Shown here: in pieces, positions 1-45,585 of the stretch | Position numbering within the stretch: the first letter of the stretch is position 1 | Layout of the letters: each line of letters starts with the position of its first letter | Assembly (NCBI GenBank): GCA_938016515.1 | Contig: CALILP010000013.1 | Span: 1 to 45,585 of the forward strand | Direction: 5' to 3' | From: an uncultured Paracoccaceae bacterium | GTDB lineage: Bacteria; Pseudomonadota; Alphaproteobacteria; Rhodobacterales; Rhodobacteraceae | Length of the DNA stretch: 45,585 nt | Made by a program: the position numbers and the translations under genes | The notes under the pieces: model-generated | The model's database searches: none | What the model was told of the DNA's origin: nothing | The model's input: only the letters and a program-made list of their open reading frames with translations

Positions 1-81
1 CGGACCGGCAAAGGCACGGGCCTTGCCACCCTTTGCATCGCATCCGGCATGGGGGCCGCTACAATCATCGAACGCGTGTGA
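1..81 (+). CDS. Acetyl-CoA acyltransferase (thiolase), 3' end only
   Basis: The first 26 codons of the window, ending in TGA at 79-81, read as the carboxy terminus of a thiolase. The residues match the conserved last block of the family, with TGKGTGLATLCIASGMGAA followed by a short charged tail. In thiolases the Cys-x-x-x-Gly of this block carries the second catalytic cysteine, which acts as the proton donor. The reaction would be thiolytic cleavage of 3-ketoacyl-CoA in beta-oxidation. The position upstream of a FadB-type protein supports a fadA-like gene. Everything upstream lies outside the window. Confidence 0.85.
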   Translation, partial: RTGKGTGLATLCIASGMGAATIIERV

Positions 82-98
82 TTTGGATAGGGCCGGTA

Positions 99-563
99 AT
101 GGATCAATCCGTATTTCAAGAATGGCTCGATACCGTTGGTGACGCGTTCTTCAACGATGACTTCGAGACTTACTTCAAAGCCGTAGCACTGCCTCTAATC
201 GTGAAAACTGCAACTGCTGAAATGCAGGTTGTGGACGCGGCGGGGTTGCGCAAGGGCTTTGACGCTTGGCAGGCGATGCTTACGACGTACCATGCGACAG
301 ACATGATCCGGACCTGCCGAGGCGTGCACGATATCAGCGATACGGAAATCACAGGGCTCTACGATACTGAAATCCTTGCGAATGGGCAGCGCGCCGTGCC
401 GCCCTTCACCTCCAAAATGACACTTCGAAAGACGGATAAGTGGCGTGCCACTTACGTGGAGAGCGGCATGACGGCGCAGACCTTGCAAACCGGAATTCCC
501 GGATACACCCGTCTGAGCACGCAATGCCGAATGACGCCCTCGAACAAAGGAAACATCCAATGA
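99..563 (+). CDS. Conserved hypothetical protein between thiolase and fadB
   Basis: This 154-residue protein has no signal peptide or membrane segment. I chose the ATG at 99 rather than the in-frame ATG at 33, because the earlier start would run inside the thiolase gene. Its stop overlaps the fadB start (ATGA, 560-563), so the two are probably translationally coupled. The amino-terminal half (FQEWLDTVGDAFFNDDFETY, then an aromatic- and acid-rich stretch) recalls the small alpha+beta NTF2/SnoaL-like fold, but that is only an impression. The position inside a beta-oxidation operon suggests a role with acyl-CoA substrates or regulation. No function can be assigned from the sequence. Confidence 0.75.
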   Translation: MDQSVFQEWLDTVGDAFFNDDFETYFKAVALPLIVKTATAEMQVVDAAGLRKGFDAWQAMLTTYHATDMIRTCRGVHDISDTEITGLYDTEILANGQRAVPPFTSKMTLRKTDKWRATYVESGMTAQTLQTGIPGYTRLSTQCRMTPSNKGNIQ

Positions 564-2755
564 CCGATTTCACCATGACAACAGATGCCGACGGCGTGGC
601 CACCATTACGTGGGACGTGAAAGGCAAGTCGATGAACGTCCTTAGCCTGCAAGGGTGGGACGACCTGGACGCTTGCGTTGATGCAGCCCTTGGCGATGAC
701 ACCGTGAAGGGCATCATCATCACCTCCGGTAAGAAAGACAGCTTTGCGGGTGGGATGGACCTGAACGTTATCGCCAAAATGAAAGAAGCCGCTGGTGACA
801 ATCCTGCGAAGGGTTTGATGGACGGTCTGATGGCCTCGCATGCGATTTTACGCAAGATTGAGCGTGCTGGCATGGATCCAAAGACCAACAAAGGCGGCAA
901 GCCGATTGCGGCCGCCCTGCCCGGCACGGCACTTGGCATCGGTCTGGAAATTCCGCTCGCCTGTCACCGGATTTTTGCCGCTGATAATCCCAAGGCGAAG
1001 ATCGGTCTGCCCGAGATCATGGTCGGCATTTTCCCCGGCATGGGCGGGACAACCCGTCTGGTGCGCAAGATGGGCGCTATGGCGGCATCTCCGCTGTTGC
1101 TTGAAGGCAAGATGAACAATCCACAAAAGGCCAAAGCGGCCGGTGTTGTGGATGAGGTTGTTGCTGCGAAAGATCTGCTTGCCAAGGCCAAAGAATGGGT
1201 TCTGTCTGAACCGAAGATCGTGAAGCCATGGGATGAGAAGGGCTACAAGATGCCCGGCGGTGCGCCGTATCATCCGGCTGGTTTCATGACATTCGTCGGT
1301 GCCTCTGCGATGGTGAACGGCAAGACGCAGGGGGTTTATCCTGCTGCGAAAGCGTTGCTGTCTGCTGTCTATGAAGGGGCATTGGTGCCTTTCGACACGG
1401 CCCTGAAAATCGAGGCCCGATGGTTCACCAACGTTCTGATGAACCCATCATCCGAAGCGATGATCCGGTCGCTCTTCATCAACAAGGAAGCGTTGGAAAA
1501 AGGCGCGAACCGCCCCTCCGTGGACGACCAGAAGGTCAGTCAGGTCGGCATTATCGGCGCGGGTATGATGGGCGCGGGCATTGCGCTTGTCTCGGCCATG
1601 GCGGGCATCAAAGTTGTCTTGATCGATGCCAAGCAAGAAGCCGCAGACAAAGGCAAAGCCTACACCGAAGCCCATATGGACAAGGGCATTGCGCGCAAGA
1701 AAGCGACACCAGAGAAGAAAGAGGCCGTTTTGGGCCTGATCAACGCGACGACGGATTATGCGGCCTTGAAAGACTGCGATCTGATTGTGGAAGCCGTCTT
1801 CGAGGACGTCGGTGTGAAAGCGGACGTCACGGCGCAAGTACAAGCTGCCTGTCCTGACGCGATCTTTGCGACCAACACCTCCACACTGCCGATCACGGAA
1901 CTGGCGAAGGCCGCGAACGATGCTGAAAAGTTCATCGGCATCCACTTCTTCAGCCCTGTCGACAAGATGCTGCTGGTAGAGATCATCAAAGGCAAAAAAA
2001 CCGGCGATGTGGCTGTGGCCAAGGCGCTCGACTTCGTGCGCCAGATCAAGAAGACCCCGATTGTCGTGAACGACGAACGGTTCTTCTATGCGAACCGCTG
2101 CATCATCCCTTACATCAATGAAGGCATTCGGATGGTGAAGGAAGGGGTCTCTCCTGCCCTCATCGAGAACGCCGCCAAACTTGTGGGCATGCCACTGGGG
2201 CCGCTGCAGTTGACGGATGAGACCTCTATCGATCTTGGCGTGAAGATTGCCAAGGCGACGAAGACGGCGATGGGCGATGCATACGATGATGCGCAGGACG
2301 AGGTGTTGTTCTGGATGTTTGATGAGGGCCGGTTGGGCCGCAAGTCCAACAGCGGGTTCTATGCTTACGACGAGAAGGGCAAGCGTCAAGGCTTGTGGGA
2401 AGGCCTATCTGCCAAGTACCCGGAAGCAGACGAGCAGCCTGATCTGATCGACGTGCAGCACCGCCTGCTGTTCGCCCAGACTTTAGAAGCGGTCCGTGCG
2501 TTGGAAGAAGGCGTTCTGGAGGATATCCGCGAAGGCGACGTGGGCGCGATCCTTGGCTGGGGCTTTGCACCTTGGTCTGGTGGTCCATTCAGCTGGCTGG
2601 ATATTATCGGATCGCCTTATGCGGCAGAGCGGTGTGATCAGTTGACGGCACAATACGGTGAGCGGTTCACAACTCCTGCCCTGCTGCGCGAGATGGCTGA
2701 TAAGACGCAGACCTTTTACGGACGGTTCGGGCCGCAGGCGAGCAAGGCCGCCTAG
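560..2755 (+). CDS. fadB: Fatty-acid oxidation complex alpha subunit (enoyl-CoA hydratase / 3-hydroxyacyl-CoA dehydrogenase)
   Basis: This 731-residue cytosolic protein is the size usual for the two-domain family. The crotonase domain covers about residues 1-190. Candidate catalytic glutamates are Glu130 (GIGLEIPLACHR) and Glu152 (GLPEIMVGIFPGMGG). The NAD-binding Rossmann motif VGIIGAGMMGAGIA is near residue 328. The dehydrogenase motif with catalytic His (IHFFSPVDKM) is near 461, and two C-terminal 3HCDH domains follow. It hydrates enoyl-CoA and oxidises L-3-hydroxyacyl-CoA, with the thiolase upstream completing the cycle. The start at 560 overlaps the preceding stop; a longer in-frame reading from 440 would lie inside that gene. 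FadB and FadJ cannot be told apart from sequence alone. Confidence 0.95.
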   Translation: MTDFTMTTDADGVATITWDVKGKSMNVLSLQGWDDLDACVDAALGDDTVKGIIITSGKKDSFAGGMDLNVIAKMKEAAGDNPAKGLMDGLMASHAILRKIERAGMDPKTNKGGKPIAAALPGTALGIGLEIPLACHRIFAADNPKAKIGLPEIMVGIFPGMGGTTRLVRKMGAMAASPLLLEGKMNNPQKAKAAGVVDEVVAAKDLLAKAKEWVLSEPKIVKPWDEKGYKMPGGAPYHPAGFMTFVGASAMVNGKTQGVYPAAKALLSAVYEGALVPFDTALKIEARWFTNVLMNPSSEAMIRSLFINKEALEKGANRPSVDDQKVSQVGIIGAGMMGAGIALVSAMAGIKVVLIDAKQEAADKGKAYTEAHMDKGIARKKATPEKKEAVLGLINATTDYAALKDCDLIVEAVFEDVGVKADVTAQVQAACPDAIFATNTSTLPITELAKAANDAEKFIGIHFFSPVDKMLLVEIIKGKKTGDVAVAKALDFVRQIKKTPIVVNDERFFYANRCIIPYINEGIRMVKEGVSPALIENAAKLVGMPLGPLQLTDETSIDLGVKIAKATKTAMGDAYDDAQDEVLFWMFDEGRLGRKSNSGFYAYDEKGKRQGLWEGLSAKYPEADEQPDLIDVQHRLLFAQTLEAVRALEEGVLEDIREGDVGAILGWGFAPWSGGPFSWLDIIGSPYAAERCDQLTAQYGERFTTPALLREMADKTQTFYGRFGPQASKAA

Positions 2756-2758
2756 ACC

Positions 2759-2793
2759 AAAAAAGCGCGGGCGATCATTTGGACTGCCCGCGC
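2759..2793 (-). terminator. Rho-independent terminator of the acpS operon
   Basis: An 8-bp GC stem (GCGCGGGC at 2765-2772, GCCCGCGC at 2786-2793) has a 13-nt loop. Read on the minus strand it is followed by six T (A run 2759-2764 on the plus strand). It therefore ends transcripts arriving from acpS, and its T run stops four bases short of the fadB stop codon. Confidence 0.8.
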
Positions 2794-2801
2794 CTAACGC
2801 G

Positions 2802-2871
2802 CAGACTTTGTCCCAAAGTCTGAACACAAATTCTCCCAGAGAATTTGCCCCAATTTCTATTCTAGAAATTG
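2802..2871. repeat. Array of three tandem mini-palindromes
   Basis: Three perfect inverted repeats, each with 9-bp arms and a 3-nt loop, sit at 2802-2822 (CAGACTTTG arm), 2827-2847 (CAAATTCTC arm) and 2851-2871 (CAATTTCTA arm). Starts are 25 and 24 bp apart. Arm sequences differ but share a C-A-purine/T-A/T opening and AT-rich centre. The last unit includes the acpS stop codon. The array lies between convergent fadB and acpS, just inside the acpS terminator. Confidence 0.85.
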
Positions 2872-3269
2872 TCGACCCGCCGCGCTTCGATAACGACGAA
2901 GGCCTGCGCCCATGGATGGTCATCAGTCAACGTCACATGAATAATCGCTTCATGACCCTCTGGCGTCATCTCAGCCAATCGGTCCTTGGCCCATCCCGTC
3001 ACTGCCATCACCGGTTGACCTGTCCGCAAATTGCTGACGGCCATATCCTTCCAGGAAATCCCCATCGCCAAGCCGGTCCCTAGCGCCTTGGAACAAGCCT
3101 CCTTGGCGGCCCAGCGTTTCGCATAGGTCCCGGCGACATCCTTGCGCCGCTCTGCTTTGGCCTGTTCGATTTCGGTGAAGACCCGATTTTTGAACCGATC
3201 CCCAAACCGATCCAGCGTGCCTTGGATCCGCTCGATATTTGCCAAATCCGTGCCAACGCCAAGGATCAT
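2862..3269 (-). CDS. acpS: Holo-[acyl-carrier-protein] synthase
   Basis: This 135-residue protein has the AcpS signature: [12 protein letters not shown] at the amino terminus (metal-binding Asp8) and [16 protein letters not shown] at about residues 50-65 (catalytic Glu of the WxxKE motif). It transfers the phosphopantetheine arm of CoA to apo-ACP, making fatty-acid synthesis possible. Length is normal for the family. It is the last gene of the minus-strand operon. Its ATG overlaps the stop of the preceding gene by four bases, and its TAG lies within the third mini-palindrome. In many relatives acpS is followed by lepB, rnc and era, but here the unit ends at the terminator. Confidence 0.95.
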
Positions 3270-3718
3270 TCGTTACCCAGTTCCATAAACGTTGTGATCT
3301 CACCGGAGGACTGATTGATGGTCACCCACAGGTTCATACCATTCGTGAAATCATATTCCGGGGCCGCAATCCGCCCCAACATCTGCAACTCTAATCCGCG
3401 CTCTGCAGAGTAGTCAGCGATCAATGTATCAAACTCCAGAAAGGTGAAGCCGACACCTCCATCAAAACCAATCACCTGACATTGTCGCCCACCCACCTCA
3501 TCATAAGGCGGCGAAAGCACCAACAAGTAATAGGACCCAAGCGTCGGCTCGATCACATCAAGCAAGGCCACCCGCACGTCGCCATTCGCAAATGTTCTGG
3601 TGTGTTTGTCCCAAGGCTCGACAATTGCATCCGCACGGGCTTGCCAGTCACAAGGCAAGACCTGTTGGGCGGTCACCGGCGCTGCCAACAGCGAAAGAAG
3701 CACTCCATGCTTGATCAC
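3266..3718 (-). CDS. Exported protein of unknown function
   Basis: This 150-residue protein begins with a short Sec signal peptide ([17 protein letters not shown], probable cleavage before QQ) and so is likely periplasmic. The mature part contains a Cys pair (about residues 28 and 79) that could form a disulfide, and many beta-strand-like stretches. I do not recognise a family. Both ends overlap neighbours by four bases (Dabb protein upstream, acpS downstream), so it is translated as part of the pdxJ-acpS operon. The function is unrelated on its face to either neighbour. Confidence 0.8.
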
Positions 3719-4014
3719 ACGTCCAGATCCATCACCATAATTCCATCACCGCCGCCACATAGCGCCACAAGCCGCGCGCCCAACGCCTGATGGCCCAGGT
3801 CGGCAGCATAGGCCTGCAAAGCAACTTCGTCTGCGAACGAGCAAACAAAACCATAAGGATAGTCTGGCGTTTTGTTCTCTAGGTCACGGTTCGGTCCATG
3901 TTCGAACCCAACAAAGTCCGGCAAATCTAGGGCCGCCAATCCGGACATGACGGCACTCAATTCGCCCGGATCGTATCCATCCACCAATCGCAACATCACG
4001 ACATGTCGGATCAT
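3715..4014 (-). CDS. Dabb-domain (stress-responsive alpha/beta barrel) protein
   Basis: This 99-residue protein opens with [12 protein letters not shown], the typical first strand of the Dabb dimeric ferredoxin-like fold. It has a central [10 protein letters not shown] stretch and a [18 protein letters not shown] segment, which matches the usual F-x-D-x-x-A-L-x-x-Y pattern. Members are small cytosolic dimers, mostly of unknown role, some acting as monooxygenase-like or cyclase enzymes. It overlaps pdxJ and the next gene by four bases each, so it is translationally coupled. No substrate can be inferred. Confidence 0.8.
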
Positions 4015-4757
4015 GCGCGGGCCGCGTCCATCACCCGGCGCATTTCCTGGATCGACGCATCAAGCCCGCGGAAAATAGCCTCACCGATCAAAAAGTGACC
4101 GATGTTCAGCTCTACAACCTCTGGCAATGCGGCGATCGGGGACACATTGTCATAGCTCAACCCATGACCTGCATGGACTTCCAGCCCTAAGCCATGCGCA
4201 TGTGTTGCCATCGCGGTAAGGCGTCCCAATTCAGCGTCGCGTTCATCAAACCGACCCTCGTCGTGCAAATCGCAATAGAGACCGCAGTGCAATTCAATGA
4301 TATCTGCACCAATTCGCGCTGCTGCTTCAACCTGCCGTTGGTCCGGAGCGATAAAAAGCGACACCCGTGTTCCGGCCTCTTTGAAAGGTCCGATGTAATC
4401 GGTCAGGCGGTTGTCGTCGCCCGCGACCTCAAGCCCCCCTTCGGTCGTGCGCTCCTCGCGCCGTTCTGGCACCAAACAGACCGCATGGGGCTTGGTGGCC
4501 ATGGCGATTTTGTGCATCTCCGCGGTCGCTGCCATCTCAAAGTTCAGCGGAATGCTGATGGCATCCTTAATCGCGGCCATATCCGCGTCCCGGATATGAC
4601 GGCGATCTTCGCGCAGGTGGGCGGTGATCCCGTCGGCCCCAGCGGCCTGAGCTATCATAGCAGCACGGACGGGGTCCGGAACGGCACCGCCACGGGCGTT
4701 CCGCACTGTGGCGACATGGTCAATATTGATCCCAAGGCGCAGTTTTTCGGCAATCAT
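4011..4757 (-). CDS. pdxJ: Pyridoxine 5'-phosphate synthase
   Basis: This 248-residue TIM-barrel enzyme condenses 1-deoxyxylulose 5-phosphate with 3-amino-2-oxopropyl phosphate in the DXP-dependent vitamin B6 pathway. The amino terminus [19 protein letters not shown] and the segments [38 protein letters not shown] and [11 protein letters not shown] are diagnostic. I chose the start at 4757 because an AAAGGA ribosome site lies nine bases upstream. The in-frame ATG at 4787 would overlap the preceding gene and lacks such a site. It sits 33 bp after the DUF2062 gene in the same operon. Confidence 0.95.
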
Positions 4758-4790
4758 GGTGGCGTCCTTTATGCGTGTGCCTGCCAAAGA

Positions 4791-5447
4791 CTAGCCCGCA
4801 CCAGGGCCCCCGTCATCCACGTTTGCGGTTTTCTTTTGCAGTTGGGCAAGTTTTGCGCGCAAGGCCTTCTGGCGGCGCTTTTGGTAGGCGGCAATCAATG
4901 GCACCGACAGGTAGTAGCAGAAGGTGGCAGATACGACGCCCGGAAGGATGCCGCCAATCATGTAGGGAAAGAACACTTCATCATAAAAGATGCTGAGCCC
5001 ATGCCAATCTGCCTTCTTGGCCGAAAACAGAGCCAGGAAATTGTGCCAAAGATCGCTTGCCGCAGCAGCAAAGTTCTTCCCCAGCGAACGGTCCATGTTT
5101 GCGTCAGGTTGCGTGCCCAGCAACCAATGCCCGGTCCACAACGCAGAAACACCGATGGGGACATACGTCAGCGGATTACCAAAGAAAGTCGCCATCAGGG
5201 CTGCAAGGATATTGCCCCGCATCAGTTTGGCCAGCACAGCTGCAATTACAAAGTGGATGCCATAAAACGGAGTGAACGCCGTAAAAACGCCGGCCCAGAC
5301 CCCGCGAGAAATCTTTTCAGGTGTATCCGGCAGCCTGCGCACCCGGTGTTTTACGTATTGCGCAGCCCGAGACCATCCACCGCGCGGGTAGATAAAGTCG
5401 ACCACCACCTGCCAGATGGGGCGCCTGTCCCTGCGCTTAAAGACCAA
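4791..5447 (-). CDS. DUF2062 membrane protein
   Basis: This 218-residue protein has the DUF2062 hallmark segment: GVWAGVFTAFTPFYGIHF around residue 49, then a glycine/proline hinge (FFGNPLTYVPIG) between hydrophobic segments. Another membrane stretch lies at about 155-185, followed by a basic, lysine-rich cytoplasmic tail. The amino terminus is also strongly basic. The family is found next to pdxJ or in envelope contexts in many proteobacteria, and its biochemical role is not known. It starts 12 bp after rsh and is read in the same direction, so it is very likely co-transcribed. Confidence 0.85.
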   Translation of the reverse strand: MVFKRRDRRPIWQVVVDFIYPRGGWSRAAQYVKHRVRRLPDTPEKISRGVWAGVFTAFTPFYGIHFVIAAVLAKLMRGNILAALMATFFGNPLTYVPIGVSALWTGHWLLGTQPDANMDRSLGKNFAAAASDLWHNFLALFSAKKADWHGLSIFYDEVFFPYMIGGILPGVVSATFCYYLSVPLIAAYQKRRQKALRAKLAQLQKKTANVDDGGPGAG

Positions 5448-5459
5448 ACCTCACACCTT

Positions 5460-7598
5460 TCAGGTTGCGACCCGACCTGCGCTGGCCAGACCCGGATCGC
5501 GATGCCGTCCAATCGACGACACGTTGCTTTCTGCCTCAAGAGCCGTTTGCACCCGGTGAAAGTGCTCTGCGTCCCTGACATCAATATCCATCATAAGACG
5601 GTAATAATCAGGCTTTCTTTCGATAAATTTGAGGTTTGAGATATTTGCGGATTGTTCGCCGATCAATGTGCAAATTCGCCCCAGCACACCCGCGTCGTTG
5701 GTAATCGTCATATCAAGCGTCACACCATTGATCGCGGCATGCACACCTTCCTGCCATTGCAGGTCGATCCAACGCTCTGGTTGATCCTCGTAATCCGCCA
5801 AGGCGTCACAATCGATCGCATGCACAACCACGCCCTGTCCACGAAAAGTGATTCCCATAATCCGCTCACCTGGCACAGGTTGGCAACAGGCGGCCCGGTG
5901 ATGCTGTTGATCAGGGGCAAGGCCCACAACGGCGCGATGTTCTGCAACGACTTCGCCTTCCTTCTCCATCAGATCAGGGTAAATCGCGCCCACAACATAT
6001 CGTCCTGAAATCTCTGCACTGCCCAATCGGCTGAGCATCTCATCGACGCTTTCAATCGCCAAGGCCTTGGCCGCAGTCCGCAACGCCTTATCCGTCGCTT
6101 TTTTACCAACGTTTTCAAAGGCGACACGGGCCAGTTCCTGCCCTAGTTTGATAAATCTTTCGCGGTCTTCCTCTTTCAGGGACTTGCGAATGGCGGTTTT
6201 TGCACGGCCCGTGACCGCGATATCCATCCATGTGGCCTGCGGGGTTTGGCCTTCTGCTGTAATCGCCTCGACCGACTGACCGTTTTTTAGCCGGGTCCAC
6301 AATGGCACCCGTAGCCCATCCACCTTGGCCCCAACAATGGCAGAGCCTATGCGGGTGTGGATCGCGTAGGCGAAATCAATTGGCGTGGCCCCGCGCGGCA
6401 ACTTGATCACATCGCCTTTGGGCGTGAAGCAAAACACTTGATCAGTGTACATTTCCAGCTTTACGGCTTCGAGGAATTCCTCGTGGTCCTGATCGTCGTC
6501 AAGGCGTTCCGTCAGCTTGTTGATCCACTCTACCGGATCAACAGCAAAACGGTTCTCAACCCGCTCGCCGTTCTTGTAGGACCAATGGGCAGCCACACCT
6601 GTCTCGGCCACTTCATGCATTTCACGGGTGCGGATCTGGACCTCGACGCGTTTCCCATCACGCCCCGACACGGTGGTATGGATAGAGCGATAGCCGTTCG
6701 ACTTGGGTTGGCTGATGTAATCCTTGAACCGACCGGGTACCGCCCGCCAGCGTTGGTGGATGGCCCCCAGAACCCGGTAGCAATCTGCTTCGGTCGCGGT
6801 AACGATCCGAAAGCCATAGATGTCAGAGAGACGCGAAAACGACTGCTCTTTCTCCTGCATCTTGCGCCAGATCGAATAAGGTTTCTTGGCGCGACCCATG
6901 ACTTCGGCGGTCACACCCGCCTTGTCCAATTCGTGGCGCATATCGGCGGTAATCTTTTGAACCACATCACCAGTTTCGCGCTGCAGAGTAATAAAGCGGC
7001 GAATAATCGAGTTGCGGCCTTCGGGGTTCAGAACCCGAAACGCGAGATCCTCTAACTCTTCACGCATCCACTGCATCCCCATGCGGCCAGCAAGGGGGGC
7101 GAAGATCTCCATCGTTTCGTGGGACTTCTGAGCCTGCTTTTCGGGACGCATCGACTTGATCGTGCGCATGTTGTGCAACCGGTCGGCCAGCTTGACCAAG
7201 GTGACCCGCAGATCGCGGGAGGTCGCCATGAACAGCTTGCGGAAATTTTCGGCCTGTTTGGTCTGGGTCGAGGTTAGCTGCAAGTTTGTCAGCTTGGTGA
7301 CACCATCAACCAAATCGGCGATCTCGCGGCTGAACAGCTTTTCGACTTCTGCAAAGGACGCTTTCGTATCCTCAATCGTGTCGTGCAGTAAGGCAGTCAC
7401 AAGGGTGGCGTCATCCATTTGCTGCTCAGCAAGGATCACGGTGACAGCGACGGGATGTGTAAAGTATGGCTCGCCAGAGTGGCGAAACTGACCGTCGTGC
7501 ATCTCTGCGCCGAACGCATAAGCGTCCCGCAGCATCTGTTCATTTGTACGAGGGTTGTAGGCACGGACCAGCGCGATCAGATCATCTGCAGTCGTCAT
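5460..7598 (-). CDS. rsh: Bifunctional (p)ppGpp synthetase/hydrolase (RSH)
   Basis: This 712-residue protein has the full RSH order. The HD hydrolase domain includes His48 in EPYFTHP and the HD pair at 72-73 in LLHDTIEDT. The synthetase domain follows with DIYGFRIVT and KSNGYRSIHTT. A TGS domain begins near DQVFCFTPKGDVIKLP (about 385), and an ACT domain closes the protein (about 635-705). The RFKDYI stretch is the RxKD form found in bifunctional Rel/SpoT enzymes rather than the ExDD form of synthetase-only RelA. It makes and degrades the stringent-response alarmone. It lies 36 bp after rpoZ, whose product is itself a ppGpp target in many bacteria. Confidence 0.95.
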   Translation of the reverse strand: MTTADDLIALVRAYNPRTNEQMLRDAYAFGAEMHDGQFRHSGEPYFTHPVAVTVILAEQQMDDATLVTALLHDTIEDTKASFAEVEKLFSREIADLVDGVTKLTNLQLTSTQTKQAENFRKLFMATSRDLRVTLVKLADRLHNMRTIKSMRPEKQAQKSHETMEIFAPLAGRMGMQWMREELEDLAFRVLNPEGRNSIIRRFITLQRETGDVVQKITADMRHELDKAGVTAEVMGRAKKPYSIWRKMQEKEQSFSRLSDIYGFRIVTATEADCYRVLGAIHQRWRAVPGRFKDYISQPKSNGYRSIHTTVSGRDGKRVEVQIRTREMHEVAETGVAAHWSYKNGERVENRFAVDPVEWINKLTERLDDDQDHEEFLEAVKLEMYTDQVFCFTPKGDVIKLPRGATPIDFAYAIHTRIGSAIVGAKVDGLRVPLWTRLKNGQSVEAITAEGQTPQATWMDIAVTGRAKTAIRKSLKEEDRERFIKLGQELARVAFENVGKKATDKALRTAAKALAIESVDEMLSRLGSAEISGRYVVGAIYPDLMEKEGEVVAEHRAVVGLAPDQQHHRAACCQPVPGERIMGITFRGQGVVVHAIDCDALADYEDQPERWIDLQWQEGVHAAINGVTLDMTITNDAGVLGRICTLIGEQSANISNLKFIERKPDYYRLMMDIDVRDAEHFHRVQTALEAESNVSSIGRHRDPGLASAGRVAT

Positions 7599-7634
7599 CT
7601 GGTCCGTTGCCTTATCTTTGGGCTGTGGCCCGGC

Positions 7635-7988
7635 TTATCGCTGGCCCTGTGCTTCCATCAGGGCGCGCAGCAGCTTTTCTTCAGACATGTCGTCTTCTGC
7701 TGGCTTGTCGGCTTCGGCACCCATCAGCAAGGACATGCTGTCCTCTTCAGGCTCATCAACTTCGATCTGAGTCTGGTTGGCCTCGATCATCCGCTCGCGC
7801 AGGTCATCAGCCGTCTGGGTTTCGTCTGCAATCTCGCGCAGGGACACAACAGGGTTCTTGTCGTTGTCGCGGCCCACTGTAATGGCAGAGCCAGACGCGA
7901 TTTCACGGGCACGATGGGCGGCAAGCATCACCAACTCAAAACGGTTGGGAACTTTGTCGACACAATCTTCTACGGTCACGCGGGCCAT
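7635..7988 (-). CDS. rpoZ: DNA-directed RNA polymerase omega subunit
   Basis: This 117-residue protein matches alphaproteobacterial omega: [19 protein letters not shown], then [15 protein letters not shown], then [13 protein letters not shown] long acidic tail (about residues 75-105) is usual in this group. Omega helps fold and hold beta-prime and, in some bacteria, contributes to the ppGpp binding site. It is directly upstream of rsh on the same strand, a conserved pairing. The 75-bp gap to folK holds two short inverted repeats (8033-8039 region and 8044-8063) but no clear terminator. Confidence 0.95.
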
Positions 7989-8063
7989 GGCTGCACTCCG
8001 AATAGGTTAGGATTCCTAGGAAGCCCTGTCTTTAGGGGCTATCATCCGCATTGACAAGCGGAT

Positions 8064-8627
8064 TCACGGCATTTGAAGCGGTCTTACGGCACGTATCTCT
8101 GACGCTGGCAATTGTTCCAGCATCTGAGCGGTCGTCAGGCCCAAAACCGGGTGCCTCCAATCAGGGGCCACGTCCATCATCGGGACAAGGACAAAGGGCC
8201 GATCCTGCAGACGGGGATGAGGCACGATCATGTCGACCGGCGAGGACTTTATCTGCTCACCCAGAGGGAGAGTGCGCCAAAAGTTGTGCTGCTCTAAATT
8301 CGGCAAGATCAGGTCGCCGCAAGCGATCACATCAATATCAAGCGTGCGCGGCCCCCAGCGCGTGTCGCGGGCACGTCGCGCGTCTGCTTCAATTCTGTGG
8401 CAAATATCCAACAGATGACGCGGCGACACGTCAGCATCCAAGGCCCATACGGCATTCACAAATTCCGGTCCGCTGCCCAAAGGATAGGCAGGTGTCGCAA
8501 AAAATCGGCTGGATCTGGCCGTCACCCCTACCCGTTCGGATAGGTGAACTATCGCTTGGGATAGGGTTTCGGCAGGTTTCCCCCATACGGATGGCAGGTT
8601 CGCCCCTAAGGCGAGTAATATTTTCAC
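8064..8627 (-). CDS. folK: 2-amino-4-hydroxy-6-hydroxymethyldihydropteridine pyrophosphokinase
   Basis: This 187-residue protein has the HPPK signature RWGPRTLDIDVIACGD near residue 95, with the Mg-binding Asp pair. It begins with the conserved LLALGANLPS strand and ends with the VPHPRLQDRPFVLVP block. It transfers pyrophosphate from ATP to the pterin precursor in folate synthesis. It heads the minus-strand run that continues with rpoZ. A TATAAT hexamer on the minus strand at 8663-8668 is well placed to serve as its -10 element. Confidence 0.93.
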   Translation of the reverse strand: MKILLALGANLPSVWGKPAETLSQAIVHLSERVGVTARSSRFFATPAYPLGSGPEFVNAVWALDADVSPRHLLDICHRIEADARRARDTRWGPRTLDIDVIACGDLILPNLEQHNFWRTLPLGEQIKSSPVDMIVPHPRLQDRPFVLVPMMDVAPDWRHPVLGLTTAQMLEQLPASEIRAVRPLQMP

Positions 8628-8662
8628 TTTTTACCCTTTTCCCTAGGCGTATTGTCGGGTCA

Positions 8663-8668
8663 CATTAT
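8663..8668 (-). promoter_or_regulatory. Putative -10 element for folK
   Basis: The minus strand reads a perfect TATAAT 36 bp upstream of the folK ATG, in the 129-bp divergent gap between folK and the NYN gene. No good TTGACA-like hexamer is found 16-18 bp upstream, so the promoter call rests on one element only. Confidence 0.4.
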
Positions 8669-8756
8669 ATGTATTAACGCATCAGTTCGGTTCGCACCAC
8701 ACAACCACTCACACTCACTCACGGACAGCGAACCTATATTTTGAAAGGACGCATTC

Positions 8757-9335
8757 ATGTTTTATCGTGATGAGCGCTTGGCGCTCTTCATTGATGGCTC
8801 TAACCTATACGCAGCGGCGAAATCACTCGGGTTCGACATCGACTACAAACTTCTTCGGGCAGAATTCATGCGACGCGGCAAGATGCTGCGCGCATTTTAT
8901 TACACTGCGCTGTTGGAAAATGACGAATACTCACCGATCCGGCCTTTGGTCGATTGGCTGCATTACAACGGCTATTCAATGGTTACAAAGCCCGCCAAGG
9001 AATACACCGACAGCATGGGACGGCGGAAGGTTAAAGGGAATATGGACATCGAACTAACGGTCGATGCTATGGAACTGGCCCCGCATGTTGATCATATCGT
9101 TCTGTTCTCCGGTGACGGTGACTTCCGCCCGCTCGTTGAAAGCCTGCAGCGCAAAGGCGTGCGAGTCTCGGTTGTTTCTACGATCCGCAGTCAGCCTCCG
9201 ATGATTGCAGACGAATTGCGCCGTCAGTGCGACAACTTCATTGAGCTCGACGAGCTGCGCGACGTTATCGGCCGCCCCACCCGTGAGCCGCGTGCGGCGG
9301 AACCGGTGGACGCTGAAGTCACGACTGACGCCTGA
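8757..9335 (+). CDS. NYN-domain (LabA/DUF88-like) protein
   Basis: This 192-residue protein is a PIN-like NYN fold. The first acidic motif is LALFIDGSNLYAAAK (Asp13, Asn16), the second is KGNMDIELTVDAME, and the third is VLFSGDGDFRPLVESL. Together these give the four acidic residues expected of a metal-dependent RNase. The start at 8757 follows a GAAAGGA site. Relatives include LabA and MARF1-type proteins, and the substrate in this lineage is unknown. The tail after about residue 170 is acidic and low in complexity. The location near folK, rpoZ and ispH appears typical for the group from memory, not checked here. Confidence 0.9.
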   Translation: MFYRDERLALFIDGSNLYAAAKSLGFDIDYKLLRAEFMRRGKMLRAFYYTALLENDEYSPIRPLVDWLHYNGYSMVTKPAKEYTDSMGRRKVKGNMDIELTVDAMELAPHVDHIVLFSGDGDFRPLVESLQRKGVRVSVVSTIRSQPPMIADELRRQCDNFIELDELRDVIGRPTREPRAAEPVDAEVTTDA

Positions 9336-9343
9336 ACTTTTGC

Positions 9344-9368
9344 GCGGCGCGGCATCTGATCGCGCCGC
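9344..9368. terminator. GC-rich hairpin after the NYN gene
   Basis: GCGGCGCG (9344-9351) pairs with CGCGCCGC (9361-9368) across a 9-nt loop, just after the NYN stop codon. There is no T run, so it may be a weak or factor-assisted terminator or an mRNA 3'-end stabiliser. Confidence 0.4.
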
Positions 9369-9440
9369 CATCACCGTTCGAACGCTGGACCTCGCGCGCC
9401 AGAGCGCTTAACTGAGTGCTGTGCCGACGTGGAGACTGCG

Positions 9441-10391
9441 ATGAACAATCCCCCCCTCACCCTTTATCTTGCTGCCCCGCGCGGATTTTGCGCAGGCGTT
9501 GACCGCGCCATCAAGATTGTCGAGATGGCCTTGGATAAATGGGGGGCGCCCGTCTATGTCCGCCACGAGATTGTCCATAACAAGTTTGTGGTCGATGGGT
9601 TGCGCGACAAAGGTGCGGTCTTTGTCGAAGAACTGGATGAATGCCCCGATGACAAACCCGTCATCTTTTCTGCCCATGGCGTTCCCAAAGCTGTTCCAGC
9701 CGCAGCTGCCAAGCGTGAAATGGTCTACGTCGATGCCACATGCCCCTTGGTGTCCAAGGTTCATATCGAGGCCCAGCGCCACGCGGACAACGGCCTGCAA
9801 ATGGTCATGATCGGCCACGAGGGCCACCCCGAAACTGTTGGTACCATGGGCCAGCTGCCTGAAGGCGAAGTGCTGCTGGTCGAAACCGTCGCTGACGTGG
9901 CCACGGTCACGCCGCGCGATCCGGGCAAGCTGGCGTTCGTGACCCAAACGACCCTGTCAGTTGACGACACCAAAGATATCGTGGCTGCCCTGCATGAAAG
10001 GTTCCCAGCTATCATTGGGCCCCACAAAGAAGACATCTGCTACGCCACCACCAACCGCCAGGAGGCCGTCAAAGCGATGGCCCCCAAATGCGATGCCATG
10101 CTGGTGGTTGGCGCGCCCAATTCGTCCAACTCCAAACGTCTTGTCGAAGTTGGGGCGCGGGCGGGATGCGACTATGCGCAATTGGTGCAGCGGGCGACGG
10201 ATATCGACTGGCGGGCGCTGGAAGGAATTACCTCGATGGGGATCACGGCCGGGGCCTCAGCACCGGAAGTTTTGATCAATGAGGTCATCGACGCTTTCCG
10301 AGATCGCTTTGACGTCACCGTCGAGATGGTGGAAACCGCCGTCGAAAACGTCGAGTTCAAAGTCCCCCGCGTTCTGCGCGAACCGGCTTAA
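9441..10391 (+). CDS. ispH: 4-hydroxy-3-methylbut-2-enyl diphosphate reductase
   Basis: This 316-residue iron-sulfur enzyme makes IPP and DMAPP in the last step of the MEP isoprenoid pathway. The three cluster cysteines are visible: Cys17 ([12 protein letters not shown]), Cys101 ([12 protein letters not shown]) and Cys200 ([11 protein letters not shown]). The conserved His residues of [11 protein letters not shown] and SAHGVPK are also present. I chose ATG at 9441, with GGAG seven bases upstream, over the in-frame GTG at 9429. Its TAA overlaps the next ATG by one base, so it leads a compact operon with the DUF3429 protein, a methyltransferase and rnhA. Confidence 0.96.
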
Positions 10392-10840
10392 TGGGCCAAA
10401 TCCCAAGATCCGCCCTTCTGCTGGGACTTGCAGGGGTGTTGCCCTTTCTATGGGGTGCGCTGACAACGTTGATGCCGGCCTTTGGCCTAGAGATGTCAGG
10501 GATCATCGGCAGCCGTTTCATCGGACCCTATGTGCAACTGTACTACGGCGCGATCATCCTGTCGTTCATGTCTGGGGTCCTGTGGGGCTTTGCAACAAAG
10601 GCAGAAGGCCAGGCAGCAACGGCAGGTTACACGCTGTCTGTCCTGCCTGCGTTGTGGGCGTTCTTCATGACGGGCGGCGGGCCTGTTACGGCCAGCATTA
10701 ACCTGATTGCGGGGTTCATCGGATTGTTGCTGCTGGATTGGCAGTTCTGGCGCATGAAGCTTGCCCCACCATGGTGGATGCACCTGCGGGTCTTACTGAC
10801 AGCCCTGGTCATTTTATGCCTCCTGACCGGAATTGTCTGA
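10391..10840 (+). CDS. DUF3429 family membrane protein
   Basis: This 149-residue, very hydrophobic protein has about five membrane segments, with the pattern LLGLAGVLPFLWGAL near the amino terminus and YYGAIILSFMSGVLWGFA in the middle. The second segment is characteristic of DUF3429. Function is unknown. It overlaps ispH by one base and the methyltransferase by one base (TGATG at 10838-10842), so translation is coupled on both sides. It may be an inner-membrane protein linked to quinone or isoprenoid metabolism, but that is only guilt by association. Confidence 0.85.
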   Translation: MGQIPRSALLLGLAGVLPFLWGALTTLMPAFGLEMSGIIGSRFIGPYVQLYYGAIILSFMSGVLWGFATKAEGQAATAGYTLSVLPALWAFFMTGGGPVTASINLIAGFIGLLLLDWQFWRMKLAPPWWMHLRVLLTALVILCLLTGIV

Positions 10841-11442
10841 TGGTCGATGACAAAACCATCGCATTCTATGACGATGCATCCTTCGACTACGCCGAGAAAT
10901 TCGCGCAGTCCAAGCCCGACGCGCAACTTTTGGCGTTTATGGACTTGCTGCCACCAGGCGCAGACGTCCTTGACCTTGGCTGTGGTCCGGCCTTTGCATC
11001 GGCACATATGCGCGATGCAGGGTTCACTTGCGATCCGGTTGATGCCAGCGACGGTATGATCAAAGCGGCGAACGAACTGCATGATATCGGAGCACGCAAA
11101 CTGACGTTTGATCAACTGGATATGGTCGCAGCCTACGATGGGGTTTGGGCCAACTTTTCTTTGCTGCACGCAAACCGATCAGACATGCCCCGCTACCTCG
11201 CGGCCATTGCGACAACCCTGCGGCCCGGTGGGGTCTTTCACATAGGCTTGAAAACCGGTGAAGGGTCCGAACGAGACAAGATTGATCGGTTCTACACCTA
11301 CGTCACACAGACAGAACTGACTGACCTCCTTACAAACGCAGGCTTTACGATCCTGCAAACTGATCACGGACAAGGTGCAGGTATGGCTGGAACGGTCGAG
11401 CCGTGGATCGTGATACGCGCAAGGAAACCCAACAATGCCTGA
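10840..11442 (+). CDS. Class I SAM-dependent methyltransferase
   Basis: This 200-residue protein shows motif I of class I methyltransferases ([12 protein letters not shown]) near residue 47. A later acidic/Asp motif ([14 protein letters not shown]), [16 protein letters not shown] near residue 128 and a C-terminal strand complete the fold. No substrate can be named. The start is at 10840, overlapping the DUF3429 stop; a longer reading from 10738 would lie within that gene. The end overlaps rnhA by eight bases. Confidence 0.88.
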
Positions 11443-11899
11443 CCTTTACGCCTATACAGACGGTGCCTGCTCGGGCAATCCGGGTCCCGGTGGCTGGGGC
11501 GCTATCCTGATCGCACGAGACGGTAAAACCGTCCTTAAAGAGCGCGAACTTAACGGTGGCGATGCCCTGACCACCAACAACAAAATGGAACTGATGGCCG
11601 CGATCGCAGCCTTAGAGGCATTGGATCGGCCCACCAGCGTGACGGTTGTCACCGACAGTTCATATGTCAAAGATGGGATCACAAGCTGGATACACGGCTG
11701 GAAAAAGCGCGGTTGGAAAACTGCAGGCAAGAAGCCGGTCAAGAACGAAGACCTCTGGAAACGACTGGATGCTGCACAGGCCCGCCACGACGTGACTTGG
11801 GAATGGGTCAAAGGCCACGCAGGCCACCCCGAGAACGAGCGGGCAGACGCATTGGCACGGGCTGGCATGGCGCCTTACAAACCCGCCGCCGCCTCCTGA
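11435..11899 (+). CDS. rnhA: Ribonuclease HI
   Basis: This 154-residue protein has all four catalytic acids of RNase HI: Asp9 in [16 protein letters not shown], Glu in [10 protein letters not shown], Asp in [12 protein letters not shown], and Asp in [11 protein letters not shown]. The basic protrusion ([18 protein letters not shown]) typical of the E. coli-type enzyme is also present. It removes RNA from RNA-DNA hybrids, including replication primers and R-loops. It is the last gene of the ispH operon. A 175-bp gap separates it from the kinase gene. Confidence 0.96.
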
Positions 11900-12074
11900 C
11901 ATGCGCAGAAACATCGAACATCAGGCCAAAAAGTAACAAAACAACAACAAATACATGGGTATGGTTGACCAAGCCCGTCGCAACTCATCCATAAAGTTAC
12001 CACATTTCGCCGCGATATATGCGGTAGAGGAATCGGTAGGGGACATTCGCAGCTGGTGTGCGATAAGGGTATTG

Positions 12075-13613
12075 ATGACAGAGGCTAAAGCACTCACAGA
12101 GCAATCGCTGTCCGCAGTGGCACTTCCTGTGGGCACGAATCTATCTGGCGATCAGTTCACCATTACAAGCCGCCTGAACGCTGGTGGCTTTGGCATTACC
12201 TACCGGGCCAAAGACAATTTCCTTGGCCGAACCATTGTCATCAAAGAATGCTTTTCAGACGACTTTTGCCTGCGTAGCGGCAAACATGTCATCCCGCGCA
12301 ACGAAGCTTCAGCCGTCCATTTCAAATCCATCGCCGAGATGTTCATCCGCGAGGCCCGCAGCCTTGCCAAGTTGCGCCATCCTAACATCGTGGGTGTCCA
12401 CCGGGCTTTTGAAGAGAACGGAACAGCCTACATGGCGCTTGACCTGATTGACGGATGCGATCTGGATCAGGTGCTGGAAGTCAACAAAACGACATTGCCA
12501 CCCAAGGGTGTCAAGGACATGCTGCTGCGGCTGTTGGATGCGATCGAAACGATCCATGATCAGGACCTGCTGCACCGCGATATTTCGCCGGACAACATTG
12601 TCATCGAAAAAGATGGCAATCCCGTTCTCATCGACTTTGGCGCTGCACGCGGTGACGCAAGCCGTCGCACCCGTGCTGTATCGTCCCTGCTTGTGGTGAA
12701 AGACGGGTATTCGCCACAGGAATTTTATATGGCGGGCAGCATTCAGGCGCCCTGCAGCGATCTTTATGCGCTCGCCGCAACCTTCTATCACGTCCTAAGC
12801 GGTGTGGCCCCGCCAAACAGCCAGGTCCGCATGGTCGAGGTGGCAAGCCAGAAAGCTGACCCTTGCAAACCCCTCGCCGGGCGCATTGAAGGATACGCAC
12901 CCGAATTTCTTGAGGCAATCGACGCCGCGATGCGGCCCCTGCCCCGTGACCGGCTACAGTCAGCAGCTGAATGGATCGACATGATCCTGGGCTCCGAGAT
13001 TGAAGATGCATTGCCGTCCACACCGGTATCAATCGTGGACACAGCACCAGAGCTTCCGCCAGCAGCGCTTGCGGCATCGTTGACCCAGTTGGTTGAAGAA
13101 ACCAACAAAGAGGTTCGCAAAACAAGAGCGATCATCCCAGAACCTGAACCAGAGCCCGTCGTACACCAGCGCCAAACCTCTGCGCCAGAATGGGTCGAAG
13201 AATTCAACCAAGAAGCACTTGAGACAGACCAACCAGAAACCAAAGATGGTTTTGAAGACATCTTCGAAGATGACGATCCGGTAGACGCGGCCCAAGACGC
13301 TGCAGCATCACAAGCCGCTCAAGCTGCGCCCTCGGCGAATTCGGCTGACCAAGGGCCGGATTGGATTGGCCGCATTCGTGAAAAGCAGGAACGCTCGCGC
13401 CTGATCATGATGGGCGAAGCAGAGGCGGGATCAACGCCGTCTCAGCCAAAGGTCACGACATCGTCTGGCGTATCTACCCCGCCGTTCGAAGACGCGCCTG
13501 CGACAGAAGAAGTGCCACCACAGATGTCTCAGATGATTGGGCCGATGCTAAAATACCTCTCAGCCGGGATGGCGCTGGGATTGTGTCTGATGATGGCGTT
13601 TATTTATCTTTAG
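12075..13613 (+). CDS. Membrane-anchored Ser/Thr protein kinase
   Basis: This 512-residue protein carries a complete eukaryotic-type kinase domain at about residues 27-340. It has a Gly-rich loop (LNAGGFGITYRA, 34-45), Lys57 in VIKECF, the helix-C Glu93 in IREARSLAKL, the catalytic loop HRDISPDN (167-174) and DFG (187-189). SPQEFY (213-218) takes the place of APE. A long acidic, proline-rich linker follows (about 350-480), and one C-terminal membrane helix (LSAGMALGLCLMMAFIYL) ends the protein. The kinase would therefore face the cytoplasm, with almost nothing outside. I chose ATG 12075, preceded by AAGGG, over 11955. Neighbours give no hint of its substrates. Confidence 0.9.
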   Translation: MTEAKALTEQSLSAVALPVGTNLSGDQFTITSRLNAGGFGITYRAKDNFLGRTIVIKECFSDDFCLRSGKHVIPRNEASAVHFKSIAEMFIREARSLAKLRHPNIVGVHRAFEENGTAYMALDLIDGCDLDQVLEVNKTTLPPKGVKDMLLRLLDAIETIHDQDLLHRDISPDNIVIEKDGNPVLIDFGAARGDASRRTRAVSSLLVVKDGYSPQEFYMAGSIQAPCSDLYALAATFYHVLSGVAPPNSQVRMVEVASQKADPCKPLAGRIEGYAPEFLEAIDAAMRPLPRDRLQSAAEWIDMILGSEIEDALPSTPVSIVDTAPELPPAALAASLTQLVEETNKEVRKTRAIIPEPEPEPVVHQRQTSAPEWVEEFNQEALETDQPETKDGFEDIFEDDDPVDAAQDAAASQAAQAAPSANSADQGPDWIGRIREKQERSRLIMMGEAEAGSTPSQPKVTTSSGVSTPPFEDAPATEEVPPQMSQMIGPMLKYLSAGMALGLCLMMAFIYL

Positions 13614-13649
13614 ACAGACTGCCCGTTTCGCCCAATTGATCATCGTCCG

Positions 13650-14522
13650 CTAAGCTGGAAGGTCCCGCAAGAACGCGCGTGTCTCGGCTGTCACCAAATC
13701 CGGGACTTCTTCCGCCAGATAGTGACCACCGGGCAAATTATGTCCGGTCACCACATCCGCGCGCGCGCGCCACAGCGCCAAACAGTCAAAACACCGCTCA
13801 ATGACCCCGTTCGCACCCCACATCACATGGATCGGACATAGAACCCGACCACCTTCGTCATCGTGGCGTATATCGATGGACGCGGCCGCCCGATAATCTT
13901 CGCACATCGCATGAACGGTCTCGGGGTTCTGGATCGCCGCCTCATAGGCTGCCATCGCCTCTTGCGCGAAAGGCGTTGTAGCCCCCCAAGAGCCCAGCTT
14001 TTTGCGCAGGTAAAACAGCGGGTCGGCATTAATCTGGGTTTCCGGAAAGGGCGCAGGCTGGATCAACCAGAACCAATGCCAGTAGGCGGTCGCAAAAGCG
14101 GCATTGGTATTCGCATACATCTCACGGGTTGGGGCAATATCAAGGATCACCATGCCCCGCACAAGATCCGGATGATCCACTGCCAACCGATGAGCGACAC
14201 GACCGCCTCGATCATGCGCTAAAACGGCAAAACGCTTGTGACCCAGCAGCGTCATTAACCCTACCATATCAGTGGCCATCGCACGCTTGGAATAGGGGGT
14301 ATGATCGGCATCTGTCGGTGGCTTCGCTGATGCGCCATACCCCCGCAAATCCGGGATCACCAAGGTATACTGCTTGGACAGTTCTGGGGCCACCTTATGC
14401 CACATCACATGGGTCTGCGGATAGCCATGAAGCAGCAACAAGGGCGGACCATTGCCACCCGTCACACCGTGGATGGCAATGCCGTCAATATCGTGGGTAA
14501 AGCTGTTAGATCCGGGAAACAT
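13650..14522 (-). CDS. Alpha/beta hydrolase, fluoroacetate (haloacetate) dehalogenase-like
   Basis: This 290-residue protein has the haloacid-dehalogenase form of the alpha/beta-hydrolase fold. The nucleophile position is Asp104 in LAHDRGGRVAHRL rather than Ser. Arg105 and Arg108 would bind carboxylate, Asp128 and His267 (GGHYLAEEVPD) would complete the triad, and His149, Trp150, Trp179 and Tyr210 would form the halide pocket. All of these match, as I remember it, the residues known for fluoroacetate dehalogenase. The likely reaction is hydrolysis of haloacetate to glycolate; epoxide hydrolase is a less likely alternative. It is convergent with the kinase gene and about 40 bp from the next gene. 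Confidence 0.85.
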   Translation of the reverse strand: MFPGSNSFTHDIDGIAIHGVTGGNGPPLLLLHGYPQTHVMWHKVAPELSKQYTLVIPDLRGYGASAKPPTDADHTPYSKRAMATDMVGLMTLLGHKRFAVLAHDRGGRVAHRLAVDHPDLVRGMVILDIAPTREMYANTNAAFATAYWHWFWLIQPAPFPETQINADPLFYLRKKLGSWGATTPFAQEAMAAYEAAIQNPETVHAMCEDYRAAASIDIRHDDEGGRVLCPIHVMWGANGVIERCFDCLALWRARADVVTGHNLPGGHYLAEEVPDLVTAETRAFLRDLPA

Positions 14523-14563
14523 AAGCCCAGCCTAACCCGGTTTCATCGCGACCGCCAAGTCAG

Positions 14564-15082
14564 TTAGACACCGTATCGGCCACGGATCGGGAAACCCTTT
14601 TCACGGGTAAAGATGATCCCATTCAACACACCTTCCAAGTCAGGACGCAAGAACGGTGCGCTACCGATATCAACAAGGCTTAGCAAACCTTCCTCGTTCA
14701 CGAAAAACAGGCCGGGTTCTGGAAACACATGGTCTGTTTCAGGGGGTGTGCGCGGGGCCGAAAGGTGCAATCCAAGGCTCTGCATCTGAGGAATGGTCAA
14801 GCCAAAGGCGACATCGCCCGTATAACCAATCTCGTCCATAAAGCCCTTCGCCTGCTCCTCAGAATCAGCAGAAGCCACCACAACAGAGATATTCTCGGCA
14901 GAAAAACGGGGCAGCAAGGCCTCCAGCTTGCCAAGATAGGTCTTGCAGACCGGACAATGCTGGCCGCGATACACAATGATCAATTGCGCGGCTGGCGCGT
15001 CGCCCAGTGTGATCTCGCCCCCACCCAAGCGAGATGCCGTCGTTTGCGGAAATGGTTGGCCGGTTGAAAGCTTGGTGGACAT
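14564..15082 (-). CDS. Peroxiredoxin-like (AhpC/TSA family) protein
   Basis: This 172-residue thioredoxin-fold protein has a YRGQHCPVCKTYLGKLEALL active site near residue 34. The C-x-x-C spacing resembles thioredoxin/PRX-like2 proteins more than classical 2-Cys peroxiredoxins. The segments VVVASADSEEQAKGF and EPGLFFVNEEGLLSLVDIG fit the AhpC/TSA core. No signal peptide is present, so it is probably cytosolic. It likely reduces peroxides or disulfides, but donor and substrate are unknown. It is downstream of rpsU on the same strand but separated from it by a strong terminator, so it probably has its own promoter. Confidence 0.82.
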   Translation of the reverse strand: MSTKLSTGQPFPQTTASRLGGGEITLGDAPAAQLIIVYRGQHCPVCKTYLGKLEALLPRFSAENISVVVASADSEEQAKGFMDEIGYTGDVAFGLTIPQMQSLGLHLSAPRTPPETDHVFPEPGLFFVNEEGLLSLVDIGSAPFLRPDLEGVLNGIIFTREKGFPIRGRYGV

Positions 15083-15170
15083 CTGTAGACCTTTCTAATT
15101 GGATTTACGCGACACTATGCGCATTCCAGCCTTAGGCCAACCACATCACAACCCATTGATCACAAAGAAA

Positions 15171-15198
15171 AACCCCCGCAGCCAAAGCTCCGGGGGTT
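15171..15198 (-). terminator. Rho-independent terminator of rpsU
   Basis: AACCCCCG (15171-15178) pairs with CGGGGGTT (15191-15198). Read on the minus strand the stem is followed by TTTTTC. It lies 28 bp beyond the rpsU stop and so should give a short monocistronic rpsU transcript. Confidence 0.85.
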
Positions 15199-15225
15199 CG
15201 TGTCATCGCATCAATCAAAGGTGCT

Positions 15226-15432
15226 TTACAGCATCCCTTCGCGCTGAGCTTTCTTCCGAGCCAACTTGCGCTGACGACGGATCGCTTCGGCCTTCTCACG
15301 CGCCTTGCGGACGGAGGGCTTTTCGAAATGTTGCTTAAGCTTCATCTCACGGAACACACCTTCGCGCTGAAGCTTCTTCTTCAGAGCACGGAGCGCCTGA
15401 TCGACGTTGTTATCACGAACACTAACCTGCAT
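15226..15432 (-). CDS. rpsU: 30S ribosomal protein S21
   Basis: This 68-residue basic protein matches S21: [20 protein letters not shown] at the start, then [18 protein letters not shown], and an Arg/Lys-rich tail. S21 sits near the anti-Shine-Dalgarno end of 16S rRNA and helps initiation. It appears to be a single-gene unit with its own promoter (15486-15514) and terminator (15171-15198). Between its purine-rich ribosome site and its ATG there is a five-bp hairpin with a GAAA tetraloop (15433-15446), which could affect initiation. Confidence 0.95.
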
Positions 15433-15485
15433 GTGGTTTTCACCACCTCTCTAAGTTGGATTTGCAATAAGTTGCAGGAGGTGGG

Positions 15486-15514
15486 CATATAGCAACGCAG
15501 GTCTATGTTGTCTA
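15486..15514 (-). promoter_or_regulatory. Putative sigma-70-type promoter of rpsU
   Basis: On the minus strand TAGACA (15509-15514) and TATATG (15486-15491) are separated by exactly 17 bp. The -10 is 54 bp upstream of the rpsU start. The hexamers match the consensus at five and four positions. Confidence 0.55.
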
Positions 15515-15544
15515 GTGACCTGACCCATTGATCGGAGCCCCGTG

Positions 15545-16240
15545 ATGCAAGCCCCATTTGATCCGCGACTAAGCACTCTTATCGACGCAGCCCTCCCCCA
15601 TGTGGCGTTTGACGGCTGGGGACCAGAAGCCTTTAAGGCAGCCATAGAGGACTGCGACATCGACCCGGCCGAAGCGCGGCTTTTGTGCCCACGTGGGGCG
15701 ATTGATCTGGCGATTGGATATCATAAGCTGGGTGACCAGCAGATGATCGCGGCATTAAATGCTGCCACACTGGACGGTCTGCGGTTTCGCGACAAAGTGG
15801 CCGAAGCTGTGCGCCTGCGTCTTGCAGCTGTCGACGACAAAGAAGCGGTGCGTCGGGGCACCACCCTGTTCGCCCTGCCCCATATGGCACCAGAGGGGGC
15901 AAAACTGATCTGGGGAACGGCGGATGCAGTCTGGACAGCCCTTGGTGATACCTCTGACGACGTGAACTGGTACACCAAGCGCGCGACGCTGTCGGCAGTT
16001 TACAGTTCAGTCATCTTGTTTTGGCTGGGCGATGACAGCATTGACGAACAGGCCACAGATGCCTTTATCGACCGGCGCATCGACGACGTGATGAAATTCG
16101 AACGGGTCAAGGCTGCAGTACGCGACAACCCGGCCCTCAAACCCTTCACCGCAACGCTGGGCAGGGTCGCATCCATGATCAAACCACCCCGGCAGCCCGC
16201 TGCAACCGACCTGCCTGGGGTATGGCGCGACCCGGACTAA
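15545..16240 (+). CDS. COQ9 family ubiquinone-biosynthesis protein
   Basis: This 231-residue protein matches COQ9: the HVAFDGWGPEAFKAAIEDC stretch near residue 18, an AARLLCPRG-like segment with a helical middle, and the signature WYTKRATLSAVYSSVILFWL near residue 140. COQ9 is a TetR-like lipid-binding protein that supports the COQ7 hydroxylation step in ubiquinone synthesis. I chose ATG 15545, next to an in-frame GTG at 15542, with GGAG just upstream. It is divergent from rpsU, and its stop overlaps the convergent membrane-protein gene by four bases. Confidence 0.9.
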   Translation: MQAPFDPRLSTLIDAALPHVAFDGWGPEAFKAAIEDCDIDPAEARLLCPRGAIDLAIGYHKLGDQQMIAALNAATLDGLRFRDKVAEAVRLRLAAVDDKEAVRRGTTLFALPHMAPEGAKLIWGTADAVWTALGDTSDDVNWYTKRATLSAVYSSVILFWLGDDSIDEQATDAFIDRRIDDVMKFERVKAAVRDNPALKPFTATLGRVASMIKPPRQPAATDLPGVWRDPD

Positions 16241-16599
16241 CGACGCAGCAAGATTAGCGTCAATGTCACTACATGAAGGATAGCGATCGGTAGATTGGCC
16301 ACCACGACAGGATTTGCCATGCCGACCGCCAAGACTGTCATCAACTTATAGATGATCTGTACGCTGAACAGGCCAATAGCCAAGGTCACAGCCTGCTCTA
16401 CCCGTCCGGTCATGGTCGCTATGATGGCGATTAGGCTAGTCATCCAAATAGCCGCATAGACACAAGTCAGAGTACGACGGGCCGGCGTGTTGGGGCCAAA
16501 AGCCGCATCCATACCCGCAGTCCCGGACCACAGTTGCGGCACCACAAAGGCCAACACCACAAGGTTCACACAAAACGAAATTGTCATCATCACGGTCAT
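16237..16599 (-). CDS. Small membrane protein of unknown function
   Basis: This 120-residue protein has four predicted membrane helices (about residues 3-23, 44-63, 68-88 and 95-117) linked by short basic or polar loops. No enzyme motif is visible. It is convergent with the COQ9 gene, sharing the last four bases, and divergent from the quinone oxidoreductase. The family is not recognised. Start choice is fairly secure, because several Met codons lie within the first five residues and a longer reading has no support. Confidence 0.7.
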   Translation of the reverse strand: MTVMMTISFCVNLVVLAFVVPQLWSGTAGMDAAFGPNTPARRTLTCVYAAIWMTSLIAIIATMTGRVEQAVTLAIGLFSVQIIYKLMTVLAVGMANPVVVANLPIAILHVVTLTLILLRR

Positions 16600-16644
16600 C
16601 GGCCATAGCTAGGACAAATACGACGTACAACAAGGACCCAACTG

Positions 16645-17643
16645 ATGACCCTGCCAGCCACCGCTCGTGTGATCGAAATCAGCCAACATGGCGGCCCAGA
16701 GGTCCTGACCCCGACCATCAGACCAGTTCCTGAACCGGGCCATGGAGACGTCCTTATTAAGATCGCCTACGCCGGGGTGAACCGACCTGATGCCCTGCAA
16801 CGCGCAGGCCTTTACAATCCGCCCAAAGGGGCCAGCGACTTGCCCGGTCTCGAATGTGCGGGCGAAGTGGTTGCAACGGGCCCCGGCGTCCATTCACCCA
16901 GGGTTGGCGACCAGATCTGTGCCCTCATGCCCGGTGGCGCCTATGCGGACTATGCAACAACCCCCGCAGCGCATTGTCTGCCAATTCCAGCCGGGCTGAC
17001 CCTGAAACAAGCGGCCTGCCTGCCCGAGACGTTCTTCACTGTTTGGTCCAACGTTTTTCTACGGGGCAACTTGCAAGCCGGGGAACGCTTTCTTGTACAC
17101 GGCGGTTCGTCAGGCATCGGGACCACTGCGATTCAACTGGCCAATGCGTTCGGAGCACGGGTGTTTACTACCGCGGGATCAGACGAAAAGTGCGCGGCTT
17201 GCAAGGACCTTGGCGCAGAAGATGCCATCAACTATCGGGACGCGGATTTTGTAGACACCATGCGTGCGCACGGCGGAGCGGACGTGATCCTGGACATGGT
17301 CGGCGGACCCTACATGCAACGTAACCTCAAAGCATTGGCAGACGACGGACGCCTTGTACAAATTGCGTTTCTGCAAGGGCCCAAAGCAGACCTAAACCTC
17401 GTTCAATTGATGACCCGGCGCCTCACATTAACCGGCTCCACGTTGCGGCCTCAATCGGACATGGCAAAAGCCAACATCGCGACAGCCCTGAAAGAAAAGG
17501 TCTGGCCGCTAATCGTATCAGGAAAAATTGCGCCGGTCATGGATCAAACGTTCGATCTGGCCGATGCAGCAGCTGCCCACACGCGCATGGAAAGCAGCCA
17601 GCATATCGGCAAGATCGTTCTACGTGTTGGCGCATTAGCCTAA
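16645..17643 (+). CDS. NAD(P)H quinone oxidoreductase, zinc-independent MDR family (PIG3-like)
   Basis: This 332-residue protein is a medium-chain reductase. It has a GroES-like amino-terminal domain (VLIKIAYAGVNRPDALQRAG and CAGEVVATG) and a Rossmann nucleotide domain with HGGSSGIGTTAIQLA near residue 151, typical of quinone oxidoreductases. The VGGPYMQRNLKALADDGRLV stretch near residue 216 belongs to the same subfamily. The structural zinc cysteines are absent. It likely reduces quinones or enones with NADPH. It is preceded by a 45-bp divergent gap and followed by about 140 bp that contains the second mini-palindrome array. Confidence 0.88.
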   Translation: MTLPATARVIEISQHGGPEVLTPTIRPVPEPGHGDVLIKIAYAGVNRPDALQRAGLYNPPKGASDLPGLECAGEVVATGPGVHSPRVGDQICALMPGGAYADYATTPAAHCLPIPAGLTLKQAACLPETFFTVWSNVFLRGNLQAGERFLVHGGSSGIGTTAIQLANAFGARVFTTAGSDEKCAACKDLGAEDAINYRDADFVDTMRAHGGADVILDMVGGPYMQRNLKALADDGRLVQIAFLQGPKADLNLVQLMTRRLTLTGSTLRPQSDMAKANIATALKEKVWPLIVSGKIAPVMDQTFDLADAAAAHTRMESSQHIGKIVLRVGALA

Positions 17644-17734
17644 AGAAGGTTCGTTCGGTATCCAAGGAAGGCAAAGCCGGGTTCAACCACCCCAAGCAAC
17701 ACTGCAGTCCACGCGTGATGCGGAGCAGGTGCCG

Positions 17735-17782
17735 CAGAATTTTCCTTAAAATTCTGTCACAAGTTTTTCCTTCAAAAATTTG
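17735..17782. repeat. Second array: two tandem mini-palindromes
   Basis: Unit one has arms CAGAATTTT (17735-17743) and AAAATTCTG (17748-17756) around a 4-nt loop. Unit two has CAAGTTTTT (17760-17768) and AAAAATTTG (17774-17782) around a 5-nt loop, with one G:T pair if read as plus-strand RNA. Starts are 25 bp apart, matching the array at 2802-2871. Again it lies between convergent genes and stops just beyond a minus-strand stop codon (EamA, 17786). Confidence 0.8.
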
Positions 17783-17785
17783 GCG

Positions 17786-18745
17786 CTACCGCGGCGGCGT
17801 CCGTCCGGTCAAACGCATATAAAGTGACACGCGCGGCACAGTCCCTGTCTCAGCACGGGAACGGCTGCGCAGCACCGGTGTATTCTCTGAATTGCCCGAC
17901 CTGCTTTCGCGCAGAACGATGTACATGCCCGAAGCAATAATGATCCCGGTCCCCGCAGCCGTCGGCAAATCAATCACTTCATCAAAGAAGAAGTACCCAT
18001 AGATACTCGCCCAGATAATCTGAGAGTACTGCATCGGGGCAATGATCGCAGCTTCACCTGATTGATAGGCCGCAATGATCATGCGGCCTGCAATCCAGGC
18101 GAAACAGGCCGTGACGCCCAGCAAGCCCAAGTGTTCAATCGGCATCGGCACATACACAAACGGCAACAAAACAGCCATCACCGCAAAGTTCACAACCATT
18201 GGATACAGTAGCATTACGACCGGGCGTTCTTCCGCGCCAATTTTACGCACAACAATGGCCGCAATCGCCCCACCAAAGGCCGCAACCAAAGCGGCGGCGT
18301 GCCCCAGCGTCAGATCCGTCGTCCCCGGTCGCAACACAACCAACACCCCGGCAAGCCCGACAAGCACGGCCAACCACCGCCGAAACCGCACAACCTCGCC
18401 CAGGACCGGGATCGCAAGGACTGTGATAATCAGCGGTGACGCAAAGATAATCGCATAGACCTGGGCCAAGGGTAGCACCGAAAACGCATAGAACGCAGAG
18501 GTCCCGGTCGCCACAGCCGCACCTGTCCGCAAGGCCAGCCACCAAGGATGGCGCGGGATCAATGTCCCAGGCGACGCGTCCCGCATCAGCATGATCGTCG
18601 CCAAAGGAAAGCTGAGCAGGACCGAGAAGAACACGATCTGGATCGGGGAATAGCTGCCGCCCAGCACCTTGATCGCCACGTCATGCGTTGCATAAATCCC
18701 GAAGGCTGCAAGCGCAATCAGCGCTCCTCTGGCATTGGGGGTCAT
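17786..18745 (-). CDS. EamA/DMT-family transporter
   Basis: This 319-residue protein has ten predicted membrane helices in two repeated EamA halves (about residues 5-135 and 145-285). It carries typical DMT features such as IFASPLIITVLAIPVLGE at the end of the first repeat and ASIYGYFFFDEV near the end of the second. The basic, soluble C-terminal tail (about 285-319) is longer than usual. The start at 18745 is fixed by a strong AAGGAG site; the in-frame reading from 18793 lacks one. The substrate is unknown, and members export amino acids, nucleotides or other metabolites. Confidence 0.9.
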   Translation of the reverse strand: MTPNARGALIALAAFGIYATHDVAIKVLGGSYSPIQIVFFSVLLSFPLATIMLMRDASPGTLIPRHPWWLALRTGAAVATGTSAFYAFSVLPLAQVYAIIFASPLIITVLAIPVLGEVVRFRRWLAVLVGLAGVLVVLRPGTTDLTLGHAAALVAAFGGAIAAIVVRKIGAEERPVVMLLYPMVVNFAVMAVLLPFVYVPMPIEHLGLLGVTACFAWIAGRMIIAAYQSGEAAIIAPMQYSQIIWASIYGYFFFDEVIDLPTAAGTGIIIASGMYIVLRESRSGNSENTPVLRSRSRAETGTVPRVSLYMRLTGRTPPR

Positions 18746-18815
18746 GATCAACTCCTTGATCCGTCGTTGACGATGTGTTGCAGCGCTTCGCATCTCACGT
18801 CAAGAACCCAAGGAA

Positions 18816-18842
18816 AAAGGCCGCCCAAGACTGGCGGCCTTT
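18816..18842 (-). terminator. Rho-independent terminator of leuB
   Basis: A perfect 10-bp stem, AAAGGCCGCC (18816-18825) with GGCGGCCTTT (18833-18842), has a 7-nt loop. Read on the minus strand it ends in a T-rich run. It lies 25 bp beyond the leuB stop. Confidence 0.85.
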
Positions 18843-18867
18843 CCAAAATCGCATAGGTCAACTTGGA

Positions 18868-19971
18868 TCAGAGTGAGGCGTCAAGCGCACCCAAAATCAC
18901 ATCGCCCATCTGCGTGGTGCTCAGTGGTGTCCCACCTTCCGGCCCCATTAGGTCAGCGGTACGTGCGCCGTCGGCCAACACTTTTTCGATAGCAGCTTCC
19001 AGACGATCCGCCTCGGCGCCTTGATCAAAGGAATAGCGCAGGGCCATTGCAAAGCTTAGGATACAGGCAATCGGGTTCGCTTTGCCTTGACCCGTAATGT
19101 CTGGGGCGGACCCGTGGACCGGCTCATACATCGCTTTGGGACGCCCGTTCGCCATTGGCAAGCCCAACGATGCAGACGGCAACATGCCCAGCGATCCGGT
19201 TAGCATTGCCGCGCAATCCGACAGGATGTCGCCGAACAAGTTATCCGTATAAATCACGTCAAACTGTTTAGGCGCGCGAACCAACTGCATGGCACCGTTA
19301 TCGGCATACATATGGGACAGTGCGACCTCCGGGTAATCGGCATGAACTTCGGTCACAACATCACGCCACAGGATACCGCTTTCCATGACATTGGCCTTTT
19401 CCATGGAGCACAGCTTTTTGTCGCGCTTCATTGCCAGTTCAAAGGCAGCGCGGGCACCGCGTTCAATCTCGGCCTCTGTATAGCGCTGGGTGTTCACGCC
19501 AACGCGCATATTGTCTTCGGTGTGAATACCGCGCGGCTCGCCAAAATAGACGCCAGAGGTCAGCTCGCGCACAATCATGATGTCGAGGCCCGCAACGATG
19601 TCCTTTTTCAACGACGAGAAGTCAGCCAAAGCGTCGAAACACTGGGCCGGGCGCAGGTTCGCAAACAGGTCCATCTCCTTGCGCAGTCGCAAAAGGCCCC
19701 GTTCTGGCTTTACCGAAAAGTCGAGGTTGTCATACGCAGGACCACCAACAGCACCCAGCAAAACGGCATCGACCTCTTGGGCCTTTGCCATCGTTTCGTC
19801 CGACAATGGAACACCATGTTTGTCGTATGCCGCCCCGCCCACAAGGTCTTCTGACACGTCGAAGGTCAGGTCACGCTTGGCACCAAACCAATCGATGATC
19901 CGCTTTACTTCGGTCATGACTTCGGGGCCGATGCCGTCGCCGGGCAGGATCAAAAGGGATGGGTTCGCCAT
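18868..19971 (-). CDS. leuB: 3-isopropylmalate dehydrogenase
   Basis: This 367-residue enzyme oxidises and decarboxylates 3-isopropylmalate in leucine synthesis. Motifs in order are [13 protein letters not shown] near the start, [15 protein letters not shown] near 135, and the NAD/metal-binding segment [18 protein letters not shown] near 240. Next come [12 protein letters not shown] and [18 protein letters not shown]. Length is normal. A GAGGA site lies nine bases before the ATG. Only 57 bp separate it from the LysR gene, read in the same direction. It is separated from leuC and leuD by several kilobases rather than sharing one leuCDB operon. Confidence 0.96.
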
Positions 19972-20028
19972 GGGGTTGTTCCTCGAAAGTTTGGGTTCCC
20001 TGCGCCCTAGCCTGTCACGCCAAAAGGT

Positions 20029-20925
20029 TCAAGATACGAGGGGTTTCAGACCGTCCACCAACAGGTCCCATACCCGCCTGATCCGGGGCGTTTGTCGCAT
20101 CGCCTGATGGGCTGTCAACCAAACCGGTAAGGTAGGCAACGGAAAGCCCATGTCGACCTCTATAATCTCTGGGTCTGTCTCGCCCATATGCCTTTGCGCA
20201 AACCCAATCCCACACCCGGCCCGCACCAATTCCCAATAGGCGATGTTGTCGTCACAGCGCACTGCAAAGAAGTCACGATCAATCGGCATGCCGGCATCCC
20301 GAAATCCGTCAATGATCCGGGTATCACTGTCGTAGCCGACAAAGTCATGGAATTTCAGATCATCCTGTCCTGTCGGCACACCACGTTTTGCAACATAGGA
20401 TTTGGCCGCATACATCCCCAATGGCAGCTCTCCCAAATGACGGGTCACGAGATCCAATTGCGTAGGCTGATACATCCGCACAGCGATATCGGCTTCGCGG
20501 TACAGCAGGTTGCGGGTGTCATCGGATGAGACCAACTCGATCTCGATTTCAGGTTCAGCCGCACGAATATCCGCAATAATCTGTGGCAGATGGTAGACAG
20601 AGGCCGCAACGCTGGCCGTCACGCGCACAGTTCCTGCAAGACTGGCGGTTTGACCAGCAGCCGTAAGAGCCAGCGCATTCGCGGCGTCCCGCATCGCCTT
20701 GGCTGCTGGCACTAGCGCAGTGCCTGTATCCGTCAGACTGAACCCACGCCTTTGTCGTTGAAACAGCGTGACGCCAAGTTGATCTTCAAGCGCCTTGATC
20801 TGACGCCCAAGCGTTGGCTGCGTGCTGCCGAGCATCCGCGCGGCCGCGGACAGGCTGCCCGTTTCGGCGACGGCCACAAAGGCCGCGATCAATGACCAGT
20901 CCAATTCCCGCAAACGCACATCCAT
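20029..20925 (-). CDS. LysR-family transcriptional regulator
   Basis: This 298-residue protein has a typical LysR amino-terminal winged helix (residues 8-66, with ETGSLSAAARMLGSTQPTLG as the helix-turn-helix and QLGVTLFQRQRRGFSLT as the wing). A periplasmic-binding-like effector domain follows (about 92-298). It is divergent from the epimerase-like gene, with starts 88 bp apart. That is the classical arrangement for a LysR gene controlling its neighbour. The intervening DNA contains an imperfect 13-bp inverted repeat (20922-20934 and 20969-20981). The effector is not known. Confidence 0.92.
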   Translation of the reverse strand: MDVRLRELDWSLIAAFVAVAETGSLSAAARMLGSTQPTLGRQIKALEDQLGVTLFQRQRRGFSLTDTGTALVPAAKAMRDAANALALTAAGQTASLAGTVRVTASVAASVYHLPQIIADIRAAEPEIEIELVSSDDTRNLLYREADIAVRMYQPTQLDLVTRHLGELPLGMYAAKSYVAKRGVPTGQDDLKFHDFVGYDSDTRIIDGFRDAGMPIDRDFFAVRCDDNIAYWELVRAGCGIGFAQRHMGETDPEIIEVDMGFPLPTLPVWLTAHQAMRQTPRIRRVWDLLVDGLKPLVS

Positions 20926-20981
20926 ACGTTTGTGTATATCTTATGTGCACTTTCAGGCAATTTCTTTTCACATGCGTATGG
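20922..20981. promoter_or_regulatory. Inverted repeat flanking the LysR/epimerase promoters
   Basis: CCATACGTTTGTG (20922-20934) and CACATGCGTATGG (20969-20981) are inverted copies matching at 11 of 13 positions, 34 bp apart. The first arm covers the LysR start codon. They could be operator half-regions for the divergent promoter, but a T-N11-A LysR box is not clear-cut. Confidence 0.35.
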
Positions 20982-21013
20982 GCGAGACCTGTCGCAGCAA
21001 AAGGAGACACACC

Positions 21014-21922
21014 ATGAAACAGACCGTACTGATCCTCGGCGGGACCGGCAAAATCGGCAAACATGCAGCAGAGGCATTCTGGAACGCAGGCTGGACTGTG
21101 CGCCACTATACGCGCGGCACAGACATGACGTCGGCCGCCCAAGGGGCCGATGTGATCGTAAACGGCCTAAACCCCCCAAAGTATAACAACTGGGCCAAAA
21201 ACATCCCTGCTATCACAAAGCAGGTTATTGCTGCCGCTCAATCCAGTGGGGCAACCGTCATCATCCCCGGCAATGTCTACAACTTTGGTGACAATGCCGG
21301 TGTTTGGGATGAAACAACCCCACATCGCCCCGTGACTGAAAAGGGTCAGATCCGGGTGGACATGGAAGCGGCCTATCACGCCTCGGGCGTTCAGACGATT
21401 ATCTTGCGGGCTGGTCATTTCATTGACCCTAACCGCGACGGAGATGTCTATTCGATGCTTACAGTTGCGAAAGCAGGCAGCGGCAAGATCACGTCACTTG
21501 GGGATGTGAATGCGCAGCAAGCCCATGCTTACCTTCCCGATTGGGCGCGGGCTGCGGTGATGCTTGCTGAAATGCGCAGCGATCTGGCGCACTTTGAAGA
21601 CATTCCCTTCCCCGGCCATGCCTTCACCGTAAACGACCTGCAAAGGATCCTGTCAGATGCGCTGTCGCGTCCCATGAAAATCACAACCTTTCCTTGGTGG
21701 GCGACGGCCTTCATGGCGCCGTTCTCAGAGATGATCCGCGAGTTTCGCAAGATGCGTTACCTGTCGGATACGTCGCACACCTTGGGTTCAGCTAAGTTCA
21801 ACCGGCTGTTGCCCGACTTTCAGGCGACTGACCTGCGCACGGTCCTTCTGTCTGGTCTAGCGCCCGACGTCGACCCAAACGAGGTGGTGGGGACCAGCAA
21901 CCAGCCCATCGTCGCCGAGTAA
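21014..21922 (+). CDS. NAD(P)-binding epimerase/NmrA-like protein
   Basis: This 302-residue protein starts with a Rossmann motif (TVLILGGTGKIGKHAAEAFW), followed by the NAD-epimerase-type segment VIIPGNVYNFGDNAGVWDE and an ILRAGHFIDP stretch typical of extended short-chain dehydrogenases. A classical YxxxK pair is not obvious; the region with AAYHASGV stands roughly where it would be, so activity may be atypical. AAGGAG directly precedes the ATG at 21014. It is divergent from the LysR gene and probably regulated by it. Its last 66 bases overlap the convergent EEP gene. Confidence 0.85.
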   Translation: MKQTVLILGGTGKIGKHAAEAFWNAGWTVRHYTRGTDMTSAAQGADVIVNGLNPPKYNNWAKNIPAITKQVIAAAQSSGATVIIPGNVYNFGDNAGVWDETTPHRPVTEKGQIRVDMEAAYHASGVQTIILRAGHFIDPNRDGDVYSMLTVAKAGSGKITSLGDVNAQQAHAYLPDWARAAVMLAEMRSDLAHFEDIPFPGHAFTVNDLQRILSDALSRPMKITTFPWWATAFMAPFSEMIREFRKMRYLSDTSHTLGSAKFNRLLPDFQATDLRTVLLSGLAPDVDPNEVVGTSNQPIVAE

Positions 21923-23017
21923 GGTGGCGGCGGGTGTCCCAGACTCAGGCCAGAAAACCCCACTATCCAGCACCTTCCAAGATGTTGCTGGCAAAACGTA
22001 GGATACCCGCAAATTGCCCGGCCCCGTCTCTGCCCAATCTGCCGTATCTGTGCCCGGATCGCCGATGTGATCCGGGCTATTTGCGGCCCGCCCTCCCTCA
22101 CTGGTCGGCCATGGGTCCTGCAACCGGGGGTCTGCCAGAAACGCCTGCAGCGCCTCTAGCAGCCCCTCTCCGTCTTTCGGATCGAGGTTAAGGTTAGCAG
22201 CCAGGACGAAATCCGCCGGGGCCGCCCCAAAGCGGCCATCCAGAACCGCCAACCACATGCGCAACTCATCGCGGTTTCGCAAACCATTGCGGTCTTCTGG
22301 TCCATCAAAAACCGGCGGCGTGTGCGACGAGGCCAAGACGTGCACCGGTCCATCGGGTGCCATGACTGGAATAATCCAATGGCCTGCACTGGACAAGCGC
22401 TGCACGGCGGCCACCTCTGGCGTCATGGTGTCGGGCAATTGCGCACCGGGCTGATCTGCCCACAACGCCTCGGACAAGTCTGTCACACCTGCGCTGTCTA
22501 TCGGATACCGCGACAAAACGGCCATCCCACCATCGCCTAAGAAACGTCCATATCCTTGCATATCGCGGGCCTCGCCGAGGCGACCATTCCCGTCAAGGTC
22601 CAATCCAGTTGGGACGCCCCCATTCGTGGCGCGGCTATAGGCATATGGATATGCGGCGGCCTTTGCGAAGGCCGTCAAAGCCACCTGATCGTAGTCAAAG
22701 TCAAAATCGGTCAGGACCAGTATGTCAGGGCTGTTCGCGGCGATAACCTCTAGAATAGCTGTGATCTGAGGATCGTCATACTTGCGGATATCTCGCAACA
22801 AAAGACCGGGGCCATCGCGGCTGAGAGGTGCAGCATATGTGGCTATGCGCAGGGTTTCTGCAAAAGCAGGGCCGCATAGGGCAAGCCAGATTAAACCGGC
22901 AACATCCCATCGGCAGCAGCAGCGGCGTACGCCTTTTTGCGCTGGACATGGATCATGCCAGCCACGCGGGACAAGGCCACGCCACGCATCAACAAACTGG
23001 AAGGCAAGAACGCCCAT
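21857..23017 (-). CDS. Endonuclease/exonuclease/phosphatase-fold protein, start uncertain
   Basis: The open frame gives 386 residues. A signal-peptide-like segment (GLIWLALCGPAFA) ends near residue 53, and a DNase I-like fold follows. Motifs include SPDILVLTDFDFDYDQ near 95, the VHVLASSHTPP segment, ADFVLAANLNLDPKDGEGLL near 275, and a final GPHHLVWVDV where the usual SDH is altered. The role may be phosphoesterase or nuclease in the periplasm. The only ATG/GTG/TTG codon in frame before the signal-like segment is ATG 23017. That start overlaps the upstream gene by 127 bp and gives an unusually long leader. A non-standard start or a small change near 22890 is possible. The 3' end overlaps the epimerase gene. 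Confidence 0.7.
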   Translation of the reverse strand: MGVLAFQFVDAWRGLVPRGWHDPCPAQKGVRRCCCRWDVAGLIWLALCGPAFAETLRIATYAAPLSRDGPGLLLRDIRKYDDPQITAILEVIAANSPDILVLTDFDFDYDQVALTAFAKAAAYPYAYSRATNGGVPTGLDLDGNGRLGEARDMQGYGRFLGDGGMAVLSRYPIDSAGVTDLSEALWADQPGAQLPDTMTPEVAAVQRLSSAGHWIIPVMAPDGPVHVLASSHTPPVFDGPEDRNGLRNRDELRMWLAVLDGRFGAAPADFVLAANLNLDPKDGEGLLEALQAFLADPRLQDPWPTSEGGRAANSPDHIGDPGTDTADWAETGPGNLRVSYVLPATSWKVLDSGVFWPESGTPAATLLGDDGLVAGPHHLVWVDVGR

Positions 23018-23730
23018 ATCGCAACTGTCCAGATCAATGTCTGAGGATCTTCAAAACGGATCGGACCCACTAAGGCCGAGGTCGCTTTGATGACGGCTGG
23101 GATCAGGAATGGCAGTAGGAACCCTAATATAAGGTTAATGTTGCTATCACGGTTTAGGCGATCAACAACGTCACCGCCGGCAGTCGGGTCAAACGTTGGC
23201 AGGTTCACCCAGAAATTAAAGGACTTTGTTTTGCGTGGCCACGCATGGCTGCGCAAAATGACGATGAACAGAACGATAGACAGGCACGAGATGACATAGC
23301 ATAGGCCCGCTGCCGTCCGCAGATCTTGAATCACGGAAAGCGGTGTATCCGCCGGCATCATCACCAAAATCAGGCGCACAGGCGAGTATGGGAAATCGAT
23401 TGCGCTGCCAATCTTTTCGCCCACCACGTCAAAGAACATCGAGAACGTTGACTGGGTGCCTGTATTGTCAAGGATCACCGACAAGGAAAATACAGTCACA
23501 AACAACGCGCCAAATCGGATGCGGTTAAACGGCGGCGCATCGCGGAATTCGACAAGGCTGGGGCTGGCAACGCTATATTCTGCAGCTGTGAAAAGACCTG
23601 CAAAAATTGCGACAACCATCACCACTAAAGCCCCATCGCCAACAGACGATGGAATCATTGTGGATGGAAGAATGATCAATGTGATCACCAAAAGTGCGCG
23701 CGCCAACGCGCCTGGCAGCCTGGAAAGCAC
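22891..23730 (-). CDS. Conserved membrane protein of unknown function
   Basis: This 279-residue protein has about six membrane segments, including the first at VITLIILPS near residue 12. It has paired segments near the middle and ends in a basic tail (MIHVQRKKAYAAAAADG). I chose GTG 23730, preceded by a GAAGGG-type site and leading into LSRLPGALARALLV. The longer open frame begins at a TTG (23907) and adds 59 polar residues without similarity to membrane-protein starts. The family is not recognised. It sits between leuD and the EEP gene on the same strand. Confidence 0.65.
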   Translation of the reverse strand: MLSRLPGALARALLVITLIILPSTMIPSSVGDGALVVMVVAIFAGLFTAAEYSVASPSLVEFRDAPPFNRIRFGALFVTVFSLSVILDNTGTQSTFSMFFDVVGEKIGSAIDFPYSPVRLILVMMPADTPLSVIQDLRTAAGLCYVISCLSIVLFIVILRSHAWPRKTKSFNFWVNLPTFDPTAGGDVVDRLNRDSNINLILGFLLPFLIPAVIKATSALVGPIRFEDPQTLIWTVAIWAFLPSSLLMRGVALSRVAGMIHVQRKKAYAAAAADGMLPV

Positions 23731-24236
23731 CGTGTCTCTACCCTTCTTCCGGCCGCGCACAGTACTTCGCCGTACGCTTTTTCCGGTCTGGTCCCGCGGC
23801 TTTGGCACGGGTTGCCTCAATGTTGCCACGTTTTTGCCCAACTTCCGAAACTCATGCAATCCAACGGTGATGTTAGACAGGACAACTGAGGCGCTTTTGC
23901 GACACAATCATAGCAGTATTGCGCCAATTATTCCGTTTAGTATGAGGACAGTACCCATTGACGTGAACGCGATTTGCGCCTTACATCTTAAGCGTGTAAA
24001 TCCGCACTTTGGACTGTAAGTCATTCATAATAAGTCGTTTTTACTGCAGGCCCCTACCGCCAGACCAAGCCGCAATGCAGAAAATCACCGCTGCGCTGCA
24101 GAATTCAAATACGGCAGAAACAAGGCAAAGCGCGATCTACAAAGTGCTTGCCTCATCGACGCAATTTCCACCCCCTGACGCGACAAAATTCACCATATGA
24201 CACGCACAGATTGTGGCAGTGGTTTCTCAAATAGAA
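23731..24236. other. Intergenic stretch with no convincing gene
   Basis: Between the membrane protein and the leuD terminator there are about 500 bp. The proximal part (to 23907) stays open in the membrane-protein frame. The rest shows only short, unconvincing ORFs, such as one at 24075-24200 on the plus strand without a ribosome site. A promoter-like TTGACG/TTACAT pair with 17-bp spacing lies on the plus strand at 23958-23986 and could drive a small RNA. Nothing else supports that. Confidence 0.4.
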
Positions 24237-24262
24237 AAAGCCCGGCCAAAAGACCGGGCTTT
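24237..24262 (-). terminator. Rho-independent terminator of leuD
   Basis: AAAGCCCGG (24237-24245) pairs with CCGGGCTTT (24254-24262) across an 8-nt loop. Read on the minus strand it ends in TTTTT. It is 25 bp past the leuD stop and closes the leuC-to-leuD transcription unit. Confidence 0.85.
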
Positions 24263-24287
24263 GACGCACACTGTTGACGTGTTGTCG

Positions 24288-24893
24288 CTAAACCCAAGGC
24301 CGCGCAGCGGATGCCTGTGCCTCAAACGTGTCAATTGAGGCCGCCTTTTCCATTGTCAGACCGATATCGTCCAAACCATTCAGTAAGCAGTGCTTCTTGA
24401 AGGTATCAACCTCAAACGAGAAAACTTCGCCATCCGAAGAGGTCACCGTTTGGGCCTCAAGGTCCACTTCGATCCGGGCGTTAGCCCCCTTTTCGGCGTC
24501 TTTCATCAAAGCGTCCCGCTGATCTTCGGGCAACACGATGGGCAGGATGCCGTTCTTAAAGCAATTGCTATAGAAAATGTCGGCAAAGCTGGTTGAGATC
24601 ACACACCGGATTCCGAAATCAGCAATCGCCCACGGCGCATGCTCGCGTGACGATCCACAGCCAAAGTTATCGCCGGCCACAAGAATCTGTGCGGCGCGAT
24701 AAGCAGGTTGGTTCAAGATAAACTCAGGAATTTCATCACCGTCCAGCGTGAACCGCATTTCGTCAAAAAGGTTGGCTCCAAGGCCAGAGCGTTTGATCGT
24801 CTTCAGGAATTGCTTTGGGATGATCATATCCGTGTCGATATTCACTAGCGGCATCGGCGCGGCAATCCCGCTGAGTGTTGTGAACTTTTCCAT
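24288..24893 (-). CDS. leuD: 3-isopropylmalate dehydratase small subunit
   Basis: This 201-residue protein is the swivelling domain of isopropylmalate isomerase. It begins with [20 protein letters not shown], contains [15 protein letters not shown] near residue 75 and [20 protein letters not shown] near 100, as expected. It pairs with LeuC to isomerise 2- to 3-isopropylmalate. An AGAGGA site precedes its ATG. It is separated from leuC by three unrelated paralogs that take up about 1.4 kb, although the two subunits are normally made in equal amounts. Confidence 0.96.
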
Positions 24894-24941
24894 TTTCTTT
24901 TCCTCTATGCGCCCACAAAGGGCGACTTTCTTGTCTCTAGA

Positions 24942-25406
24942 TTATGCAGTGGCCAACGGTCGTTGGCTTTCATAGCGCGCTTGAATGGTGCGCAGGCGCG
25001 CGTTGAGCTTTGTTAGATCAATGTTGAAATGCAGCTTCTGGCCCTTCTTGGTCTTCGCGGCCCATGCACGCGCGATCCGTGCGGCGCGGGCTTTGGCAAG
25101 CATATCTGTTTGCCAGACCTTGCTAGTGACCCAACGCCCACCATGAGACGTCCCTTGCAACGGCCCCAGAATGCCCCGTTCGGCAAGGTGTTCCATCACC
25201 GCGACCGCCTGCTCTGGAGACATATTCGCGGCCTTGGCCAACCCCCACACGCTGAATACAGACCGCGTTTGCGCATGCATGATCGCAGCATGCACAGAGG
25301 CCTTGCTGACTGGCGCAACCCTGGCGGCTTTTGCTAAAATCGGCGCGGGCAAGAACGGCGTTGTCGCTGCCGCCCCAAATAGCCCAAGGAACTTCCGGCG
25401 TTTCAT
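24942..25406 (-). CDS. Tat-signal/winged-helix-like paralog 3
   Basis: This 154-residue protein is the third of three tandem paralogs between leuC and leuD. It starts with a twin-arginine-type signal, KRRKFLGLFGAAATTPFLPA. A helical stretch (VHAAIMHAQTRSVFSVW) follows, then a winged-helix-like core (GLAKAANMSPEQAVAVMEHL with AERGILGPL). The TSKVWQ segment and a basic, helical carboxy terminus rich in Ala, Arg and Lys come next. It is the most diverged copy. Its ATG overlaps the stop of paralog 2 by four bases. I know of no assigned function. Confidence 0.8.
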   Translation of the reverse strand: MKRRKFLGLFGAAATTPFLPAPILAKAARVAPVSKASVHAAIMHAQTRSVFSVWGLAKAANMSPEQAVAVMEHLAERGILGPLQGTSHGGRWVTSKVWQTDMLAKARAARIARAWAAKTKKGQKLHFNIDLTKLNARLRTIQARYESQRPLATA

Positions 25407-25870
25407 GCATGCACCCCGCTATGGCACCGCGGAGATAAAATCAGACCATTCTGGGTGCAGATGTCATGCAAGTGCGCAAACAATGCAGAAACCTTTGGCT
25501 GTGCCTGTTTCTGTGCGTTTCTCTCTTGGGTCTTGCGCGCCTGATCCGGGCGCTTTTGCGAAGTCCGTTTCAAGCCCCAGATGTCGTTTGTGAAAATCCT
25601 GCTAGAGGCACGCACCGTCCCCGGCCGTGTCGGGTTCAGAACCCCAAGCAACCCTTCCGAGGACATCTGACGCACGATGGCGTCTGCCTGTGCGGTCGAA
25701 ATCCCGATATGCTTGGACATGCCGGTTACGCTGACCAGCGGAAACCGCTTGGCATGTGCAATTGCCAACTCATAGCTGGTGCGCGAATAGCCCGATGCCG
25801 ATCCGACCGCTGGTATCATTGGAGCCGCAATCGCAGACCCAATCAGCCTTAGAAAGCTACGTCTTTGCAT
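25403..25870 (-). CDS. Tat-signal/winged-helix-like paralog 2
   Basis: This 155-residue protein is the middle copy. The signal is QRRSFLRLIGSAIAAPMIPA. The core SYELAIAHAKRF then VSVTGMSKHIGISTAQADA and QMSSEGLLGVL lines up clearly with paralog 1. The segment VRASSRIFTNDIWGL and the C-terminal helix ALFAHLHDICTQNGLIL also have direct counterparts there (AVSNILKPDAWGL and LLAHLRRICVGHGMPL). The linker before the last helix is very basic. It is 12 bp after paralog 1 and overlaps paralog 3. The shared pattern indicates tandem duplication, then divergence. Function is unknown. Confidence 0.8.
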   Translation of the reverse strand: MQRRSFLRLIGSAIAAPMIPAVGSASGYSRTSYELAIAHAKRFPLVSVTGMSKHIGISTAQADAIVRQMSSEGLLGVLNPTRPGTVRASSRIFTNDIWGLKRTSQKRPDQARKTQERNAQKQAQPKVSALFAHLHDICTQNGLILSPRCHSGVHA

Positions 25871-25882
25871 CGTCTCTTCTCC

Positions 25883-26362
25883 TCAAATCGCGACTGGCAC
25901 ACGCAATGGCATCCCATGCCCCACGCAAATCCGGCGCAGATGCGCCAGAAGCTCTGACAAATCAGGTTCACCAAAACGCCGTTCGTGCGACGCCTCTGAC
26001 ATCCGCGACCGCCGCGCATCCGATCGCGCTTTCCGCCGGCCCGCATCAAGCCCCCATGCATCAGGCTTCAGAATGTTGCTGACCGCCCGTACGTTGCTGC
26101 CAGTGATACCGACCGGCTTCACAAGCCCTGCCGATGACATTTCGGAAATCATTGCCTTGGCTTGAGCAGGTGTCACCCGCAAACGCCGCGCGATACCTGC
26201 AGCGGACACATGCGCATGGGTGCGCGCATGAAAAACCGCCAGCCCGTAGGTATAGCGATTGTAGACCGCAGCAGCAGGTGCCGGTGACGCAGCCACTGGC
26301 AAGGCGGGTGCAGCCACAGCCGCCCCCAGCATTGTCAAAAAACTGCGCCGCTTCATGGTCAT
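25883..26362 (-). CDS. Tat-signal/winged-helix-like paralog 1
   Basis: This 159-residue protein is the first of the three copies, starting three bases after the leuC stop. It has an RRSFLTMLGAAVAAPALP Tat-type signal (twin Arg at residues 5-6) with an A-x-A-like end near 27. The helix-turn-helix-like stretch VSAAGIARRLRVTPAQAKAM then ISEMSSAGLVKPVG (about 52-85) resembles MarR-type winged helices. It is followed by RAVSNILKPDAWGL and an Arg-rich linker. An ATG six bases further in (26356) is an alternative start. A DNA-binding-like fold behind an export signal is unexpected. Confidence 0.8.
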   Translation of the reverse strand: MTMKRRSFLTMLGAAVAAPALPVAASPAPAAAVYNRYTYGLAVFHARTHAHVSAAGIARRLRVTPAQAKAMISEMSSAGLVKPVGITGSNVRAVSNILKPDAWGLDAGRRKARSDARRSRMSEASHERRFGEPDLSELLAHLRRICVGHGMPLRVPVAI

Positions 26363-26365
26363 GAC

Positions 26366-27769
26366 CTACATCATCTCCCGCACGTCAGTCAGCTTGCCGG
26401 TGATCGCAGCAGCCGCCGCCATCTGTGGTGACATCAGGTGCGTGCGTCCACCCCGGCCCTGACGGCCCTCAAAGTTGCGGTTGGATGTGGCTGCACACCG
26501 CTCTCCCGGTGCCAATTGATCTGGGTTCATCGCCAGACACATGGAACAACCCGCCAGACGCCATTCGAAACCGGCGTCCTTGAAGATATCGGCAAGGCCC
26601 TCTTCTTCGGCTTGCGCGCGCACAAGGCCGGACCCCGGAACGACCATCGCCCGGCTGACAGCTATTTTCTTGCCCTTCAGGATCGCAGCAGCGGCGCGCA
26701 AATCCTCGATCCGGCCATTGGTGCATGACCCAATAAAGACCGTGTCGATGACGATGTCAGACAACGGAGTGCCCGGCGTCAAGTCCATATAGTCAAGCGA
26801 CCGCTGGGCCGCGCCAACTTTGCCGCCCTCAAAATCGGCGGCGGCGGGTACAGTTGCAGTGATCGGCAGGACATCCTCGGGCGAGGTGCCCCACGTCACG
26901 ACGGGTGCGATGTCTTCGCCTTTAATCGTCACCACTTTATCGAAGTGTGCGCCTTCATCGGTGAATAGCGTTTTCCAATACGCGACTGCTGCTTCCCACT
27001 CTGCACCCTTGGGTGCCTGCGGGCGGCCCATGCAATACGCGAAAGTCTTTTCGTCCGGGGCGATCAAGCCTGCACGTGCGCCGCCTTCAATGGCCATGTT
27101 GCAGACGGTCATACGACCTTCCATCGACAGATCACGGATAGCTTCGCCACAATATTCAATGACATAGCCAGTACCGCCAGCCGTCCCGGTCTCGCCGATC
27201 ACGGAAAGGGTGATGTCTTTGGCAGTCACACCGGGGCGCAGTTTGCCAGTGATCTCGACCTTCATGTTCTTGGATTTCTTCTGGATCAGCGTTTGCGTGG
27301 CCAGAACGTGTTCCACCTCAGAGGTCCCGATCCCGTGGGCCAGCGCGCCGAATGCACCATGGGTGGCTGTGTGGCTGTCGCCGCACACGACAGTCATGCC
27401 GGGCAAAGTCCAGCCCTGCTCTGGCCCCACGATATGCACGATGCCCTGACGGACGTCAGAGACCGGGTAATAGTGAATACCGAAGTCCTTGGCGTTTTTG
27501 TCCAAAGCTTCGACCTGCACGCGGCTATCCTCGGTCATAGTAGCGGCGTTCGCGCGGTCCAACGTCGTTGGAACGTTGTGATCCGGAACAGCAATCGTTT
27601 TATCCGGCGCGCGCACAGACCGACCTGCCATGCGCAGACCCTCAAAGGCCTGCGGCGAGGTCACCTCGTGAACCAGGTGCCGGTCGATATACAGCAGGCA
27701 GGTGCCATCCTCGGCCTCATGCGCCAGATGCGCGTCCCAGATTTTATCGTATAGCGTTTTGGGGGACAT
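26366..27769 (-). CDS. leuC: 3-isopropylmalate dehydratase large subunit
   Basis: This 467-residue aconitase-family protein has the three cluster cysteines in [14 protein letters not shown] (near 345) and the paired CSMC of [18 protein letters not shown] (near 405). It also has [20 protein letters not shown] near residue 130. It binds a [4Fe-4S] cluster and, with LeuD, isomerises isopropylmalate. Start at 27769 follows a GGGAGAGG ribosome site. The upstream 190 bp hold two short overlapping ORFs and a terminator-like hairpin. The downstream neighbour starts three bases after its stop, so the next three genes must share its mRNA. Confidence 0.96.
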
Positions 27770-27829
27770 GGTCCTCTCCCGTAGATTGGTGATGTCAGAA
27801 GGCGTGTAAGGTCAGTGGCGCAAGGCCGC

Positions 27830-27954
27830 TTAGACGAGACGTGCGAGGATCGCAGTGCTGGACGCACCGAAAAACCGCCAAGGCAGGCGGGCGCGATCAT
27901 CCATGTCGAAAATAGGTTTCATGAGAGCATCAGATACATCGCAAGGGTCAGCAC
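27830..27954 (-). other. Two overlapping mini-ORFs with a terminator-like hairpin upstream of leuC
   Basis: On the minus strand a GTG-started 11-codon frame (27954 to 27919) encodes four leucines among its 11 residues (MLTLAMYLMLS). Its stop overlaps the ATG of a 30-codon frame (27922 to 27830, MKPIFDMDDRARLPWRFFGA...). A short hairpin, CCGCC/GGCGG with a 6-nt loop and five T on the minus strand (27870-27890), follows. This may be a leucine leader and attenuator, or the remains of a small membrane-protein gene broken by a frameshift. No ribosome site precedes the first frame. Confidence 0.3.
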
Positions 27955-27962
27955 TGCAAGGC

Positions 27963-28430
27963 TTAGCGGTGTGTGACCATCTCAATTGTTTGTTCCGATC
28001 CAACCCAATGATCACGCAATTTGCGAAAGCCCAGACGGGCGTAGAACCTTTCGGCGTATAACGAGGATCGGACAATGATCCGGGTTCCCGGTGCGACATC
28101 GCAGGTCAAGTGGTCATACATAGCACGGCCGATGCCTTGACCGTGCGCCTGAGGGCAGACAAAAACGGTGCGCAGTGAAAACCCGCCCCCATTGGTTGCG
28201 GTCGTCAATCTTGCGGTCCCGACAACGGTATCGTTTCGGATTGCCACAATCGTGGTCTTGTCGGCCAATCGTGCGGCCACATCATCCGGGACAAAATGAG
28301 AGACAGTGCGCGCGATATCAGCAGGTGCGTAATCCTGCGCATTCGAGATTTCCAATGTCCGGATGACAAGGTCAGAAATTGCCTGAGCATCCTTTTCGGT
28401 CGCAATCCTGATGACAAGGGTGTGCATCAT
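27963..28430 (-). CDS. GNAT-family N-acetyltransferase
   Basis: This 155-residue protein has the GNAT core: IRIATEKDAQAISDLVIRTL at the start, VFVCPQAHGQGIGRAMYDHL near residue 100 with the Q/R-x-x-G-x-G/A acetyl-CoA loop, and the C-terminal YAERFYARLGFRKL segment. It transfers an acetyl group from acetyl-CoA to an unknown amine. I chose ATG 28430; an in-frame start at 28448 is possible. It lies on the same strand as leuC, about 190 bp upstream, and could be a separate unit. Confidence 0.88.
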   Translation of the reverse strand: MMHTLVIRIATEKDAQAISDLVIRTLEISNAQDYAPADIARTVSHFVPDDVAARLADKTTIVAIRNDTVVGTARLTTATNGGGFSLRTVFVCPQAHGQGIGRAMYDHLTCDVAPGTRIIVRSSLYAERFYARLGFRKLRDHWVGSEQTIEMVTHR

Positions 28431-28492
28431 CACGTTCCAACTTTCCAAACGTCACAACGAAGTGTGGACCACCGCGCGATCGTAGGAAACTG

Positions 28493-29020
28493 TTAAGATG
28501 CGCGCGACATCCGGGCGGGGCTTGGGTCTTCGGCCTGCAGGCCCTGTGGGGGTATGTTGCGTGACAAGACCAGCTCGGTCACGACGCTCGCGTTTGTATC
28601 GGTTGGGCGCGCAGCTTTACCCAAACACAGGCGCACACCCAATGTCAGACATGTCGCAGACGAGGCCAGCAGCAGCACCCCAATGGCAATGGCAATCTGA
28701 CCGCTAAGTGGATCAGCAAAGCCGGTGGCAACCACGGCACTCAAGGCCACAAAAACATAGAGAACCGGCAGGATAATATGCGCCGAGATCATCGGGACCA
28801 AGTGTTTACGCGCTTTCGGGCGTCGCAGCCAGCTTGGCGTCAGAAAGGGCCAAAGGCAACCAAGCCCAATGACACCGGCAACGACACCAAAAATCAGCGG
28901 TGCACTAGCATATTGCCCCCGACCCAAAACCATGCTGATCAACCATGACGCCAACATCAGGCCAACCAAGGCCTGCACCCGAAAAATCGCGGTGTAAATG
29001 ATGTGGGTCGTACCACGCAT
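28493..29020 (-). CDS. Membrane protein of unknown function
   Basis: This 175-residue protein has four membrane helices between residues 8 and 135, after which a polar tail rich in Pro, Ser and Arg runs to the end. I set the start at 29020 because AGGAG lies nine bases upstream (29029-29033). The longer reading would run to 29197 and overlap the start of the divergent MscS gene. No domain is recognised. The 176 bp between the two divergent genes must hold both promoters. Confidence 0.65.
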   Translation of the reverse strand: MRGTTHIIYTAIFRVQALVGLMLASWLISMVLGRGQYASAPLIFGVVAGVIGLGCLWPFLTPSWLRRPKARKHLVPMISAHIILPVLYVFVALSAVVATGFADPLSGQIAIAIGVLLLASSATCLTLGVRLCLGKAARPTDTNASVVTELVLSRNIPPQGLQAEDPSPARMSRAS

Positions 29021-29196
29021 GTATAAGATCTCCTGAACCACAGAACCTAGAAACCTTCGCAGATCGCTGATGTGATTCTGTGACATGATTGGGGCGGCAG
29101 CACGGCAGCCGTTCTCAACTTGGCACAAATCCGCTGGTGACTTGATTGGTTGTTCACGAAGTGTAAGGTTTTCAGAAACTTCTTTTGTGGGGATCA

Positions 29197-30579
29197 ATGG
29201 CAGGCCATTTCAACATCGGATCACCTGACGAAGCCGGACGGGCCGAAGCCCCGCCACAGGATGTGCAGGTCGAACAGATTCTGGATGTTGGTGAAAGCCT
29301 GCTGGCGCAAGGCGAACGCTTTCTGCGCAGCCTATTGCAAGAGTGGAATTACTACCAAATCCTGATCGCCATCGGCTTGTTTGTTCTGGCCCACTTTTTG
29401 CGCGCATGGCTTGGCCCCAGCATCCGGACGTGGATGGGCAATCGCGAAAACTGGCCCAAGTGGCGGATCCGCATACTGGTTGTGATCCACCAGCGCCTGC
29501 GCCCGATCTTCTTCGTCCTGCTGATCTGGCTGGCAGTTTACGTGATGCGCGAGGCCACTTGGAACCATCGCAGCGCTATTCTGAGTATCATCGCAACACT
29601 TGCCAGCGCGTGGCTATTCATCGTCTTCGTGACCCGGTTGATCAAAAGCCCGGTCCTGCGCAAGTTCGTCCGTTATGGCGCATGGACCTATGCGACCCTA
29701 TCTATTCTGAACCTTGTCGATGAGGCGGAAACCCTGCTGGACAGTGCAGGCTTTTCGTTTGGAACGGTCCGGTTTTCGTTGCTGTTACTGGTGCAGGCTG
29801 TCGTCATTCTTGGTGCCCTGATCACCATTGCGCGCCTTGTCACCACCACAACCGCCAGCCGGATCCGGCAGAATGACGATATCTCGCCGTCGATGCAGGT
29901 GCTGATCGTCAAGATCATGCAAATCGCCTTTTACGGCATGGCCTTCTACGTCGGGGTCAAGGCGATTGGGATCGACCTGACAGGCCTTGCGGTACTGTCT
30001 GGTGCCATCGGTGTCGGCCTTGGTTTCGGCCTGCAAAAGGTGGTGTCCAACCTTGTTTCCGGCGTGATTATTCTGCTGGATAAATCTGTCAAACCGGGGG
30101 ATGTCATCAGCCTTGGGCAGACCTTTGGCTGGATCAATTCTCTGGGCGCCCGCTATGTCTCCGTGGTGACGCGGGACGGCAAAGAATACCTGATCCCGAA
30201 CGAAGATCTAATCACGGGTCAGGTGGTAAACTGGTCGCATTCCAACGATTTTGTGCGACTCGATATCTACTTTGGAACAGCCTATCACGACAATCCGCAT
30301 GATGTTCGCCAGATCGCCATTGAGGCCGCCAAAAGCGTGGATCGCGTGCTGACCGTGCGCCCACCTGTGTGCCATATCGTGGGTTTCGGTGACAGTTCCG
30401 TGGATTATATCCTGCGTTTCTGGATTACAGACCCGACCGGCGGCCTGACCAATATCAGGGGCAACGTGTATCTGGCGCTTTGGGATGCGTTCAAAGACAA
30501 CGACATCTCAATCCCCTTCCCACAACGCGAAGTGAAGGTCTTACAGGGCGAGGCATTGCAACCCGCAGCCCTCGACTAG
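29197..30579 (+). CDS. MscS-family mechanosensitive ion channel
   Basis: This 460-residue protein has five or six membrane segments followed by the MscS pore helix and beta domain. The hallmark is GAIGVGLGFGLQKVVSNLVS near residue 270 with the GVIILLDKSVKPGDVISLG turn next to it. It continues with YVSVVTRDGKEYLIPNEDLI and VNWSHSNDFVRLDI, typical of the beta and C-terminal domains. It likely opens under membrane tension to release solutes on osmotic downshift, which suits a marine cell. The ATG follows GGGGATCA, so I prefer it to a TTG at 29185. The C-terminal tail is short. Confidence 0.93.
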   Translation: MAGHFNIGSPDEAGRAEAPPQDVQVEQILDVGESLLAQGERFLRSLLQEWNYYQILIAIGLFVLAHFLRAWLGPSIRTWMGNRENWPKWRIRILVVIHQRLRPIFFVLLIWLAVYVMREATWNHRSAILSIIATLASAWLFIVFVTRLIKSPVLRKFVRYGAWTYATLSILNLVDEAETLLDSAGFSFGTVRFSLLLLVQAVVILGALITIARLVTTTTASRIRQNDDISPSMQVLIVKIMQIAFYGMAFYVGVKAIGIDLTGLAVLSGAIGVGLGFGLQKVVSNLVSGVIILLDKSVKPGDVISLGQTFGWINSLGARYVSVVTRDGKEYLIPNEDLITGQVVNWSHSNDFVRLDIYFGTAYHDNPHDVRQIAIEAAKSVDRVLTVRPPVCHIVGFGDSSVDYILRFWITDPTGGLTNIRGNVYLALWDAFKDNDISIPFPQREVKVLQGEALQPAALD

Positions 30580-30635
30580 GGGGAAAACCCATATCTGTGG
30601 TATTCTTCGGTGCAATGCAGATAGAGGGGCGCAAG

Positions 30636-31778
30636 ATGACCACACTCTTGATCGGGACAACCAAGGGCGCCTTCCTCTTGGCCTCTGATGACAGGCAAAA
30701 CTGGCGTGTGACCGGGCCGCATTGCGACGGGTGGTGCATCAATCACATGATCGCGGCCCCTGACAGCGGGACAATCTGGGCAGGCGGCGGTGGCGATTGG
30801 CACGGGGCTGGTATCTGGCACAGCACGGACGCAGGAACAACGTGGGAACTGGTAAAGCTTACGACCGGTGAGATGGACCAATGGGCCGCCAACGACCCGG
30901 ACTTCGCGGCAATGATCGGCTGGACCGACGCCCCCCGGCCCTTCACCAATCAATTCAAGCAAATATGGTCGCTGGGCTATGCGCACGGCAAACTTTATGC
31001 AGGTGCCAAACCAGCAACGCTTTTGGTCAGTACAGATCATGGGGCGACTTGGCAGAAGGTGGACGGGCTGACCAACCACCCCTCTTCTGACAGTTGGAAC
31101 CCCGGTGCAGCAGGCCTGACCCTGCACACTCTTTTGTTCGACCCAAACAACGAAAAAAAGATGTGGGCCGGGATCTCAGCGGCAGGTGTTTTCGCGACCG
31201 AAGATGGCGGTAAAAGCTGGGATCGGCGCAATCGGATGTCAAACGCAGAGGCCTGCACAGAACCTGAATACTCAGACCCCGCAGCCCCCAGCGGTGGGGA
31301 AACAGGGCATTGCGTCCACAACATGGTTCGGGCGGATGTGGCCGGTGACTTGCTGTATCAGCAAAACCACCAAGGTGTCTGGCGCTCAACGGACGGTGGT
31401 CGTAGTTGGGACGACATCACAGACGGCCTGCCATCAACATTCGGTTTTCCGATTGGTGTGCACCCCGACAAGCCAGACACGATCTGGACGGTTCCACTGA
31501 ATGGCGACAGCGCCGGGCGGTTCCCACCGGATGCGGCAGCGGCGGTCTGGCGGTCGCAGGACGGTGGTGCCACTTGGAAGGCGATGCGTCATGGGCTACC
31601 GCAAGAGGCCTGCTATTTCACGGTGCTGCGGCAAGCGATGACAGTGGAAAAAGCGCCAGAGGTCGGGGTGTACTTCGGCACCAACACCGGATCGGTCTTT
31701 GCAAGCTTCGACGAAGGGGAAAGCTGGTCAGAAATCGCGCGACACCTGCCCACCATCCTTGGGGTGGAAGCGGCTTAG
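30636..31778 (+). CDS. Asp-box (BNR) repeat beta-propeller protein
   Basis: This 380-residue protein has six Asp-box motifs (S-x-D-x-G-x-T/S-W), visible as STDAGTTWE, STDHGATWQ, TEDGGKSWD, STDGGRSWD, SQDGGATWK and SFDEGESWS. They are spread at fairly regular distances, as in sialidase-like or photosystem-stability-type propellers. There is no signal peptide and no sialidase Arg triad that I can recognise, so a cytosolic propeller of unknown role is most likely. I chose ATG 30636, with an AGGGG site eight bases ahead, over 30615. It begins 57 bp after the channel gene and its stop overlaps the convergent XRE gene. Confidence 0.85.
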   Translation: MTTLLIGTTKGAFLLASDDRQNWRVTGPHCDGWCINHMIAAPDSGTIWAGGGGDWHGAGIWHSTDAGTTWELVKLTTGEMDQWAANDPDFAAMIGWTDAPRPFTNQFKQIWSLGYAHGKLYAGAKPATLLVSTDHGATWQKVDGLTNHPSSDSWNPGAAGLTLHTLLFDPNNEKKMWAGISAAGVFATEDGGKSWDRRNRMSNAEACTEPEYSDPAAPSGGETGHCVHNMVRADVAGDLLYQQNHQGVWRSTDGGRSWDDITDGLPSTFGFPIGVHPDKPDTIWTVPLNGDSAGRFPPDAAAAVWRSQDGGATWKAMRHGLPQEACYFTVLRQAMTVEKAPEVGVYFGTNTGSVFASFDEGESWSEIARHLPTILGVEAA

Positions 31779-31978
31779 ACTTCGGCCTCCAGCAAATCGC
31801 CGGGCTGACAGTCAAGCTCTTTGCAAATCTTAGCCAAAGTCTCGAACCGGATCCCCTTCACCTTGCCGGATTTCAGCAGGCTGAGATTCTGCTCAGTGAT
31901 TCCAATTGCAGCGGCCAATTCGCGGGATTTCATTTTGCGACGGGCCAACATCACATCAAGACGGACGATAATCTGCAT
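31775..31978 (-). CDS. XRE-family transcriptional regulator (small HTH)
   Basis: This 67-residue protein is almost entirely one Cro/C1-type helix-turn-helix. KSRELAAAIGITEQNLSLLK is the recognition part and IRFETLAKICKELDCQPGDL the following helices. Such short XRE proteins are commonly paired with DUF2975 membrane proteins, as here. Its ATG overlaps the DUF2975 stop by four bases. It presumably represses its own operon. Its stop overlaps the BNR gene stop region by four bases. Confidence 0.92.
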   Translation of the reverse strand: MQIIVRLDVMLARRKMKSRELAAAIGITEQNLSLLKSGKVKGIRFETLAKICKELDCQPGDLLEAEV

Positions 31979-32514
31979 CAGACGAAGGCCTCGTTCTCAG
32001 CTTTCACGGCGGATACATCTCGCATCACCCAGCCAATGAGGGTCATCAATCCAGCTGCGATGAAAAAGCCCATCATCTCGGTGTTCAGACCAACGGACAG
32101 ACTGCGTTCACCTGCGCCATTTGCGCTGGTCAACAATACAGATAGCAGCGGTGCAGACACAAACTGCACCGCACCAAGGCACAAAAACCCCTGACCTAGG
32201 CGCTGAATATGGCGTGCGGGTTGATCTGTCATCACCTCGCCGTCGCGGTAACAGGCGAACAAGCGACGCATCCGGTCCAGAACCCAAAGCCAGATCAGAC
32301 CGGGCAGCAGGCTGACGACAATAACAGCTACGTAAGCCCCGCCAGGCAGTTCGGGCGAAATCGTCAAACCAGGAAACTGGGCTTGAAATTCAGCAACAGC
32401 CGGCGGGGCAACCACCCAGACACCGGCCAAGGTCACGGCGACCACCCCCATCACACCTGCAGTGACATAGTACAGCACATTGGCCAGTCGGCGGACACGA
32501 TTCAGTTGCGACAT
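31978..32514 (-). CDS. DUF2975 membrane protein paired with XRE regulator
   Basis: This 178-residue protein has four membrane helices (about residues 12-32, 58-78, 105-125 and 145-163), the pattern of DUF2975. I set the start at 32514, with an AGAGG site upstream; a longer reading from 32595 would begin inside the neighbouring lipoprotein gene. It is co-translated with the small XRE protein. The pair resembles sensor/repressor modules in which the membrane protein may control the regulator. The stimulus is unknown. Confidence 0.88.
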   Translation of the reverse strand: MSQLNRVRRLANVLYYVTAGVMGVVAVTLAGVWVVAPPAVAEFQAQFPGLTISPELPGGAYVAVIVVSLLPGLIWLWVLDRMRRLFACYRDGEVMTDQPARHIQRLGQGFLCLGAVQFVSAPLLSVLLTSANGAGERSLSVGLNTEMMGFFIAAGLMTLIGWVMRDVSAVKAENEAFV

Positions 32515-32542
32515 CAGAAACCTCTTTTCAAGTTTATAATTT

Positions 32543-32571
32543 AATGTAAAACAATAAAATATATCTGTCAA
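32543..32571 (-). promoter_or_regulatory. Promoter of the DUF2975-XRE operon
   Basis: On the minus strand TTGACA (32566-32571) and TACATT (32543-32548) are exactly 17 bp apart. The -10 is 29 bp before the DUF2975 start. The -35 overlaps the ribosome site of the divergent lipoprotein gene. A perfect TATAAT on the plus strand (32535-32540) lies downstream of the minus-strand -10, so the two promoters would overlap. Confidence 0.65.
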
Positions 32572-32582
32572 AGGAGATTCGC

Positions 32583-33101
32583 ATGTTTCATCCACTCACC
32601 CTCATTTTCCTGTGCTGCGCCAGTGCGTGCACGTCTTTTGTTCCCAGCACGCTCGGCAGGGTTGCAGGGCTTTCACCCTTAACAGCAGACCCAGCCGCCA
32701 TTGCGCTGCGGGTTGCATTGCCAGACGGGGTTGGGATAGCACCCGGGTCGGCGCGCATGATCCTCAGCAGTACAGACGGCGCGATCACAACCACGGATGT
32801 CTTTGTGCTGGAACAAGCGGGCGACGTTTATGCGATCGCAGCGGCAGACATCGGACCATTGCAGTCACGTCAGGCCGAACTTTCAGCAATTGAGAATTCT
32901 CGCGGCGATGAAGTGTCAGGATCACTTGGACTGTCACTCACCCCCTGCAGGATCGGGGATGGGCCGGCACCAGATGCAAATGCCAGCGTCGACCTGCGGC
33001 TGACCAGCGACGGACCCTTCCTGCCGTTGATCCGAAACGGACCCATTTCGGCAATCACCGAAGACGCAGATACCAGCCTATGGCCCGACTGTGCGCAATA
33101 G
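32583..33101 (+). CDS. Putative lipoprotein of unknown function
   Basis: This 172-residue protein begins with a hydrophobic signal ending in a lipobox-like ASAC (residues 13-16), so it is probably an outer- or inner-membrane lipoprotein. The position -3 Ala is not ideal, and an ordinary signal peptidase site is possible. The mature part is rich in Ala, Asp and Ser with beta-type alternation and two later cysteines. No domain is recognised. An AAGGAG site precedes ATG 32583. It is divergent from the DUF2975-XRE operon, with starts only 68 bp apart. Confidence 0.75.
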   Translation: MFHPLTLIFLCCASACTSFVPSTLGRVAGLSPLTADPAAIALRVALPDGVGIAPGSARMILSSTDGAITTTDVFVLEQAGDVYAIAAADIGPLQSRQAELSAIENSRGDEVSGSLGLSLTPCRIGDGPAPDANASVDLRLTSDGPFLPLIRNGPISAITEDADTSLWPDCAQ

Positions 33102-33133
33102 CGGCGACGGCAAACAACTTTGCGTCACACCCG

Positions 33134-33162
33134 TTGAGATGCTGCGCGTGCAGTGTTATCTA
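33134..33162 (+). promoter_or_regulatory. Putative promoter of the rsfS operon
   Basis: TTGAGA (33134-33139) and TATCTA (33157-33162) are 17 bp apart. They lie 54 bp upstream of the small leader ORF and 110 bp upstream of rsfS. The -10 match is weak, three of six positions. Confidence 0.45.
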
Positions 33163-33215
33163 TTGCGTACGCTTTGCGCCGGGGCGATCCACCGGCGCAC
33201 AACCTTTGGAGGACA

Positions 33216-33275
33216 ATGATCTGTCTTTTTCCGGTACGGCTGGCCAGCCAGCCACCCATGGGCACACTTCAATGA
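33216..33275 (+). CDS. Small leader ORF coupled to rsfS
   Basis: This 19-codon ORF (MICLFPVRLASQPPMGTLQ) follows a strong GGAGG site at 33209-33213. Its TGA (33273-33275) overlaps the rsfS ATG (33272-33274). rsfS itself has no visible ribosome site. The arrangement suggests that ribosomes finishing the leader restart on rsfS. No similarity to known leader peptides is recognised. Confidence 0.45.
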   Translation: MICLFPVRLASQPPMGTLQ

Positions 33276-33652
33276 GTGCCCCGCAGACCGCGACAAGCGA
33301 CGCGCTTCTTGCGGCAATCCTTACATCTCTTGACGAAGACAAAGGCGAGGACATCGTGCAGATCAATCTGCGCGGCAAGTCCGAGATCGGCGACTATATG
33401 GTCATCGCATCCGGCCGTTCGACCCGTCAGGTCTCTGCTATGGCTGAAAAGCTGACCGACAAGCTGAAGGCAGAGTTTGGCGTTTTGTCCAAGATCGAGG
33501 GCAAAGACACCGGTGATTGGGTCTTGATCGACACCGGCGACGTCATTGTGCACATCTTCCGACCGGAAGTCCGCGAGTTCTATCAGCTTGAGAAAATGTG
33601 GGTGCCCGGCGCGGACAACACCGCGGGTTCCACCCCTGCTGCGGCTGACTAA
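33272..33652 (+). CDS. rsfS: Ribosome silencing factor
   Basis: This 126-residue protein has the RsfS core: EDIVQINLRGKSEIGDYMVI near residue 30, the SGRSTRQVSAMAEKLTDKL segment, and VHIFRPEVREFYQLEKMW near the end. It binds ribosomal protein L14 and blocks joining of the subunits when nutrients are short. I chose ATG 33272 because homologs begin with a short polar stretch like MSAPQTATSDALL. It precedes rlmH by six bases, a conserved pair. Confidence 0.93.
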   Translation: MSAPQTATSDALLAAILTSLDEDKGEDIVQINLRGKSEIGDYMVIASGRSTRQVSAMAEKLTDKLKAEFGVLSKIEGKDTGDWVLIDTGDVIVHIFRPEVREFYQLEKMWVPGADNTAGSTPAAAD

Positions 33653-33658
33653 GGACCA

Positions 33659-34129
33659 ATGCGGGTTCAAATTTGCGCTGTGGGCCGTTTGCGCAAAGGG
33701 CCCGAGCGCGACCTATACGACGACTACCTGACCCGGTTTGACCGAACTGGCCGGGCCCTTGCACTTGGCCCTGCCCAGCTGATCGAGGTTGAAGACAGAA
33801 AAGGCGGCGGCATGCCTGCCGAGGCCGCCTTGCTGGAGCGCGCAATCCCGGATGGCGCCCTGATGTGCACGATGGACGAACGGGGTGATGTAATGTCCTC
33901 GCCCGCATTCGCTAAGAAGCTGGGCACATGGCGTGATCAGGGGCGACAGGACGTGGCCTTTGTCATTGGGGGGGCGGATGGCATTGACCCTGACTTGCGC
34001 GCCAAGGCGGATGCATCCTTGAGTTTTGGCAAAATGGTCTGGCCCCACATGCTGGTCCGGGTGATGCTGGCAGAACAATTGTATCGGGCGGCTTCTATCC
34101 TCTCTGGCGGTCCGTATCACCGCAGCTGA
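33659..34129 (+). CDS. rlmH: 23S rRNA (pseudouridine1915-N3)-methyltransferase
   Basis: This 156-residue SPOUT methyltransferase has the knotted C-terminal motifs: VAFVIGGADGIDPDL near residue 98 and SFGKMVWPHMLVRVMLAEQL near 122, then YRAASILSGGPYHR at the end. It methylates Psi1915 in helix 69 of 23S rRNA. It is six bases after rsfS. A GC-rich hairpin-like element follows its stop, and gpmI starts about 110 bp downstream, so it may or may not share that transcript. Confidence 0.96.
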   Translation: MRVQICAVGRLRKGPERDLYDDYLTRFDRTGRALALGPAQLIEVEDRKGGGMPAEAALLERAIPDGALMCTMDERGDVMSSPAFAKKLGTWRDQGRQDVAFVIGGADGIDPDLRAKADASLSFGKMVWPHMLVRVMLAEQLYRAASILSGGPYHRS

Positions 34130-34135
34130 TCCGCA

Positions 34136-34170
34136 GCCTCCGGCGGCCATATTTTTGGATCAAAGAAACC
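34136..34170 (+). repeat. Copy of a Rhodobacterales-type CCTCCGGCGG intergenic element
   Basis: Just after rlmH lies GCCTCCGGCGG (34136-34146) followed by an ATATTTTTGG block and ATCAAAGAAACC. From memory very similar sequences recur downstream of genes across this family, as terminator-like repeats. A GC hairpin is followed by TTTTT on the plus strand. I cannot count copies here, since only one occurs in the window. Confidence 0.45.
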
Positions 34171-34239
34171 GGGATGTTGGTTTTCCTTCTGCATCGGATC
34201 GGCTAGACCGCAGGCATACCCCCAATAGGAGTTTCCACG

Positions 34240-35754
34240 ATGTCTGCACCCAAACCCGTTGTCCTGTGTATTCTTGATGGCTGGGGTTTGCAGGATGCGC
34301 ACGAGGGGAACGCGCCTTTGCAGGCAAAGACGCCCAACTTTGACCGGATCATGCAGGGGCCGCATGCCCAGCTTTTGACCCACGGCCGTGATGCTGGCCT
34401 GCCGACCGGGCAAATGGGCAATTCCGAAGTGGGGCACACCAACATTGGGGCGGGCCGCGTGGTTGCAATGGACCTTGGGCAGATTGATCTGTCGATCGAG
34501 GAAGACACCTTTGCCACACAGGACGCGCTACAGGATTTCATCAAGACACTCCAAGGCAACGAGGGCACTGCGCATCTGATGGGCGTGGTATCTGACGGGG
34601 GGGTTCACGGCCATATCGCCCATGTCATTGCTGCCGCAGAAGCGCTGAGCGATGCGGGCGTCCCGACAGTTTTACATGCCATCACAGATGGGCGCGATGT
34701 GGCACCGTCATCCGCCCTCGACTTTATGGAAAACCTGCTGGCAGACCTGCCAGACGGTGTTGAAATCGGGACCGTCATTGGTCGCTACTTTGCTATGGAC
34801 CGCGATAACCGCTGGGAGCGGGTCGAAACCGCATATGACGCGATGGTCAACGCCAAGGGTGTCACCGCCGAAGAGCCCCGCGCAGCAATCGAACAAGCCT
34901 ATGACGCTGAGACAACGGATGAATTCATCCCGGCCACCGTCATCGACGGATACGCCGGTTTTCAGGACGGGGATGGTTTGTTCTGCCTTAATTTCCGCTC
35001 TGATCGGGCCCGCGAAATTCTTGCGGCTATCGCTGACCCCAACTTCGACGGGTTCGTCCGCAAGATGCCGCAGTTGTCAGCCCGACTGGGCATGGTCGCG
35101 TATTCGGACAAACACGTCGATTGGTATGCCACCGTTTTTCCCAAACGCGTGATCCCCAATACCCTTGGCGCGTGGGTATCAAAACACGGCAAAACGCAGT
35201 TCCGCCTTGCTGAGACCGAAAAATATCCCCATGTGACTTTCTTTCTGAACGGCGGGATCGAGACGCCCTACGCGGGCGAAGACCGCTTCATGCCCAAGTC
35301 ACCCAAAGTCGCAACCTACAATATGCAGCCGGAAATGTCGGCGAGCGAGGTCACGGACAGCTTTGTGAAAGCCATCGAAAACGGGTATGACCTGATCGTT
35401 ACCAACTTCGCCAATCCCGACATGGTCGGGCACACCGGCGATTTGGACGCAGCCATCAAAGCCTGCGAAGCGGTGGACGATGGCCTCGGTAAAGTTCTGA
35501 CAGCACTTGAAAAAGCAGGCGGCGCTATGATCGTCACCGCCGACCACGGCAATTGCGAAACGATGATTGATCCCGAAACCGGCGGGCCGCACACGGCCCA
35601 TACGCTGAACCCCGTGCCCGTGGCCTTGGTCGGCGGGCCGGACGGTGCGGCATTGCGCGAAGGCCGTTTGGCTGACCTTGCCCCGACGGTGCTGGAGCTG
35701 ATGGGCCTGCCACAGCCCGATGAGATGACCGGGCAAAGCCTGATCACCACATGA
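34240..35754 (+). CDS. gpmI: 2,3-bisphosphoglycerate-independent phosphoglycerate mutase
   Basis: This 504-residue alkaline-phosphatase-superfamily enzyme interconverts 3- and 2-phosphoglycerate with two Mn ions. Motifs are VVLCILDGWGLQDAHEGNA (Asp13), the phosphoserine loop QMGNSEVGHTNIGAGR (Ser62), HAITDGRDVAPSSAL near 150, and VTNFANPDMVGHTGDLDA near 388. A metal-binding VTADHGNCETM near 432 and TAHTLNPVPV complete the set. Length is standard. An ATAGGAG site precedes the ATG. Its stop overlaps the envC start by four bases, placing glycolysis and cell-wall genes in one transcript. Confidence 0.96.
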   Translation: MSAPKPVVLCILDGWGLQDAHEGNAPLQAKTPNFDRIMQGPHAQLLTHGRDAGLPTGQMGNSEVGHTNIGAGRVVAMDLGQIDLSIEEDTFATQDALQDFIKTLQGNEGTAHLMGVVSDGGVHGHIAHVIAAAEALSDAGVPTVLHAITDGRDVAPSSALDFMENLLADLPDGVEIGTVIGRYFAMDRDNRWERVETAYDAMVNAKGVTAEEPRAAIEQAYDAETTDEFIPATVIDGYAGFQDGDGLFCLNFRSDRAREILAAIADPNFDGFVRKMPQLSARLGMVAYSDKHVDWYATVFPKRVIPNTLGAWVSKHGKTQFRLAETEKYPHVTFFLNGGIETPYAGEDRFMPKSPKVATYNMQPEMSASEVTDSFVKAIENGYDLIVTNFANPDMVGHTGDLDAAIKACEAVDDGLGKVLTALEKAGGAMIVTADHGNCETMIDPETGGPHTAHTLNPVPVALVGGPDGAALREGRLADLAPTVLELMGLPQPDEMTGQSLITT

Positions 35755-36881
35755 TCCGCTGGCTCGGTCTTTGCCTGCTTCTTGCCGGACCTGCCGCTGC
35801 GCAGGACACACTTGCCACGCGGGCAGCAGCGGCAGCCGAGAAGCTGGCAGAGGCTCAGCTGACCTTGCAAGCTGCAGGCGGCGCGCGCGACCAGATTGCA
35901 GCCCTGACAGATGCGGTGCGCGCCTATGAAGACGGGTTGATCGCTGTGCGCGCAGGTCTGCGTGATGCCACCGCCCAATACGAGAACCTTGCCGCCGATC
36001 TGGATAGCAAAAGCGCTGAAGTCGGGCAAATTCTGGGGGTCTTGCAAACGATCAGCAGAACTCCGGCACCTGTGATGCTACTTCATCCAGACGGCGCAAC
36101 CGGGACAGCGCGGTCGGGGATGATTGTCGCGGATGTGACACCGGGCTTGCAGGCCGACGTCGATGCCCTTCGCGCTGAGATGGCGGCCGTGAAGCAGATG
36201 CGAGACCTACAGGAAAACACGGCCGATGCCCTGCGCGACGGTCTTGAAGGCGTCCAGACTGCGCGTGCAGCACTTAGCCTTGCCTTGCAAAATCGCACCC
36301 CGCTGCCCGCCCGCTTCAGCGACGATCCGGTACAAACCGCCCTGCTGATAGCTAGCGCCGAGACGCTTGACGGTTTCGCGCAAAGCCTTGTCGATCTCCG
36401 CGGGAGCGGCCTGCCAAATGATGCCACGTTGGCTGCAAAAGGTGCTTTGCCCCTGCCCGTCACAGGACGCGTGCTGCGCCGATTCAATGAGGCAGATGCC
36501 GCTGGCGTCACCCGACCCGGCATTTTGGTGGCAACCCCGCCTCGCGCCTTGGTCGTGTCCCCTACCCCGGCGACAATCCTGTTTCAGGGCCCGCTTTTGA
36601 CCTACGGCAATGTGGTCATTGTGGAACCGACGGCCGGTGTCATGGTTGTTTTTGCAGGCTTGGCCGAATTGTACGGTGAGACGGGCCAGATCATCCCCGG
36701 CGGCACACCTTTGGGTCTGATGGGCGGTCAAACGCCCAATGCTGACGCGAATTTGACCACATTCCCGACCGCGTTAGGTGGCGGAGCGTCGCAGGCCCTT
36801 TATCTTGAGGTCAGAGACGGGCAAACTCCGGTCGACCCCGCAACGTGGTTTGCGCTGGAACAACAAGTGGAAGAAGAATGA
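35751..36881 (+). CDS. envC: EnvC-like murein hydrolase activator (degenerate LytM/M23)
   Basis: This 376-residue protein has a Sec signal peptide (MIRWLGLCLLLAGPAAAQ), a long coiled-coil region (about residues 20-90 and 130-195), and a C-terminal M23-like fold. In the M23 part the expected metal-binding His and Asp residues are missing; the stretch NVVIVEPTAGVMVVFAGLAE stands where the H-x-H strand would be. Loss of those residues is normal for activators that switch on amidases at the septum. It overlaps both gpmI and ctpA by four bases. It is therefore probably co-translated with the protease. Confidence 0.88.
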   Translation: MIRWLGLCLLLAGPAAAQDTLATRAAAAAEKLAEAQLTLQAAGGARDQIAALTDAVRAYEDGLIAVRAGLRDATAQYENLAADLDSKSAEVGQILGVLQTISRTPAPVMLLHPDGATGTARSGMIVADVTPGLQADVDALRAEMAAVKQMRDLQENTADALRDGLEGVQTARAALSLALQNRTPLPARFSDDPVQTALLIASAETLDGFAQSLVDLRGSGLPNDATLAAKGALPLPVTGRVLRRFNEADAAGVTRPGILVATPPRALVVSPTPATILFQGPLLTYGNVVIVEPTAGVMVVFAGLAELYGETGQIIPGGTPLGLMGGQTPNADANLTTFPTALGGGASQALYLEVRDGQTPVDPATWFALEQQVEEE

Positions 36882-38218
36882 AAAAGCTGATGATGGCGGC
36901 CGTAGGCGGCACCGTTTTGGGACTAGTCGCAACCACGCAATTGGCAGGCCCCTTGATCGCGCAGGAGTCAGAGGCGAACGCCTCGGTTTACAAACAGCTT
37001 GATCTGTTTGGCGATATCTTTGAGCGGATTCGGGCAGGCTATGTCGAAGACGTCGACGAAAAAGACCTGATTGAGGCGGCGATCAACGGGATGCTGACCT
37101 CGCTTGATCCGCATTCCAGCTATTTGTCCGCTGATGATGCCGCGGCAATGCGGGTCCAGACGCGGGGCGAGTTTGGTGGCCTTGGCATCGAGGTCACGCA
37201 GGAAGAAGGCTACGTCAAGGTTGTCTCGCCCATCGATGGAACCCCGGCGGATGCGGCTGGTGTTCTTGCGGGCGACTATATCACGGCGGTGGATGGCGAA
37301 TCTGTTCTTGGCCTGACACTGGATGACGCAGTTGAATTGATGCGCGGCCCGGTTGGGTCCGAAATCATCATCACCATCGTGCGCGAAGGCGAGATTGAAC
37401 CGCTTGAGGTCTCCATTGTACGTGACACGATCAAACTAACCGCCGTGCGTCACCGAACAGAAGGCAACGCCGTTGTCTTGCGTGTCACGACATTCAACGA
37501 CCAAACCTTCCCCAACCTTGAGGCAGGCCTGAAAGAACAAGCCGAAGCTGCAGGCGGGATCGACAACGTGGATGGGATCGTACTGGACTTGCGCAACAAC
37601 CCCGGCGGCTTGTTGAACCAAGCGATCTTTGTCTCTGATGCGTTCCTTGATGCAGGTGAAATCGTCTCGACACGGGGCCGCGACCCCGAAGATGGCGAAC
37701 GCTTTAATGCGCAGCCCGGTGATCTGGCCGAGGGGAAACCGATTGTTGTGCTGATCAACGGCGGGTCTGCCTCTGCCTCCGAAATTGTGGCTGGCGCCTT
37801 GCAGGATCACCGCAGGGCTATCGTCGTGGGAACGAAGTCGTTCGGCAAAGGGTCGGTTCAGACCGTTCTTCCATTGCAGGGCGATGGGGCCATGCGGATC
37901 ACCACGGCACGGTATTACACGCCGTCGGGCCGATCCATTCAGGCGTTGGGCATCTCGCCCGACATTATTGTGGAACAGCCCCGTCCTGTACCCGTTGACC
38001 CAGACGCAGAAGAAGAGGACGACCGCGCAATCCGGTCTGAGGCCGACTTGCGCGGATCTTTGGATAACGACAGCCTGTCGGAAGATGAGATCGACCAGAT
38101 CGAGGCAGACCGGGCGCGGGCAGAAGCTGCTGCGCAACTGCGCGAGGATGACTACCAACTGGCTTATGCCATCGACATCCTGAAGGGTCTGAACGCGCTG
38201 GGGCCTGCAACCGAATAG
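36878..38218 (+). CDS. ctpA: Carboxy-terminal processing protease (S41)
   Basis: This 446-residue protease begins with a signal peptide (MKKLMMAAVGGTVLGLVA). The amino-terminal domain contains the ING-MLTSLDPHSSYL segment near 75, and a PDZ domain follows with GEFGGLGIEVTQEEG near 105. The S41 core has LDLRNNPGGLLNQAI near 240, catalytic Ser in NGGSASASEIVAGAL near 295 and Lys in GTKSFGKGSVQTVLPL near 325. An acidic tail follows. It cuts periplasmic proteins from the C-terminus. I use ATG 36878, which overlaps envC. A strong terminator follows. Confidence 0.95.
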   Translation: MKKLMMAAVGGTVLGLVATTQLAGPLIAQESEANASVYKQLDLFGDIFERIRAGYVEDVDEKDLIEAAINGMLTSLDPHSSYLSADDAAAMRVQTRGEFGGLGIEVTQEEGYVKVVSPIDGTPADAAGVLAGDYITAVDGESVLGLTLDDAVELMRGPVGSEIIITIVREGEIEPLEVSIVRDTIKLTAVRHRTEGNAVVLRVTTFNDQTFPNLEAGLKEQAEAAGGIDNVDGIVLDLRNNPGGLLNQAIFVSDAFLDAGEIVSTRGRDPEDGERFNAQPGDLAEGKPIVVLINGGSASASEIVAGALQDHRRAIVVGTKSFGKGSVQTVLPLQGDGAMRITTARYYTPSGRSIQALGISPDIIVEQPRPVPVDPDAEEEDDRAIRSEADLRGSLDNDSLSEDEIDQIEADRARAEAAAQLREDDYQLAYAIDILKGLNALGPATE

Positions 38219-38244
38219 ACCTGCGACAAAATATCTCTGGTTCA

Positions 38245-38277
38245 AACAAGGGCGCGATGGAACTTCGCGCCCTTGTT
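38245..38277 (+). terminator. Rho-independent terminator of the gpmI-envC-ctpA operon
   Basis: A perfect 13-bp stem pairs 38245-38257 (AACAAGGGCGCGA) with 38265-38277 (TCGCGCCCTTGTT) around a 7-nt loop. It is followed by a T-rich stretch, 27 bp after the ctpA stop. Confidence 0.9.
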
Positions 38278-38337
38278 ATTTGTTAGGGTCGTAAGAAAGC
38301 GAATATTGACCACCAAGCATTTGATCAGGAAGCATAA

Positions 38338-38697
38338 ATGACGCTAAAGGGCGTGAACATCTTACTCATTGAAGACAACAATTTCATTCTGCAAGATCTA
38401 AAGATGTCATTGACCCGCGAAGGAGCCAACGTGACGACGGCGACATCGGTTTTGGCTGGTATGTCTTTGGTCACTCGTGACTTTGACGTGGCTATTCTGG
38501 ACATCCGGCTAGGCGATCTGGACGTGACCACGATTGCGGAAAAGCTTTATGAAAAGAACGTTCCTCTGATCTTTCATTCTGCCCTGACTGACCGTGACGA
38601 CGTGATTAGTGCCTTCCCAAAGGCAAAGGCTTTGTCAAAGCCGGTGCGCGAGTCTACACTACTTGAAGCTGTGCTGGAGTCGGCTAAAGGAACATAA
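38338..38697 (+). CDS. Single-domain response regulator
   Basis: This 119-residue protein is a stand-alone receiver domain. The acidic pair is Glu12-Asp13 (LLIEDNNF), the phosphoacceptor Asp55 (VAILDIRLGD), the switch residue Ser81 (IFHSALTD) and the conserved Lys101 (LSKPV). There is no output domain, so it may act as a phosphate sink or through protein contact. It is three bases upstream of a histidine kinase gene and is surely its partner. No recognised promoter is visible upstream, although 60 bp separate it from the ctpA terminator. Confidence 0.92.
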   Translation: MTLKGVNILLIEDNNFILQDLKMSLTREGANVTTATSVLAGMSLVTRDFDVAILDIRLGDLDVTTIAEKLYEKNVPLIFHSALTDRDDVISAFPKAKALSKPVRESTLLEAVLESAKGT

Positions 38698-38700
38698 GTC

Positions 38701-39804
38701 ATGTCTGATCCAAACCGGCCCAAGGTCATCAGTCTCGGGCAGATGGATCAAAATGCGCGTGCGTTTTTTGGCGACAACAGCGATCCTGCGATCAGAGCTG
38801 ATCTGGCGATGTCCGCCGCCCGCATGGGAAGTTGGTATCACTATATCCAAGATAATCAGGTTTGGGGCGACGCCGTCGCGCTCGACTTGCTTGGCTTTGA
38901 AACGACCGCGCAACCATGGACGATGCAAGACTTCGTCGATGTCGTTCATCCGGATGATCGCGAACGGGTCGGCCTTGCGGTCCAATCAGCGTATGATGGA
39001 CAAACCCCCTTTTACGACGTCACATTCAGGGTCATATCGCGCCAACAGGATGTCGCCCGCCAAGTGCCCCGTTGGGTCAGTGCCCGAGGTCAAGTCATTG
39101 CCCGTGATGCTGAAAATAACCCGGTGAAACTATATGGTGTGGTGTGGGATGTCACAGCTTCCAAGTTAGCCGAGCAACGCATGTCTTTGCTGGCATCCGA
39201 GATGGACCACCGCGTCAAGAACGCCTTTGCTGTCATCCGTGCCCTAATCAATATTGGCGCGGACATATCCAGCGACAAATCCAACTTCGCAAACACGCTG
39301 CGTGGTCAGGTCGAGGCGATGGCGACCGCCCATACGCTGTCGGCCCAAATCGCACGCAGTCAGAAAGATGCAACTGCATCCGTGGCACTGTCAGAGATTC
39401 TAGAAACTGCGCTGTCACCTTGGATTGAAATCGGCACAACCAGCCAGACAACCGTCTCGATAACCTGTGATCCCGAAATCTCTATGCCGCCCGCAAAGGT
39501 GTCAGCCTTTGCGATGATGATCTACGAATTATCGACCAACGCCACCAAATACGGACCATTGGGCGAGATCGGTGGATCAGTTGACGTCACCGTCCTGCGC
39601 ACTGACAAAGGGGGTCTGACGATGTTCTGGCAGGAAACGGTTCCAACCAAGCTAGATCCAGAAATGTTCACCGCCAATGCGCCGGGTTTTGGCCAGGTCC
39701 TGCTGGACCACTGCGCGCACACATTGGGGGCGCAAGTAACGCGCAACATCACACCTTACGGCCTACAGTTGCACCTTGATATCCCCTCAATGGTCGTCGC
39801 TTAG
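38701..39804 (+). CDS. PAS-HWE family histidine kinase
   Basis: This 367-residue cytosolic kinase has a PAS-like domain (about residues 35-155, with FVDVVHPDDRERV) and an HWE/HisKA_2-type H-box with His170 (ASEMDHRVKNAFAVIRALI). The N-box is YELSTNATKYGPLG near 278, and a WQE triplet (W-x-E) near 302 gives the family its name. It has no membrane helix, so the PAS domain probably senses an internal or soluble cue. It follows the receiver gene by three bases. Similar pairs in alphaproteobacteria feed into light, redox or general stress pathways; which one applies here cannot be said. Confidence 0.92.
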   Translation: MSDPNRPKVISLGQMDQNARAFFGDNSDPAIRADLAMSAARMGSWYHYIQDNQVWGDAVALDLLGFETTAQPWTMQDFVDVVHPDDRERVGLAVQSAYDGQTPFYDVTFRVISRQQDVARQVPRWVSARGQVIARDAENNPVKLYGVVWDVTASKLAEQRMSLLASEMDHRVKNAFAVIRALINIGADISSDKSNFANTLRGQVEAMATAHTLSAQIARSQKDATASVALSEILETALSPWIEIGTTSQTTVSITCDPEISMPPAKVSAFAMMIYELSTNATKYGPLGEIGGSVDVTVLRTDKGGLTMFWQETVPTKLDPEMFTANAPGFGQVLLDHCAHTLGAQVTRNITPYGLQLHLDIPSMVVA

Positions 39805-39805
39805 A

Positions 39806-42256
39806 TCACATCTTGGCCCGTTCACCTTTCGGGTCGTAGAAGGGTTTCAACTGCGCCTCTGCCTGAACTCGCGTACCCATCACATCAATTTCATAGGTGC
39901 TGGCCAGCATGTCTGCGACAGGCTCGCCGGGCGCTGCACAAGGCACATATCCCATCCCAATCGCTGCACCAAGATGGTGGCCATATCCACCAGATGACAG
40001 ATATCCGCACACTTTGCCGTCACGGAGGATCGGCTCATTATGATAAAGCAGCGGTTCGGGATCAGTCAGCTTGAACTGCACGAGCCGTTGAGACAATCCC
40101 GCTTCGCGCTTGCGCAGCACGGCATCCCGCCCGATGAAATCGGGCTTGTCGGTCTTCACCGCAAAGCCAAGACCCGCCTCTAAAACATGATCCTCTGAGG
40201 TGATGTCATGACCGAAATGGCGAAAGCCCTTTTCCATCCGGCAAGTGTCCATCATATGCATCCCGCACAAGCGCACACCAAAATCGAAACCAGCTGCGGC
40301 AAGCGTCTCAAAGACGTGTCCACACATATCGGTCGGAACATAAACCTCCCAGCCCAGCTCGCCGACGTATGTCACACGGTGAACGCGGGCAAGGCCCATG
40401 CCAATCTCGACTTCTTGCGCTGTACCAAAGGGATTATTCTCGTTTGAGAAATCGTTCGGCGACACGGCCTCAAGCAATTCGCGCGACCGTGGGCCCATGA
40501 TCGCCAAAACGCCCTCGCCGGCTGTGACATCGGTGATCACCACGTTGAAGTCGCGCTTGTTGCGCCGCAACCACGTCTGATCCGCTAGACGCGTTGCAGC
40601 AGGCGTGACCACGAGAAAGCAGTGTTCTTCGATCCGCGTGACTGTGACATCCGCCTCAATCCCGGCTGCGTTATTGAGGAATTGGGTGTAGACGATCTTG
40701 CCAACCGGCACGTCATACTGCCCACCGCCAACATAGTTCATAAAGGCAATCGCATCCGGCCCTTCGACCCGGATCTTACCGAAAGACGACATGTCATACA
40801 TGCCAACGTTCTGACGCACCGCCATATGTTCTTCGCGCACGTTGTCGAAGAAATTCTGACGCGACCAGCTGTATTCATATTCAGCCTTTTGGGCTTCGCG
40901 GGCGAACCAATTGGCGCGCTCCCACCCGGCAAGTTCACCCATCACAGCACCACGTTCCAACAGATGCTCGTGGAACGGGGTCCGGCGGACGCCCCGCGCA
41001 GTTGCCTTTTGGCGAAACGGGAAGTGATCGGCATAAAGCAGTCCCAGCGACTCTTTTGACCGCTCAAACAGATAGGTCTTATTGCCCTGAAACGGCTGCA
41101 TCCGGCTGATATCAACATCGCCCAGATCAAACGGTTTTTCGCCACTGTCCATCCACTGTGACAAGGCCATACCCGCGCCACCCGCAGACTGAATCCCGAT
41201 CGAGTTAAACCCGGCGGCCACCCACACATTGTCCATCTCGGGGGCGAGGCCAAGGTGATAGGCGTCATCGGGCGTAAAGCTTTCGGGGCCGTTAAAGAAC
41301 GTATGAATCCCCGCTTCGGCCAGCATCGGCATCCGCTCGACGGCTTGCTCCAAGATCGGCTCAAAGTGGTCGAAATCTTCTGGCAGTTGGTCGAATTCAA
41401 AGTCCTTCGGAATGCCGTCCATCGCCCAAGGCTTTGCGTTCGGTTCGAACGCGCCAAGCAGCATCTTGCCCGCGTCTTCCTTATAATACGCGCATTCGTC
41501 CGGGACGCGTAGCACCGGCATCTGGGTCAGGTTCGGGATGCTTTCGGTGACAATATAGAAATGCTCACAGGCATGGAGCGGAACGTTTGTGCCCAGCATC
41601 TTGCCAACCTGATGGCCCCACATGCCGCCGCAATTCACGACCATGTCGCAGGTCACATGACCGCTCTCAGGGCCTTGCTCCCAATCAACACCGGTGATCC
41701 GACGACCCTCTCGGGTCACGCCGGTCACCAGCGTCTTTTCAATGACTTGAGCGCCATTCTGGCGGGCACCTTTCGCCAAAGCCAAGGCAATATTGGCAGG
41801 ATCGCCCTGCCCGTCCAAAGGCAGGTAAACACCGGCAGTGACGCCATCAATGTTCAGGTGATCATAGCGGGTCTTGACCTCAGCCGGGCTGATCTCTTCA
41901 ACCTCGACGCCAAAGGCGCGGGCCATGCCAGCTTGGCGATAAATCTCTTCGCGGCGCTCTACGGTCAAGGCCACGGTGATCGAGCCGCACCGCTTGAATC
42001 CCGTTGCAACACCTGTCTCGGCTTCCAGATTTCCGTACAGCTCTTGGGAATACTTCGCCAGCTTCGTCATGTTCGCTGTGGCGCGCAGTTGCGCGATCAG
42101 ACCAGCGGCGTGCCATGTCGTCCCGCTGGTCAATTGTTTGCGTTCCAACAGCACGACATCTTTCCAGCCCAGCTTGGACAGGTGATAGGCAACGGAACAG
42201 CCGATAACGCCGCCCCCAATAATGACAACGCGGGCAGAGGACGGAGGTGTAGCCAT
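39806..42256 (-). CDS. FAD-dependent dimethylglycine/sarcosine dehydrogenase-like protein with GcvT domain
   Basis: This 816-residue flavoprotein has a DAO-type FAD domain (VVIIGGGVIGCSVAYHL near the start, then SGTTWHAAGLIAQLRA, whose His is the covalent FAD site in dimethylglycine dehydrogenase). A FAD_oxidase C-terminal block follows, and a GcvT/aminomethyltransferase half (about residues 440-815) would pass the removed carbon to tetrahydrofolate. Substrates could be dimethylglycine or sarcosine. I chose ATG 42256; 42307 lacks support. It is 93 bp after the GlxA-type regulator, with an inverted repeat (42323-42346) in the gap. The stop lies one base from the convergent kinase stop. Confidence 0.9.
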   Translation of the reverse strand: MATPPSSARVVIIGGGVIGCSVAYHLSKLGWKDVVLLERKQLTSGTTWHAAGLIAQLRATANMTKLAKYSQELYGNLEAETGVATGFKRCGSITVALTVERREEIYRQAGMARAFGVEVEEISPAEVKTRYDHLNIDGVTAGVYLPLDGQGDPANIALALAKGARQNGAQVIEKTLVTGVTREGRRITGVDWEQGPESGHVTCDMVVNCGGMWGHQVGKMLGTNVPLHACEHFYIVTESIPNLTQMPVLRVPDECAYYKEDAGKMLLGAFEPNAKPWAMDGIPKDFEFDQLPEDFDHFEPILEQAVERMPMLAEAGIHTFFNGPESFTPDDAYHLGLAPEMDNVWVAAGFNSIGIQSAGGAGMALSQWMDSGEKPFDLGDVDISRMQPFQGNKTYLFERSKESLGLLYADHFPFRQKATARGVRRTPFHEHLLERGAVMGELAGWERANWFAREAQKAEYEYSWSRQNFFDNVREEHMAVRQNVGMYDMSSFGKIRVEGPDAIAFMNYVGGGQYDVPVGKIVYTQFLNNAAGIEADVTVTRIEEHCFLVVTPAATRLADQTWLRRNKRDFNVVITDVTAGEGVLAIMGPRSRELLEAVSPNDFSNENNPFGTAQEVEIGMGLARVHRVTYVGELGWEVYVPTDMCGHVFETLAAAGFDFGVRLCGMHMMDTCRMEKGFRHFGHDITSEDHVLEAGLGFAVKTDKPDFIGRDAVLRKREAGLSQRLVQFKLTDPEPLLYHNEPILRDGKVCGYLSSGGYGHHLGAAIGMGYVPCAAPGEPVADMLASTYEIDVMGTRVQAEAQLKPFYDPKGERAKM

Positions 42257-42322
42257 GACAGAGAATCCCAAGACAGATGTTACCTGAAATCGGTGCCACG
42301 AAACCACGCGATGAACCCGACC

Positions 42323-42346
42323 AAATGCGTCACAGATGGCGCATTT
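42323..42346. promoter_or_regulatory. Inverted repeat between regulator and DMGDH gene
   Basis: AAATGCG (42323-42329) and CGCATTT (42340-42346) are perfect inverted copies around a 10-nt spacer, 67 bp before the DMGDH start. It could be a regulator binding site for this promoter region or a weak hairpin at the end of the regulator gene, since its right end lies three bases from the GlxA stop. Confidence 0.35.
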
Positions 42347-42349
42347 AGA

Positions 42350-43318
42350 CTATTTTCGACGGCCTTTCTGGCGGGCTGCATTGGGCGTCATGCCAAAGGT
42401 CTGTTTGTAGATCGACGAGAAACCAGAGGGAAAGCCGCAGGCCAACCCGATCTCATTGATCGACATATCGGTATTCAGCAGCAGATTATTCGCTTTCCCC
42501 AACCGCAGCTCGCGGTAATAGCCATTTGGGGTCGTACGTAATACGGCGTGAAACTTGCGTTCCAACGACCTTTTGGAAACGCCGGTTTGGGCTGCAATCT
42601 CCGCAATCGGCAGCGGGAATTCGATGTTGTCCTGCATCAAAGAGACACAGGTATCAAGATCCCGGTCGCCCGTCGCCAAAGCAGCCCGCCCCGCAAAGGG
42701 CTGCAGGGTGTTATAATGCCGGATCCGCTCGTGCAGCAAAATGTCGGCAACTGTCATCATCGTAGCGGATGACAGATGCTGACTGGCAATCGACAAGGTC
42801 ACGTCGATGGACGCGCCCATGCCCGCGCAGGTCACGATGGACCCTGCATCAACGACCAGCGCTGATTTCGTTTCAAACAAGCCCAGCCGTTCCAACAATA
42901 CCGCGCGGTTTTCCCAATGCGTTGTATGACGCTCCCCGCCGCCACGCTTGTCCGCGATGTACCGGCTGGCGGCCTCTGACATCAGGATCACACGGGCCTG
43001 ACGTGCGGTGTAACTGGACATGATTGGACCAAGGGACAAGGCGGGATGATCCGCGTCAGAATTCCCAAGGACAAAGGCATAGTCAGCCGTCGACCGGGCC
43101 GTCAGCAAGTGGGTTTCGACCATGGCTTCGCTGCTTGAACGGACAAGGCCGCCAGACGCAGACCGGTACACCCATTCGAACACGTCTCGGTTTGCGATCC
43201 GGTTGGCCAGCCGCAAAACATCAACCACACCCGCCATTTCCGTCAGAATGAACCCGTCGGCGACGATAACATCGCAAACGACCGGCATTTCTGAGGGATT
43301 TGCGGCGGTTGTCGTCAT
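42350..43318 (-). CDS. GlxA-type AraC-family transcriptional regulator
   Basis: This 322-residue protein has a DJ-1/PfpI-like amino-terminal domain (about residues 10-175; VIVADGFILTEMAGVVDVLR near the start) and a C-terminal AraC double helix-turn-helix. The latter contains PIAEIAAQTGVSKRSLERKF near 235 and INEIGLACGFPSGFSSIYKQ near 285. Similar regulators (GbdR, CdhR) control betaine and carnitine catabolism, which suits the neighbours. I chose ATG 43318, one base after the methyltransferase stop; the long upstream reading to 43702 lies antisense-free but inside that gene. It is co-transcribed with the methyltransferase. Confidence 0.9.
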   Translation of the reverse strand: MTTTAANPSEMPVVCDVIVADGFILTEMAGVVDVLRLANRIANRDVFEWVYRSASGGLVRSSSEAMVETHLLTARSTADYAFVLGNSDADHPALSLGPIMSSYTARQARVILMSEAASRYIADKRGGGERHTTHWENRAVLLERLGLFETKSALVVDAGSIVTCAGMGASIDVTLSIASQHLSSATMMTVADILLHERIRHYNTLQPFAGRAALATGDRDLDTCVSLMQDNIEFPLPIAEIAAQTGVSKRSLERKFHAVLRTTPNGYYRELRLGKANNLLLNTDMSINEIGLACGFPSGFSSIYKQTFGMTPNAARQKGRRK

Positions 43319-43319
43319 G

Positions 43320-44210
43320 CTAGACGATCCGATGCCCGGCCGCACGCAACGCCTTGGCCAGCTCTGCGATATGGGCAGGGCCGACCTCGCAACAGCCGCC
43401 GACAATCGTGGCGCCCTGATCAACCCAGCCCATGACGTGACGTGCATAGCTGCGTGGTCCCATGTCGCGGCGCTCATGCAGAACATCGACAGTTGGCTCG
43501 GGGGCAAGGAAGGCCTTGGTGATCTGCTCAAAGGCATTCGCATAGCCACCAAAGGGCTTGCCGGTCGCAGCAAGGATCGGAATCGCAACATCCAGTGCTT
43601 CAGGAGCAGAGCAATTGGCAAGGATTGCGTCGACCTCACCCGCGACGGCCACCGCATCTTGTAGTTTTTCGCCAGACCGCAGGACAGTCCCATCTTCGTC
43701 ATCCAGCGTGTAGGCGATCCATACCGGTTTACCTGTGGTCAGCGCACCGGCAAGGGCTGCCTGCGCATGATCGATAGAGGCAACGGTCTCAACGATGATC
43801 AAATCAACGGTGTCAGCCATGATCTGTGCCACCTCGGCATAAAGCGGCGTCGCTGTTGCCACATCGGGGTGCACATCTGGCCGATAAGACCCGATCAGCG
43901 GACCGACGGATCCCGCGATGCGTGTCCCGGCCCGTCGCGCCTGTGTTGCTTCGCGCAATGCCGCGGCGTGCAAAGTCTCGAATTGGTTGGACAGGCCCGT
44001 GCCCTTTAACCGATCCCGGTGGATCGCGTAAGTGTTGGTCGTGGCAATCGTGGCACCTGCATCGAAATAGGCCGCATGCACGTCACCCACCATACCTGGG
44101 TGATCAATCATCACTTGGGTTGACCAAAGCGGTGTCGGACGGTCACCAGCTCTGTGGATCAATTCCTGACCCATCCCGCCGTCCAAAAGTGTGATATCGC
44201 GTGCTGTCAT
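43320..44210 (-). CDS. Homocysteine S-methyltransferase family protein, betaine-homocysteine type
   Basis: This 296-residue TIM-barrel enzyme begins with ITLLDGGMGQELIHRAGD. It carries the zinc cysteines: one in ILANCSAPEALDVA near residue 198 and the pair in TIVGGCCEVGPAHIAEL near 270. The central IIVETVASIDHAQAAL and GKPVWIAYTLDDEDG stretches are typical. It moves a methyl group to homocysteine, making methionine; the donor may be glycine betaine, DMSP or S-methylmethionine. Its position between two dimethylglycine-dehydrogenase-like genes favours betaine. The regulator gene follows after one base. A hairpin upstream may separate it from the preceding gene. Confidence 0.88.
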   Translation of the reverse strand: MTARDITLLDGGMGQELIHRAGDRPTPLWSTQVMIDHPGMVGDVHAAYFDAGATIATTNTYAIHRDRLKGTGLSNQFETLHAAALREATQARRAGTRIAGSVGPLIGSYRPDVHPDVATATPLYAEVAQIMADTVDLIIVETVASIDHAQAALAGALTTGKPVWIAYTLDDEDGTVLRSGEKLQDAVAVAGEVDAILANCSAPEALDVAIPILAATGKPFGGYANAFEQITKAFLAPEPTVDVLHERRDMGPRSYARHVMGWVDQGATIVGGCCEVGPAHIAELAKALRAAGHRIV

Positions 44211-44225
44211 TGATCTTCTCTATTG

Positions 44226-44249
44226 AAAAAGGGCAACCTTAAGTTGCCC
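44226..44249 (-). terminator. Rho-independent terminator after the partial DMGDH-like gene
   Basis: GGGCAAC (44231-44237) pairs with GTTGCCC (44243-44249) around a 5-nt loop. On the minus strand it ends in TTTTTC. It lies 32 bp after the stop at 44281 and 16 bp before the methyltransferase start, so it could end or attenuate transcription into that gene. Confidence 0.7.
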
Positions 44250-44280
44250 CCTTGCGGCGTCTAAATGCGTGGAACCGAAG

Positions 44281-45585
44281 TCAGGCGCGAATGCGCGCGT
44301 TTTCGGCATCCCACAAAGGGGCATCGTTGTGAACGGTAGCCGTAAACTTTTCCCCGTAGATTTCAATCTCTACCTTGGTGCCGGGCGTGTTCACGTCCGT
44401 GCGCAACATGCCAAGGGCGATGGACTTATTCACGCGGAAGCCCCAATCGCCAGAAGTCGTCTCACCCACAACTTCGTCCCCGTGCCAAATCGGTGACATG
44501 TAAGGGGCGTCGGCAGGACCCGGATTATCGAGCGTCAACGTCGCAAACCCTTTCTTAGAGCCTTGCTGCTTTTCGGCCATCAAGGCAGCCTTGCCCGGGA
44601 AATCCTGCTCTTTGTTGAACCGAATGAAACGTTCCATCCCACCTTCCAGCAAGGTGTAGTCGCTGGACAAATCGCCTTTCCAAGACCGATAGCCCTTTTC
44701 AACACGCATCGCATTCAGGGCAAACATACCGAACGGTACAGCCCCCGCATCGCGGATCGCGGTATAAGCGTTAGCGCTGTCTTCCATCTTGGTATGCACC
44801 TCCCAGCCCAATTCGCCGCAGAAGTTGATGCGGAACAGCTTCGCAGGCTTGCCCGCGAACGTGGCGTCCTGAATGGTCAACCAACCTGTCGACAGATCCG
44901 CATCGGTCAGGCCAGACAACAGATCGCGCGATCCAGCACCAGAGACCAAAGCAGTCGACCACTCCCCGGTGATATCCGTCATCGTCAAGCCGGGGGCCAA
45001 ACGCCCTTTGAGGAACTCAAAGTCATGCCACTGGGCCACAGCAGCTGTCATCAACCAGAATTCATCCTCGCCCCAACGGATGATCGTGACCTCTGTAATA
45101 ATACGGCCACGGCTATCGGTGAAATAGCCAAGGTTCATGCGACCGGCTTTGGGCAAAGCACCGGCAATCTGGGTCCGCAGCCACTCGGCGGCACCCTCAC
45201 CAGTCAGGGTGTAGCGCGAGAAACCGGGCATATCGAGAACGGCGGCACCGTTGGTCGCGGCTTCAACTTCGCGCTGAATACCTGCTTTCCAAGGGCCTTC
45301 ACGCTCCCACGTCTCGGTGGACTCCACAGATGTATCCTCACCGTCATGGGCAAACCACGTCGCGCGTTCCCAGCCATTGTAAGCACCCATCTGCGCACCA
45401 GAGGCAATCAAGGCATCATGGTTCGGCGAGTGCTTTTTGTCGCGACCAGCAGGCCACATCTTGTGGGGGAAATGCATGCCGTATTCGTGGCCATAGGTTT
45501 CCAGCGCTTTGGCATGGCAATAATCAGCGTCAGCGTAATCGGTAAAGCGGCGGGGATCGACAGACCACATGTCCATCTCGGTCTC
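44281..45585 (-). CDS. Dimethylglycine dehydrogenase-like protein, 3' part (window edge)
   Basis: The visible 434 codons run off the right edge of the window. They cover the end of a DAO-type flavoprotein and a complete GcvT-like half, with the family pattern GAYNGWERATWFAHDG near the edge, CGELGWEVHTK in the middle, MRVEKGYRSWKGDLSSDYTL, and GDWGFRVNKSIALGMLR near the end. The organisation resembles the full-length protein at 39806-42256, yet the sequences differ clearly, so they are not a recent duplication. A demethylase of dimethylglycine or sarcosine is most likely. The start is outside the window. Confidence 0.88.
   Translation of the reverse strand, partial: ETEMDMWSVDPRRFTDYADADYCHAKALETYGHEYGMHFPHKMWPAGRDKKHSPNHDALIASGAQMGAYNGWERATWFAHDGEDTSVESTETWEREGPWKAGIQREVEAATNGAAVLDMPGFSRYTLTGEGAAEWLRTQIAGALPKAGRMNLGYFTDSRGRIITEVTIIRWGEDEFWLMTAAVAQWHDFEFLKGRLAPGLTMTDITGEWSTALVSGAGSRDLLSGLTDADLSTGWLTIQDATFAGKPAKLFRINFCGELGWEVHTKMEDSANAYTAIRDAGAVPFGMFALNAMRVEKGYRSWKGDLSSDYTLLEGGMERFIRFNKEQDFPGKAALMAEKQQGSKKGFATLTLDNPGPADAPYMSPIWHGDEVVGETTSGDWGFRVNKSIALGMLRTDVNTPGTKVEIEIYGEKFTATVHNDAPLWDAENARIRA

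Follow-up and report, generated by a model that had tools for sequence, protein, structure and literature searches.

Winged-helix folds normally act inside the cell. By sequence profile, the closest described relative of the proteins studied here is the gamma domain of FtsK (PF09397; PDB 2ve8, 2ve9, 2j5o), which ends a DNA motor and carries in its recognition helix a GYNR stretch, whose residues presumably read the FtsK DNA site. The winged-helix core is also common to the MarR family (PF12802, PF01047), and a weaker profile match leads to the ribosomal protein eS25 (best E=0.0012), which has no Tat signal. The Tat pathway transports folded proteins. One of its substrates is CueO, a cofactor-loaded oxidase with a signal peptide that combines RRxFL, an alanine-rich stretch and LP ahead of the likely cleavage site.

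Here, we analysed a stretch of 45,585 nucleotides from an uncultured Paracoccaceae bacterium (the window), in which three small paralogous genes lie between leuC and leuD. We put the probability at roughly 55% that they encode winged-helix adaptors that the Tat pathway delivers to the cell envelope; they would fold inside, be exported and serve as periplasmic or inner-membrane binding modules. No description of such a family appeared among the entries listed by a literature search of open-licence PMC papers.

The leuC-leuD locus and its relatives

All genes of the locus are encoded on the minus strand. The upstream neighbour leuC (26366-27769), encoding the large subunit of isopropylmalate isomerase (NCBIfam TIGR00170, NF004016), is followed after 3 bp by copy 1 (25883-26362, 159 aa), after a further 12 bp by copy 2 (25403-25870, 155 aa), with a 4-bp overlap by copy 3 (24942-25406, 154 aa) and after 48 bp by leuD (24288-24893), which encodes the small subunit (TIGR00171, NF002458). 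The sequence-only reading had described three genes of 154-159 codons between the isomerase subunits with the same 3-bp and 12-bp spacers and 4-bp overlap, and its coordinates are exact to the base. The RRSFL or RRKFL signals it had named were found as RRSFL, RRSFL and RRKFL in copies 1, 2 and 3, and the AHL-x2-IC pattern it had noticed is present in copies 1 and 2. Identity to copy 1 is 38% for copy 2 and 29% for copy 3. Shine-Dalgarno-like sequences precede copy 2 (GAGGAG) and leuD (AGAGGAA), with weaker ones ahead of copies 1 and 3.

A terminator scan revealed no terminator-like site on the minus strand from the end of leuC to the start of leuD. Two weak minus-strand sites lie within leuD and a longer one, a hairpin with a T run at 24237-24262 (minus), follows it and is the likely transcript end; the six sites of the whole scan are no excess over shuffles (mean 4.8, sd 2.0). 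Because of the hairpin behind leuD and the lack of minus-strand sites between leuC and leuD, the five genes are likely to form one transcript.

The leuC-x-leuD order, which the sequence-only reading had proposed to look for in relatives, recurs in 17 of the 19 named loci from GTDB genomes, with one to four copies in Sulfitobacter, Loktanella, Yoonia, Aliiroseovarius, Roseobacter, Flavimaricola and uncultured Rhodobacteraceae; five of the 19 loci come from genomes that are also present in other samples used here. The two remaining loci, L239 from Silicimonas and L241 from a member of the Paracoccaceae, lie elsewhere in a common neighbourhood. In L239, as in L185, copies of the leuC-leuD type stand beside pnp, while L241 shares the upstream neighbours and its contig ends.

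Within the genus of the window (56 genomes), leuC is directly followed by leuD in 31 genomes, where two to five bases separate the last leuC codon from the leuD start, stop included. Intact family members occupy the gap in eight genomes, remnants in two and other inserts in four. Six further genomes carry there a lipoprotein-like open reading frame of about 110 aa (L057, L066, L068, L069, L070, L093), and in five the gap measures 86-89 bases and contains a long inverted repeat (L064, L074, L076, L077, L078). The interval between leuC and leuD resembles a general site of insertion.

At the family level, a profile search of 394 genomes matched 67 at E<=0.001, from which we kept the 23 with a best match above 50 bits; the other 44 reached at most 31.3 bits. 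Seven of these weak matches were read (L166-L172) and all seven contain the FtsK gamma motif, while several others cover the signal only. A second search of the 394 genomes returned the same 23 and additionally G479. Outside leuC-leuD we found at least seven neighbourhoods, with neighbours checked by name in six of them, one example each, and by eye in the rest. Recurring homes are dprA-tldD, argG-msrA, a site downstream of ettA, pnp, the vicinity of rnhB and a DASS transporter. The sequence-only reading had seen in the locus a tight linkage to amino-acid synthesis. The gene order bears this out, but the functional link is weakened by the seven or more other neighbourhoods and by the 31 of 56 genomes in which leuC and leuD adjoin each other. 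A role specific to leucine is unlikely, given the members elsewhere and the absence of the family from most genomes.

A tree of 62 rows places copy 3 in a 16-row clade (100/99) and copy 2 in a nine-row clade (98/95); the copy-1-like rows are the remainder and form no clean clade. Since the copy-2 and copy-3 clades each span genera, the kinds of paralogue are, judged from this tree, older than the genera. In the multi-copy loci that were read, the copy-3 clade lies nearest leuD. Among the eight three-copy loci, the order after leuC is 2-1-3 in six and 1-2-3 in the window and in G032. Whole-gene dN/dS was finite in 13 of 15 family pairs and ranged from 0.04 to 0.28, with two pairs saturated; for comparison, leuD gave 0.02-0.05 in five of six pairs. 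With orthologues in several genera and purifying selection acting on them, the set of three paralogues is, by these sequence comparisons, more than chance.

The winged-helix core and the C-terminal tail

Copy 1 is predicted to consist of a Tat-type signal (residues ~1-26), a winged helix (~33-98) and two C-terminal helices (105-130 and 136-148). Its structure model shows helices at 36-48, 54-61 and 65-77 and strands at 51-53, 81-84 and 92-95, corresponding to a three-helix core with a two-stranded wing. The first 30 residues are loose (block pLDDT 48-59), residues 31-80 reach 84-94 and the wing 65-71. Copy 2 has the same order of secondary-structure elements in its model, and the architecture of copy 3 is assigned by alignment. 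The structure predictions for copies 1 and 2 thus agree with the winged helix that had been read from the letters, while its assignment to the MarR type was not supported at the sequence level, the fold search being compatible with it. MarR_2 matches copy 1 only weakly (13.5 bits against a cut-off of 27, E=0.08), and although Foldseek returns several MarR structures, alignments over the longer stretch have an rmsd of 18-33 and so fail to reproduce the dimer helices of MarR.

FtsK gamma was the best match of a PDB profile search (positions 37-95, E=1.4e-4; 2j5o, 2ve8). We searched a profile built from 36 diverse members (A7) against the PDB and against 289 genomes of the class. It matched 14 of the 288 other genomes at E<=1e-6 (E=1.6e-9 to 9.0e-7). 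The matched frames are 474-1157 residues long, and the matches begin at model positions 26-37 and never extend to the signal. Nine of the 14 were read, and all nine contain the FtsK gamma motif 39-54 residues ahead of the stop. A direct comparison with an FtsK gamma profile, for which 25 of 30 loci had passed a motif filter, gave E=2.9e-6 and a probability of 88%, one-on-one and with no correction for database size.

With Pfam at E<=0.1, FtsK_gamma matches ten and MarR_2 seven of the 36 members; at E<=1 among the 34 members of another alignment (A3), FtsK_gamma, Fe_dep_repress and Ribosomal_S25 tie at seven each. The best single Pfam match of copy 1 is Fe_dep_repress and not FtsK_gamma, for which it scores 17.1 bits against a cut-off of 30.6, and copies 2 and 3 do not match the Pfam FtsK_gamma model. 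At the level of sequence profiles, FtsK gamma and not MarR is the nearer relative of the core. FtsK gamma and the family differ in context, as FtsK gamma ends a motor and the family proteins are free-standing (154-159 aa in the window), with an export-type signal in front and a helical tail behind. Moreover, alignments show that the GYNR stretch is replaced in the family, and since it is not kept, the proteins are not expected to read FtsK DNA sites.

No Pfam or NCBIfam model spans the whole protein, and none of the searches made returned a homologue with a described enzymatic role, an outcome that would have counted against the sequence-only reading. An enzyme or an otherwise described protein was rejected as a candidate, as all NCBIfam matches lie far under the curated cut-offs. 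The same applies to a defence system or a phage origin: PADLOC gave no match, PHROGs gave weak matches only, one of them to an FtsK/SpoIIIE-like phage family (E=0.3), and searches of plasmids and phages with copy 1, and of viral contigs with the alignment A5, returned no relatives.

The tail carries a variable cysteine pattern. At least two cysteines occur within the last 35 residues in 47 of 86 family rows, and in 45 of these 47 a pair is spaced by exactly 11 residues, as in copy 2 (HLHDIC...SPRC). A single C-terminal cysteine is found in 14 rows and none in 25, so 39 rows lack the full pair, including copy 1, which has kept one cysteine of the pattern, and copy 3, which has none. The exact spacing fits an oxidising compartment, and in rows with the pair a disulphide is a fair guess.

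The three window copies are very basic, with a pI of about 11 and a net charge beyond residue 25 of +11 to +15. Among 15 rows from outside leuC-leuD, the corresponding charge ranges from -11 to +5 (seven negative, one zero, seven positive), and the leuC-leuD rows L019-L021 are also net negative. An acidic tail for the members outside leuC-leuD was considered and dropped: most leuC-leuD rows are more basic than they are, yet taken together they are not acidic.

The export-type signal

Of 86 family rows, 83 carry the motif RRx[FLM] among their first 20 residues, though row identity to copy 1 drops to 18%. The three exceptions are two database entries without an N-terminus and one true RW variant, a paralogue at L018:4996-5457 that is otherwise intact. 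The family shows the sequence features of Tat substrates, namely RRx[FL], a short basic N-terminus and a moderately hydrophobic stretch behind it. At a threshold of E<=1, 16 of 34 members match the Pfam model TAT_signal (PF10518); copy 1 scores 19.2, below the curated cut-off of 22.7. In the PDB profile search positions 1-25 of the family match the CueO signal peptide (9e04_H, E=8.5e-4). Together, these matches speak for the predicted Tat-type signal of the sequence-only reading. RRxFL, the alanine-rich stretch and LP ahead of the likely cleavage site are shared with CueO, whereas the cargo differs, being an oxidase there and a small winged helix here. TatC is encoded in the source genome.

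Selection on the signal was compared with that on the rest of the protein in seven close pairs, which are non-independent and come from eight loci (three pairs among L019-L021, four among L242, L245, L246, L247 and L249 of Sulfitobacter/Roseobacter). For residues 1-25, dN/dS was 0.06-0.11 in six pairs and 0.53 in one (L242/L249); the core of the same pairs gave 0.04-0.20 and the tail 0.26-0.76. Outside this set, the signal gave 0.30 for copy 3 of the window and L017 and 0.23 for copy 1 of L173 and L231, the remaining pairs being too close or saturated for values per region. For the most part, the signal appears to be kept about as strictly as the core, and the tail less so. The conserved motif, the compact small domain and the cysteine pair of many members would fit export by Tat.

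Some members speak against export. Besides the RW variant, frames in two genomes (L178:3881-4903, L237:3004-3999) run without a stop into leuD, which would place LeuD behind the signal unless it is started internally. AAGGAAA or AAAGGA, resembling a Shine-Dalgarno sequence, precedes the leuD start in these two loci, and internal initiation of LeuD is possible. A member that adjoins dprA (L200:4422-5216) runs in frame into a GNAT-like acetyltransferase, named by eye. Both partners are expected to be cytosolic, which counts against the Tat-export reading, as does the absence of the family from most sampled genomes. On the same side stand the 39 rows without the full cysteine pair, the higher signal dN/dS of some pairs (0.53, 0.30 and 0.23), the TAT_signal score of copy 1 and its best single Pfam match to Fe_dep_repress.

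In an alternative reading, the proteins stay inside, either cytosolic or held by an uncleaved N-terminal anchor at the inner face of the inner membrane, and regulate genes by binding DNA or RNA, perhaps those of the leu operon itself. The in-frame read-throughs, the winged helix with its pI of about 11 and the sub-threshold matches to DNA-binding families would suit such regulators. We nevertheless regard this as unlikely, as the full Tat motif is conserved under mostly strong selection, GYNR is lost and members lie near many genes without a relation to leucine.

Possible roles of the family

The reading as Tat-exported envelope adaptors builds on the gene order, the RRxFL signal under purifying selection, the winged helix predicted for copies 1 and 2, the nearest sequence kin and the paralogue clades. 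From these we infer where the proteins go and what they might bind. Small and very basic, they would fold in the cytoplasm as an FtsK-gamma-type winged helix, be exported in the folded state by Tat and act as binding modules in the periplasm or on the surface of the inner membrane, that is as protein adaptors or through contacts with anionic polymers, and not as gene regulators. For the domain itself we favour protein contact, because it lacks the DNA-reading stretch of FtsK and members from other loci show no general excess of basic charge; given the high pI of the window copies, nucleic acid or other polyanions may also be bound. The three paralogues are old and have stayed adjacent, so a division of roles or a mixed complex is probable.

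The leuC-leuD gap would be a favoured harbour that offers steady co-expression, with no sign of a role in leucine synthesis. Since the family is sporadic and found in other neighbourhoods, leucine synthesis is probably the harbour and not the function. We further suggest, tentatively and at less than even odds, that a bacterial lineage put a Tat signal ahead of an FtsK-gamma-type winged helix and multiplied it into an exported family with lasting paralogue classes, partly in tandem and possibly forming a mixed complex. If exported, this would be a winged-helix family whose workplace is the bacterial envelope, where the fold is not expected. It would also offer a small and testable Tat cargo, and a recurrent way for core operons such as leuC-leuD to host lineage-specific genes.

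A signal followed by a basic winged helix related to FtsK gamma may also suggest periplasmic nucleic-acid binders that aid the uptake or protection of DNA, for example in competence or the uptake of gene transfer agents, and one recurring locus adjoins dprA (L139, L191, L200). This explanation is improbable, more so than regulators that stay inside: beyond residue 25, three of the four dprA members measured in L139 carry a net negative charge and the fourth has +2, nothing evident connects the other loci with uptake, and GYNR is not kept. Most doubtful is that these are nearly dispensable, fast-turning small genes of no fixed role that land in tolerated gaps such as leuC-leuD, since the sporadic occurrence (23 of 394 family genomes), the remnants in two genus genomes, the stops inside the sole match of G543 and one of the two matches of G191, the lipoproteins, inverted repeats and other inserts in the same gap and the leuC-leuD-type copies beside pnp are set against a dN/dS of 0.04-0.28, paralogue classes kept across genera and the lack of relatives in the plasmids, phages and viral contigs searched.

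Tandem copies of the family are not confined to leuC-leuD. At L139:5090-7631, a tandem array of five members separates dprA from tldD and marks a second hot spot.
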